A stretch of DNA of 44,839 nucleotides from Phycisphaerales bacterium (GTDB lineage Bacteria > Planctomycetota > Phycisphaerae > Phycisphaerales > SM1A02): assembly GCA_022446965.1 (NCBI GenBank), contig JAKVBV010000019.1, positions 1 to 44,839 of the forward strand. Reading direction: 5' to 3'. A program made the position numbers and the translations under genes. The notes under the pieces were generated by a model, which ran no database searches, was not told where the DNA came from, and saw only the letters and a program-made list of their open reading frames with translations. Below are positions 1 through 44,839 of the stretch, piece after piece; the stretch's first letter is position 1; the number at the start of each line of letters is the position of its first letter.

Positions 1-188
1 CCCAGTGGCCGAATCAAGAGGAGTGCCGGAAGGCCTGGCAGCACCGGCCAACGGGCCACCCAGAACCAGCGGTAGTCCGACCACGGGTAGTCGGTGAACA
101 CCAGCCAGATGTACGGCGACTACAGCAGTGCGAGAACGACAGCCACCACGATCCACGTGGGCAGCTTGGCCCGTGGTGGATCAGTCAC
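1..188 (-). pseudogene. Partial membrane-protein ORF interrupted by in-frame TAG
   Basis: A GTG start at 188-186 overlaps the rmuC stop codon in a GTGACTGA arrangement, the tight coupling seen elsewhere in this window. It opens a frame reading VTDPPRAKLPTWIVVAVVLA, a short N-terminus followed by a hydrophobic helix. Codon 23 is TAG (122-120). The same frame then continues without another stop to the window edge with an aromatic-rich stretch (SPYIWLVFTDYPWSDYRW, then a second hydrophobic segment). The protein-like composition on both sides suggests one gene broken by a nonsense mutation or a base-call error. Otherwise the true start lies after the TAG, for example a GTG in the VFTDYPW region. 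The family is not recognised and the 3' end is outside the window. Confidence 0.4.
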
Positions 189-1482
189 TCTTGGGCTCGA
201 GGATGTCTGCGGGAAAACGTCGAACTTCGTGGGGGATCTCACGGCCTTCAGGGAGTTTTTCGTCGGCTGCTGCGCCAAGGGCCTGCAGTGAGTGTGCACT
301 CTTGAGGAGTCGTTCACGCATCGAGCCCACGCTGTCGTTGTAGGCGGACGTGGCTTGGGTGAGGCGTTGGCCCACGTTGTCCCAGTGCTCGAGAAACTTG
401 CCGATGCGGGCATGCAACGTCTGGCCCAAATCAGCGATCTGTTGTGCGTTTTGCGCGACAGCTTCTTGTCGCCAGCCAAATGAGACCGCACGCAACAGAC
501 CCAGCAGCAGTGTGGGCGATGCGAGCAGCACCTTGTTTTCGAGCGCCTTCACGTGCAGTTCTGGATCGGCCTCCATGGCTGCTGTGAGTGCTGACTCCAG
601 CGGCACGAACATCACCACCACTTCCGGGGCGCGCTGAAATTGCTTCCAGTACGCCTTGGATGACAGTGATCGGACCTGCGTCTTGAGCGCATCAGCGTGT
701 TGCTTGAGCAAGGCAGCGCGTTCGGGTGAACCAGGCGCGGCATCAAGTGCGTCGAGATACGCATTCAACGGCGCCTTGGCATCGACGACCAGCGTGCCAT
801 TGCCCGGAAGCCGCACGAGCATGTCGGGGCGACGACGGCTGTCATCGTTCGTCGTGGAGTCTTGCTCCTTGAAGTCGCAGTGCTCCACCATTCCAGCAAG
901 TTCCACCACGTTGCGCAGCTGCACTTCGCCCCACTTGCCGCGTTGGTCGGGGCGACGCATCGCCGAGGCAAGCTGGCCAGCAGTCTCATCAAGACGTTGG
1001 TGGCCTTCCATCAGATGATCGATGGTGGTCTTCAGTGATGTGTACGCCTTGGTGCGTTTTTCTTCGAGTTCCTGCACGGCCTTACGTTGCTGATCAAGCA
1101 GTGTGGCCATGGGCTTGAACTTCTCGTCGACCAGCGTGAGATACCGCTCGGCATTGGCGTCGAGGGCTTGTTGCCCTTTCGTTGCGAACGTCTCGGTCAG
1201 CTGCTTCTGGGCATCTTCCAGAAACTTCTGTTGCGATTGGAAGCGTTCCTTTGCTGCAGCCAGTTCAGGTTCCAGAGCGACCAGTTGTTCACGGGCAGCC
1301 TTCTCGGCATTGCGTGCGGCATCCACCTGATCGGTGAGTTCCGTCACACGAGCCTGCAATTGGCGAGCGGCTTCTTCGGCCGTGGCGACCCGGGCGCCGT
1401 CACCGCGTCTCAATGCCAGCACACCCAACGCGCCCAGCCCGGCGCCAACCCCAAGTCCCACAAGCAGTGCAATCACGTCCAT
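181..1482 (-). CDS. rmuC: RmuC family DNA recombination protein
   Basis: A 433-residue protein in the usual RmuC size range. It has an N-terminal membrane helix (about residues 3-24), a long Ala/Glu/Gln-rich coiled coil (about 30-165), then the conserved core with GKWGE (182-186), RPDM (219-222) and VVDAKAPL (232-239). The core is the nuclease-like PD-(D/E)XK-related part of the family, which limits rearrangements between inverted repeats. That role is family knowledge; biochemical activity is poorly established. A TAGGAT hexamer ends exactly 6 nt upstream of the ATG, so the message is probably leaderless. It is divergent from the PhoD-like gene across 61 bp and is followed by the interrupted ORF at the left edge. 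Confidence 0.9.
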   Translation of the reverse strand: MDVIALLVGLGVGAGLGALGVLALRRGDGARVATAEEAARQLQARVTELTDQVDAARNAEKAAREQLVALEPELAAAKERFQSQQKFLEDAQKQLTETFATKGQQALDANAERYLTLVDEKFKPMATLLDQQRKAVQELEEKRTKAYTSLKTTIDHLMEGHQRLDETAGQLASAMRRPDQRGKWGEVQLRNVVELAGMVEHCDFKEQDSTTNDDSRRRPDMLVRLPGNGTLVVDAKAPLNAYLDALDAAPGSPERAALLKQHADALKTQVRSLSSKAYWKQFQRAPEVVVMFVPLESALTAAMEADPELHVKALENKVLLASPTLLLGLLRAVSFGWRQEAVAQNAQQIADLGQTLHARIGKFLEHWDNVGQRLTQATSAYNDSVGSMRERLLKSAHSLQALGAAADEKLPEGREIPHEVRRFPADILEPKSD

Positions 1483-1488
1483 TGCTTC

Positions 1489-1494
1489 ATCCTA
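1489..1494 (-). promoter_or_regulatory. -10 element TAGGAT of rmuC (leaderless)
   Basis: TAGGAT on the minus strand, separated from the rmuC ATG by 6 nt (GAAGCA). This spacing puts +1 on the A of ATG. No clear -35 is visible. Confidence 0.5.
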
Positions 1495-1531
1495 TCTCGC
1501 CACCGCTCGGATTCGGCATGCCGTGGTTCGG

Positions 1532-1537
1532 TATCGT
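1532..1537 (+). promoter_or_regulatory. -10 element TATCGT of PhoD-like gene (leaderless)
   Basis: TATCGT followed by 6 nt (GCGGCG) and then ATG at 1544. It supports choosing 1544 as the start over upstream in-frame ATGs. Confidence 0.45.
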
Positions 1538-1543
1538 GCGGCG

Positions 1544-3937
1544 ATGTCCATTGCGCTGCTCGTTCTCGCCTGTTCATTGTCTGCCCCGGAGGTGCACACG
1601 GCCAACTGGCTTGTCACACCCGATCGCACCTGGATCGGAGCGGACTGGTGGGCCAATCGCCTGCAGGACTGGGCAATTGAAGATGGAGCCTTGGTGTGCT
1701 TGATGGCCGGGCCTCGCATGCCTATTCGGACAGCCCACTGGATCACACGTTCGATCAACACGGTCGAGGGGGCGGTGGATCTGTCGGTGGACATCGCACC
1801 GGCGGATGCGGGCAGCGTGAGCAGTGCCGATGTCTTCGCCGGATTCCTCATCGGTACAGGCGGTGACCATGTCGATCATCGCCTCAGTGCATTGGCGCAC
1901 CATGTGCCGGCGATCGACGGGGGTCTGTTGGCGGTGGTAGATGGTGATGGCATCGTGGCCCTGCGGCGATTTGATCAACCCATGAAGGGCCAGGCCATGT
2001 GGGCGATTCGCACGCCTGTTGGATACGACAGTTTGCCGCTGGTGGCCGGTCAAACCCGCACGGGTGAGGGCTTCCCCGGCAAGCACACTCGCACCTGCCG
2101 ATTGGAACTTCGAGTGGACGGTCAGGTGGTGGCGGTGAAGGCGGTTGATGTCGACGGCACCGTGTTGTCATCAGCGGTGGCCACGGTGGACGACTCCAAT
2201 CTACTCGACGGCGCCGTGGCCTTGGTGTCCAGTGGTGGGCCCGACGGGGCGAAGGGTCGCGGGTTCGCGTTCGCGCATCTGTCAGGCCGAGGTGACGGGC
2301 TGCTGTTGCACGACGATCGAGCTTGGGGCCCGGTGTTGTGCACGCACTATCTCGTCAATGGGAAGACGATCAAGCTCACAGCCCAGTTCGGCCCAATGGG
2401 ACCGGGGCACGAGGCGACGCTGGAACTGCAGCACAAGGGCCGGTGGCATCATGTCGCCACCGAGCAGATCGAGCCTGATTCCAACACGGCAGTGTTCCGG
2501 GTGGACGGTGTGGACACCATCCTCGACGTGCCCTTTCGAGTGTCTCTCGTGGGTGATACGGACAGTGAATACGACGGTGTGGTGAAAGCCAGGCCGATGA
2601 ACGGTGCGGTGTCGGTGGCGGCGGTCACAGGGCAGAAGGTGTACACCGGCGATCTCCAGTGGAATCACAATGGCCTGTGGATGCCACACGTGGAAACGTC
2701 CACGGCGATGGCTAGCCATGAGCCGGATCTCTTGTTCTTCTCAGGCGATCAGATCTACGAGGGCGATTTTGTGCCCGTGGATGGCCGTGGCGGCAAGATC
2801 ACCATCGATGACTATCTCTACAAGTGGCTGCGCTACTGCTGGAGTTTCGGAGATCTCACTCGGACCACGCCGTCGGTTGTGATCCCGGATGACCACGATG
2901 TGAATCACGGCAACATCTGGGGCGCCGGAGGCCGCAAGGCGCAGGCCCGCGACGGCATGACCGTGCAGGATTCCGGCGGGTACAAGATGCCGCCACGGTT
3001 CGTGAACATGGTGCATCGCACGCAGACCAGTCATCTGCCAGACAGTCACGACGATGCGCCCATCGAGCAGGGCATTTCCACCTATCACTGCGACTTCGAT
3101 CTCGGGGGCATGTCATTCATCGTTCTGGCGGATCGGATGTTCAAGGAGTCCCCCACGGTGGCGTGTCCGGAGGGCAACTTCAAAAACGGGTGGCCGCAAG
3201 CCGATGGCTTCGATGCCAAGACGCAGGCCGACGTGCCCGATGCACCACTGCTCGGTGATCGGCAGGAGGCGTTCCTCGATCAATGGGCCACACGCGACGA
3301 CGATCGCTGGGCAAGCTGTGTGTTGTCGCAAACGATCTTTGCCAACATGGCCACCTTGCCGCCCGGGGCAACCAGTGGTGGGGTGTTGCCCGGGTTGGGA
3401 TTCCCTGAACCTGGCGAGTATCCCGAGAATTGGCAGTTTGCCAGCGATGCGGACAGCAATGGGTGGCCTCAATCGGGCCGTGACCGTGCCGTGCGTTCGA
3501 TGGCCAAGGCTGGTGCCGTGCACATTGCCGGCGATCAGCATCTCGCCTCACTGATCGAATACGGGGTTGATGCCCATGGCGATGGCGGGTGGGCTTTTTG
3601 TGTGCCGGCCGTGGCCAATACGTGGCCGCGGCGCTGGTGGCCGTCTTCGCCCGGTGGCAATCATCAGGCGGGGATGCCGCGGTACACGGGCGAGTACGAG
3701 GATGGCTTTGGCAATCTCGTGCGGGTGCATGCGGTGGCCAATCCGGCGAAGAGTGGCCGTCAGCCATCCAATCTGCATGATCGAATGCCCGGCTACGGCA
3801 TCGTTCGGTTCGATCGAAATGCCGGCACAGTCACTTTCGAGTGCTATCGCCGGCCTCAATTGGGCGTGGACGAGGCCCCCCTGCAATTCCCGGGTTGGCC
3901 GGTGACGGCGCCGCTGGCTGCACCTGAGGGCACATAA
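1544..3937 (+). CDS. Secreted PhoD-like alkaline phosphatase
   Basis: A 797-residue protein starting at MSIALLVLACSL, which forms a short signal peptide. The frame stays open upstream to 1334, but that stretch is antisense to rmuC and not protein-like. The N-terminal half (about 20-250) looks like a beta-sandwich module. The C-terminal half carries metallophosphatase signatures: FFSGDQIYEG (near 400), PDDHDVNHGN (near 448) and HIAGDQH (near 660), which supply the Asp/Asn/His metal ligands of the PhoD family. The likely role is periplasmic or cell-surface hydrolysis of phosphomono- or diesters for phosphate supply; the substrate cannot be read from sequence. No Pho-box-like direct repeat was found upstream. 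The propeller protein at 3947 follows 9 bp downstream. Confidence 0.85.
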   Translation: MSIALLVLACSLSAPEVHTANWLVTPDRTWIGADWWANRLQDWAIEDGALVCLMAGPRMPIRTAHWITRSINTVEGAVDLSVDIAPADAGSVSSADVFAGFLIGTGGDHVDHRLSALAHHVPAIDGGLLAVVDGDGIVALRRFDQPMKGQAMWAIRTPVGYDSLPLVAGQTRTGEGFPGKHTRTCRLELRVDGQVVAVKAVDVDGTVLSSAVATVDDSNLLDGAVALVSSGGPDGAKGRGFAFAHLSGRGDGLLLHDDRAWGPVLCTHYLVNGKTIKLTAQFGPMGPGHEATLELQHKGRWHHVATEQIEPDSNTAVFRVDGVDTILDVPFRVSLVGDTDSEYDGVVKARPMNGAVSVAAVTGQKVYTGDLQWNHNGLWMPHVETSTAMASHEPDLLFFSGDQIYEGDFVPVDGRGGKITIDDYLYKWLRYCWSFGDLTRTTPSVVIPDDHDVNHGNIWGAGGRKAQARDGMTVQDSGGYKMPPRFVNMVHRTQTSHLPDSHDDAPIEQGISTYHCDFDLGGMSFIVLADRMFKESPTVACPEGNFKNGWPQADGFDAKTQADVPDAPLLGDRQEAFLDQWATRDDDRWASCVLSQTIFANMATLPPGATSGGVLPGLGFPEPGEYPENWQFASDADSNGWPQSGRDRAVRSMAKAGAVHIAGDQHLASLIEYGVDAHGDGGWAFCVPAVANTWPRRWWPSSPGGNHQAGMPRYTGEYEDGFGNLVRVHAVANPAKSGRQPSNLHDRMPGYGIVRFDRNAGTVTFECYRRPQLGVDEAPLQFPGWPVTAPLAAPEGT

Positions 3938-3940
3938 ACT
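3935..3940 (+). promoter_or_regulatory. -10 element TAAACT formed partly by upstream stop codon
   Basis: TAAACT ends 6 nt before the ATG at 3947. Its first three bases are the TAA stop codon of the PhoD-like gene, so the promoter core is embedded in the end of the preceding gene. Confidence 0.4.
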
Positions 3941-3946
3941 ACGCCG

Positions 3947-5050
3947 ATGTTCACACTCATCGCTCTGTGCGCACTCACCGCCGCTGAACCTGGCATCGGC
4001 CCGGTCACGCAGCTCACCTTCTCGGATCAGTTTCACAAGGCCGGCGAGTCGTACATTTCGCCCAACGGCACCAAGGTGATCTTCCAAGCGGTGCCCACGC
4101 CACCGGACGGCGAAGCACCGTCTGAACACTACGACATGTACGTGGCCGACCTCGTCCCCGGTGACACCCCGGCATTCACACTGCAGAACATCACCCGGCT
4201 CAACGCACCTGGCTCGGCCAACACCTGTGGGTGGTTTCACCCGTTCGATCCGGGCCTCGTGCTGTACGCCACCACGATCGAACCACCCGTGGCACAAGAT
4301 GCCCCGGGCTACCAACGCGGTAGCGGCAAGTACCGCTGGGCATTCCCTCCGGAAATGCGCATCGTTAAACAGCGCATCGACCGCGACGGTGCCACGCCCC
4401 AACTGCTCGTCGGAGATGACAAGACCTACCAGGCGGAATGCTCATGGAGCCCAGACGGCCGACACATCCTGTACACCGATCTCGCCACTGGCGACGGCGA
4501 CATCTACACCCACGATCTGGTCACAGGCCGCACCGCACTGCTCGTGGGAGCGCCAGGCTACGACGGCGGACCGTTTTTCTCGCCTGAAGGGGAACGGATC
4601 ACCTGGCGTGGTGATCGGCGCAGCGACGACCTGCTGCAGCTCTTCGTGGGCGAACTAGCCTTCGATGACACCGGGTCGATCACCGGCCTTGAGCGCGCCT
4701 TCCAGCTTACAGATGATGAACACGTCAACTGGGCGCCATTCTGGCACCCCGACGGAAGGCGACTGGTGTTCGCCACCAGCCGCGAAGGCCACCGCAACTA
4801 CGAAGTGTTCGAAGTGGAAGCCGACGCCGGCGGCCATGGCCGCGCCACGCGGTACGGCACGACATCGCGGCGCATCACTAACGGCTCGGGCTTTGATGGT
4901 CTGCCTGCATTCAACCCAGAGGGCAGCTGGATGATCTGGACAGGGCAGCGCGGCGACGATGGTTCCAGTCAGCTGTGCATCGCACCGTTCCATCTGCCTG
5001 AACCGCGTGAGGTGCCCGAAACGGTGCCTGCAACGGGCCACGACCACTGA
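3947..5050 (+). CDS. TolB-like beta-propeller (PD40) secreted protein
   Basis: A 367-residue protein with a short signal peptide (MFTLIALCALTAAEP). It carries repeated PD40/WD40-like blade motifs: YISPNGTKVIFQA, WSPDGRHILYTD, FFSPEGERITWRG, WHPDGRRLVFAT and FNPEGSWMIWTG. These predict a TolB-type propeller filling almost the whole chain, with no catalytic domain attached. Such proteins act as periplasmic binding scaffolds; the partner is unknown here. It lies between a secreted phosphatase and an S9 peptidase whose N-terminal half is a similar propeller, so the two propellers may be related paralogues. The start is supported by the -10 hexamer 6 nt upstream. Confidence 0.8.
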   Translation: MFTLIALCALTAAEPGIGPVTQLTFSDQFHKAGESYISPNGTKVIFQAVPTPPDGEAPSEHYDMYVADLVPGDTPAFTLQNITRLNAPGSANTCGWFHPFDPGLVLYATTIEPPVAQDAPGYQRGSGKYRWAFPPEMRIVKQRIDRDGATPQLLVGDDKTYQAECSWSPDGRHILYTDLATGDGDIYTHDLVTGRTALLVGAPGYDGGPFFSPEGERITWRGDRRSDDLLQLFVGELAFDDTGSITGLERAFQLTDDEHVNWAPFWHPDGRRLVFATSREGHRNYEVFEVEADAGGHGRATRYGTTSRRITNGSGFDGLPAFNPEGSWMIWTGQRGDDGSSQLCIAPFHLPEPREVPETVPATGHDH

Positions 5051-5087
5051 GCACGCCACACCAGACCCGCATTGGCGCGGGCTGACC

Positions 5088-5121
5088 TACACTGATCGTT
5101 CTGCCGACACTTCAGGTCGGC
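5088..5121 (+). promoter_or_regulatory. Candidate promoter and 5' hairpin for the S9 peptidase
   Basis: TACACT at 5088-5093 resembles the -10 elements elsewhere in the window but lies about 120 nt upstream of the start codon. A perfect 6-bp hairpin GCCGAC/GTCGGC (5103-5108 and 5116-5121) would sit a few nucleotides from the predicted 5' end. Unlike the leaderless genes, this one has a Shine-Dalgarno sequence. Confidence 0.3.
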
Positions 5122-5215
5122 GCTCACCGTTTGGACTCCACCATCCCCGGGGGAAAGGCCGCGATTCGTCGCAGCAGCACACGTGGCACAACAAGAGAAG
5201 ACATCGGAGAAACAC

Positions 5216-7444
5216 ATGGATCCCCTCACAATGGTCGCCATGGCGGCGCTGACCGCCGAAACACCGCTCATCCCACGCGATGTGCTGTTTGGCAATCCCG
5301 AACGCTCGAGCGTGAGCATCAGCCCCGATGGATCGATGCTCGCCTTTCGCGCGCCGGTCGACGGCGTTCTCAACGCATGGGTGCAGCCCATCGACGGCGA
5401 CGCTCGACCGCTGACCAACTTCACCGACCGACCAATCGGCGGCCTGACCTTTGCCTGGAACGGCGAGCAGTTGCTGTTCACCAAGGACAAGGGCGGCGAC
5501 GAGAACAACCATGTGTACGCCGTGGACATCGACGATGCCGAAGTCCATGACCTCACACCGTTCGACGGCGTGGCCGCACAGATCGGCGACGCCAGCAGAG
5601 ATCGCCCCGACGAGCTCATCGTGCTGCTCAACGATCGAGACCCGCAATACCACGATGTCTACATCGTGAACACCCGCACCGGTGAACGAACACTCGTGGA
5701 GCAGAACGAGGGCTACGCCGGCTACATGTTGGATCACAATTGGAACGTGCGTGGCCGAGTTAACATGACCGAAGAAGGCGGCCATGTCACCGAGCTCAAG
5801 GATCCGGCTACCGGCGAGTGGTTTGAGTTCCTCCGCGTGGGCCAAGAAGACTCCATGACCACCTCGGCAGGTGGTTTCAACAAGGCTGGCGACCGCCTCT
5901 ATGGTGCTTCATCCATCGGCCGCGACAAAGCGGCGATGGTGTGGTGGTCACCTACCAAGGACGGCGCTGCATCGCCCACGATCGTGTTTGAATCGGACAA
6001 GGCCGATGTCGGCGGTGGCATGGGTAACCCTGAAACCTACGAGCCTGAAGCGGTCACAGTGGACTACCTGCAGCCAGAGTGGCACGTCATTGACGACAGT
6101 GACAACCTCTCCCGCGATCTCGCCAATCTCGCCGCGCTCAACGGTCCCGACTTCGACATCACTGATCGCACCAAGGACAACCGAACTTGGATAGTGGCAT
6201 TTGGTGCGCCCGATGACGTCCCTACGTACTGGATCTGGGATCGGGATTCGCAAACAGGCAAGAAGCTGTTCACCACGTGGCCGGCCCTTGAAGGTCAGCC
6301 GCTGCAGCCCATGCAGGGCGTGGAAGTCACGGCCCGCGACGGCCTCGTGCTGCCCAGCTACGTCACGCTGCCGCCCAACTACACCACGGGCACACCTGTC
6401 CCGACCATCGTGCTTGTACACGGGGGTCCGTGGGCTCGCGATTCATGGGGCTACAACCCATGGCATCAGTGGCTGGCCAATCGTGGCTATGCCGTGATCA
6501 GCCCCAACTTCCGAGGCTCCACCGGCTTCGGCAAGGACCACGTGAACGCCGGCGACCGCGAGTGGTACGGCAAGATGCAGGACGACGTGAATGACGCCGC
6601 TCAATGGATGGTGGCGCAGGGTTACGCCGATCCTGATCGACTGGCCATCATGGGCGGTTCCTATGGTGGCTACGCCACGCTGGCCGGCATGACCCGTGAT
6701 CCCGAACTGTGGGCATGCGGCGTGGACATCGTCGGCCCATCCCACGTGGGCACGCTGCTCGAGACGATCCCGCCATATTGGGCCCCGGCGATCAAGTTGT
6801 TCGAATCACGAGTCGGATCACTACGTGAAACAGAATGGCTCGATTCGATTTCACCGCTCACGCACGTGGACAACATCAGCCGTCCGCTGCTCATCGGACA
6901 GGGCGCCAACGACCCCCGCGTGAAGCTCAGTGAGAGTGATCAGATCGTGGAGGCCATGAACGCTCGTGATCTCCCGGTCACCTACATCGTGTTCCCTGAT
7001 GAAGGTCACGGCTTCCGCAACCCCGCCAACAACATGGCCTTCAACGCCGCAACCGAGGCGTTCCTCGCCAAGCACATAGGTGGCCGGTTCGAACCCATGG
7101 GCGACGCTGTCACCGAGTCATCCGCACAAGTGCGTGACAAGGGTGGCCTGGCATTCGAAGGCACCGACACCTATGTCGCCATCGAAGGTGAAGACGATCC
7201 GGTGGACGTGCTGACCATGAAAGTGAGCATCGACGACCTCACAGCAGAACAGCGGGCGCAGTTCGAGCAGTTCCAGGCGCAAATTGGCAATGCCCCTCCC
7301 GGCATGATCCCGATGGTTCGCGATCAGATGCTTGCACAGGCTTCAGTGGTGCCCGAATCTGACCTCGCAGTCTTCGCCTTGATTGTGCAGCACCTCGACA
7401 AGCTGGCCAAAGCGCAAAGCCAGGAGGCTGGCGCCGGCGGCTGA
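5216..7444 (+). CDS. S9 family prolyl oligopeptidase-type peptidase with TolB-like propeller
   Basis: A 742-residue serine peptidase. The start at ATG 5216 is preferred over GTG 5183 because GGAGA lies 7 nt upstream. Residues about 20-370 form a propeller (SISPDGSMLAFRA and similar blades). The alpha/beta-hydrolase domain carries the triad Ser482 (GGSYGG), Asp566 (GANDPRV) and His598 (DEGHGF), in the order typical of acylaminoacyl/dipeptidyl peptidases. About 120 residues follow the His, including an Asp/Glu-rich tail unusual for the family. MVAMAALTAETPL may be a weak export signal. It probably cleaves short peptides in the periplasm, consistent with a protein-scavenging lifestyle. A strong hairpin terminator follows. 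Confidence 0.9.
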   Translation: MDPLTMVAMAALTAETPLIPRDVLFGNPERSSVSISPDGSMLAFRAPVDGVLNAWVQPIDGDARPLTNFTDRPIGGLTFAWNGEQLLFTKDKGGDENNHVYAVDIDDAEVHDLTPFDGVAAQIGDASRDRPDELIVLLNDRDPQYHDVYIVNTRTGERTLVEQNEGYAGYMLDHNWNVRGRVNMTEEGGHVTELKDPATGEWFEFLRVGQEDSMTTSAGGFNKAGDRLYGASSIGRDKAAMVWWSPTKDGAASPTIVFESDKADVGGGMGNPETYEPEAVTVDYLQPEWHVIDDSDNLSRDLANLAALNGPDFDITDRTKDNRTWIVAFGAPDDVPTYWIWDRDSQTGKKLFTTWPALEGQPLQPMQGVEVTARDGLVLPSYVTLPPNYTTGTPVPTIVLVHGGPWARDSWGYNPWHQWLANRGYAVISPNFRGSTGFGKDHVNAGDREWYGKMQDDVNDAAQWMVAQGYADPDRLAIMGGSYGGYATLAGMTRDPELWACGVDIVGPSHVGTLLETIPPYWAPAIKLFESRVGSLRETEWLDSISPLTHVDNISRPLLIGQGANDPRVKLSESDQIVEAMNARDLPVTYIVFPDEGHGFRNPANNMAFNAATEAFLAKHIGGRFEPMGDAVTESSAQVRDKGGLAFEGTDTYVAIEGEDDPVDVLTMKVSIDDLTAEQRAQFEQFQAQIGNAPPGMIPMVRDQMLAQASVVPESDLAVFALIVQHLDKLAKAQSQEAGAGG

Positions 7445-7468
7445 CCGCGTTCATTCAATCATCACCAC

Positions 7469-7506
7469 CACGGGGTGCGGCTCAGGCTGCACCCCGTGTT
7501 TGGTTT
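7469..7506 (+). terminator. Rho-independent terminator after S9 peptidase
   Basis: Perfect 10-bp inverted repeat CACGGGGTGC/GCACCCCGTG (7469-7478 and 7489-7498) with a 10-nt loop, followed by TTTGGTTT. It is the only classical terminator I found. The -10 element of the next gene begins inside its T-rich tail. Confidence 0.8.
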
Positions 7507-7511
7507 ACCAT
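7506..7511 (+). promoter_or_regulatory. -10 element TACCAT of NDH-2 gene (leaderless)
   Basis: TACCAT ends 7 nt before the ATG at 7519 and directly follows the terminator hairpin. Confidence 0.45.
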
Positions 7512-7518
7512 CAGACGC

Positions 7519-8847
7519 ATGGCATCTCGACGTCCTCGTGTGGTTGTGTTGGGTGGCGGCTTCGGTGGCCTGGCCACCGTGCATGCACTGCGACATGCCG
7601 ACGCCGATGTCGTTCTGGTGGACAAGCGCAATCACCACCTGTTCCAGCCACTGCTGTATCAGGTTGCGACCGCGAGCCTGGATGAAAGCGACATCGCAGC
7701 GCCAATCCGTGGCGTGTTGCGGTGGCAGAAAAACGCATTCGTCGTGTTGAGCACCGCTGAGTCGATCGACCTCGACAACAAACGCATCATGTGCGCCGGC
7801 ATGGATGACGGTTCTCCAGAACCACTCCCGTTCGACTGGTTGGTGATCGCCACAGGGGCTCATCACGCCTACTTCGGCCACGATGATTGGGCTGCCAGAG
7901 CGCCGGGACTCAAGACCATCGAAGACGCGATCAACCTGCGATCAAGGTTCCTGCTGGCCTTTGAGAATGCCGAAGTTGAGGGCGACGAAGCCGCGCGACA
8001 GGCTGAACTGACGTTCATCATTGTCGGCGGAGGGCCTACCGGATGTGAGTTGGCAGGGTCCATGGCGCAGTGTGCACGACAAAGTATGCCACGCGATTTT
8101 CGCGGCATTGACACCCGAACGGCGAAGATCATTCTGATTCAGGGCGGTGATCGCATTCTGCCGCAGTTCTCCGAGCGCACGTCAAAGCGAGCACATCGCA
8201 TCTTGACCAAGATGGGCGTGGAGATTCGTCTGGGCAATAACGTTACGGACATCACGGACGAGGGTGTGTTTGTCGGTGACGAGTTCATTCCCGCAGGCAA
8301 CGTGTTCTGGGCAGCCGGTGTGCAGGCGCCAAGCATCACGCGCACACTGGGTGTTGAGGTCGATCGCGTCGGCCGTATTCCGGTTGGCGGTGACTGCGCC
8401 ATCGAAGGCCATCCGAACGTGTTCGCGATTGGTGATGTCGCATCAGTGACATGCGCCAAGACCGGCAAGCCCGTCCCTGGCGTGGCACAAGGCGCACTGC
8501 AAATGGGACGCCATGTGGGCCGCATCATTGCCGGTGAACTGCAAGGCGGCACGGGCAACCGTCCGTTATTCACCTACCGCGACAAGGGATCACTGGCCAC
8601 GCTCGGCCGAGGAAAGGCTGTGGCGGACATTTGGGGACTCAGCCTCGGTGGCGTGGCGGCATGGTTCGTGTGGGCTGTCGTCCACATCATGTTTCTGGTG
8701 GGCTTTCGCAACAAGATCAGTGTGATGACGCAGTGGGGCATGCAGGGCCTGCTGCGGCAGCGAGGGGCACGCCTCATCCAAGGCGAAGACGAGGTGCGGG
8801 TGAAACTGCCCGCATTGCCCTCTGATCGCACAGATCGACACGGTTGA
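7519..8847 (+). CDS. ndh: Type II NADH:quinone oxidoreductase (NDH-2)
   Basis: A 442-residue flavoprotein of NDH-2 length. It has an N-terminal FAD-binding Rossmann motif VVVLGGGFGGLA (residues 8-19), then RNHHLFQPLLYQVA, which is typical of NDH-2. A second dinucleotide-binding motif, IIVGGGPTGCELAG (about 167-180), binds NADH, and FAIGDVAS near residue 303 contacts the flavin. The C-terminal part is hydrophobic (AAWFVWAVVHIMFLVGF), as expected for membrane attachment. The enzyme oxidises NADH and reduces quinone without pumping protons. It sits as a single-gene unit between the terminator and the MoaD-like gene, which has its own putative -10. Confidence 0.92.
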   Translation: MASRRPRVVVLGGGFGGLATVHALRHADADVVLVDKRNHHLFQPLLYQVATASLDESDIAAPIRGVLRWQKNAFVVLSTAESIDLDNKRIMCAGMDDGSPEPLPFDWLVIATGAHHAYFGHDDWAARAPGLKTIEDAINLRSRFLLAFENAEVEGDEAARQAELTFIIVGGGPTGCELAGSMAQCARQSMPRDFRGIDTRTAKIILIQGGDRILPQFSERTSKRAHRILTKMGVEIRLGNNVTDITDEGVFVGDEFIPAGNVFWAAGVQAPSITRTLGVEVDRVGRIPVGGDCAIEGHPNVFAIGDVASVTCAKTGKPVPGVAQGALQMGRHVGRIIAGELQGGTGNRPLFTYRDKGSLATLGRGKAVADIWGLSLGGVAAWFVWAVVHIMFLVGFRNKISVMTQWGMQGLLRQRGARLIQGEDEVRVKLPALPSDRTDRHG

Positions 8848-8858
8848 GCCCGAGCAGG

Positions 8859-8864
8859 CACAAT
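8859..8864 (+). promoter_or_regulatory. -10-like CACAAT of MoaD-like gene
   Basis: CACAAT ends 7 nt before the ATG at 8872. It is a weaker match (C at the first position) and supports 8872 over the ATG at 8863. Confidence 0.3.
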
Positions 8865-8871
8865 GGGCGGC

Positions 8872-9138
8872 ATGCCCACCGTGCGATTGTCACCAGCAAT
8901 TCGTCGTCAGGTTGAGGCGGGGCTGGCGGATGTCGCCGGAGCGACCACGCGCGAAGCGCTCCAAGCGTATTTCGTCATCGCGCCACAGGCGCAGTCATGG
9001 GTACTGGATGATCTGGGTCATCCCTGGCCGCATGGGGCACTGTTCGTTGACGGCAAGCCCGTGGCAGATCGCACCACGCTTGAGGATCCACTGCAGCCCG
9101 ATTCCGTCATCGAGATCTGGCCGGCACTTTCAGAATGA
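8872..9138 (+). CDS. MoaD/ThiS-like beta-grasp protein lacking C-terminal Gly-Gly
   Basis: An 88-residue protein. Its second half (VLDDLGHPWPHGALFVDGKP, then PLQPDSVIEIWPALSE) follows the beta-grasp pattern of MoaD/ThiS-family proteins, including the late acidic-hydrophobic strand and the PAL near the end. Sulfur carriers end in Gly-Gly, which is adenylated and thiocarboxylated; this chain ends in Leu-Ser-Glu and cannot undergo that chemistry. It therefore probably has a binding or regulatory role. The stop overlaps the start of the sarcosine oxidase-like gene (ATGA), implying translational coupling. The ATG at 8872 is chosen over 8863 from the promoter spacing. Family assignment is moderately sure; function is unknown. 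Confidence 0.6.
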   Translation: MPTVRLSPAIRRQVEAGLADVAGATTREALQAYFVIAPQAQSWVLDDLGHPWPHGALFVDGKPVADRTTLEDPLQPDSVIEIWPALSE

Positions 9139-10271
9139 CCTCGCCCCGGGTGATCGTGGTAGGGGTGGGAACGATGGGCGCAGCGGCCTGTGCACATCTC
9201 GCACGTCGTGGCGCCGATGTTATCGGCCTTGAGCGATTCTCCATCGGTCACACGTTCGGTTCGCACTCGGGCCAGTCGCGTGCCTATCGGCTGGCCTACT
9301 ACGAGCACCCCGACTACGTGCCACTGCTGCGCCGCGCCCGCGAACTATGGATGGACATCAACGAGCGCACCGGACGCGAAGTCTTCTGCCCGGTGGGCGG
9401 TGTATATCTGGCACCACACGGTGCCGACTTCGTTCGGCTCGCCCACGAAGCGGCGGTGACCCACGGACTCGAGGTGGAACTGCTCGACGGCGCAGAGGCC
9501 CGCAGTCGGTATCCGGTGTTCGATGTCCCCGACGATTGGCAGGCATTGATCGAATTCCCGGCAGGCTTCATCGTGCCCGAATGGGCCGTGGCGGCGCACG
9601 CCCAGCTGGCGCGCGCGGCAGGCGCTCAGCTGCGAGAACACGTGCGCGTGACTGGATGGGACGCCGATGGCAGCGGCGTTTGCGTGAGTACCGATCAGGG
9701 TCCGGTGCATGGCGATCGACTCGTGCTGTGTGGCGGCGCCTGGGCCGGTCCATTGTGTGCTGTGCCTGGCATGACGATCAGACCATCGCGGCAGGTGCTT
9801 GGTTGGCTCGATGCACCGATGCGTGCACCCGTGGACCGCGGACAACTTCCCGTGTGGGCGATGGAACTCGCAGACGCCAGTGTGCTGTACGGCTTCCCCC
9901 GCATGGAGGGTTTGCCCGGGCCATCGGGATTTAAGGTGGCCCGGCACTGGGCCGCGCACACAACAGACCCGGATGATCTTGATCGGGGCACCTGCGATGC
10001 CGATGCGGACGACTTTCTACCGCATGTCGCGCAGTACCTGCCATCCGCGATGGGTGACGTGACCGCGATGGAAAGCTGCCTGTACGGCAACTCCGAAGAC
10101 GGTCACTTCCGAATCGGGCTGCATCCCGACAGCGAGCGTGTAGTGGTCGCCGCGGGGTTCAGTGGCCATGGGTTCAAGTTTCAGCCGGTGATCGGCGAGA
10201 TCCTCGCCGATCTTGCGATCGACGGCGGCACGGCACACCCGATTGAATTCCTGTCGCTGCCTCAGGCGTGA
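9135..10271 (+). CDS. Monomeric sarcosine oxidase / N-methyl amino acid oxidase family
   Basis: A 378-residue FAD enzyme close to monomeric sarcosine oxidase in length. The N-terminus has the dinucleotide motif VIVVGVGTMGAAACAHLA (residues 6-23), followed by GSHSGQSRAYRLAYYEHPDY, characteristic of the MSOX/SolA family. Cys315 in ESCLYGNSEDGHF matches the residue number and motif of the covalent flavin attachment site. GFSGHGFKFQPVIGE near the C-terminus is also conserved. It should oxidatively demethylate sarcosine or another N-methyl amino acid, giving formaldehyde and hydrogen peroxide. Substrate choice (sarcosine, N-methyltryptophan or pipecolate) cannot be fixed. It is coupled to the MoaD-like gene by an ATGA overlap. 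Its 3' end overlaps the convergent glycosyltransferase by 10 bp. Confidence 0.85.
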   Translation: MTSPRVIVVGVGTMGAAACAHLARRGADVIGLERFSIGHTFGSHSGQSRAYRLAYYEHPDYVPLLRRARELWMDINERTGREVFCPVGGVYLAPHGADFVRLAHEAAVTHGLEVELLDGAEARSRYPVFDVPDDWQALIEFPAGFIVPEWAVAAHAQLARAAGAQLREHVRVTGWDADGSGVCVSTDQGPVHGDRLVLCGGAWAGPLCAVPGMTIRPSRQVLGWLDAPMRAPVDRGQLPVWAMELADASVLYGFPRMEGLPGPSGFKVARHWAAHTTDPDDLDRGTCDADADDFLPHVAQYLPSAMGDVTAMESCLYGNSEDGHFRIGLHPDSERVVVAAGFSGHGFKFQPVIGEILADLAIDGGTAHPIEFLSLPQA

Positions 10272-11095
10272 GCGCGGTACTCACGGATCTTCATGCGAAT
10301 GTGTCCGTAGTACTGCATCTTCAGGCAGGCGAGGGCGAAGCCGGCGCGGCCGTCGAGGAAGCCACGCTTCAGCACGTAGGCCAACACGAAGTAGGCCATG
10401 GGGAACCACCACTTCTCGATGCGGTGGTACTTGCTGCGTTGGCGGTCGGTGAGCGCCGCCCAGGCATCGGAGCCTTGTGGCCCCAACGCCAGATACCGCT
10501 TGGCTTCCCAGGCGGAGTAGTCGTTGTGCTTGGCGAGGTATGAATCAAGGCCGCGGCGATCATCGTGGTCGATGGGGGTGTTGATCGAGCCGATGCTGCC
10601 TTCCAGCACGGGATGCTCGTGCACCTCCATGTCGAGATGGCTCCAGCGATCTTCATCAATGCGCTCGTAGCGCCCTGCGGCGTGCTTGAAGAAGGGGAGC
10701 TTGGCGAATGGATCGCCATGACGGAGAAACCGGCCCATGAACCAGTTGTGAAACGTGAGCCAGTACCCCACGTGTTCGTCGGCATGCACCGCCGCCGCGA
10801 TCTCATCGCAGAAGGCGTCATTGATGAACTCATCCGCGTCGAGGAACAGCACCCATTCGGTGGTGGGCGGGTGGTTGTCCAGATACCAGTTGCGCTTCTT
10901 GGGGAACTGGCCGTTCCATTCGAACTGCACAACCTCGGCGCCGTGCTCGCGAGCAATGTCCTGCGTGCCGTCGGTGCTGCCCGAGTCGATCACCACGATC
11001 TTCTCGAATCGACCGAGTCGTTCGAGGCAGCGAGGGAGGTTCTTTGCCTCGTTCTTGACGGGAATGGCAACGGTGACCGGGATCGTGTCGGACAT
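10262..11095 (-). CDS. Family 2 glycosyltransferase
   Basis: A 277-residue cytoplasmic GT-A fold enzyme. The N-terminus VTVAIPVKNEAKNLPRCL and VVIDSGSTDGTQDIA form the nucleotide-binding part, and FLDADEF (DxD at 86-88) is the metal/nucleotide-sugar site. KKRNWYLDN and the general layout resemble the WaaE/KdtX-like branch that modifies lipopolysaccharide core or other glycans. No other glycan genes are nearby, so the acceptor is unknown. TATCCT ends 9 nt before the ATG, giving at most a very short leader. It is convergent with the oxidase (10-bp overlap) and divergent from the unknown gene at 11174. Confidence 0.85.
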   Translation of the reverse strand: MSDTIPVTVAIPVKNEAKNLPRCLERLGRFEKIVVIDSGSTDGTQDIAREHGAEVVQFEWNGQFPKKRNWYLDNHPPTTEWVLFLDADEFINDAFCDEIAAAVHADEHVGYWLTFHNWFMGRFLRHGDPFAKLPFFKHAAGRYERIDEDRWSHLDMEVHEHPVLEGSIGSINTPIDHDDRRGLDSYLAKHNDYSAWEAKRYLALGPQGSDAWAALTDRQRSKYHRIEKWWFPMAYFVLAYVLKRGFLDGRAGFALACLKMQYYGHIRMKIREYRAHA

Positions 11096-11104
11096 GAGGC
11101 GTGC

Positions 11105-11110
11105 AGGATA
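11105..11110 (-). promoter_or_regulatory. -10 element TATCCT of glycosyltransferase
   Basis: TATCCT on the minus strand ends 9 nt before the ATG at 11095. Confidence 0.35.
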
Positions 11111-11146
11111 CCCATCGCAACGAGCAAGGTGCCTTCATGTGAGGGG

Positions 11147-11166
11147 TATGATGGACCGGTAGGTGG
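11147..11166 (+). promoter_or_regulatory. -10 TATGAT and Shine-Dalgarno AGGTGG of 139-aa gene
   Basis: TATGAT (11147-11152) is a good -10. AGGTGG (11161-11166) lies 7 nt before the ATG at 11174. This gene therefore has a short leader with a ribosome binding site, unlike most of its neighbours. Confidence 0.45.
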
Positions 11167-11173
11167 CCGCCAC

Positions 11174-11593
11174 ATGACACACGACGCCAACAGAGTGCTG
11201 GAACAAGTGCTGCGAGACACGCTGTCGCGGTATCACAAGGCATCCGCGTGGGTGCGAGAAGAGGCCGAATTGGAAGCCGTCGGCGAAGTGCTGATGGGTG
11301 ATCTGGTCAGCGGTGACCTGCGGACCATCGAACAGTGCTTGGCCTGGCTTGAGACGGTCACAGTAGCCTTGCCAGTGACGCCCGTTCCTGGTGGACGTCC
11401 AGATCAATGGTCGCTGTCCATCGACGAAGCGGCCTTGGCCCAGATCGATGATGCCACAACAACCGGATGGATCCGTGCCATGGATCACCTGCTCTTTGGT
11501 GGTCCGCAGCCCGCTGGCGACTGTCCCGTGTGGGAGAACCTCTCGTCGATCGGGCTGCCACCGGGATTGCGTGAAGATCTGCAGGACTCATGA
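11174..11593 (+). CDS. Hypothetical protein, 139 aa
   Basis: Family not recognised. The frame is open much further upstream (to 10565), but that part is antisense to the glycosyltransferase. The start at 11174 is chosen because a TATGAT -10 and an AGGTGG ribosome binding site precede it. The protein is acidic, soluble and rich in Leu, Glu and Asp, with no signal peptide. It has a helical first half (EEAELEAVGEVLMGDLVSG) and a Pro/Gly-rich middle. The stop codon overlaps the ATG of the BtuF-like lipoprotein (ATGA), so the two are probably co-translated. A cytoplasmic role linked to that binding protein is a guess from position only. Confidence 0.65.
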   Translation: MTHDANRVLEQVLRDTLSRYHKASAWVREEAELEAVGEVLMGDLVSGDLRTIEQCLAWLETVTVALPVTPVPGGRPDQWSLSIDEAALAQIDDATTTGWIRAMDHLLFGGPQPAGDCPVWENLSSIGLPPGLREDLQDS

Positions 11594-12411
11594 CCGGTCG
11601 CCTGGCAACCATGGCCGTGGCGCTGCTGATGGTGGTGTCGTGTTCCAAGACTCCTTCGCCACGGACCGCCCATGGTGTGGCGAGCATGTCGCCGGCCGTG
11701 ACCGCGCTGGTGCAGGCGTTGGGGTGCGGCGACCTGCTTGTCGCACGCAGTACGTTCTGCCGCGGCGTGGACGACCTGCCGGTTGTCGGTGATCTACGCG
11801 GGGCCAATGTCGAGGCGATCGTTCGAGTGGCGCCATCACTCGTGCTGTATCAGGCCACGGCATCGAGGCCGCCGTATGGCACGAATGAAGGTGCCCAGCA
11901 GAGTGGCGCATCGGTGTTGGGCGTGTACATGGACAATGTCGACGACCTCCATGGTTCGATCGATCGACTCGCTGGGGCACTTAAACCACTGTGCGGCGAC
12001 CGTGATCTGGCGCCCCGGGTTGCTCAGTTGCACGCTCAACTCGACATGGCCATGCGGCCGGCTGAGCCCTGCGGCGTGTCAGTGCTGTTAATTCAACCAG
12101 GACCCGAGCTTCTGGCCTGGGGACCAGACACCTGGCTGGGCAATCTGATCACCGCCGCCGGTGGGCAGGTCGTCCCGCCAGTGGGGGCATGGCAAATGCT
12201 CACCGTCGAAGAGCTGGTGCGACTGACGCCTGATGTGATCGTGGTGCTCGGGGAGACCCAGCCGGACTGTGGCACGGTGGGCGAGCTGCCCACCCCGGCG
12301 CGGGACGCTGGGCGGATTCACCCTCTGGTGCACCCACAGCTGTTCATTCCAGGCGTGCATGCGGCCGACGTTCGGGCACAGATCGACGCCCTGCTGAACG
12401 CCGCATCCTGA
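11590..12411 (+). CDS. BtuF/FecB-like periplasmic binding lipoprotein
   Basis: A 273-residue protein. The signal sequence ends in the lipobox VVSC with Cys18 as the lipidated residue. The mature part follows the class III substrate-binding fold for cobalamin or ferric siderophores: ASMSPAVTALVQALGCGDLLVA, then VPPVGAWQMLTVEELVRLTPDVIVVL, which is typical of BtuF/FhuD-like proteins. The ligand is presumably a corrinoid or iron chelate. No permease, ATPase or TonB receptor is encoded beside it, so it either serves a transporter elsewhere or acts alone. It overlaps the 139-aa gene by ATGA. A 178-bp non-coding stretch follows. Confidence 0.75.
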   Translation: MTGRLATMAVALLMVVSCSKTPSPRTAHGVASMSPAVTALVQALGCGDLLVARSTFCRGVDDLPVVGDLRGANVEAIVRVAPSLVLYQATASRPPYGTNEGAQQSGASVLGVYMDNVDDLHGSIDRLAGALKPLCGDRDLAPRVAQLHAQLDMAMRPAEPCGVSVLLIQPGPELLAWGPDTWLGNLITAAGGQVVPPVGAWQMLTVEELVRLTPDVIVVLGETQPDCGTVGELPTPARDAGRIHPLVHPQLFIPGVHAADVRAQIDALLNAAS

Positions 12412-12524
12412 CCAAACCCACCTGCATCACCGCTGCAGGGGGCAATTCGGCCAACAAATCGCACCTGAGGTCCCTTGGAAAGCCGATATTCGCTTTGGCT
12501 TGCGATGCAATCTCAGGCCTGCGG

Positions 12525-12565
12525 TAGGGTTGTACTAGTTCAGCGAGGCCCTTGGTGGGCCCCGC
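12525..12565 (+). promoter_or_regulatory. Candidate promoter and 5' hairpin of the large secreted protein gene
   Basis: TAGGGT (12525-12530) with predicted +1 at A12537. From about +7 a stable hairpin forms, GCG-A-GGCCC / GGGCC-C-CGC (12543-12551 and 12557-12565), with one A/C mismatch and loop TTGGT. The leader would be about 53 nt and lacks a clear ribosome binding site. Upstream, nested CCTGAG/CTCAGG and AAGCC/GGCTT inverted repeats occupy the rest of the 178-bp gap. Confidence 0.3.
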
Positions 12566-12589
12566 AGTACACCTCGCGTCAATCTCGTC

Positions 12590-15118
12590 ATGCCCACACC
12601 TCTCATGCTCATCCGACCCGTTCTCGTGCTGACCACAGCGTCTTGCTGCTTCGCATCCACGACCCACGCCGACCTCGTGCCTGTCGCCGCGGGCGACTTT
12701 GGCGTGACCTCTGGTCAGTGTCTTGCGGACGGCACTGACGATCTGGTGTGGGTGGACGATGCCACTGGTCACCTGTGGATTCAGTTCCTGCATCCCTCGG
12801 GCATGGCGCTGCTGCGGCCTCGTGATCTCAACGGCCAGACGAGCTCGGCTATCATCGGCGAAGGCTCGGTGCTGGCGGTGGACATCATCGACGGCGGCGC
12901 GGGCTATGAAACGCTTGGCGGCACCGGTCAACTGCAGGTGGACAACACCGGCACGAATGGTGATGGCCTCGCGGGCACGTTCAACGTGACCGGTTCGGTG
13001 ACCAACATCGTGATTCTCGACGGCGGCCGTGGGTATCACGACTCCGGCCTCGACACATTCATCGTGGACGACACCGGCACCGGCGGCAGCGGCTTGGATT
13101 GGATGTACCTCACATACTCGGGCGCGACCGACTCGGTGCGCGAGATGGAGATCATCAACCCCGGCGCCGGCTATGAACCTGGCGCCGAACTGGCGTTGAT
13201 CAACGCCAACTTCCTTGATGAGGATGCCTACGACGAACCAGTTGCGGGCATTGCTCAAGTTGGTCTCGACGGCACCATTGTGCAGGTGGATCTGGCCGAA
13301 GCAGGATCAGGATTCACCGAAACACCGGCACTGAGCATTCTTGGTGCCACGCAAGGATCGGGCGCGGAAGTCCGCGCCTACCTTGGCGGCGCCATCTACG
13401 CGGTGCTGCCCAATCCGGGCAACACCGAACCTGGTGGTTCGGGATACGCCGCCGATCCACTGTTGATTCCCGCCATGCCAGGCAGCGGCTTCGAATACGA
13501 AATCGTGCGCGAGGGGCCCGTGTCCGAGGTGGCATTGACCTCCGCCGGGTACGGCTATCAAACCCCGCCGGTTGTTGACGCTGCAGATGGCGTGGGCGCT
13601 GTGCTGTCGCCTGAGCTGTACACACCGCAGCCCTCGTATCCAGCGGGCGAAGTGCCAAGCCGCACCGGCATGGCTCGCGTGTTTGCGTCGAGCGGTCAGC
13701 CCGCGTCGCTCCCGGCGCCCGTGTCGAGTTGGGACATCGAGTGTCTCGATCTTGATGGCGATGGCGATACCGATCTCGCGTGCCACAGTGCCAGCAGCGA
13801 TCAGTGTCTGGTGTGGTTGTTCGACGAAGGCGTGGTCACTGAAGAAGTGACACTGTCAGTGCCCGGAGATGGCTGGCGTCTGGCTGGGGCCATGAACGTG
13901 GACGGCCTCGGCGGGGCAGAGCTCCTCTGGGCCGACCGATTCAGCCGTCAGGTGATGGTCTGGTCGATCGATGCGGATGAACCCGGGTTTCTCGGCCCTG
14001 GCGGCGGCGAACTCGCCGGCCCCATGCCCGAGGCCGAATTCCGCCTGCAACACCTGCTGGCCTCTGAGGCCGGCGGTTCGCGATTGCTGTGGCGCAATGT
14101 GAAGGGCAATCTGTGGATGTCCTCCCGTGTGGACGATGGCGATCCAACCATGAATGTGGACATCGGCTGGTTTGCCGACTCGGGCGACGATCTGTGGATG
14201 CCCTCGCGACGCTCCACGCTCGTGGCCATCGGCGACTACGACGGTGATCGTGAAGCAGACGACATGGCCTTTCTCCGGGAGAGCGGCCGGCAACAAGGCA
14301 TGCTGCAGATCTGGCGCATGAACGACGGCACCGTGCTCAGTGATGACATCCTCACCTGGCAGGATCGCACCATCCATTCGCCGACCACAGGCATCGGTGT
14401 GCTCAATGCCAACGAGGAGTTCGAGACCGCGGTGGCGATGGGATCGTCGCAAGGCGCGATCATCTATCGGCTCGCCAGTCGCGGTGATCTCGAGGATGTG
14501 CCTGTTGGCGCACTCGATGCGCTGGTTGATCCCACACGGGCACTGGCCGACCTTGATGGTCTTGATGAACTCGCTGTGGCCGACGGCATCGCCGCCTACA
14601 TCGAGACACTGGATGACATCGACGACATCGATGCCTACATGCAGCGACAGCACGTGCGTTCGTCATTGCTTGCTGGGCTGCCCATGAGCGTGCAGGCAGC
14701 GGCCAATGCGGCACTGGTCGAGGCGTATGGCAATGTCGACAGCCCAGGCACGTCAACCAGCACGGCGGTGTCGATCGCACTGCTGCTTGACGAAACCGGG
14801 CAGGCGACCGTCTTCACACCAGACGTGCTCAATCGTCACTACGACTACTTGTATCCCGGCAATGAGTATCAGTTCGGTGGCCCAGATGGACAATCGGGCA
14901 GCAATGGTCAGTCGTCAGGCTCCAGCGGATCCAGCGGCTCCAGTGGGTCCAGTGGCAACTCCGGCGGTTCCGGCGGCGGCAACTCCGGCGGCAACAACGA
15001 CGCCAACGGCGACGGCCTGCCCGACAATTTTGATCCCAATGACGAGTCCACCTGGCCCGATGGTGTGGACACCTTCGAAGAACTGCTCGAGTACCTGCAG
15101 AACCTCGACGTTGGTTGA
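12590..15118 (+). CDS. Large secreted protein: GxGY repeats inserted in FG-GAP-like propeller, Ca-binding C-terminus
   Basis: An 842-residue protein with a signal peptide ending near ASTTHADL. Residues about 40-70 contain an FG-GAP/VCBS-like blade (DDLVWVDDATGHLWIQF). About 97-327 hold six copies, roughly 45 residues apart, of a beta motif around GxGY or GxGF: DGGAGYET, DGGRGYHD, NPGAGYEP, EAGSGFTE, PGGSGYAA, SAGYGYQT. FG-GAP-like blades resume from about 375 (DLDGDGDTDLACHS, AELLWADRFSRQVMVW, RLLWRNVKGNLWM). After a helical part comes a Ser/Gly linker, then DANGDGLPDNFDPND, a calcium-binding thrombospondin-type-3-like motif. Probably a surface or extracellular binding protein; the ligand is unknown. 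No sortase or PEP-CTERM anchor is visible. Confidence 0.75.
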   Translation: MPTPLMLIRPVLVLTTASCCFASTTHADLVPVAAGDFGVTSGQCLADGTDDLVWVDDATGHLWIQFLHPSGMALLRPRDLNGQTSSAIIGEGSVLAVDIIDGGAGYETLGGTGQLQVDNTGTNGDGLAGTFNVTGSVTNIVILDGGRGYHDSGLDTFIVDDTGTGGSGLDWMYLTYSGATDSVREMEIINPGAGYEPGAELALINANFLDEDAYDEPVAGIAQVGLDGTIVQVDLAEAGSGFTETPALSILGATQGSGAEVRAYLGGAIYAVLPNPGNTEPGGSGYAADPLLIPAMPGSGFEYEIVREGPVSEVALTSAGYGYQTPPVVDAADGVGAVLSPELYTPQPSYPAGEVPSRTGMARVFASSGQPASLPAPVSSWDIECLDLDGDGDTDLACHSASSDQCLVWLFDEGVVTEEVTLSVPGDGWRLAGAMNVDGLGGAELLWADRFSRQVMVWSIDADEPGFLGPGGGELAGPMPEAEFRLQHLLASEAGGSRLLWRNVKGNLWMSSRVDDGDPTMNVDIGWFADSGDDLWMPSRRSTLVAIGDYDGDREADDMAFLRESGRQQGMLQIWRMNDGTVLSDDILTWQDRTIHSPTTGIGVLNANEEFETAVAMGSSQGAIIYRLASRGDLEDVPVGALDALVDPTRALADLDGLDELAVADGIAAYIETLDDIDDIDAYMQRQHVRSSLLAGLPMSVQAAANAALVEAYGNVDSPGTSTSTAVSIALLLDETGQATVFTPDVLNRHYDYLYPGNEYQFGGPDGQSGSNGQSSGSSGSSGSSGSSGNSGGSGGGNSGGNNDANGDGLPDNFDPNDESTWPDGVDTFEELLEYLQNLDVG
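14921..14998 (+). repeat. 9-bp tandem repeats encoding Ser/Gly linker
   Basis: Four head-to-tail 9-bp units TCCAGYGGN (14921-14956) encode Ser-Ser-Gly. They are followed by related TCCGGCGGY units mixed with AAC codons up to about 14998. Such repeats are prone to copy-number change, which would alter linker length in the secreted protein. Confidence 0.8.
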
Positions 15119-15127
15119 ATCGAACGC

Positions 15128-15955
15128 TCAGGCGTCTGACAACGCGAACCATCCCCGTTCCGTGCGTGTGAGTCGATGCACGGCTTGGCCCGGTTCGTGG
15201 TCGAGGACCAGTAACCATCCTTGATCGCAGATGCGATCGAACAGTGCGGTCTTGGTGCACTTGGTCTGGTACGGCTCCATGTCGTAGCCGCAGCTCCACG
15301 CTGCGCCGAGATGATGCATGGTGGGCATCAGATCACCGGGAAAGCACAGCGTGCCGTCGGCGGTGTCCATGCACACGGCCTGTTGCCCCCAGGTGTGTCC
15401 CGGGGCCGGAAGCACACAAATGCCCGGTTCGATCTCCTGCGCGCCATCGACCAATGTGAGTCGGTCTGCGATCGGATCGAGGTGTTCACGCAGGTAGGTG
15501 CCTGTCATCGTGGAACGGCCAGCATTGGCGTCGCGCCACTCCTGAGCTTGCACCACGATGTCTGCATTGGGGAATGTTGGCACGGGGGTGTCGCCATTGA
15601 GTCGGGTGAGTCCGCCGGCGTGGTCGAAATGCAGGTGCGTCACGATCACACGGTCAATGTCATCAGGCGACACGCCAACTTCGCCGAGGGCGTCGATCAC
15701 ACAGCGGGACTCGAGGCCATACATGGCTCTCGCCTTGTCGGTCCACTTGTCGCCACAGCCCGTTTCCACCAGCACGGTGCGGTTGCCATTGCGCAACAGC
15801 ACGCAGTTGGTCTGCAATGTGATGCGATTGCGATCATCCGGTTCGATGCGCTGCGACCACATCGTCTTGGGGACGATGCCGAACATGCTGCCGCCATCGA
15901 GCAGCAGCGTGCCTGCGCGGAGCAGGGTCCAGTCCCATGTGGGTGTGTCGGTCAC
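15128..15955 (-). CDS. MBL-fold metallo-hydrolase
   Basis: A 275-residue metallo-beta-lactamase-fold hydrolase. THLHFDHAGG supplies the first metal ligands; PAPGHTWGQQ and CFPGDLMP supply the later His and Asp; LDHEPG is near the end. Overall layout resembles AttM/AhlL-type lactonases and related hydrolases. The GTG start overlaps the E2 stop (GTGA), so it is the last gene of the branched-chain catabolic operon. It might hydrolyse a CoA thioester or lactone intermediate, but the sequence does not show the substrate. It ends 9 bp from the convergent secreted-protein gene. Confidence 0.85.
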   Translation of the reverse strand: MTDTPTWDWTLLRAGTLLLDGGSMFGIVPKTMWSQRIEPDDRNRITLQTNCVLLRNGNRTVLVETGCGDKWTDKARAMYGLESRCVIDALGEVGVSPDDIDRVIVTHLHFDHAGGLTRLNGDTPVPTFPNADIVVQAQEWRDANAGRSTMTGTYLREHLDPIADRLTLVDGAQEIEPGICVLPAPGHTWGQQAVCMDTADGTLCFPGDLMPTMHHLGAAWSCGYDMEPYQTKCTKTALFDRICDQGWLLVLDHEPGQAVHRLTRTERGWFALSDA

Positions 15956-17316
15956 ACGTCGGGGAGGAGTTTGTCGGGTGCTTCAAGCAGGCCGACGACC
16001 GTGTTCAGGAATCGTGCGCCTTCGGCACCGTCCACAACACGATGGTCGCAGGACAAGCTCAGGGGCAACACCAGACCGGCGTAGAACGACCCATCTCGCG
16101 TGAGCACCTGCTCCTTGGCTCGCCCCACGGCAAGGATGCCCACTTCGGGGTAGTTGATGATCGGCGTGGCGAAGGCACCGCCGTAACTACCCACGTTGGA
16201 GATCGTGAATGTGCCACCACTGAGCCGTTCACGTTCGATCGTGCGGTCACGGCAGCCCTTGGCGGCGGCGCCAACAGCATCGGCCAATTGCACCACACTG
16301 AGCTGATCTGCGTCGTGGATGACGGGCACCATCAATCCATGTTCGGTGTCGACGGCGCAGCCGAGATTCACCACGCTGCGAATCAGGATCTCGTCGACGA
16401 AGTCATCGACAGTGGCGTTGATCGCCGGATGCTTGAGAAGGGCCTGGCACACGGCGCTCATCACGAACGGCAGCAGACTCAGCTTGCGCCCGAGCAATTG
16501 CTCGTAGCCCTTGCGCTTGCGATTGATCGCGGTGACATCGGCTTCATCGACCACGGTGAAGTGCACGGTGGTCTGCACGCTGTGGTGCAGCGACTGGGCG
16601 ATTTTGCGACGCACGCCACGGAAGGGGATGCGCTCGGCGACACCTTCTATGGGAGCGCTCACTCGGGTGGCGAGTGGTTCGTCTGCAGGTGCCGCTGGCT
16701 GAGCCACCACTGGTGGGGGCGCCGCAGGCTGCGACACAGCGGCCGGCTGGACCGTCGGAGCGGTTGCGCCGGTGGCATGGGCTTCGATGTCCGAAGCTGT
16801 CACGCGGCCACCGCGGCCCGTGCCAGCCACAGCGTTGATGTCCACGTTCAGATCACGGGCAATCCGGCGAACGGCGGGCGTGGCCTGTGCCTTGCTGCCC
16901 GTGGCTGCCGTGGATGTGGCATCGGCGGCACGTTGGAAGCTCGCAGGCACCGACAAGGTGGCATCGACAGAGCCCACCACGGTGCCAGCGTCTTCACGTT
17001 CGCTGGCGGTGTCAGCAGCAGGTGCGGCGTCGACAACCGGGGCCTCAGCGGAGGCCTGACCGATGTCATAGGTCACGAGAATGCAGCCGACGTTGAGGAT
17101 GTCACCCTCGTTGCCGTTGAGGTCTTTCACCACACCGGCCCACGGGCTGGGAACTTCCACTAGGGCCTTGTCGGTTTCCATCTCGGCGAGCGTTTGGTGT
17201 TCGTCCACCTTCTCGCCGGGCTGTACACGCCACTTGATGAGTTCAGCCTCATGCACACCCTCTCCCAGATCGGGAAGGATGAAGTGGCTCCTGTCATCGG
17301 GTTGCTTGGTCGCCAT
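15952..17316 (-). CDS. Dihydrolipoamide acyltransferase E2 of branched-chain 2-oxoacid dehydrogenase
   Basis: A 454-residue E2 with one lipoyl domain (FILPDLGEGVHEAELIKW; lipoyl Lys50 in EMETDKALVE). Ala/Pro-rich linkers follow. The peripheral-subunit-binding domain reads TPAVRRIARDLNVDINAV followed by GTGRGGRV. The C-terminal catalytic domain ends with DHRVVDGA (His425, Asp429), the acyltransferase signature. With the adjacent E1 alpha and beta it converts branched-chain 2-oxo acids to acyl-CoA. No E3 (lipoamide dehydrogenase) gene is in the window. AGGA lies 6 nt before the ATG. A pyruvate dehydrogenase E2 is possible on motif grounds, but leucine dehydrogenase next door favours the branched-chain complex. 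Confidence 0.9.
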   Translation of the reverse strand: MATKQPDDRSHFILPDLGEGVHEAELIKWRVQPGEKVDEHQTLAEMETDKALVEVPSPWAGVVKDLNGNEGDILNVGCILVTYDIGQASAEAPVVDAAPAADTASEREDAGTVVGSVDATLSVPASFQRAADATSTAATGSKAQATPAVRRIARDLNVDINAVAGTGRGGRVTASDIEAHATGATAPTVQPAAVSQPAAPPPVVAQPAAPADEPLATRVSAPIEGVAERIPFRGVRRKIAQSLHHSVQTTVHFTVVDEADVTAINRKRKGYEQLLGRKLSLLPFVMSAVCQALLKHPAINATVDDFVDEILIRSVVNLGCAVDTEHGLMVPVIHDADQLSVVQLADAVGAAAKGCRDRTIERERLSGGTFTISNVGSYGGAFATPIINYPEVGILAVGRAKEQVLTRDGSFYAGLVLPLSLSCDHRVVDGAEGARFLNTVVGLLEAPDKLLPDV

Positions 17317-17333
17317 GTCGAATCCTGCTGCGA

Positions 17334-18302
17334 TCAGTACGCAGCCAACTCCTCGATCGCCTTGCCGACGCGCTCGGCATCGGGAAGATACTCAAGTTCA
17401 AGCTTGTAGTAGGGCATGATGGTGTCGAAGCCGGCCACGCGTTGCACCGGAGCTTCGAGATACAAGAAGCACTGCTCCATTACGCGGGCGGCGATTTCGG
17501 CGCCGATTCCGCAGGTCAGCGGAGCCTCGTGCACGATCACACAACGTCCAGTTTTGCGGACCGACGTCATGATCGTGTCGTAGTCCAACGGGTTGATCGT
17601 GCGGAGGTCGATCAGCTCGATGTCGCGGCCGCTGGCTTCCACGGCGTTCATGCACTGCACCATGGAGGCGCCCCATGACACCATCGTCATCTCTTCGCCT
17701 TCACGCACCACACGGGCTTCACCGATCGGCACGGTGTATTCACCCTCCGGCACTTCTTCGCGGAAGGCACGGTAGATGCGCTTGGGTTCAAAGAAGATCA
17801 CCGGATCCGGATCACGCAGGGCGCTGGTGAGCAGACCCTTGGCGTCGTACGGTGTGCTGGGCATGACCACTTTGATGCCTGGGTTGTGTGTGTAGATCGC
17901 TTCCGGGCTGTCGCTGTGCAGTTCCGGGGCGTGAATGCCACCGCCAACAGGCACCCGAACGGTGAGCGGGCAGGTCATGCCGCTGCGTGTACGGGTACGG
18001 ATACGACCAGCGTGCGTACACAGTTGGTCATAGGCGGGACCGAGGAAGCCCTCGAACTGGATTTCGGGCACAGGGCGAAGGCCCGCAATAGCAAGGCCGA
18101 TGCTCGTGCCGATGATGCCCGATTCAGCTAACGGGCTGTCGACCACGCGGTCGCCGCCGAACTGCTCGTGCAGGCCTTCGGTCACGCGGAATACGCCACC
18201 ATTGGCGCCGACGTCCTCCCCGAGCACGATGACGCGGTTGTCCCGCTCCATCTCTTGGGCGAGCGCCTGGTTGATCGCTTGAACAAGTGTGAGATTCGCC
18301 AC
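17334..18302 (-). CDS. 2-oxoacid dehydrogenase E1 beta subunit (branched-chain)
   Basis: A 322-residue subunit with the transketolase-type pyrimidine-binding domain: VIVLGEDVGANGGVFRVTEGL, then VVDSPLAESGIIGTSIGLAI. The C-terminal transketolase domain ends in RVAGFDTIMPYY. The frame is open upstream to 18419, but the start is set at GTG 18302 (VANLTLVQAINQALAQEM). AGGA precedes it by 7 nt, and this leaves a natural 10-nt gap after E1 alpha. It pairs with E1 alpha to form the alpha2-beta2 thiamine diphosphate enzyme that decarboxylates branched-chain 2-oxo acids and acylates the E2 lipoyl group. Confidence 0.92.
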   Translation of the reverse strand: MANLTLVQAINQALAQEMERDNRVIVLGEDVGANGGVFRVTEGLHEQFGGDRVVDSPLAESGIIGTSIGLAIAGLRPVPEIQFEGFLGPAYDQLCTHAGRIRTRTRSGMTCPLTVRVPVGGGIHAPELHSDSPEAIYTHNPGIKVVMPSTPYDAKGLLTSALRDPDPVIFFEPKRIYRAFREEVPEGEYTVPIGEARVVREGEEMTMVSWGASMVQCMNAVEASGRDIELIDLRTINPLDYDTIMTSVRKTGRCVIVHEAPLTCGIGAEIAARVMEQCFLYLEAPVQRVAGFDTIMPYYKLELEYLPDAERVGKAIEELAAY

Positions 18303-18312
18303 GGGGTGATCC

Positions 18313-19431
18313 TCAGGAATGTTGCGCGACCGGGGCCGCAATCTGGCTGGGGTCTTGGCCGATGCTGCTGGTTCGCATGGTGTCCCGCTGGGTGCGGAGG
18401 TTCTGCGGCAGCGTTTCATACATGTGATCGAAGAAGTCGTCCTTCAAGGGGGCTTCGATGCCCTCCGCCCGTTCGGTGATCTGGGCGACTTCGTGTTCGA
18501 CCTGTTCGTTGATGGCGGCATCGCGGGCGTCATCCCAGATACCGAGGTTCACCATGTGCTTCTTGATGCGAATCAGCGGATCGCGGCCTTGCCACGCCTC
18601 GACTTCGGCTGCGTCGCGGTAGCGACGGGCGTCGTCGGCCGTGGTGTGATCGCCGAGGCGGTAGGTGACCGCTTCGATGAACGTGGGCCGGTTCTCTTCA
18701 CGTGCCCGCTTGGCGGCGTCACGCACCACCTTGACCACGGCGAAGATGTCATTGCCGTCGCACTGCACGCAGTCCATGCCGTAGGCCAGACCACGCTGAG
18801 CGATCGTCGGTGCCGAACACTGGATTCTGGTGGGCACCGAAATGGCCCACGAGTTGTTCTGGCACATGAAGATCACGGGGATGTCGAGGTTGGCCGAGAA
18901 GTTCATGGCTTCGTGGAAGTCGCCTTCGCTCGTGGCGCCGTCGCCGAAGAACGTGCAGGCCAACCCACCGTCACCGCGGTACTTGGATGCCCAGGCCAAC
19001 CCTGTGGCGTGCAGCATTTGCGTGCCGATCGGAATGGCGATCGGGGTGATCTTCAGCGCCGGGTCGATGTTGTTGCCCCGTTCGTCACCCATCCAGTGCA
19101 GGAGGATCTTCTCCGGCGGCAGGCCGCGCCAGAACAGGCCCGCGTTCTCGCGGTAGCAGGGCACCAGCCAGTCCTTGTCGGTGAGCGCGTAGGCGGCACC
19201 GAGCGACGGGCACTCTTGGCCACGGTTCTCGGGATAGGTGCCCATGCGGCCGGAGCGTTGCAGCTTGAACGAGATCTCATCGAACTGCCGGCACATGCGC
19301 ATGTGGCGATACAGATCGACGAGGTCGTCGTTGGGAATCAATCCCTCGCCGAGCGAGGCATCGAAGTTGGCGTGCTCATCGAGGATCGAAACATGATCGA
19401 TCTTCGTTTCGAAGATTGGCTCAGCTGGCAT
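18313..19431 (-). CDS. 2-oxoacid dehydrogenase E1 alpha subunit (branched-chain)
   Basis: A 372-residue subunit. The thiamine diphosphate motif runs from GDG (163-165, in FFGDGATSEGDFHEAMNF) to NN (192-193, in MCQNNSWAISVP). RLGDHTTADDARRYR matches the phosphorylation-loop region of branched-chain E1 alpha proteins. The ATG at 19431 has GGAGAG 5 nt upstream and overlaps the leucine dehydrogenase gene by 11 bp; the longer frame upstream is rejected. It catalyses the committed decarboxylation step of leucine, isoleucine and valine breakdown. Translation is probably coupled to leucine dehydrogenase. Confidence 0.92.
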   Translation of the reverse strand: MPAEPIFETKIDHVSILDEHANFDASLGEGLIPNDDLVDLYRHMRMCRQFDEISFKLQRSGRMGTYPENRGQECPSLGAAYALTDKDWLVPCYRENAGLFWRGLPPEKILLHWMGDERGNNIDPALKITPIAIPIGTQMLHATGLAWASKYRGDGGLACTFFGDGATSEGDFHEAMNFSANLDIPVIFMCQNNSWAISVPTRIQCSAPTIAQRGLAYGMDCVQCDGNDIFAVVKVVRDAAKRAREENRPTFIEAVTYRLGDHTTADDARRYRDAAEVEAWQGRDPLIRIKKHMVNLGIWDDARDAAINEQVEHEVAQITERAEGIEAPLKDDFFDHMYETLPQNLRTQRDTMRTSSIGQDPSQIAAPVAQHS

Positions 19432-20488
19432 GGCAGCTCTCCTGCAGCGGGTTGCCCGATTCAATGCGGGCCTTGGCCAGAGCAATGGCGGCGTCGTAGG
19501 TGGATCCACCATCGGCGTCGCTCAGAATCTGTGCGGTGGTGTGCTCGATCGCGTCGTTGCGTTCTTGCAGATCGTCGATCGTGTAGCCGAGATACAGCCC
19601 GGCGAGGTGAATCACGCCGCCTGCATTGACCACGAAGTCGGGACCGTAGAGCACGCCAGAGTCGGCAAGCGCCGCGGCGTCGCGATCGGGGTTGACGAGG
19701 ATGTTGTTGGCAGCGCCACAGAGGATGTTGGTCTGCAAAGCCTCGATCTGGGCCGGTCCGATGACGGCGCCCAGCGCACACGGAGCAAGAATGTCGCACG
19801 GCGTGGCGAGGATGTCATCTACACCGACCGACTCGGCGCCGAATCGACTGCATGCTTCCTCAACGCGTGCCGTGTTGATGTCGGACACCACAAGCGATGC
19901 GCCAGCGTCGTGCAGCAGTTCGGCGAGATACATGCCCACATGGCCCATGCCTTGAATGGCCACCCGAAGACCGGTGAAGTCATCGCCCTGGCCGGCGTAG
20001 TGCAGGCAGGCCTTCATGCCGTTGAATGTGCCCTTGGCGGTCCACGGGGAGGGGTCGCCACCATCGCAGGCGGTTTCGCCGCCCTTCACGTGGTTGGTTT
20101 CCTGCGCCATCCAGTCGATGTACTGAATCGATGTGCCCACATCTTCGGCTGCGATGTACACGCCATTGAGCGTGTCGACGAAGCGGCCCATGGCACGAGC
20201 TTCCGCCTCGGTCGGTGCCCAGTTGGGTTCGGGCAACAACACCACACTCTTGGCGCCGCCCATGGGCAGGCCGGCGCAGGCCGACTTGTAGCTCATGCCC
20301 TGGGACAGGCGGAGCACGTCGTACAACGCATCATCCTCGGAGGCATAGTGCCAACGGCGTGTACCACCAAGTGCATTGCCCAGCTTCGTGCTGTGCACGG
20401 CGATGATGGCCTTCAGGCCTGACTCGGTGTCTTGATGGAAGCAGACGCGCTCATGGCCCATCTGTGTCATCGTTTCAATCGTGTGCAT
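19421..20488 (-). CDS. Leucine (branched-chain amino acid) dehydrogenase
   Basis: A 355-residue member of the Glu/Leu/Phe/Val dehydrogenase family. The N-terminal catalytic domain has GTRRWHYASEDDALYD and the lysine pair Lys68 (MSYKSA) and Lys80 (GLPMGGAKSV) that bind carboxylate and drive deamination. The NAD-binding domain contains VAIQGMGHVGMYLAELL. Length and motifs fit leucine or phenylalanine dehydrogenase. The adjacent branched-chain E1/E2 genes favour leucine, isoleucine and valine as substrates, giving the 2-oxo acids the complex uses, plus ammonia and NADH. ATGs lie at residues 1, 7 and 10; the first is used, leaving an 18-nt gap after the acyl-CoA dehydrogenase gene. Confidence 0.88.
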   Translation of the reverse strand: MHTIETMTQMGHERVCFHQDTESGLKAIIAVHSTKLGNALGGTRRWHYASEDDALYDVLRLSQGMSYKSACAGLPMGGAKSVVLLPEPNWAPTEAEARAMGRFVDTLNGVYIAAEDVGTSIQYIDWMAQETNHVKGGETACDGGDPSPWTAKGTFNGMKACLHYAGQGDDFTGLRVAIQGMGHVGMYLAELLHDAGASLVVSDINTARVEEACSRFGAESVGVDDILATPCDILAPCALGAVIGPAQIEALQTNILCGAANNILVNPDRDAAALADSGVLYGPDFVVNAGGVIHLAGLYLGYTIDDLQERNDAIEHTTAQILSDADGGSTYDAAIALAKARIESGNPLQESCHAS

Positions 20489-20506
20489 GTCGTGTGAGGT
20501 CCGCGA

Positions 20507-22462
20507 TCAGGCGTTGGTTGTGGAGAAGACTTCGGCGAAATCAGGTGCGAGTGAACCGCTGCCGAACTGTTGGATGGTCTCGGTGTCGATCGGTCGGCCA
20601 TTGCCACGCTGCTCCATATCGGGCGTGGATTCGGGGATGAACCACTTGCCAGCGGGCATGTCCTTGAGGCGGGCGTATGCGACGTCGGCGGCAGCACGCA
20701 TCTGGGTGTCGGTGTTGTGACGCAGGCCGTCGAGGTTGCTGCGAATCTCAGCTGCACCCATGGCCATGATGTAGTCGACCATCGCTCGATCATGCTCGAG
20801 CTGCTCACCTTCGAGGCCGTTGCGAATATCCCGGTCCAGACGCGACAGGCAGCAGCACATGGCGTGAATCCAGATGCAGCTCCAGCTCAGGCGACGTTGC
20901 ACCATCTGGTTGGTGAGAATCTCCTCCTCGAAGTCCTTGAACGAGGTCTTCACGCGATGGCTGAATTCCTGCGTGAGTGAGGCAATCGCATCGGCATGCT
21001 TGCGGAGAGACCCATCAAGCCCTTCGACCGCCGGGGCGGCCCGACGAATGCCAAGGAAAAGTTCCAAAGCGATCTTCATAGCTGCGATCGGATGCTTGAA
21101 GGGGGCGGCCTTCACACCCAGCATGAACTCACCCAACTGCTTGGAGCCGTAGGCGAACACGAAAGAGTGCATCACCTCGTTGGCACCTTCCACGATCACA
21201 TTGATGCGTGAATCGCGCCACATGCGCTCGACGAGGTTTTCGGTCATGTAGCCCTCGCCGCCCATCACCTGCAACGCGTGATCGGTGGCGCGCCAGCCCA
21301 TCTCGGAGCAGAACACCTTGCAGATGGCCGTCTCCAACATGATGTCTACATCACCTCGGTCGACGATGCCGGTGGTCATGTACAGCATCGAGTCCATGGC
21401 GTAGACATAGCTGCCCATGATGGCGAGCTTCTCGCGAACCAGATCAAACTCGCCAAGCGCGCGATCAAACTGGAATCGAGTTTCCGACCACTTCAAGGCC
21501 TGCAGGTATGCGGCTCGTCCCGCACCGACCATGCCGGCGGACAATGTGCAGCGGCCGTAGTTCAGGCAGGTCAACGCCACATTCAGGCCGCGACCTTCCT
21601 TATGCAGCAGGTTGGCCCGAGGAATACGGACGTTGGTGAAGCGGATGCGCGCCTGCCAGGTGCCGCGAATACCGCACTTGCTGCGGTTGCGGCTGAAGAT
21701 CTCGATGCCTTCCATGTCGGGAGTGGCGATGAGCGCCGTGACCTTGTCTTTGGTCTTGCCCGTCTTGGGATCCGTCAGCGGCTGCTTGCACATCACAGTG
21801 AACATGCCCGACAAGGCACCACTGGTGGCCCACTTCTTTTCGCCGTTGAGGATGTAGTACTCCCCGCACTCGGACACTTCGCAGCGGGTTTCTTGTCCGC
21901 CAGCATCACAGCCCACGTTGGGTTCGCTCAGGCAGAAGGCGCTGAGCGTGTCATTGGAGATCTTGGGGAGCCACTCTCGCTTCTGGTCTTCGTTGCCGAA
22001 CAGCATGATGGCGCCGCAGCCGATCGACTGGTGGGCACTCACCATCACGGCCGTCGAACCACACGTGCGACCAATGCGCTCGAGCACTCGGTTGTACGAC
22101 GTGATGCTGTAGCCACCACCGCCATACTCCTGCGACACGATCATGCCCATCACGCCCATGTCAAAGAGGCGCTTGATCGCCCAGTGGGGGATCTCCTGAT
22201 CACGATCGATCAGGTTTGCGGGGTGCTCGTTCTCGAGGTACTCGTCGAGTTCGGCCAGCAGTTGATCACAGCGGGCAGTCTCTTCCGGCGTGACTTCTGG
22301 GTAGGGGAACACCAGATCGTTGCGGAAGTTGCCCCAGAAGAGGTTCTTGACGAACCCCATCGTGGCTGGATCGGGCCCCAGCATTTCCTGGGCCTGTTCG
22401 ATTTGCTTGCGGTCCTTTTCGGAGACGTTCTTCAGATTGTCAGCAAGGTTGGCTTTGGTCAT
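20507..22462 (-). CDS. Long acyl-CoA dehydrogenase (VLCAD/ACAD9-like length)
   Basis: A 651-residue flavoprotein. The core has acyl-CoA dehydrogenase signatures: SAFCLSEPNVGCDAG (174-188), LNGEKKWATSG (205-215), GRGLNVALTCLNYGR (290-304) and QVMGGEGYMTENLVERMWRD (398-417). The catalytic base is Glu425 in IVEGANEV. A further 220 residues follow, so it resembles very-long-chain enzymes rather than the ~390-residue isovaleryl- or isobutyryl-CoA dehydrogenases. Position between an enoyl-CoA hydratase and leucine dehydrogenase nevertheless suggests short branched acyl-CoA substrates. It may serve fatty acids as well. Substrate is unresolved. Confidence 0.85.
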   Translation of the reverse strand: MTKANLADNLKNVSEKDRKQIEQAQEMLGPDPATMGFVKNLFWGNFRNDLVFPYPEVTPEETARCDQLLAELDEYLENEHPANLIDRDQEIPHWAIKRLFDMGVMGMIVSQEYGGGGYSITSYNRVLERIGRTCGSTAVMVSAHQSIGCGAIMLFGNEDQKREWLPKISNDTLSAFCLSEPNVGCDAGGQETRCEVSECGEYYILNGEKKWATSGALSGMFTVMCKQPLTDPKTGKTKDKVTALIATPDMEGIEIFSRNRSKCGIRGTWQARIRFTNVRIPRANLLHKEGRGLNVALTCLNYGRCTLSAGMVGAGRAAYLQALKWSETRFQFDRALGEFDLVREKLAIMGSYVYAMDSMLYMTTGIVDRGDVDIMLETAICKVFCSEMGWRATDHALQVMGGEGYMTENLVERMWRDSRINVIVEGANEVMHSFVFAYGSKQLGEFMLGVKAAPFKHPIAAMKIALELFLGIRRAAPAVEGLDGSLRKHADAIASLTQEFSHRVKTSFKDFEEEILTNQMVQRRLSWSCIWIHAMCCCLSRLDRDIRNGLEGEQLEHDRAMVDYIMAMGAAEIRSNLDGLRHNTDTQMRAAADVAYARLKDMPAGKWFIPESTPDMEQRGNGRPIDTETIQQFGSGSLAPDFAEVFSTTNA

Positions 22463-22480
22463 TGGTCTTGTGTGGTCTGG

Positions 22481-23341
22481 TCAGCCGCGGTTGAGGAAGG
22501 CCTCGATGCGTTGACGGGTGTCTTCGGTGTTTCGCAAGGCGACGATGTTCGCTCGCTCGGCGGCGAGCCCGGCTTCGAGGTCACGTTCGGCACCAGCATG
22601 GATGCAGGCGGTGACCGCATTGGCCGCGGGGGTGTTCAAGCCGCGTGCTTCTGAGCACGCCTTGAGCAGGGCATCGGTATCGACGGTGGACAGGTTGGCG
22701 GGACGGGCTGCCTGCATCGAGGCAGCGTGCGTCGCAGCCGCTTCGATGAGCGTGTCGGGCGTGTCAACCGTGGCATCGGCCAGGCCGGTGGGCATGGCGT
22801 CACTCTTGAATGGACGACCTTGAGCAGTGGCATCAACGGCGGTCGCCGGATCGATGCGGCCAGCCAACAGTTGCGTGCCGCCCCATGCCGGGCACAAGCC
22901 AAGGCCAGCCTCGGGCAGTCCGATGGGATAGGGCTTGTCATTGCCACCAACCGTGCTCGCCACGATGGCGTGGCAGTGCATGGCCAGCTCGAGGCCGCCT
23001 CCAAGGGCAGCGCCACCCACAGCAGCGACCACGGGACAGGTCATGTCGGCGAGTCGGCTGAACACACGCTGGCCTTCCACCATGTAGGCGTCGAGGTCGT
23101 CGTCAGTCAGGCTGTTGATCTCGCTCAGGTCAGCACCGGCCACGAACGAACGCGGGGCATTTGATGCCAGCACGACCCAGTCGGGCTGGTTGGCGAGGAG
23201 GTCGTCGATGGTGCTGTCCAGCCGAGACAGCAGTGTGCGATTCATCACCACGACGGGGCGATCGCCAGCATCAAGCCACACGATCGCGCCACCGTCGGCA
23301 CGTCGTTCGATGGCCAGCGGGGCAAGTGCGGTGTCCGTCAT
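22481..23341 (-). CDS. Enoyl-CoA hydratase/isomerase family protein
   Basis: A 286-residue crotonase-fold enzyme. The start is MTDTALAPLA at 23341, with GGAGAG 9 nt upstream; the open frame before it is low-complexity and not protein-like. Oxyanion-hole segments are present (RSFVAGADLSEI and AVGGAALGGGLELAMHC). Both acidic residues expected of hydratases are kept: Glu in GGGLELA and Glu in IGLPEAGLGLCPAWGGTQ. It resembles the hydratase half of FadJ/FadB more than small hydratases. As first gene of the operon it would hydrate 2-enoyl-CoAs from branched-chain or fatty acid breakdown. A long structured leader precedes it. Confidence 0.85.
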   Translation of the reverse strand: MTDTALAPLAIERRADGGAIVWLDAGDRPVVVMNRTLLSRLDSTIDDLLANQPDWVVLASNAPRSFVAGADLSEINSLTDDDLDAYMVEGQRVFSRLADMTCPVVAAVGGAALGGGLELAMHCHAIVASTVGGNDKPYPIGLPEAGLGLCPAWGGTQLLAGRIDPATAVDATAQGRPFKSDAMPTGLADATVDTPDTLIEAAATHAASMQAARPANLSTVDTDALLKACSEARGLNTPAANAVTACIHAGAERDLEAGLAAERANIVALRNTEDTRQRIEAFLNRG

Positions 23342-23565
23342 GGGAAGGGACTCTCCAAGGGGCCTTGTCGGTGTGCCTTGGGCTCTGCCTTGGCACTGGA
23401 CGAGGTCCGGAATCGGGGGTGGTTGCTCCGCGGAGACAACCTGAAGGGGAAGGCGGATCCGTGCGGTGGACCCTGAACGTGGGGGGCCTGCGGCAAGGGC
23501 CTGCCGCGGGCGTCTGTCGGTCCCGCACACCGGCGAGAATCGCCAGTGGCGACCGCTGCCACTGG
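23342..23565 (-). promoter_or_regulatory. Structured 224-nt leader of branched-chain catabolic operon (candidate cis-regulatory RNA)
   Basis: On the minus strand the predicted transcript starts at about 23565. It begins with a perfect hairpin CCAGTGGC/GCCACTGG (23565-23558 and 23550-23543). Further hairpins are GCGGCA/TGCCGC (23507-23490) and GGTTG...CAACC enclosing CTCCGCGGAG (23441-23421). Two CCAAGG copies (23393-23388 and 23381-23376) are complementary to CCTTGG (23360-23355), whose final GG belongs to the ribosome binding site GGAGAG (23356-23351). This could hide or expose that site. No convincing leader peptide is seen. Regulation is inference from pairing only. Confidence 0.4.
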
Positions 23566-23571
23566 TCGAAC

Positions 23572-23577
23572 ATTCTA
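23572..23577 (-). promoter_or_regulatory. -10 element TAGAAT of branched-chain catabolic operon
   Basis: TAGAAT with a 6-nt gap (GTTCGA) to the predicted +1 at 23565, where an 8-bp inverted repeat begins. That repeat may act as an operator, as a 5' RNA hairpin, or both. No clear -35 is visible. Confidence 0.4.
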
Positions 23578-23630
23578 GCCGATTTGGGCCCTCTTGACCG
23601 CCATTTTCATGGTGGTCAGACTCCCCCCAA

Positions 23631-24377
23631 TCAGTCCCCAAAAAGCGGCTTCAGACGCTCCTGAGCCTCATTTCCGCCGATCACTTGGGCAGACAAATCA
23701 GCGGCTTTGGACAGCATTGCGCTGTCGATCGAACCGTCGAGTTCATTGAGCCACTGTTTGGTAGTGGCCATCGCCTGAGCGCCGCCCTTGGCAAGGGACT
23801 GGGCACGGTCCAAGACAGCCTGTTCGAGCGTGTCGGCGGCCACGCAGTGGTCCACCAATCCGCACCGCAGGGCAACTTCGCCCGACATCGTGCCGCCCTG
23901 CAGCAGCATGGCCCGCGCTTGGCCGGCGCCCACCTTGCGGATCAGCCACGGGGCCACCACCGCAGGACACACGCCGAGCGTGACTTCGGGATAGCCCAGC
24001 TTGGCTTCGGGGTGGGTCATGGCCAGATCACAGACCACAGCCAAGCCGCAGCCACCACCAACGGCAGCCCCTTGCACATGTGCGATGGTGGGAAACGGTA
24101 GGGCACGGATTCGGGCCGATGCTTTGGCGAGCCCGTGCAGCATGTCGGCCATGGCGTTGGCGTCATCCACCACGCCACGGAGATCCATGCCGGCACAGAA
24201 CGACCGGCCAGCGCCGGCGAGAATCAGCGTGCGGACATCTGGTTCGGCCTCCAGTGCATCGAGCGAAGCATGCAGTGCGTTGATCAGGTCGATCGACAGG
24301 GCGTTGCGCTTTTCGGGCCGGTTCAGCGTGATTCGGGCGACCGCGTCAATGCGTGTGAGCTGGGCCAGTTGTGCCAT
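23631..24377 (-). CDS. Enoyl-CoA hydratase family protein, methylglutaconyl-CoA hydratase-like
   Basis: A 248-residue crotonase-fold enzyme starting at MAQLAQLTRID; the ATG is 6 nt after a TATCCT -10. Oxyanion-hole segments are RSFCAGMDL and QGAAVGGGCGLAVVCDLAM. The first acidic residue of classic hydratases is replaced by Gly (GGGCGLA), while the second is kept in GYPEVTLGV. The next segment CPAVVAPWLIRKVG resembles LiuC-type 3-methylglutaconyl-CoA hydratases of leucine breakdown. That assignment fits the operon but is tentative. It may have its own promoter and be transcribed ahead of the main operon. Confidence 0.75.
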   Translation of the reverse strand: MAQLAQLTRIDAVARITLNRPEKRNALSIDLINALHASLDALEAEPDVRTLILAGAGRSFCAGMDLRGVVDDANAMADMLHGLAKASARIRALPFPTIAHVQGAAVGGGCGLAVVCDLAMTHPEAKLGYPEVTLGVCPAVVAPWLIRKVGAGQARAMLLQGGTMSGEVALRCGLVDHCVAADTLEQAVLDRAQSLAKGGAQAMATTKQWLNELDGSIDSAMLSKAADLSAQVIGGNEAQERLKPLFGD

Positions 24378-24383
24378 GGGGGC

Positions 24384-24389
24384 AGGATA
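24384..24389 (-). promoter_or_regulatory. -10 element TATCCT of LiuC-like gene (leaderless)
   Basis: TATCCT ends 6 nt (GCCCCC) before the ATG at 24377, within the 28-bp gap after trpC. Confidence 0.45.
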
Positions 24390-24405
24390 CCCACCGGACG
24401 AGGGG

Positions 24406-25227
24406 TCAGGCCCAGGGTGTGCCCAACAGCGATCGCAGTGCGGCGCCAGGATCATCTGCTGCCAGCAGTGATTCTCCGATCAAGAATCGCGACACACCGT
24501 GGCGCCGAAAGCGATCGACATCATCACGAGTTCGAATGCCCGATTCAGCCACGAGGATGTTCAGGTGCTCTTCCACCAGTTCCGCCATGCGCAGGCCATG
24601 GCTCACGTCGGTCTGCATCGTGGCCAGATTGCGGTTGTTGATCCCCAACAACATGTAGCCCGGATGAGGAAATCCCACATGACGGCGGATCATCAGCAGG
24701 TTCTCCACGTCGTGCACTTCCACCAGCGCGGTCATGCCCAACTCATGCGTCTGAATGAGCATGTCGACGATCTGTCCCTCGGGCAGTGCTTCGGCGATCA
24801 GCAGGATGGCATCGGCGCCTGCCGCTCGAGCTTCAAACAGCTGCCAGGCGTCCACCATGAAGTCCTTGCGGAGCACCGGCACGCGGACGGCGGCGCGGAT
24901 GGCTGCAAGGTCGTCCAGTGATCCGCCGAACCACTGCGGTTCGGTCAGGCAAGACAACGCCACCGCGCCAGCTTGTTCATACTGGGCGGCAATGGATACG
25001 GGATCGAGATCTGGCCTGATTTCACCGGCCGATGGACTGCGCCGCTTCACTTCGGCGATCACGTTCACGCCGCCGGGCCCACTGCCCGTGGATACCGCAG
25101 AGAAGAAGTTGCGTGGCGGCGGTGCGGCGGCCGCGTGTTCCCGCACCGCTTCCAATGGGCGGGCTGCAGACGCCTCAGCCACGCGGGCACGGGTGGCATC
25201 GAGAATCTCATTGAGTTTGGGTGGCAT
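24406..25227 (-). CDS. trpC: Indole-3-glycerol phosphate synthase
   Basis: A 273-residue TIM-barrel enzyme of standard size. It shows NVIAEVKRRSPSAGEIRP (catalytic Lys and phosphate contacts), VPVLRKDFMVDAWQLFEA, DAILLIAEALP, LVEVHDVEN and GINNRNLATM. It closes the indole ring in tryptophan synthesis. The start is ATG 25227 (MPPKLNEILDATRARV); the frame continues upstream, but that stretch is antisense to the CAAX-protease gene. No other trp biosynthetic gene is adjacent, although trpS lies nearby on the other strand. No obvious ribosome binding site or close -10 was found. Confidence 0.93.
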   Translation of the reverse strand: MPPKLNEILDATRARVAEASAARPLEAVREHAAAAPPPRNFFSAVSTGSGPGGVNVIAEVKRRSPSAGEIRPDLDPVSIAAQYEQAGAVALSCLTEPQWFGGSLDDLAAIRAAVRVPVLRKDFMVDAWQLFEARAAGADAILLIAEALPEGQIVDMLIQTHELGMTALVEVHDVENLLMIRRHVGFPHPGYMLLGINNRNLATMQTDVSHGLRMAELVEEHLNILVAESGIRTRDDVDRFRRHGVSRFLIGESLLAADDPGAALRSLLGTPWA

Positions 25228-26107
25228 CGGTGGGTGGCTCTTTGGTGAGGCAAGCCTAGTCGCCGATTCGGCCATCGCCCAGCCAGAGGTTGAACAAACA
25301 CCCATCTGGATCTTCATTCTGTCCGTGGTGATGGTGGGGGTGTTCGTCTTGACGGGGTTGTCTCGGCTCACGCACGCCAAGCCGCTGCGGTGGCAGATGG
25401 AGCCCGGGACCGGTGTGACCGTGTTCTTCGCAATGGTGTTCGGCGGAACACTCGCCGTATCGACGCTGCGGGAATTCGTCGCCAGCCCGGACGGCCTGCA
25501 GGGCACATTCATCGCGTTGGTGGCCGTATGGGCGTTTCAGGCCGCGATTGTCGGCGTCTTCGTTTGGGCGGGGTTGATCAGACGCCGACCGGACAAGAAT
25601 CGGGGCACCAGCCCACTGCAGGCCATGGGCATGGGCGTGCTTGGCCTGGCCATCTTCTGGCCCATCACGGCAGCCCTGTCAGGTGCGTGTGCGCATCTGC
25701 AGGCGTGGATCACCGGTGAGATGCCGTCCCCGCTGGCGCATGGGCTGTTGACTGAGTTGGCAGACGCCGGCCCATCCTTCTGGGCATGGGTCGTGGCTGG
25801 CGCAGTGGTCATCGCCCCACCTGTTTTAGAAGAGATCGCCTATCGCGGTGGCCTGCAAGAAGGCTTGCGGCGGTTGTGGCGACAGCCGCCTCGTGGCGGC
25901 TGGCGGGCCATCGTGGTGACATCGGGCATCTTTGTCGTGATGCACGTCGGCGGGGTGTCGCCCCACGCCTTGCCAGGGCTCTTCGTGTTGTCGCTCGGGT
26001 TCGGGTGGGTCGTGGCGCGAACAGGCAGCCTGCTGGCGGGGATCACCATGCACGCGCTCTTCAATGCCGGCAACGTGGTGCTCGGCGTGCCATGGATGAC
26101 ACACTGA
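25217..26107 (+). CDS. CPBP family intramembrane metalloprotease (CAAX protease-like)
   Basis: A membrane protein of about 296 residues if it starts at TTG 25217. Hydrophobic segments include PIWIFILSVVMVGVFVLTG and several later helices. The protease signature is complete: EEIAYRGGLQ (Glu-Glu-x3-Arg), FVVMHVGG (Phe-x3-His) and HALFNA (His-x3-Asn). Relatives cleave prenylated or other membrane peptides, or support bacteriocin immunity; the substrate here is unknown. The start is uncertain. The first membrane helix requires a start upstream of 25304, but no ATG or GTG exists there. TTG 25217 would overlap the divergent trpC start by 11 bp. Confidence 0.75.
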   Translation: MGGIGGWLFGEASLVADSAIAQPEVEQTPIWIFILSVVMVGVFVLTGLSRLTHAKPLRWQMEPGTGVTVFFAMVFGGTLAVSTLREFVASPDGLQGTFIALVAVWAFQAAIVGVFVWAGLIRRRPDKNRGTSPLQAMGMGVLGLAIFWPITAALSGACAHLQAWITGEMPSPLAHGLLTELADAGPSFWAWVVAGAVVIAPPVLEEIAYRGGLQEGLRRLWRQPPRGGWRAIVVTSGIFVVMHVGGVSPHALPGLFVLSLGFGWVVARTGSLLAGITMHALFNAGNVVLGVPWMTH

Positions 26108-26116
26108 GTCAGCACA

Positions 26117-26122
26117 TACACT
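26117..26122 (+). promoter_or_regulatory. -10 element TACACT of trpS (leaderless)
   Basis: TACACT ends 7 nt (GCCCGCC) before the ATG at 26130, just after the CAAX-protease stop codon. Confidence 0.45.
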
Positions 26123-26129
26123 GCCCGCC

Positions 26130-27209
26130 ATGACCGCTCCGCAGACGCGCATCCTGACCGGCGACACGCCGACCGGAAACCTCCACATCGGCCACTGGGT
26201 CGGCTCGGTGCAGCGCCGGGTGGAATTGCAGGACAAGCATGAGTGCTTCTTTCTCATCGCTAATCTGCATGCGTTCACCACTCGCGCCGACGATCCAGCT
26301 GCGATCCGATCAGACTGCATCGAGATCGCCCGTGACTCCATGGCGATGGGTGTCGATCCGGCGAAGGCCGCGATCTTTCTGCAGACCGAGGTGCCGGCGA
26401 TTCTCGAACTCACGTATCTGTTCGCGATGCTGCTGCCGTACAACCGCGTGATGCGCAATCCCACCTTGAAGGATGAACTCAAGGTGAAGGACCTCAAGGA
26501 CAACTACAGCTTCGGCTTTCCCCTTTACACGGTGGGCCAGTGTGCGGACATCCTTACATTCCGTGCCCACGCGGTGCCCGTTGGTGAAGATCAGGTTCCG
26601 CACCTTGAACTCACACGCGAAGTGGCTCGTCGTTTCAACAAGATGTACTGCGGCGTTCCAGACAAGGCCCCCGATGAAGAACACGAGTCACTCGGTGGTG
26701 TGTTCCCGATTCCGGTTGCCGACGTGGGCAAGGTTGGTCGCCTGATCGGCACGGACGGTGTGAACAAGATGTCCAAGTCGTTGGGCAACGCCATCCACAT
26801 CACCGACACACCGAAGAAGGTGAAGAAGAAGATCGGTCGCATCTATACCGGTCAGGACTCACGTGACCCCAATGATCCGGGTGAAGTTGATCCTGCCAAG
26901 AACCCGCTCTTCCAATACCTCGAGACGTTCGTCACCGACGAATCGGTCATCGACGATGTGCGCACGCGCTATGCCGCCGGCGACAACATCGGCGACGGCG
27001 AAGTGAAGATGCTCGTGGCCGACGCCATCAACGAACTGCTCGACCCCATGCGCGAACGGCGTGAACAATGGGCCAGCGATGACGACGTGATGGATGTGCT
27101 GCTGGAGGGGTCACGCAAGGCCAATGCCCTGTGCGAAGAAACGCTGACCATGGCCAAGGACGCCGCCAAGCTGCGGTTCTTCCCACGCACGATTGAACTG
27201 GGCGGGTGA
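26130..27209 (+). CDS. trpS: Tryptophanyl-tRNA synthetase
   Basis: A 359-residue class I synthetase. The HIGH signature is at 19-22 (GNLHIGHW) and KMSKS at 213-217 (NKMSKSLGN). VGEDQVPHLELTREVARRFN matches the TrpS tryptophan and ATP-site region. Length is slightly above the usual ~330-340. It charges tRNA-Trp in the cytoplasm. A leaderless message is predicted from the -10 spacing. An 82-bp gap follows, with only a weak GGCC hairpin. Confidence 0.95.
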   Translation: MTAPQTRILTGDTPTGNLHIGHWVGSVQRRVELQDKHECFFLIANLHAFTTRADDPAAIRSDCIEIARDSMAMGVDPAKAAIFLQTEVPAILELTYLFAMLLPYNRVMRNPTLKDELKVKDLKDNYSFGFPLYTVGQCADILTFRAHAVPVGEDQVPHLELTREVARRFNKMYCGVPDKAPDEEHESLGGVFPIPVADVGKVGRLIGTDGVNKMSKSLGNAIHITDTPKKVKKKIGRIYTGQDSRDPNDPGEVDPAKNPLFQYLETFVTDESVIDDVRTRYAAGDNIGDGEVKMLVADAINELLDPMRERREQWASDDDVMDVLLEGSRKANALCEETLTMAKDAAKLRFFPRTIELGG

Positions 27210-27291
27210 CCGGGCCTTTACGGCCTGATAACGGGCGTGCACCGGGCATTGACTGCAGAAGCTTCGCAAGGTCGGTCGATGTGCGCTGTAG

Positions 27292-28239
27292 ATGCCCGCG
27301 ACTCTGCAATCACTGTCATCAGCGTTGGCCACGCCGCTCAAGGGCTTTATCGCCTATCTGCGGGTGGAAGCGGGGTTGTCGAAGTCCACACTCGAAGCGT
27401 ATGAGCGCGATCTGTGCATGCTCATTGAAGATCTGCAGCAGTGTGGCCGGACGTCCTATGCGGACGCCGACCCTCGCGACCTTGCAGCGCACCTCAAGAC
27501 GCTCAACACCACACACGGCTTGCAGCCTTCGAGCATCGCTCGTCATCTGTCTGCGATCCGCATGTTCTTTCGCTGGCTCGAAGCCAACGGTCATGTGAGC
27601 AGCGATCCTGCGGCGCCCCTTGTGCCGCCCACGCGATGGAAGCGCATGCCGGGTGTGTTGTCGCCCAGCCGCATGCGGGCCTTGATCGAAGCAGCGGACG
27701 AAACCGCTGGCCGTCTGTGGATGCGAGATCGCGCCATGTTGGAGTTGATGTACGCGGCAGGCTTGCGAGCATCAGAGGTGGGCAGCTTGCGACGGGATGG
27801 TTGGAAGAAGGACCTCGCCGTGTTGCTGGTCACGGGCAAGGGCGACAAGCAACGGCTTGTTCCAGTAGGCAAGCCGGCGATTGCCGCGGTGGAACGCTAT
27901 CTCGACGATCAGTTTCCGAACCTCACACGATTCCAGGATGGCCGTGATCAAGGTGCACTGGTGCTGTCGCACACAGGCCGCCCACTCACTCGTGTGGCGG
28001 TGTGGCAGATCGTGCGCAAGTACGCCGAGCGTGCCGGTCTCGAGAGCGTGCATCCGCATATGCTGAGGCACTCCTTTGCCACGCACCTGTTGCAGGGCGG
28101 CGCTGACTTGCGCGTCGTGCAGGAACTGCTGGGTCATTCCAACATCGGTACGACCCAGATTTACACCCATGTCGACAGCCGCCATCTGCGTGATGTGGTC
28201 ATGAAGTTCCTGCCCCGCGAACAGCGGAAAACCGCCTGA
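27292..28239 (+). CDS. Tyrosine recombinase XerC/XerD
   Basis: A 315-residue protein with the SAM-like N-terminal core-binding domain (FIAYLRVEAGLSKSTLEAYE) and the complete catalytic set: Arg159 (GLRASE), Lys183 (TGKGDK), His256 and Arg259 (HPHMLRHSFA), His282 (LGHSNIGTTQ) and nucleophile Tyr291 (IYTHVD). Size and motifs match chromosomal XerC/XerD, which resolve chromosome dimers at dif. Which of the two it is cannot be decided. No integrase-type attachment repeats, phage or transposon genes flank it, so a housekeeping role is likely. No clear promoter was seen in the 82-bp gap. Confidence 0.9.
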   Translation: MPATLQSLSSALATPLKGFIAYLRVEAGLSKSTLEAYERDLCMLIEDLQQCGRTSYADADPRDLAAHLKTLNTTHGLQPSSIARHLSAIRMFFRWLEANGHVSSDPAAPLVPPTRWKRMPGVLSPSRMRALIEAADETAGRLWMRDRAMLELMYAAGLRASEVGSLRRDGWKKDLAVLLVTGKGDKQRLVPVGKPAIAAVERYLDDQFPNLTRFQDGRDQGALVLSHTGRPLTRVAVWQIVRKYAERAGLESVHPHMLRHSFATHLLQGGADLRVVQELLGHSNIGTTQIYTHVDSRHLRDVVMKFLPREQRKTA

Positions 28240-28265
28240 CTGAAAGCGAACCCCCAATCCTTCCG

Positions 28266-28271
28266 TATAGT
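28266..28271 (+). promoter_or_regulatory. -10 element TATAGT
   Basis: TATAGT ends 8 nt (GGAGCACC) before the ATG at 28280. At most a 2-nt leader would result, although GGAG falls in the gap. Confidence 0.4.
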
Positions 28272-28279
28272 GGAGCACC

Positions 28280-29461
28280 ATGCTTTTCACAGCTGCATGT
28301 CTTGTTGCACTGGCTGTCGACCCAGCCACCATGACCGCCGACGGTGTCACGCCGATCGCGACACCTGATCACGTGCGCACTTGCATGGACGCGCTGCAGT
28401 TGTCCGATTCGGCTCGCGACACCATGTCGCTGGTGTTCGAGGACTACCAATTCACGCTTGGTCAGGCCCACACCGAGGCCCTGGCCTCGATGGCAGGTGC
28501 GCGAGCCCAGTTGGATGACGCATTCGCCGGTCGCGTGCGGCTTGATGCCGACAGACTCCGCGCATTGCGCGAGATCATCGTGGCGGCGCCAATGCAGTCG
28601 TGGACACTGGCAGATACTGGCCTGGCTGAGCTAGCCGACACCGCCTCACTGATGGCCACCGGCCCAATGCACAAAGTCAATGCCGCAATCACCGCCTTCC
28701 AGTGCGCCGTGATGCAGGATTCCGTGCCTAACGATGGTCGGGTGGTCAACGCTGCACTGGCTTTGAACGTGCAGTCACTCGCTCTGGCGGCGATGCAGGA
28801 TGAGTTACAGGGGGTGTCAGCGCAACAGATCGCGACTGCGCTGCAGAACTACGCTCGTGCATTGCACCAAGGCATGCCCGAGTGGTTCAGGCAGTCACGA
28901 GCAGATGGGCCCACCGATGCCACGATGGACATCCACGGCGACCGGGACGGCAGGGTGCAGGTGATGCAACGATCAGCTCAGCGGTGGCAGGCGCTCGATG
29001 TGCTGCATGGCCAGGCCGTGACCGCCATCGGAGCCTTGGCGGAGGCCGCTGGTGGCCCCGGCGCCAAGTCGGCCTGGTTTCAGCGGGCGCAGCGGGCACG
29101 CTTTCCTGACCTGTACGACGATCGACAGCTTCTGGCTAGCCACGCTTGGATCATGAAGAACGGCTCGGCTGCGCAGCAGCAGGCGGCTGAGCAAGCGTGG
29201 CAGCAATGGCAGGTGCAAACGCAAGAGATCGCCACTCGTATCGTCCAGTTGATGCGGCAGGCGCTGGAGCAAGGCGGTGATCTACAGGCTGATGCCGTGG
29301 CTTGGGTGCCAGAATTGGCCGAGACACGTCGGACGTGGTTACAAGCCAGTGGTGATCGTCAAGTGCAGCTCGAAGCCGCGCGAGCGTCGATGGAGCGAGG
29401 CCTCAGCGAAGGGCAGCGTGCTGCGATTCGCCGGTCGATGATCGATCAGCGTCGTCGTTGA
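28280..29461 (+). CDS. Hypothetical secreted Ala/Gln-rich helical protein
   Basis: Family not recognised. The 393-residue chain begins with a short signal peptide (MLFTAACLVALAVDPATM) and continues with almost uninterrupted Ala/Gln/Leu/Arg-rich sequence predicted to be helical. AAQQQAAEQAWQQWQVQTQE is typical of a coiled coil, and the tail is strongly basic (RRSMIDQRRR). No enzymatic motif is visible; periplasmic structural or chaperone-like roles are possible but unsupported. Its last 59 bp overlap, on the opposite strand, the end of the dihydrouridine synthase gene. Confidence 0.7.
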   Translation: MLFTAACLVALAVDPATMTADGVTPIATPDHVRTCMDALQLSDSARDTMSLVFEDYQFTLGQAHTEALASMAGARAQLDDAFAGRVRLDADRLRALREIIVAAPMQSWTLADTGLAELADTASLMATGPMHKVNAAITAFQCAVMQDSVPNDGRVVNAALALNVQSLALAAMQDELQGVSAQQIATALQNYARALHQGMPEWFRQSRADGPTDATMDIHGDRDGRVQVMQRSAQRWQALDVLHGQAVTAIGALAEAAGGPGAKSAWFQRAQRARFPDLYDDRQLLASHAWIMKNGSAAQQQAAEQAWQQWQVQTQEIATRIVQLMRQALEQGGDLQADAVAWVPELAETRRTWLQASGDRQVQLEAARASMERGLSEGQRAAIRRSMIDQRRR

Positions 29462-30575
29462 CTTCGCCATAGAACGCATCAATGACGGCGTGCCATTGCG
29501 CGGTGTCGGCAGCAGTGATGAACGCCTTTCGCACCGTTTCACGATTTGGGTGGTGCGCCGAAAACCGGATGCCAAACTTGCGCATGGTGCGGGCCGCCTT
29601 GCGTTCGCCGTGCAAGGTGGCGGCGAAGTCGTAGTGCGATCGCAAGGCTGAACGCTGTTCAGGCAGTGACGGTGATCGTGGCGCTTCACCACGCATCATG
29701 CCGTGTGCTTGATTGAAGATCCACGGATTGCCAATGCAGCCTCGGGCCACGGACACCCCGTGTACACCGGTGTGCTTGAGCATCAGGAAGATGTCTTCCA
29801 CCTGCCAGATGTCACCGCTTCCGAAGATCACCTTGTCCGGGTGTCGCTGCACAAGATCGGCTAGCACGGGCCACTTGGCCGGGCCGACATACTTCTGTTC
29901 CACCGTGCGACCGTGCACCGTGGCCCACGAGAATCCGATGTCATACGCGTGGCAGAAGATCCGTTCAAAGGCCGCAGCCATCTCGGGCGATTCGTCGTAG
30001 GAGCGCCGCAACTTGACCGTGCAGGGAATCGTGTCGGGGACCACTGCACGTACGGCACTGAGGATGGCGCAGGCTTCATCAGGGGCGCGAAGGAAGTGGC
30101 CGCCGCGTTTGCGCTTGCGGATCTTCTTTACCGGGCACGCGAGATTCACATCGATCGTGTCGTAGCCCATGTTCACGAGGATCTCGCTGCCGAGGGCCAT
30201 CTCTTCGGGCTCGGTGCCCATGATCTGCCCGGCGATGGGATGGTCATCGAGGCCTGCGGCGATGTTCTCGTCGAGATCACCTGTGCCGCACTCTTCCTTG
30301 AGCAGATCGGGATCTTCGCGACGTCGCCCCTTGCCTCCGGAGATCAGCGTGCGATCAAGCAGGGCTTCGGTGACGCAGTACGGGCACCCGTGGCGGCGGG
30401 CCACAAGCCGCATGGCCCCGTCGGAATAGCCGGCCAGACCAGCCTGGAAGAACGGTGCGTCAAAACCGGGCACCGTGGCGGGAATCCGCGGGTCCACGGT
30501 GTACGCGGCAGCGAAGGCTAGGGCTGTGGCCATGTCTTCCTGCGAGCGTCCTTCGGGCTGGGGATCAGCGTTCAT
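29403..30575 (-). CDS. dus: tRNA-dihydrouridine synthase family protein
   Basis: A 390-residue flavin enzyme, longer than typical Dus (~320-350). PFFQAGLAGYSDGAMR is the FMN-binding start of the barrel. DVNLACPVKKIRKRKRGGHF contains the catalytic Cys147 and the conserved Lys/Arg contacts to tRNA. VHGRTVEQKYVGPAKW and VIFGSGDIW, with SVARGCIGNPWIF, complete the family pattern. It reduces uridines in the tRNA D-loop. The start is ATG 30575; MATALAFAAA 14 codons in is an alternative. A GACACT element ends 8 nt upstream. Confidence 0.88.
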   Translation of the reverse strand: MNADPQPEGRSQEDMATALAFAAAYTVDPRIPATVPGFDAPFFQAGLAGYSDGAMRLVARRHGCPYCVTEALLDRTLISGGKGRRREDPDLLKEECGTGDLDENIAAGLDDHPIAGQIMGTEPEEMALGSEILVNMGYDTIDVNLACPVKKIRKRKRGGHFLRAPDEACAILSAVRAVVPDTIPCTVKLRRSYDESPEMAAAFERIFCHAYDIGFSWATVHGRTVEQKYVGPAKWPVLADLVQRHPDKVIFGSGDIWQVEDIFLMLKHTGVHGVSVARGCIGNPWIFNQAHGMMRGEAPRSPSLPEQRSALRSHYDFAATLHGERKAARTMRKFGIRFSAHHPNRETVRKAFITAADTAQWHAVIDAFYGEVNDDADRSSTGESQHAALR

Positions 30576-30583
30576 GATGACGC

Positions 30584-30589
30584 AGTGTC
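30584..30589 (-). promoter_or_regulatory. -10-like GACACT of dus
   Basis: GACACT on the minus strand ends 8 nt before the ATG at 30575. It is a weaker match than most in this window. Confidence 0.25.
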
Positions 30590-30607
30590 CTTGATCTCCC
30601 GCAGGCA

Positions 30608-30613
30608 TACAAT
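30608..30613 (+). promoter_or_regulatory. -10 element TACAAT of lipoprotein gene (leaderless)
   Basis: TACAAT ends 6 nt (CCCTGC) before the ATG at 30620, which puts +1 on the start codon. Confidence 0.5.
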
Positions 30614-30619
30614 CCCTGC

Positions 30620-31069
30620 ATGCGAAGTTGCCCTGCAATGCTCTGTGGTGCGGTACTGCTGACGGTTGCGATGACAGGCTGTAGTGACCACAAGTACAGC
30701 CCGTCGATGGCCGGCCCTGCATATCCCTTCCAGCAGCACACCACAGACACCTTCGCGGTACAGGTGTTTCGCGATGGCACGCAGATCACCATCGTCAACG
30801 CGACAGCTACCGCATGGGGGCCGTCGCGACTCTGGCTGAATCAGCGATTCAGTCGCACGATTTCCGGGTTGGCTGCAGGCGAAACACGATCCTTAGATTT
30901 GCACACCTTCTGGGATGAAGATGGCGAGTCGTTTCCGGCTGGCGGGTTCATGTCGTCACGACAAGACATGCCCGTGCGGCTGGTCGAGATCGACCAAGGT
31001 GACTCGTCGATGGTCGGCTTCGTGTCGATTCCGCGCCGCAGCGAACTGGACTTCAACGCGGATCGCTGA
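30620..31069 (+). CDS. Small lipoprotein, DUF-like
   Basis: A 149-residue protein with a clear lipoprotein signal (MRSCPAMLCGAVLLTVAMTG followed by Cys21). The mature part looks like one small beta-rich domain (TFAVQVFRDGTQITIVNATA, RLWLNQRFSRTI). This layout is common in small planctomycete lipoproteins, but I do not recognise the family. It is a single-gene unit divergent from dus across 44 bp. Its last 17 bp overlap the convergent dihydrofolate reductase gene. Confidence 0.7.
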   Translation: MRSCPAMLCGAVLLTVAMTGCSDHKYSPSMAGPAYPFQQHTTDTFAVQVFRDGTQITIVNATATAWGPSRLWLNQRFSRTISGLAAGETRSLDLHTFWDEDGESFPAGGFMSSRQDMPVRLVEIDQGDSSMVGFVSIPRRSELDFNADR

Positions 31070-31559
31070 TCCGTGTCCACGTTTCAAATGTGAATGCATG
31101 CGCATGGCGGTCATCCGTCTCGTGGCGATCTGATGCCTGCAGCGTGAAGTCGTCGCCGAATTCCGGAAACGTGGTATCGCCATCGATGATCGCGTGAATG
31201 CGGGTGAGCTCGATGACGTTCGCTTCGGCGAGGAACAGCCGATACACATCGCCACCACCGATGATCATGACATCACCGTCGCCGGCAAGTTCAATCGCTT
31301 GTGCAGGAGTGCTTGCAACCATGCAGCCTTCGCCGTCAACGGTGCCGGCGCGGGTGAGCACGATGTTGGTTCGTCCGGGCAGTGGTGTGCAGCCCAGTTC
31401 CTGCCATGTGCGGCGGCCCATGACGACGGGATGGCCGAGCGTGACGGCCTTGAAGTGCTTGAGGTCATCGGGCATGTGCCAGGGCATGCCACCATCGCGA
31501 CCGATCACACCGTTCTCGGCGGCCGCAGCCACCAGCACGATTCGGCGACCTTCGTTCAC
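31053..31559 (-). CDS. folA: Dihydrofolate reductase
   Basis: A 168-residue enzyme of typical size. [27 protein letters not shown] carries the Met20-type loop and the catalytic Asp (split here for length: [12 protein letters not shown]). [27 protein letters not shown] and [16 protein letters not shown] follow the family. It regenerates tetrahydrofolate consumed by ThyA. The GTG start (31559) overlaps the thyA stop as GTGA, so both enzymes of the thymidylate cycle are co-translated. The 3' end overlaps the lipoprotein gene by 17 bp. Confidence 0.93.
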
Positions 31560-32350
31560 ACGGCCACCGGTGCGGAGATCTTGGGGTGCGGGTCGTAGCC
31601 TTCAACCACGATGTGTGACGGCTCGAATGCGAAGAGATCACGCACGGTGGGATCCAACCGCAGTGTGGGCAAGGCTCTTGGTGTGCGCGACAGCTGCGTG
31701 CGCACCTGATCCACGTGGTTGGTGTAGATGTGCGAGTCGCCGATGGTGTGGATGAAGTCACCAAGCTCAAGGTCGGTCACCTGGGCGATCATCGCGGTCA
31801 ACAGCGCGTAGGACGCGATGTTGAATGGGACACCGAGGAAGAGATCAGCGCTGCGTTGGTACAGCTGACACGACAACTTGCCGTCGGCCACGTAGAACTG
31901 GAACAGCAGATGGCACGGTGGCAGTGCCATGGCGTGCAGCTCGCCCACGTTCCATGCCGACACGATCAGCCGTCGGCTCTCCGGATCCATGCGAATGGTG
32001 TTGACGACTTCAGCAATCTGGTCGATCACGCGACCGTCGGCCGCCTTCCAACTCCGCCACTGTGCGCCGTACACCGGTCCGAGGTCGCCATTGTCATCGG
32101 CCCATTCGTCCCAGATGCTCACGCCATGATCGTGCAGCCATTGCACATTGGTGTCGCCGCGAAGGAACCACAACAGTTCCCCCACGACGCTCTTGAGGTG
32201 CACTTTCTTGGTGGTGACCAATGGGAAGCCCGCGGACAGGTCGTATCGCATCTGCCGGCCGAACGCGCTCAACGTCCCCGTTCCCGTGCGGTCCTGGCGA
32301 GGGCTTCCGTTGTCGAGGACATCCTGCAGGAGGTCGAGGTAGATCTGCAT
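31556..32350 (-). CDS. thyA: Thymidylate synthase
   Basis: A 264-residue protein, the same length as the E. coli enzyme. It shows [34 protein letters not shown], the nucleophile Cys in [13 protein letters not shown], and [20 protein letters not shown]. It ends in KISAPVAV as most ThyA proteins do. It converts dUMP to dTMP using methylene-tetrahydrofolate. The -10 TACCAT lies 6 nt before the ATG, so the thyA-folA message is predicted to be leaderless. Confidence 0.96.
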
Positions 32351-32356
32351 TGGGGC

Positions 32357-32362
32357 ATGGTA
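32357..32362 (-). promoter_or_regulatory. -10 element TACCAT of thyA (leaderless)
   Basis: TACCAT then GCCCCA then ATG. The 15-nt string differs from the peptidase E promoter-start region at only one base (TACCATGCTCCAATG there). Confidence 0.5.
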
Positions 32363-32376
32363 ATGGGGGGAGCGAT

Positions 32377-33129
32377 TCAGCTGGACGCGTTGACGAGCGC
32401 TGTGGATGCAGCGTGCATCGGGGCATCGAGCAGTGCTCGGGTGGGGCGGTCTTCGACCACCTGACCATCCTGCAACACGGCGATTCGGTCGCAGGTGCAC
32501 GCAGCCACCGCCAGATCGTGCGTCACCATCAACATGGCCATGCCACGATCTTGCTGCAGGTCACTGAGCAGATTCAGCACGCGAGCCTGCACCGACACAT
32601 CCAGTGCAGACGTGGGCTCGTCACACACCAGCACGTCAGGTTCCACCGACAAGGCCCTGGCGATGGCGATGCGCTGCTTCTGCCCTCCAGAGAAGCGATG
32701 GGGAAAGCTGTCGGCATCAGCGGCATCGAGCCCGACGGCCTCCAGAAATCCGGCGACGGCCGTGCGCAAGCCGCTGCCCGACACGCCCCGCAATACCCGC
32801 AGCGGTTCTCCCACGATCTCGCCCACCCGCATACGCTCATTGAGTGATGCGCCCGGGTCTTGAAAGACCGCCTGCATGCAGCGACGAACGCGCTTCATGT
32901 CTCGATGATTGGCCCTGGCCAGATTGATGCCACCGATGTGAATTTGCCCCGAGTGCACTGGCTGCAGCCCGAGTAGGCAGCGAGCGAGCGTGGTCTTGCC
33001 GCAGCCCGAAGCGCCCACCAACGCGACGGTCTCCCCGGCGTGCACCTGCAAGGAGACACCGTCGAGCACTCGGCCCGCCTCGGGAAAGGCGACGACCACA
33101 TCTTTGGCCTCAAGAATGGGGGTGGTCAA
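32377..33129 (-). CDS. ABC transporter ATPase, oligopeptide (OppF/DppF)-like
   Basis: A 250-residue ATP-binding subunit. Walker A is GASGCGKTT (39-47), the Q-loop [10 protein letters not shown], the signature [17 protein letters not shown] and Walker [12 protein letters not shown], all as in OppF/DppF. The C-terminal zinc/peptide extension of OppF is absent. The TTG start at 33129 overlaps the HtrA-like stop (TTGA); the longer frame upstream would run inside htrA. No permease or binding protein is nearby, so its partner is elsewhere or it has an unusual role. Translation is probably coupled to the protease. Confidence 0.82.
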
Positions 33130-34547
33130 CGAGAGAAACTCGGGTGGGGAGCCAGGGTGGCGCGGTGACGGTGCGTGGTCTTGGGGCGGTTCCATCTCCA
33201 GGCATCGATCGAAATCTCGGTGCCTGGTGGGATAGATGACACGGCGCTGCGCAACTGTCCAACCGTACTGATGGGCCGGTCATTGATTCGCAGGATCAAG
33301 TCGCCCGGCTGCAGGCCGGATTCGGCGGCGGGCGCGTTCTGCAGACACAGGGTGACGATGACACCGCCCGTGGGGCCATCGTGCATGGCCACGAAGTCAT
33401 GGATCGGCATGGTGGCGTCGATCAGCTTGTCGTCCGGCCATCGTGGCGGCAAGCTGGAGCCCACCGTGCGTGTGAGCAAGGTGTCGAGATCGAGGACTTC
33501 CAGATTGACGTGGGTGCTGGATGCATCCTTCCAGGCGTCGAGCAGCTCCTGGCCGGTGTAGACCCGTTCGTCATTGCACCGCAGGATCACTTCCATGGAG
33601 TTCACACCCTTGATGGTGTCGGTCAGGGCGAGCACGCCGGCGGGGGCACGGTCACCCCCCATCTGGCCCATGGGATACGTGGGTTCAACAACCGCGATAC
33701 CCAGATATCCCTTGCGTACCGTGCCATAGTCGAGCAGTTGCGTGACGACCGACTCGATCATCGGCAGTGGAATGGCCAGGCCGATGCCACTGAAGATGCC
33801 AGTGCCGTCGGGACGTTCCAGCTGCGTGGCGATGGCCGTGTTCATGCCGATCACACGGCCCTTGGCGTCGGTGAGTGGACCGCCGCTGTTGCCGGGGTTG
33901 ATGGCGGCATCCACTTGAATGAAGTCTTCGTAGCCACCGCGGCGACCATCGCCGACGATTCCAGCGGTGCGGCCGAGTCCTGATACCAGACCACTGCTCA
34001 TGCTGAATCGAAAGTCCAGTGGCGAGCCGAAGGCGAATACCAGATCACCTTGTTCGATGGTCTTGAAATCCGGTGTTCGAGTGGCGGGGACCAGCGAAGC
34101 GCCATCCACCTTGAGCAACGCGACATCTGTGGAGGGATCCGAACCAATCAGCGTGGCGTTGCGCAGCTCGCCGTCGTGCAGTTGCACTTCGATGTGATCG
34201 GCATCCTGCACCACGTGCCAGTTTGTCACGACGTGTCCGGTGGCATCCCAGACCCAGCCGCTGCCGTTGCCGATCATCTCGTGCCGTCCACGCCCGCCTG
34301 CAGCGGACATCACATGCACGACCGATGGCCGAACCCGTCGTGCCACTGCTCGTGTGGCATCACTGAATCGTTGCAGGATGTCGCCGTCTTCCCCGTGCGT
34401 GAGGGCAATGGTGGCGAGTGACACCTGTTGTCGTGTGCGTTCCAACTCTATGCGATCGATGATCGACGGCACCACGACCAAGGCCGCAATCGACGCGACC
34501 ACAAGGCTCAGAATCAGCCCTTTGGCTGAAGTGGGGTGTGTTGTCAT
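33126..34547 (-). CDS. HtrA/DegP-like serine protease with PDZ domain
   Basis: A 473-residue protein anchored by an N-terminal helix (about 11-30: LILSLVVASIAALVVVPSII), with the rest periplasmic. The trypsin-like domain has the triad His111 (TNWHVV), Asp141 (STDVALL) and Ser221 (NPGNSGGP). A region of about 140 residues follows that is not clearly PDZ-like. It ends with a PDZ domain near 395-460 (AAESGLQPGDLILRINDRPI). It would degrade or refold damaged envelope proteins. CACACT ends 6 nt before the ATG. The next gene, an ABC ATPase, overlaps its stop codon. Confidence 0.9.
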   Translation of the reverse strand: MTTHPTSAKGLILSLVVASIAALVVVPSIIDRIELERTRQQVSLATIALTHGEDGDILQRFSDATRAVARRVRPSVVHVMSAAGGRGRHEMIGNGSGWVWDATGHVVTNWHVVQDADHIEVQLHDGELRNATLIGSDPSTDVALLKVDGASLVPATRTPDFKTIEQGDLVFAFGSPLDFRFSMSSGLVSGLGRTAGIVGDGRRGGYEDFIQVDAAINPGNSGGPLTDAKGRVIGMNTAIATQLERPDGTGIFSGIGLAIPLPMIESVVTQLLDYGTVRKGYLGIAVVEPTYPMGQMGGDRAPAGVLALTDTIKGVNSMEVILRCNDERVYTGQELLDAWKDASSTHVNLEVLDLDTLLTRTVGSSLPPRWPDDKLIDATMPIHDFVAMHDGPTGGVIVTLCLQNAPAAESGLQPGDLILRINDRPISTVGQLRSAVSSIPPGTEISIDAWRWNRPKTTHRHRATLAPHPSFSR

Positions 34548-34553
34548 GTCTCA

Positions 34554-34559
34554 AGTGTG
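34554..34559 (-). promoter_or_regulatory. -10-like CACACT of htrA-type gene
   Basis: CACACT ends 6 nt (TGAGAC) before the ATG at 34547. The spacing is ideal but the first base is not T. Confidence 0.3.
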
Positions 34560-34596
34560 CCTTGGAATGGGCACGGACGCAATCCAAGGAACGAGA

Positions 34597-35445
34597 TCAG
34601 TGCCCGGCGGGCTGGTCCGAGGTGGAGGGCGTGTCGATCATCGTGTACGGATGGGGGCCCAGATCCCGGTCGGCCACCTTCTGGACCCAGGTTCGAGCGG
34701 CATCGGACATCGCCTCGCCGATTGCGGCCACCGGTGGTGCGAAGGCCGGTTGCCAGTCGGATAAGCCCAGCAGGTCATGGAGGACTACCACTTGTCCGTG
34801 GCAGGCTGGGCCGGCGCCACAGCCGATCACCGGCACGGTGGTCTGCTCCACGATGGCTTGGGACACCTCTGCAGGCACGGCTTCCACCAGAATCATGCAT
34901 GCCCCGGCATCTTCCATCGCGATGGCGTCATCGATGATGGTCTTGGCCTGTGCGGTGGTACGACCGGCGCTTCGGTAGCCCCCGTCATGCTTGACCCGTT
35001 GTGGTCGCGATCCGATGTGCGCGACCACGGGGACGCCGGCGCGATCAAGCTTGCGCACCAGTCTGGCCCAGCTGGCATCCACTTCGAGCTTCACAACATC
35101 GGCGAGGCCCTCGGTGAGGAATCGGCCACCATTGCGGATGGCTTCCGCGTCACAGGCCTGATAGCTCATGAAGGGCATGTCACCCATGACCATGGCCTGC
35201 GGTGCCCCGCGTTTGACCGCTGCGGTCAGTGCGAGCAGCACATCGAGCGGGCAATGAATGGTGCCGCTCAGACCCAGTGCCATCTCCGCCGCGGTGTCGC
35301 CCACCAGCAGCACGGGTACGCCGGCACGATCGAGCCATTTGGCCGTGGTGTAGTCGTAGGCCGTAAGGCAGGCGAAGGGCGTTTCGTCACGCACCATGCG
35401 ACGCAGCGTCCGCAGCGTGACAGGTTGGCTGGAGGAGTCGCTCAT
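34597..35445 (-). CDS. panB: 3-methyl-2-oxobutanoate hydroxymethyltransferase
   Basis: A 282-residue TIM-barrel enzyme. It shows PFACLTAYDYTTAKWLDRAG, VPVLLVGDTAAEMALGL (metal-binding Asp), MVMGDMPFMSY, VVKLEVD and VPVVAHIGSRPQ, where most family members have HIGLTPQ. It makes ketopantoate for pantothenate and coenzyme A, using 3-methyl-2-oxobutanoate, the same valine-derived 2-oxo acid that the branched-chain dehydrogenase in this window degrades. The start at 35445 (MSDSSSQPVTL) is preferred to the earlier frame. GATACT lies 10 nt upstream. Confidence 0.93.
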   Translation of the reverse strand: MSDSSSQPVTLRTLRRMVRDETPFACLTAYDYTTAKWLDRAGVPVLLVGDTAAEMALGLSGTIHCPLDVLLALTAAVKRGAPQAMVMGDMPFMSYQACDAEAIRNGGRFLTEGLADVVKLEVDASWARLVRKLDRAGVPVVAHIGSRPQRVKHDGGYRSAGRTTAQAKTIIDDAIAMEDAGACMILVEAVPAEVSQAIVEQTTVPVIGCGAGPACHGQVVVLHDLLGLSDWQPAFAPPVAAIGEAMSDAARTWVQKVADRDLGPHPYTMIDTPSTSDQPAGH

Positions 35446-35455
35446 GAGGGCCACC

Positions 35456-35461
35456 AGTATC
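35456..35461 (-). promoter_or_regulatory. -10-like GATACT of panB
   Basis: GATACT on the minus strand ends 10 nt before the panB ATG at 35445, leaving a leader of only a few bases. Confidence 0.3.
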
Positions 35462-35476
35462 GGCAATCAGCCGTGA

Positions 35477-35492
35477 AGGGCAAGTCTGCCCT
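35477..35492 (-). terminator. Small hairpin between short ORF and panB
   Basis: Perfect 6-bp stem AGGGCA/TGCCCT with a 4-nt loop, beginning 2 bp after the stop codon of the short ORF at 35495-35590. It lacks a T-run, so termination is uncertain. Confidence 0.3.
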
Positions 35493-35494
35493 GC

Positions 35495-35590
35495 TCAGAA
35501 GTCCATGAACATGTGCTGACCGCCACGCGGGGCAGGATCAGGAATCCCGCCAAGTGCATCCAGCTGTTCCGGCGTGACCAGCATATCCAC
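35495..35590 (-). CDS. Possible small protein, 29-31 aa
   Basis: A short minus-strand frame starting at GTG 35590 or ATG 35584. It reads VDMLVTPEQLDALGG and then IPDPAPRGGQHMFMDF before TGA. The composition is natural (an acidic helix followed by a Pro/Gly/aromatic tail), and a small hairpin follows its stop. It lies in the 249-bp gap between panB and glnN. An in-frame TGA is close upstream, so it is not the end of a longer intact gene, but it could be a gene remnant. No family recognised and no strong ribosome binding site. Confidence 0.25.
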   Translation of the reverse strand: MDMLVTPEQLDALGGIPDPAPRGGQHMFMDF

Positions 35591-35597
35591 ATTGCTG

Positions 35598-35638
35598 TTC
35601 AGTCCTGAAATAGTTGGTCACAATCCGCCTCTGCGCAG
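35598..35638 (+). promoter_or_regulatory. Candidate glnN upstream elements
   Basis: A dyad TTCAG-TC-CTGAA (35598-35609) lies just before a CACAAT -10-like hexamer (35619-35624). The palindrome CTGCGCAG (35631-35638) would fall at the predicted 5' end. These could control glutamine synthetase expression, but none matches a known nitrogen-regulator site that I can name. Confidence 0.2.
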
Positions 35639-35694
35639 ATACCCTGCCACCTGCGTCCACCACTATCCCAATTCAATGCCCAGGGAGGGGCACC

Positions 35695-37902
35695 ATGTCT
35701 CGAACCGTCGCGTACCTCGATTCCACGTCCTCGACTCGTACGGAGGCCTATCGATCCATGTCTTCTGATGCTGTTGTGCGTGATGCTGGCGCCGCCTTTG
35801 GCGATCAGTTTGGCGCTCTGACATTCTCAGGCGAGAACATGCGCCGTCGTCTTGGCTCGGCCGTGTTGGAACAACTCGATCGCACCGTGCAGTACGGCGA
35901 AGCACTCAACAGCAGCATCGCTGATGAAGTCGCCACTGCCATGAAGGACTGGGCGATTGAAAACGGCTGCACACACTATTGCCACTGGTTCCAACCGCTC
36001 ACGGGGTCGACGGCAGAAAAGCATGACTCGTTCTTGAATCTTGATCACAACGGTCAACCGCTCGCCGAGTTCTCCGGTGATGCACTGATCTGTGGCGAAC
36101 CCGACGCGAGTTCATTCCCAAGTGGCGGTGTGCGTGACACGTGGGAAGCACGTGGGTACACCGCATGGGATCCCACCAGCCCCGCATTCATCATGCGCAA
36201 TGGCGGCGAGCGCACGCTCTGTATCCCCACGGCGTTCGTGTCGTGGACAGGCGAGTCGCTCGACCTCAAGACACCCCTGATGCGATCGAATGAAGCGATC
36301 AGCAAGCAGGCGATGCGTGTGCTGCGTCTGTTCGGCAACGACGCAGGTGTGTGCAACGTGTACACCACGCTCGGTTGCGAGCAGGAGTACTTCCTGATCG
36401 ACGAGGACATGGCGGCCATGCGGCCCGACCTGTCCATGTGTGGTCGCACGGTGATGGGCGCGCAGCCGCCCAAGGGTCATCAGCTCGACGACCACTACTT
36501 TGGTTCCATTCCGCCGGAAGTTCTGGCTTTCATGGGCGAAGTCGAAGAGCGTCTGTACGAACTTGGCATTCCTGCCAAGACGCGACACAACGAAGTGGCA
36601 CCTCGTCAGTTCGAAATTGCGCCGTTGTTCGAGCGAGCCAACGTGGCGTCGGATCACCAGCAGTTGCTGATGAACGTGCTCAAGCGGGCGGCCAGCCGCC
36701 ACGGCTTCTCTTGCCTTCTGCACGAGAAGCCCTTCGCTGGTGTCAATGGCACAGGCAAGCACAACAACTGGTCAATGAGCACCGACACCGGTCACAACCT
36801 GCTCAGCCCGGGCAAGGGTGGCGAAAGCAACCTGCAGTTCCTCACCTTCGTGTGTGCCGTGGTTCGTGCGTTGGACATGCACGCGGACATCCTGCGTGGC
36901 TCGATCGCCAGTGCCGGCAACGATCATCGTCTCGGCGCCAACGAAGCCCCGCCGGCCATCCTCAGCATGTACACCGGTGCTGAACTTGGGGGCGTGCTGG
37001 AGAAGCTTGAAGCAGGCGAGACCGCATGCTTCGATTCCAAGACCGAACTGGATCTGGGCTCCACCGTGATGCCTACGCTCGAGCGTCACCCCGGTGACCG
37101 CAACCGCACCAGCCCGTTCGCGTTCATCGGCAACCGGTTCGAATTCCGTGCCATCGGCGGCCTTGCTGCCGTGGCCTGGCCCAACACCGTGCTCAACACC
37201 GCGGTGGCCCAGAGTCTGGACTACATCACCACGGCAATCGAAGCTGCGGTCGCCGACGGTGACACCAAGGGCAGTCTGGAAGCCAGTTGTGTTGCCGTGC
37301 TCAGCGATGTGCTCAAGCAGCACGGTCGTGTGATCTTCAACGGCGACAACTACTCACAGGAGTGGCATGACGAAGCCGCCAAGCGTGACCTTCCGGTGCT
37401 GCGTGGCACGGCTGATGCCCTGCCTACCCTGCGTCGTGAAGATGTGGCTGAGATGTTTGACACCTACGGCGTGATGAATGCTCGTGAGTTGAGCGCTCGG
37501 ATTGATGTCCTCATGGAGATCTACGCCACCACCCTCACCATCGAAGCAGGCACCATGCTGCAGATGGCGGATCGAATGGTGCGGCCTTCCGCGGTGCGAT
37601 ACGCCACCGAGCTGGCCGAATCATGCACCGCCACCGAAGCGGCCGGCGTGCCATGTGGTGCGGCTAAGGCCGACCTCACGGCACTCGTCGCCGCGATGGA
37701 TGCGCTTGGCCAGGGTGAGACAGCGCTGCGTGCGGCGCTTGATCATGAGGACGACTGTGTCGACACCCACGTGGGCTTCATCCAGAACACGATGATTCCG
37801 CACATGGATACCGTGCGTGAAGCCTGCGATGCCATCGAAGGCATCGTGCCGGCCGACCTGTGGCCAATGCCCACGTACACGGACATGTTGTTCAACTCGT
37901 GA
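35695..37902 (+). CDS. glnN: Type III glutamine synthetase
   Basis: A 735-residue enzyme, the size of GlnN rather than the ~450-470 of Gln[67 protein letters not shown] and [10 protein letters not shown] supply the metal, ATP and glutamate sites of the type III family. It assimilates ammonia into glutamine as a cytoplasmic oligomer. The start is ATG 35695 because GGGAGG lies about 6 nt upstream; the frame is open earlier. The stop codon overlaps the GTG start of the next gene. Ammonia from leucine dehydrogenase in this window would be a substrate. Confidence 0.95.
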
Positions 37903-38285
37903 TTCGAGTTGCATTGATTCTCGCAGGCGTGCTGGTGTGGCCACTGAGCTGCACCAGCACGCCTGTCGTTTCATCACCCACACCGCCCTTGTGCGTGGAG
38001 GTCGTCGGTTTCACCGGCTGTCCCAACTCGCCGGAACTGCTGTATCGCGTGCAATTGGCGGCCGCCGCGGTTGATGGTGACGTGCAGGTGGGCTTCATTG
38101 ATCAGCAGACGTTGGACGAAGCTGATGCGCGGCGGTTGTGGCCGGCGCCAACGGTGCTCGTCCACTCAGCGGATCTTTTTGGCACCCAGCCTCAAGAAGA
38201 ACCAGCGATCGGATACCGGATCTATCCCGACGGCTTGCCCAGTGTGGCGCAGCTCACCGCTCGCCTTCAGGCGGCGACAGACTGA
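37899..38285 (+). CDS. Small exported thioredoxin-like protein
   Basis: A 128-residue protein whose GTG start overlaps the glnN stop (GTGA). The N-terminal signal [18 protein letters not shown] looks like a lipoprotein signal, although Pro at -3 from the Cys is not ideal. The mature part [16 protein letters not shown] resembles the first strand and helix of small thioredoxin-fold proteins with a Cys-Pro-Asn motif, and [14 protein letters not shown] fits the cis-Pro strand. Only one Cys is in the active-site motif. A perfect 14-bp inverted repeat lies within its signal-peptide codons. Redox or metal-binding function is a guess. Confidence 0.6.
37924..37965 (+). repeat. Perfect 14-bp inverted repeat downstream of glnN
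   Basis: CAGGCGTGCTGGTG (37924-37937) and CACCAGCACGCCTG (37952-37965) are exact reverse complements around a 14-nt loop. They begin 22 nt after the glnN stop and lie inside the signal-peptide codons of the following gene. The hairpin could terminate or attenuate glnN transcription or protect its 3' end. The sequence after it (TCGTTTCATC) is only weakly T-rich. Confidence 0.7.
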
Positions 38286-39035
38286 TCACGACTTGGCGGC
38301 GCCCTGTGCCGCGACGGCTTCGGCTGCCGCAGCGATGGCGTCGGCGTCGCCCAGGTACCGACGCTCGCCGGCGGTCATCGCATCATTGAACTCGTAGACC
38401 ATCGGCACACCTGTGGGGATGTTCAGGCCAGTGATGTCGGCATCGGAGATGCCGTCGAGATGCTTGACCAAGGCCCGTAGCGAGTTGCCGTGGGCTGCGA
38501 TGATCAGCAGACGCCCGGCGGCGACCTGTGGCCGAATGTGTTCGGTCCAGTACGGCACTACGCGATCGACCGTGTCCTTGAGGCATTCGCCCACCGGAAG
38601 CAGGTCCGCGGGCACGGCGGCATAGCGCCGGTCGTGGCCGGGCCAGTTGGGATCGTCGCGCGTGACCGCTGGGGGCGGGGTGTCGTATGACCGACGCCAG
38701 ATCTTCACCTGCGCTTCACCATGTTCGGCTGCTGTTTCGGCCTTGTTCAGGCCCTGCAGGGCCCCGTAGTGACGTTCGTTGAGCTGCCACGCCTTGGTGA
38801 CCGGAATCCACGACTGTCCGAGACGATTGAGCACGATGTCCAGCGTGTGCAGGGCGCGGGTGAGCACGCTGCTGAAGGCGCCGTCGAATGCAAAGCCCTC
38901 AGCCTTGAGCAAGTCGCCGGCGGCGGTTGCTTCTGCAATGCCCTGCGTAGACAGGTCTTGATCGACCCACCCGGTGAAGCGGTTTTCAAGGTTCCACTGG
39001 CTCTGGCCGTGACGAATGCACACGAGTGTCGGCAT
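38286..39035 (-). CDS. gpmA: 2,3-bisphosphoglycerate-dependent phosphoglycerate mutase
   Basis: A 249-residue enzyme of GpmA length. [12 protein letters not shown] carries the phospho-His, and [15 protein letters not shown] and [16 protein letters not shown] are specific to d[19 protein letters not shown] holds the second catalytic His, and GVPMVYEF follows. It interconverts 3- and 2-phosphoglycerate in glycolysis. The stop codon abuts that of the convergent thioredoxin-like gene (TGATCA). TAGAAT ends 6 nt before the ATG, giving it its own leaderless promoter inside the short gap after xthA. Confidence 0.95.
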
Positions 39036-39041
39036 CGGGGC

Positions 39042-39047
39042 ATTCTA
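39042..39047 (-). promoter_or_regulatory. -10 element TAGAAT of gpmA (leaderless)
   Basis: TAGAAT then GCCCCG then ATG at 39035. It is one of the closest matches to the -10 consensus here and lies between the xthA stop and gpmA. Confidence 0.55.
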
Positions 39048-39052
39048 GCCCG

Positions 39053-39820
39053 TCAATCAAGATCGACGATGACCGGCGCGTGGTCCGAACAGGCCAGACC
39101 GGCTTCGCGATGCACCCACGGGTCACGGGCCGCACGTGCCGCGGCGGCATTGGCCAGCAGAAAGTCGATCCGCCAGCCTCGGTCCAGCGCGCGGGCCTGG
39201 CCTCGCTGTGACCACCATGTGTACGGGCCCTCGACATCACCTGCATGCTCACGAAGGAGGTCTCGCCAGCCGCTGTCAACCAGCGTGTTGATCCAGTCGC
39301 GTTCGTGGGGCAGAAAGCCGCTGGTCTGCTGATTCGACCGCCAGTGAAAGATGTCGCGCTCATCGCGAGCGATGTTCAGATCGCCACCAACGATCACCGG
39401 GCGGCGTCGGCGCTTGAGCGTGGACATCCACTGCCCGAATTGGATCATCCACGCTTCCTTGCGCTGTTGTGCGTCCTCGCTACTTGAGCCACTGGGCAGA
39501 TACACGCTCACGAGCTCCACACCGTCCACCTCCACCCGCAGGACCCGGCCTTCAGGGTCGTCTTCGCCGTCGATTCCGGTGTGCAGCACATTGATGGGGC
39601 ATCGCGAGAACACGGCTGTTCCGGCATAGCCCTTGCGTTGGGCCGGATTCCACGCCACGTGCCAGTGGGCAGGCAGCTGCCAGGATTCGGGCAGTTGCGC
39701 TGGCAGGCATCGCGTCTCCTGCAACAGGAGCACGTCAGGCTTGATCTCTTCAAGCCAGCTGTCGATGCCCTTGCGGATGGCTGCTCGCAATCCGTTCACA
39801 TTCCACGTGGCGACGCGCAT
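39053..39820 (-). CDS. xthA: Exodeoxyribonuclease III / AP endonuclease
   Basis: A 255-residue enzyme of the EEP nuclease superfamily. RVATWNVNGLRAA, VLLLQETRC (metal-binding Glu), VSVYLPSGSS, VIVGGDLNIARDERD, WRIDFLLAN and ACSDHAPVIVDL (catalytic Asp-His) are all as in XthA. It cleaves DNA at abasic sites and degrades 3' ends during base-excision repair. It shares a 26-bp divergent intergenic region with the oligopeptidase, where the two -10 hexamers overlap. Confidence 0.95.
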   Translation of the reverse strand: MRVATWNVNGLRAAIRKGIDSWLEEIKPDVLLLQETRCLPAQLPESWQLPAHWHVAWNPAQRKGYAGTAVFSRCPINVLHTGIDGEDDPEGRVLRVEVDGVELVSVYLPSGSSSEDAQQRKEAWMIQFGQWMSTLKRRRRPVIVGGDLNIARDERDIFHWRSNQQTSGFLPHERDWINTLVDSGWRDLLREHAGDVEGPYTWWSQRGQARALDRGWRIDFLLANAAAARAARDPWVHREAGLACSDHAPVIVDLD

Positions 39821-39830
39821 GGTGGGGCGA

Positions 39831-39840
39831 AGCGTACTCT
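39831..39840. promoter_or_regulatory. Overlapping divergent -10 elements of xthA and oligopeptidase B
   Basis: The 10-bp string AGCGTACTCT contains TACGCT on the minus strand (39836-39831, 10 nt before the xthA ATG) and TACTCT on the plus strand (39835-39840, 6 nt before ATG 39847). They share two base pairs, so polymerase could be bound at only one at a time. Confidence 0.45.
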
Positions 39841-39846
39841 GTGTGG

Positions 39847-41934
39847 ATGTTCAACGTCATCCTTCCCATTGTGCTGAGTGTGCCAATCATGTCCGAGCCT
39901 CCAGACGCCCGCATCGATCCCCATGTGACCACGGAACACGGCATCACCCGTGTTGATCCGTATGCCTGGATCAGGCAGAAGGACAATCCCGAGGTGATCG
40001 AGCTGCTCGACGCCGAAAATGCCTACGCCGACGCCATGACAGCCCATCTCCAGCCGCTTCGCGATGCGCTCTACGACGAGTTCCTGCATCGGCTCGTTGA
40101 AGACGACACCGAAGTGCCGTGGCCGTCACCCGATGGTTGGACCTATCGCAGCCGCACCGAAGAGGGCAAGGACTACGCCATCCATGAACGGTCCAAGGGC
40201 GACCAGTGGAATGTTGTGCTCGATCTCAACGCGTTGTCTGAGGCCGGAGACCATGCGTTCTTCAAGGTGACACGATGGGCAGTCAGCCCCTCGGGGCGGC
40301 ACCTCGCCTGGTTGCAGGACACCTCCGGCTACGAGCACTGCACGCTGCGCATTCGAGATCTCGAAACCGGCGAAGATCTCCCCGACACACTTGAGGGTGT
40401 GGCCGCGTTCAGCTTGGCCTGGCTCGATGATGACCACCTGTGTTACACAAGGATTGACGACGCCAGCCGTCCGTATCAGGCGTGGCGGCACAAGCTCGGT
40501 ACCGAAGAATCGCTCGATGCCTTGTTGTGGCAGGAAGATGACGGGCGGTTCTTTCTCTCCCTGAGCCGCCTGCGCGACGGGGCCGGCGTGACGATCGATT
40601 TGGGATCACAGACCACCAGTGAAGTGCTCTTCGTGCCGTCTGATGCGCCAGCGTCACAGCCCACCACGGTGTTGGGGCGTCGTGATGGCATCGAGTACGA
40701 CGTGGATCACGTGCCCGGGGCATTCGTGGTTCGCATCAATGACACCGGCCCGAACTTCAGAGTGGTCGAACTGTCACACGGTGGCGACGCCGCCATGCGT
40801 GAGATCCGCGGCCATGATTCAGAGGTGTATGTCACTGGGGTGAGCGCCTTCGCCGATGCGCTCGTGCTGTCCCAGCGGCGTGGGGGATACACCGCGTTGG
40901 AGGTGGTCGACGCCGCATCTGGCACGGGCCGAGTGGTGCCGCTGCCAGAGCAGGTTGCCACCGTGGGGCTGGGCGCCAACGCCGTGTTCGACACGCCGAT
41001 CATTCGCCTTGGCTATCAGTCTCCGGTGACGCCAGCGTGCACGGTGGATCTGCGTCTGGCAGACATGGACTGGCATGTCCGCAAGCAGAAGAATGTGCCG
41101 GATTGGGATGCGTCCAAGTACATCGTTCGTCGTCTCGAACTGCCGGCGCGGGATGGCACCATGGTGCCCGTGTCGTTGATCGCACGCCGCGATCTGCAGC
41201 CCGACAGCACCAATCCGATGGTGCTTTACGGCTACGGTTCGTATGGCTCGTCGATGAACCCATACTTCTCCATCACTCGGCCTTCGCTGCTTGATCGCGG
41301 CGTGGTCTTCGCCATCGCGCACATTCGCGGCGGCGGAGAGATGGGTCGGTTGTGGTACGAGGACGGCAAGTTCAAGCAGAAGATGAACACCTTCACGGAC
41401 TTCATCGACGTGCGTGATGGGCTTGTCGACGCAGGCTGGGCAGATCCAGACCACATCGCCATCGAAGGTGGAAGCGCTGGTGGTCTGCTCATCGGCGCCG
41501 TGCTCAACATGCGACCGGACATGTGCAGCGTTGCACACGCGGCCGTGCCGTTCGTGGATGTCGTGAACACCATGCTCGATGCATCGATCCCGCTCACAGT
41601 GGGTGAATACGAAGAGTGGGGCAATCCCGCCGACGAGGACTTCTACAAGTACATGCTGTCGTACTCACCCTACGACAACGTTGCTCCGAAGGACTATCCC
41701 GTGATTCTGGTCACCGCAGGATTGAATGATCCGCGGGTGCATTACTGGGAACCGACCAAGTGGACGCAGCGACTGCGCGATTACACCACCAGCGACAATC
41801 CCATCGTGCAGCGCACCAACATGGGTGCCGGGCACGGTGGTGCCAGTGGTCGATACGGCCGGTTCCGCGAGATCGCTTGGGAAGATGCTTTCCTGCTCGA
41901 TCAACTCGGGCTGGGCGACGCGATCACGCCCTGA
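39847..41934 (+). CDS. ptrB: Oligopeptidase B (S9A family)
   Basis: A 695-residue peptidase. Residues about 70-400 form the propeller, and the C-terminal hydrolase domain has Ser543 (EGGSAGGLL), Asp628 (NDPRVHYWEPTKW) and His663 (GAGHGGASGRY), with HIRGGGEMGRLWYEDGK preceding. These match oligopeptidase B, which cuts short peptides after Lys or Arg. The start is ATG 39847, 6 nt after TACTCT; a GTG at 39841 is an alternative. The N-terminus MFNVILPIVLSVPIMSE is hydrophobic, so export is possible, whereas most family members are cytoplasmic. It ends abutting peptidase E. Confidence 0.9.
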   Translation: MFNVILPIVLSVPIMSEPPDARIDPHVTTEHGITRVDPYAWIRQKDNPEVIELLDAENAYADAMTAHLQPLRDALYDEFLHRLVEDDTEVPWPSPDGWTYRSRTEEGKDYAIHERSKGDQWNVVLDLNALSEAGDHAFFKVTRWAVSPSGRHLAWLQDTSGYEHCTLRIRDLETGEDLPDTLEGVAAFSLAWLDDDHLCYTRIDDASRPYQAWRHKLGTEESLDALLWQEDDGRFFLSLSRLRDGAGVTIDLGSQTTSEVLFVPSDAPASQPTTVLGRRDGIEYDVDHVPGAFVVRINDTGPNFRVVELSHGGDAAMREIRGHDSEVYVTGVSAFADALVLSQRRGGYTALEVVDAASGTGRVVPLPEQVATVGLGANAVFDTPIIRLGYQSPVTPACTVDLRLADMDWHVRKQKNVPDWDASKYIVRRLELPARDGTMVPVSLIARRDLQPDSTNPMVLYGYGSYGSSMNPYFSITRPSLLDRGVVFAIAHIRGGGEMGRLWYEDGKFKQKMNTFTDFIDVRDGLVDAGWADPDHIAIEGGSAGGLLIGAVLNMRPDMCSVAHAAVPFVDVVNTMLDASIPLTVGEYEEWGNPADEDFYKYMLSYSPYDNVAPKDYPVILVTAGLNDPRVHYWEPTKWTQRLRDYTTSDNPIVQRTNMGAGHGGASGRYGRFREIAWEDAFLLDQLGLGDAITP

Positions 41935-42651
41935 TCAGCGCAGTGCAGGCCCCAGTTCACTGCCCGACTGCACCACACATGGTTCTTCGCCGGGCTTGAA
42001 CAACGTTGCTTCGCCGCCGACCAGCGTCACCGCGTCATCGTGACACCGAAGGAACGCGCCTTCGCACAGTCCGACGACCGGCGCGTCGTTGTGCTCGTGA
42101 AACTCCCGAATTCGATCCTGCCGTGTTTCGCCAAAGTGCTGCTGGAAGGCATCGTCTTCTTTGATCCAGATCGACCCGGCGTAGTAATGGGCATTGACCT
42201 GGAACGGCACCAAGCCGAGTGTCTCGTAGGTGCCGGGAAAGACCACGGGCATGTCGTTGGTGGTCTGCATGGTGGGGCAGGCCACGTTGGAGCCGGCGCT
42301 CACGCCCATGTATGGCACGCCCTCGTGGATCACCTGCGTGCGGATCGCATCGATCACGCCATGTCGATGCAGCTTTCGTGTCAGCAAGAACGTGTTGCCA
42401 CCCCCCACGTAGATGCCTTGGGCTGCGTTGATGGCCGCCACTGGATCCTCGTGGGTGTGGATGCCGTCGATGGTGTACCCAGCGTTGAGGCCGGCTTCGA
42501 CAATCCGCTGCACATACCAATCGTGATTGGTGATGGCCCAGGGGATGAACAAGATCCGGTCGATGCCGCCGAAGTGGGCCCGCATTTCCTGCCGGCACAA
42601 TTCACGTCGTTCTTCGGACCGCAGTCCGCCGCTGCCAAGGAGTGCTCGCAT
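41935..42651 (-). CDS. pepE: Peptidase E (S51 family dipeptidase)
   Basis: A 238-residue member of the class I glutamine amidotransferase-like S51 family. ILFIPWAITNHDWYVQRI, GIYVGGGNTFLLTRKLH, and MGVSAGSNVACPT with nucleophile Ser118 are typical of PepE, which hydrolyses Asp-Xaa dipeptides. It is the length of the E. coli enzyme. Next to oligopeptidase B and with another S9 peptidase in the window, it supports peptide use as nutrient. TACCAT lies 6 nt before the ATG. Its stop codon abuts the oligopeptidase stop (TGATCA). Confidence 0.9.
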   Translation of the reverse strand: MRALLGSGGLRSEERRELCRQEMRAHFGGIDRILFIPWAITNHDWYVQRIVEAGLNAGYTIDGIHTHEDPVAAINAAQGIYVGGGNTFLLTRKLHRHGVIDAIRTQVIHEGVPYMGVSAGSNVACPTMQTTNDMPVVFPGTYETLGLVPFQVNAHYYAGSIWIKEDDAFQQHFGETRQDRIREFHEHNDAPVVGLCEGAFLRCHDDAVTLVGGEATLFKPGEEPCVVQSGSELGPALR

Positions 42652-42657
42652 TGGAGC

Positions 42658-42663
42658 ATGGTA
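42658..42663 (-). promoter_or_regulatory. -10 element TACCAT of pepE (leaderless)
   Basis: TACCAT then GCTCCA then ATG at 42651, nearly identical to the thyA arrangement. Confidence 0.5.
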
Positions 42664-42673
42664 GGCACCGCGT

Positions 42674-43441
42674 TCAGAACTGGCGGTGGTTCAGCAGCCA
42701 GTCTGCAGCGATCAACTGAACCATGGTGGCCGCGGTGAACACGCCGGCCGTGGCCCAAGGGAACAGTCCGTTGGCAATCTCCATGAAGGCCCACACGTCG
42801 ATTGACGTGAACAGACTGAAGCGATCCAGCGACTGCACCAGGTAGACCGCGAAGTTAGCCAACACCACACCAACAAGCACGGCCCCGGCGCGAAACTGAT
42901 TCTCGGAGATCACCGAGAGCAGCGTGGTGAAGGCGCAGAGCATCAGGAGAAAGAGCGACATGTAGGTGGAGGCAGCCAAGGTGTGTCCCCAGCCGATGTA
43001 CTCGTCCACCCCGCGAGAGATCCAGATGGCGGTGATCGATGACAGGTACACCGGAATGATCGCCGCCAATGACAGGACACTGAATCGACTGAGCAATACG
43101 CGACGCCGTGACACGGGTCGAGAGAAGAGGAATTCACCTGTCCGTTGGTCAGCCTCGCGGGCGATGATGCCACTGCCCATGAATGCGATCGCGGCCACGC
43201 CGAATAGTGAACATCCCTTGAACCACTGTTGGATCGCGAAGTAGGGCCAGTACCCAGCTTCGGCCACCTGGCTGAGCAGATCCTGCAGCGTCTGAAACGG
43301 AATCAGCTTGGCGATCTCAGGGATGTTGTCGCGAAACTGCGGCCAGTACAGGATCGCGGCGATCATCGCGCTCTCGAGCACGATGAAGTAGCCAAGGGCG
43401 ATCCACCAGATGTCGCGCAGGTACTGGCCGATCAGTCGCAT
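42674..43441 (-). CDS. ABC-2 type transporter permease
   Basis: A 255-residue membrane protein with about six hydrophobic segments (e.g. IALGYFIVLESAMIAAILYW, LFGVAAIAFMGSGIIA, YMSLFLLMLCAFTTLLSVI). The cytoplasmic loop READQRTGEFLFSRPVSRRRVLLSRF is typical of ABC-2/NosY-like permeases. It overlaps the ATPase gene by 10 bp, so the pair forms one exporter. The substrate (lipid, drug or copper-related) cannot be told. Confidence 0.82.
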   Translation of the reverse strand: MRLIGQYLRDIWWIALGYFIVLESAMIAAILYWPQFRDNIPEIAKLIPFQTLQDLLSQVAEAGYWPYFAIQQWFKGCSLFGVAAIAFMGSGIIAREADQRTGEFLFSRPVSRRRVLLSRFSVLSLAAIIPVYLSSITAIWISRGVDEYIGWGHTLAASTYMSLFLLMLCAFTTLLSVISENQFRAGAVLVGVVLANFAVYLVQSLDRFSLFTSIDVWAFMEIANGLFPWATAGVFTAATMVQLIAADWLLNHRQF

Positions 43442-44322
43442 GGCGAAGTCTCCAGCGGGTACAGCGCTTCAAACACTTCCTCCAGCGAGGCGGCACTATC
43501 GCGGATGCCTGCAATGGGCAGTGTGCTGAGTGCCTTGAGGACATCTTCCGCATGCCCGTCGTAGACCAGCGTCCAGCGGCGTGGGCCTCCTGCCCATGTC
43601 CAACCTTCACCTGTTGGAAGGTCTGTCTCTGCGCGGTCCTCCCGCAGTACGACATGGAGCACGCGTCCTGCTTCCGCAGCGAGTTCAGCGGCGGTGCCGT
43701 CACGCACGATCCGGCCCGTCCGAAGGAAGGCGATGCGATCACACAGCCGCTCGGTGGACATCAAGTCGTGCGAAGAGAACAACACCGTTGTCCCCGCCGA
43801 TGCGGCTTCACGCAACAGACCTTCCACAACGCGGCGTGCTTCCGGGTCAAGGGCTTCCATGGGTTCGTCCAGCACAAGCAGGGGCGTACGGCATGCCAGT
43901 GCTTGTGCCAGCAGCACCTTTCGCTTCATGCCATGGCTCAGATGACGAATGCGGCGATCACGAGGGACAGCGAAGCGATCCAGCAGCTGCAGGCCAAGAT
44001 CCACATCCGCACTCGGATGGAAGGCCACGGCCAGTTTGAGCAGGCCGCCTGCTGTCATGCGGTGGTAGAGGGCGGTCTCACTGGGGGCGTAGCCGATTCG
44101 TCGTCGAGCGTCGAGGGGGTCGGCCTGAGCATCCACGCCGTCCACCAGAATCTCACCACGATCAGGCCGTACCACGCTCACCAGACACCGCAACAAGGTG
44201 GATTTGCCAGCACCGTTGGGGCCAACCAACCCCAGGATCACGCCTTGGTCAGCCCGCAGCGACACCGCTCGCAGCACGGGCTGAACACCAAATGACTTGT
44301 CGAGGTTGCGAATCTCGAGCAT
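43432..44322 (-). CDS. ABC transporter ATPase (ABC-2 exporter type)
   Basis: A 296-residue ATPase. Walker A is GPNGAGKST (34-42), Q-loop region GYAPSETALYHRMT, signature LSHGMKRKVLLAQAL, Walker B LLVLDEPMEALDPEA and switch His in LFSSHDLMSTERLCD. This is the CcmA/NosF-like organisation, with a C-terminal extension after residue 215. It drives the overlapping permease. The start is ATG 44322, 7 nt after TAGGCT; TTG 44328 is an alternative. It is divergent from the glycosylase gene across 19 bp. Confidence 0.9.
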   Translation of the reverse strand: MLEIRNLDKSFGVQPVLRAVSLRADQGVILGLVGPNGAGKSTLLRCLVSVVRPDRGEILVDGVDAQADPLDARRRIGYAPSETALYHRMTAGGLLKLAVAFHPSADVDLGLQLLDRFAVPRDRRIRHLSHGMKRKVLLAQALACRTPLLVLDEPMEALDPEARRVVEGLLREAASAGTTVLFSSHDLMSTERLCDRIAFLRTGRIVRDGTAAELAAEAGRVLHVVLREDRAETDLPTGEGWTWAGGPRRWTLVYDGHAEDVLKALSTLPIAGIRDSAASLEEVFEALYPLETSPCD

Positions 44323-44329
44323 GGACAAG

Positions 44330-44335
44330 AGCCTA
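44330..44335 (-). promoter_or_regulatory. -10 element TAGGCT of ABC exporter operon (leaderless)
   Basis: TAGGCT ends 7 nt (CTTGTCC) before the ATG at 44322. It lies in the 19-bp gap to the divergent glycosylase gene, whose own -10 is not apparent. Confidence 0.4.
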
Positions 44336-44341
44336 GTGCAG

Positions 44342-44839
44342 ATGGCACGTTGCAGTTGGTGTGGAACGGATCCAATGTATGTCGCCTACCACGACACCGA
44401 GTGGGGGGTGCCGGTCCGTGATGACGTGGCACTGTTCAACAAGTTGATGCTGGACGCCATGCAGTCCGGCCTGTCGTGGCTAGTGGTACTCCGTAAGCGT
44501 GAAGCGATCATCGATCGCTTGTCATTGAATGATCCGGCGGCGCTGGCCTCATTCACGCCCGGGCACGTTGAAGCGGCCATGGGTGATGCCGAGATCATTC
44601 GCAATCGCGCCAAGATCGAAGCAGCGGTGCACAACGCCGGTGTGTTCTGTGATCTGCTGTCTCGAGGATCGTCGTTCAGTGAACTTCTGTGGTCTCATGT
44701 CGGGGGCACACCCCGCATCAACACCTTTGCCCATCACGACGACATCCTCGCTCGCACACCAGAGGGCGACGCGATGGCGAAGCAACTCAAGCACGTGGGA
44801 TTCAAGTGGACGGGGCCAACGGTGTGCTACGCCTTCATG
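44342..44839 (+). CDS. tag: DNA-3-methyladenine glycosylase I (partial, 3' end outside window)
   Basis: An open frame of 166 codons running to the window edge. The N-terminus MARCSWCGTDPMYVAYHDTE continues with WGVPVRDD, the Tag hallmark including the zinc-binding Cys pair. ALFNKLMLDAMQSGLSW supplies the base-recognition Glu/Gln-Trp region, although Asp stands where many relatives have Glu. GFKWTGPTVCYAFM matches the late conserved segment (FVGPTICYAF). It excises 3-methyladenine from alkylated DNA. About 20-30 residues are missing at the C-terminus. An in-frame GTG at 44336 is an alternative start. Confidence 0.9.
   Translation, partial: MARCSWCGTDPMYVAYHDTEWGVPVRDDVALFNKLMLDAMQSGLSWLVVLRKREAIIDRLSLNDPAALASFTPGHVEAAMGDAEIIRNRAKIEAAVHNAGVFCDLLSRGSSFSELLWSHVGGTPRINTFAHHDDILARTPEGDAMAKQLKHVGFKWTGPTVCYAFM

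Follow-up and report, generated by a model that had tools for sequence, protein, structure and literature searches.

Does the gap ahead of a catabolic operon in the genome of a marine Phycisphaerales bacterium carry a regulatory RNA and, if so, of which kind? In the window, i.e. the whole stretch of 44,839 nucleotides that was analysed (contig JAKVBV010000019.1 of assembly GCA_022446965.1), 289 nt of the minus strand separate the stop codon of an enoyl-CoA hydratase gene (ECH1, 23631) from the ATG of ECH2 (23341), the first gene of the operon; this gap contains TAGAAT, a perfect hairpin, several more predicted hairpins and GGAGAG (Table 1). The first-pass annotation had proposed a candidate new cis-regulatory RNA here, acting as a translation switch built from CCAAGG and CCTTGG. 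Of this proposal, a promoter-driven leader without a match in Rfam and hairpins with evolutionary support were retained, whereas the switch and the hallmarks of a riboswitch were not. On balance, the region is probably a promoter-driven, structured 5' UTR of the ECH2-ACAD-ELFV dehydrogenase-E1a-E1b-E2 operon, which would tune translation and/or mRNA stability. Regulatory RNAs of the Phycisphaerales are little described (a literature search in an open library returned almost nothing on point), and with this leader, possible control of a catabolic operon at the level of RNA can be put to the test on a concrete example; it also illustrates how comparison with a few dozen relatives can correct a riboswitch-like reading of a single GC-rich leader.

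Among named genomes, the nearest relatives of the window are Phycisphaerales MAGs, several of which are of marine origin. ECH2 shares 65-66% identity with its orthologues in the window's genus (g1; genomes G000, G001 and G002), with the alignment beginning at residue 1. The operon probably functions in the breakdown of branched-chain amino acids; most of its proteins remain below the curated equivalog cut-offs and E1 alpha exceeds the cut-off of a pyruvate dehydrogenase model, which is why we infer the substrate from the gene content.

Table 1. Features of the ECH2 leader and operon, with positions in the window
Feature	Position	Strand	Remarks
-10 box TAGAAT, context CGGCTAGAATG	23572..23577	-	same in all three g1 genomes
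Predicted 5' untranslated leader, about 224 nt	23342..23565	-	extent deduced from the -10 box
+1 hairpin CCAGUGGC-AGCGGUC-GCCACUGG (RNA)	23543..23565	-	8/8 pairs kept in G000, G001 and G002
SD-proximal hairpin CCU.GUC..GUGCC..GGC-AGA-GCC...GGCAC...GAC.AGG	23363..23405	-	MFE structure in G000, counterpart in G001
Two CCAAGG copies (proposed anti-SD), 23393-23388 and 23381-23376	23376..23393	-	both within the SD-proximal hairpin
Ribosome-binding site GGAGAG	23351..23356	-	GGAGA 10 nt before the ATG in all three g1 genomes
ECH2, operon gene 1, enoyl-CoA hydratase/isomerase family	22481..23341	-	PF00378, E 4.5e-24
Rest of operon, 3' of ECH2: acyl-CoA dehydrogenase, Glu/Leu/Phe/Val dehydrogenase, 2-oxoacid dehydrogenase E1 alpha, E1 beta, E2	15952..22462	-	Pfam/NCBIfam for the first four; E2 from the ORF sequence only

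Promoter and extent of the leader

The -10 box (GCTAGAATG) is invariant across g1, and the predicted start site (+1 at about 23565) was placed by means of it; a generic sigma-70 scan found no promoter. Within 300 nt upstream of the ECH2 orthologue, -10-like hexamers were present in 51 of 77 genomes, compared with 13.9 expected from mononucleotide shuffles, these sites not being independent of each other because the upstream sequences share descent within genera. In many related genera the orthologous hydratase is preceded, 60-240 nt upstream, by promoter-like hexamers, whose distance is near-constant per genus (216-233 nt in g61, 137-141 nt in g34, 139-147 nt in g14 and 63-67 nt in g19). Such equivalent sites ahead of the same gene in many genera make a leader credible. 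The sole other copy of CTAGAAT in the window (39048-39042, minus strand, context GGGCTAGAATGCCCCGATGCCG) is followed after about 10 nt by an ATG, and the gene there may be leaderless and have a promoter of the same type.

Pairing within the genus of the window

The perfect 8-bp hairpin reported at +1 was found as described: the inverted repeat CCAGTGGC-AGCGGTC-GCCACTGG begins where +1 would fall, and the changes observed in its arms within g1 are all G-U compatible. Regarding the alignment of this hairpin from the three genomes, a z-score of -3.58 was obtained (1 of 500 shuffles), and among the dinucleotide shuffles 0.08% had a perfect 8-bp hairpin no further than 5 nt from the leader start (3.75% when any place in the leader was considered). 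The leader as a whole is only slightly more stable than its shuffles (folding energy z -1.59, 13 of 200 shuffles); single-sequence stability in g1 ranged from z -1.6 to -2.1 in G000 to +0.5 in G002, and the full-leader alignment of the three sequences was not significant (z about -1.1). In the three g1 genomes, support for stems was confined to compatible changes in the +1 hairpin and to the SD-proximal hairpin as aligned by hand. For g1 itself the case for a structured leader is therefore suggestive and not proven.

The SD-proximal hairpin shows four double-compensated pairs between G000 and G001 in the hand alignment, the z-score of which (-6.2) is biased, since this alignment was fitted to the structure; the hairpin was not recovered on a MAFFT alignment of the SD-proximal part (z -0.21), and the third genome has a different hairpin at this position. 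The Shine-Dalgarno sequence of the window lies beside the supported hairpin, not within it.

The elements of the proposed switch, i.e. the two CCAAGG copies, CCTTGG (23360-23355) overlapping GGAGAG, and the ATG at 23341, are all present. A hexamer overlapping the Shine-Dalgarno sequence had two upstream complements in 1% of the shuffles and at least one in 31%. Forcing the CCAAGG/CCTTGG pairing costs 6.0 or 4.8 kcal/mol depending on the copy, the partners of CCUUGG favoured in the ensemble lie elsewhere, and no upstream hexamer in G001 or G002 is a perfect complement of the Shine-Dalgarno region there. As both copies are, in addition, engaged in the SD-proximal hairpin, this specific switch is not supported and was rejected. 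The leaders of g8 and g5 were inspected by eye for a shared pairing of an upstream CUCCG with CGGAG near the Shine-Dalgarno sequence, which does not hold in G183 and G006.

Leaders in related genera

ECH2 orthologues were detected in 94 of the 181 genomes of the family (E 1e-50), and 77 upstream regions were compared, the folding of each alignment being tested for covariation against column-shuffled alignments. The z-scores of the sister-genus leaders were -6.5 to -7.3 in g61 (six genomes), -4.3 in g8 (three genomes), -2.8 to -3.7 in g35 (six genomes), -2.35 in g34 and -2.8 in g14. Nine flanking control windows per genus, mostly coding, yielded -1.93 to +0.94 in g61 and -2.6 to +0.32 in g35; the g61 leader thus lies far beyond its own controls and the g35 leader only just, one coding control of g35 having reached -2.6. 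Covariation in relatives, on which the first-pass annotation had staked its proposal, accordingly holds beyond column shuffles for g61, g8 and g35, but not for the full leader of g1 (z -1.07).

In the helices of g61, 96.5% of the cells are paired, compared with 34-52% when the partner is slid, and five pairs have changed on both sides; one of the compensated hairpins contains the ribosome-binding site GGAAGGGAG. As a candidate for translational control, the g61 leader is cleaner than that of the window. At the g61 loci L067, L069, L073, L075, L077 and L078 the terminal compensated hairpin of the leader encloses the ribosome-binding site (CCCUUCC...GGAAGGG and covarying forms). An alternative pairing in g61, of the P1 3' strand with GAUCC adjoining GGAG, was not consistent across all six genomes. 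Regarding g35, 13 double-changed cells were counted, compared with 0-6 when slid, in a model of which one helix (columns 88-116) is misplaced and pairs in only 20% of the cells. With R2, a model of six g35 leaders, a leader outside the training set, that of the g35 genome G036, was detected at an E value of 0.0012. The leaders at the g35 loci L062-L066 and L068 have in common GUUAUGGCU, a covarying hairpin and the genus-specific motif GCCGCUGU...ACAGCGACGACGACA.

The covariance models of the g61 and g35 leaders (R1 and R2) yielded no credible second copy in the 181 family genomes and no match across genera, and scored strongly only at their own operon leaders. The few weak extra matches that were inspected either overlap coding sequence or are simple hairpins without a related gene adjoining, and look like chance. 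Since the structures of different genera did not match each other, only position and promoter link the leaders as homologues. At the g53 loci L150, L153, L156 and L157, the gap between ECH1 and ECH2 is almost closed, and there is neither an intergenic leader nor a -10-like site; the leader is thus confined to some members of the family. In g19 it is reduced to about 60 nt, without a structure signal.

Readings of the leader

These comparisons partly support the first-pass interpretation: the hairpins have evolutionary support, strongest in sister genera, but the leader shows none of the hallmarks of a metabolite-sensing riboswitch. Most likely it is a structured 5' UTR that evolves fast. Transcription starting about 7 nt past TAGAAT would produce an mRNA that begins with a hairpin, likely protecting its 5' end, and a second hairpin would form immediately before the GGAGA ribosome-binding site; together the hairpins would set the exposure of this site and/or the stability of the mRNA. 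Rather than to a small molecule, the hairpins may respond to temperature, to a protein or to the translation state of the mRNA. No terminator-like site was found and the leaders compared contain no conserved upstream ORF, which points to control at the level of translation or stability; a leader-peptide attenuator was rejected on the same two grounds.

An ordinary, non-regulatory long 5' UTR, the hairpins of which would be by-products of high GC content and a distant promoter, is unlikely: single-sequence folding energies barely apart from shuffles, the unstructured leader of g19 and the missing gap of g53 would suit it, whereas covariation that far exceeds controls in g61 and g8 and exceeds shuffles in g35, together with the chance of 0.0008 for the +1 hairpin, argues against it. 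It is likewise unlikely that the leaders represent a family-wide, undescribed cis-regulatory RNA of marine Phycisphaerales, in which fast-evolving, genus-specific hairpins would all gate the ribosome-binding site of the same operon in response to some signal.

Palindromes just downstream of a -10 box occupy the classic position of an operator. The +1 inverted repeat, which is located there and the left half of which (CAGTGGCAG) is invariant in the three g1 genomes, could accordingly be a DNA operator for a transcriptional repressor, followed by unselected GC-rich spacer; we regard this as quite doubtful, since the arm changes keep G-U pairing in the RNA yet break the symmetry of the DNA, and structure is kept in sister genera without this palindrome. 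A regulon search in the three g1 genomes counted 50, 44 and 53 palindromes vs. 83, 24 and 62 for the reversed control, and this lack of consistent enrichment further weakens the operator reading.

A new riboswitch class was taken to have a sequence core common to genera and, usually, copies before several related genes. Such a class, in which a metabolite (a branched-chain amino acid, 2-oxo acid or acyl-CoA) would shift the CCAAGG/CCTTGG pairing and open or close the ribosome-binding site, is very improbable, because the long leader with several hairpins and two potential anti-SD segments before a branched-chain-type catabolic operon is offset by the missing anti-SD pairing in G001 and G002, the absence of a conserved unpaired core across genera, the single copy per genome, the lineage-restricted presence (reduced in g19 to about 60 nt and lacking in g53) and the lack of Rfam matches in the window and relatives. 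The statement of the first-pass annotation that no known riboswitch or T-box core is recognisable agrees with Rfam, which gave no match in the window at the gathering score, none in the loci of 17 relatives at E 0.5 and, for the leader at permissive thresholds, only two chance matches to eukaryotic lncRNAs.

Among known systems, the structured 5' UTR favoured here shares with T-box and metabolite riboswitch leaders (Rfam) a long leader ahead of an amino-acid-type operon, but differs in having no Rfam match, terminator or conserved core and one copy per genome. It resembles structured 5' UTRs that occlude the ribosome-binding site (RNA thermometers, protein-bound leaders) in the hairpin at or beside the Shine-Dalgarno sequence, the absence of a terminator and the fast sequence evolution with pairing kept, which is clearest in g61; it differs in that no thermometer family was matched in Rfam and the Shine-Dalgarno sequence of g1 lies outside the supported hairpin. 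The Bacillus subtilis aprE leader, cited in PMC3997798, is an example of 5'-terminal stem-loops that stabilise the mRNA. The perfect hairpin predicted to begin at about +1 is similar to such stem-loops, whereas the present leader additionally carries an SD-proximal hairpin. Hairpins next to or containing the Shine-Dalgarno sequence would fit gating of the ribosome-binding site, and the 5'-terminal hairpin would fit an mRNA-protecting stem-loop.
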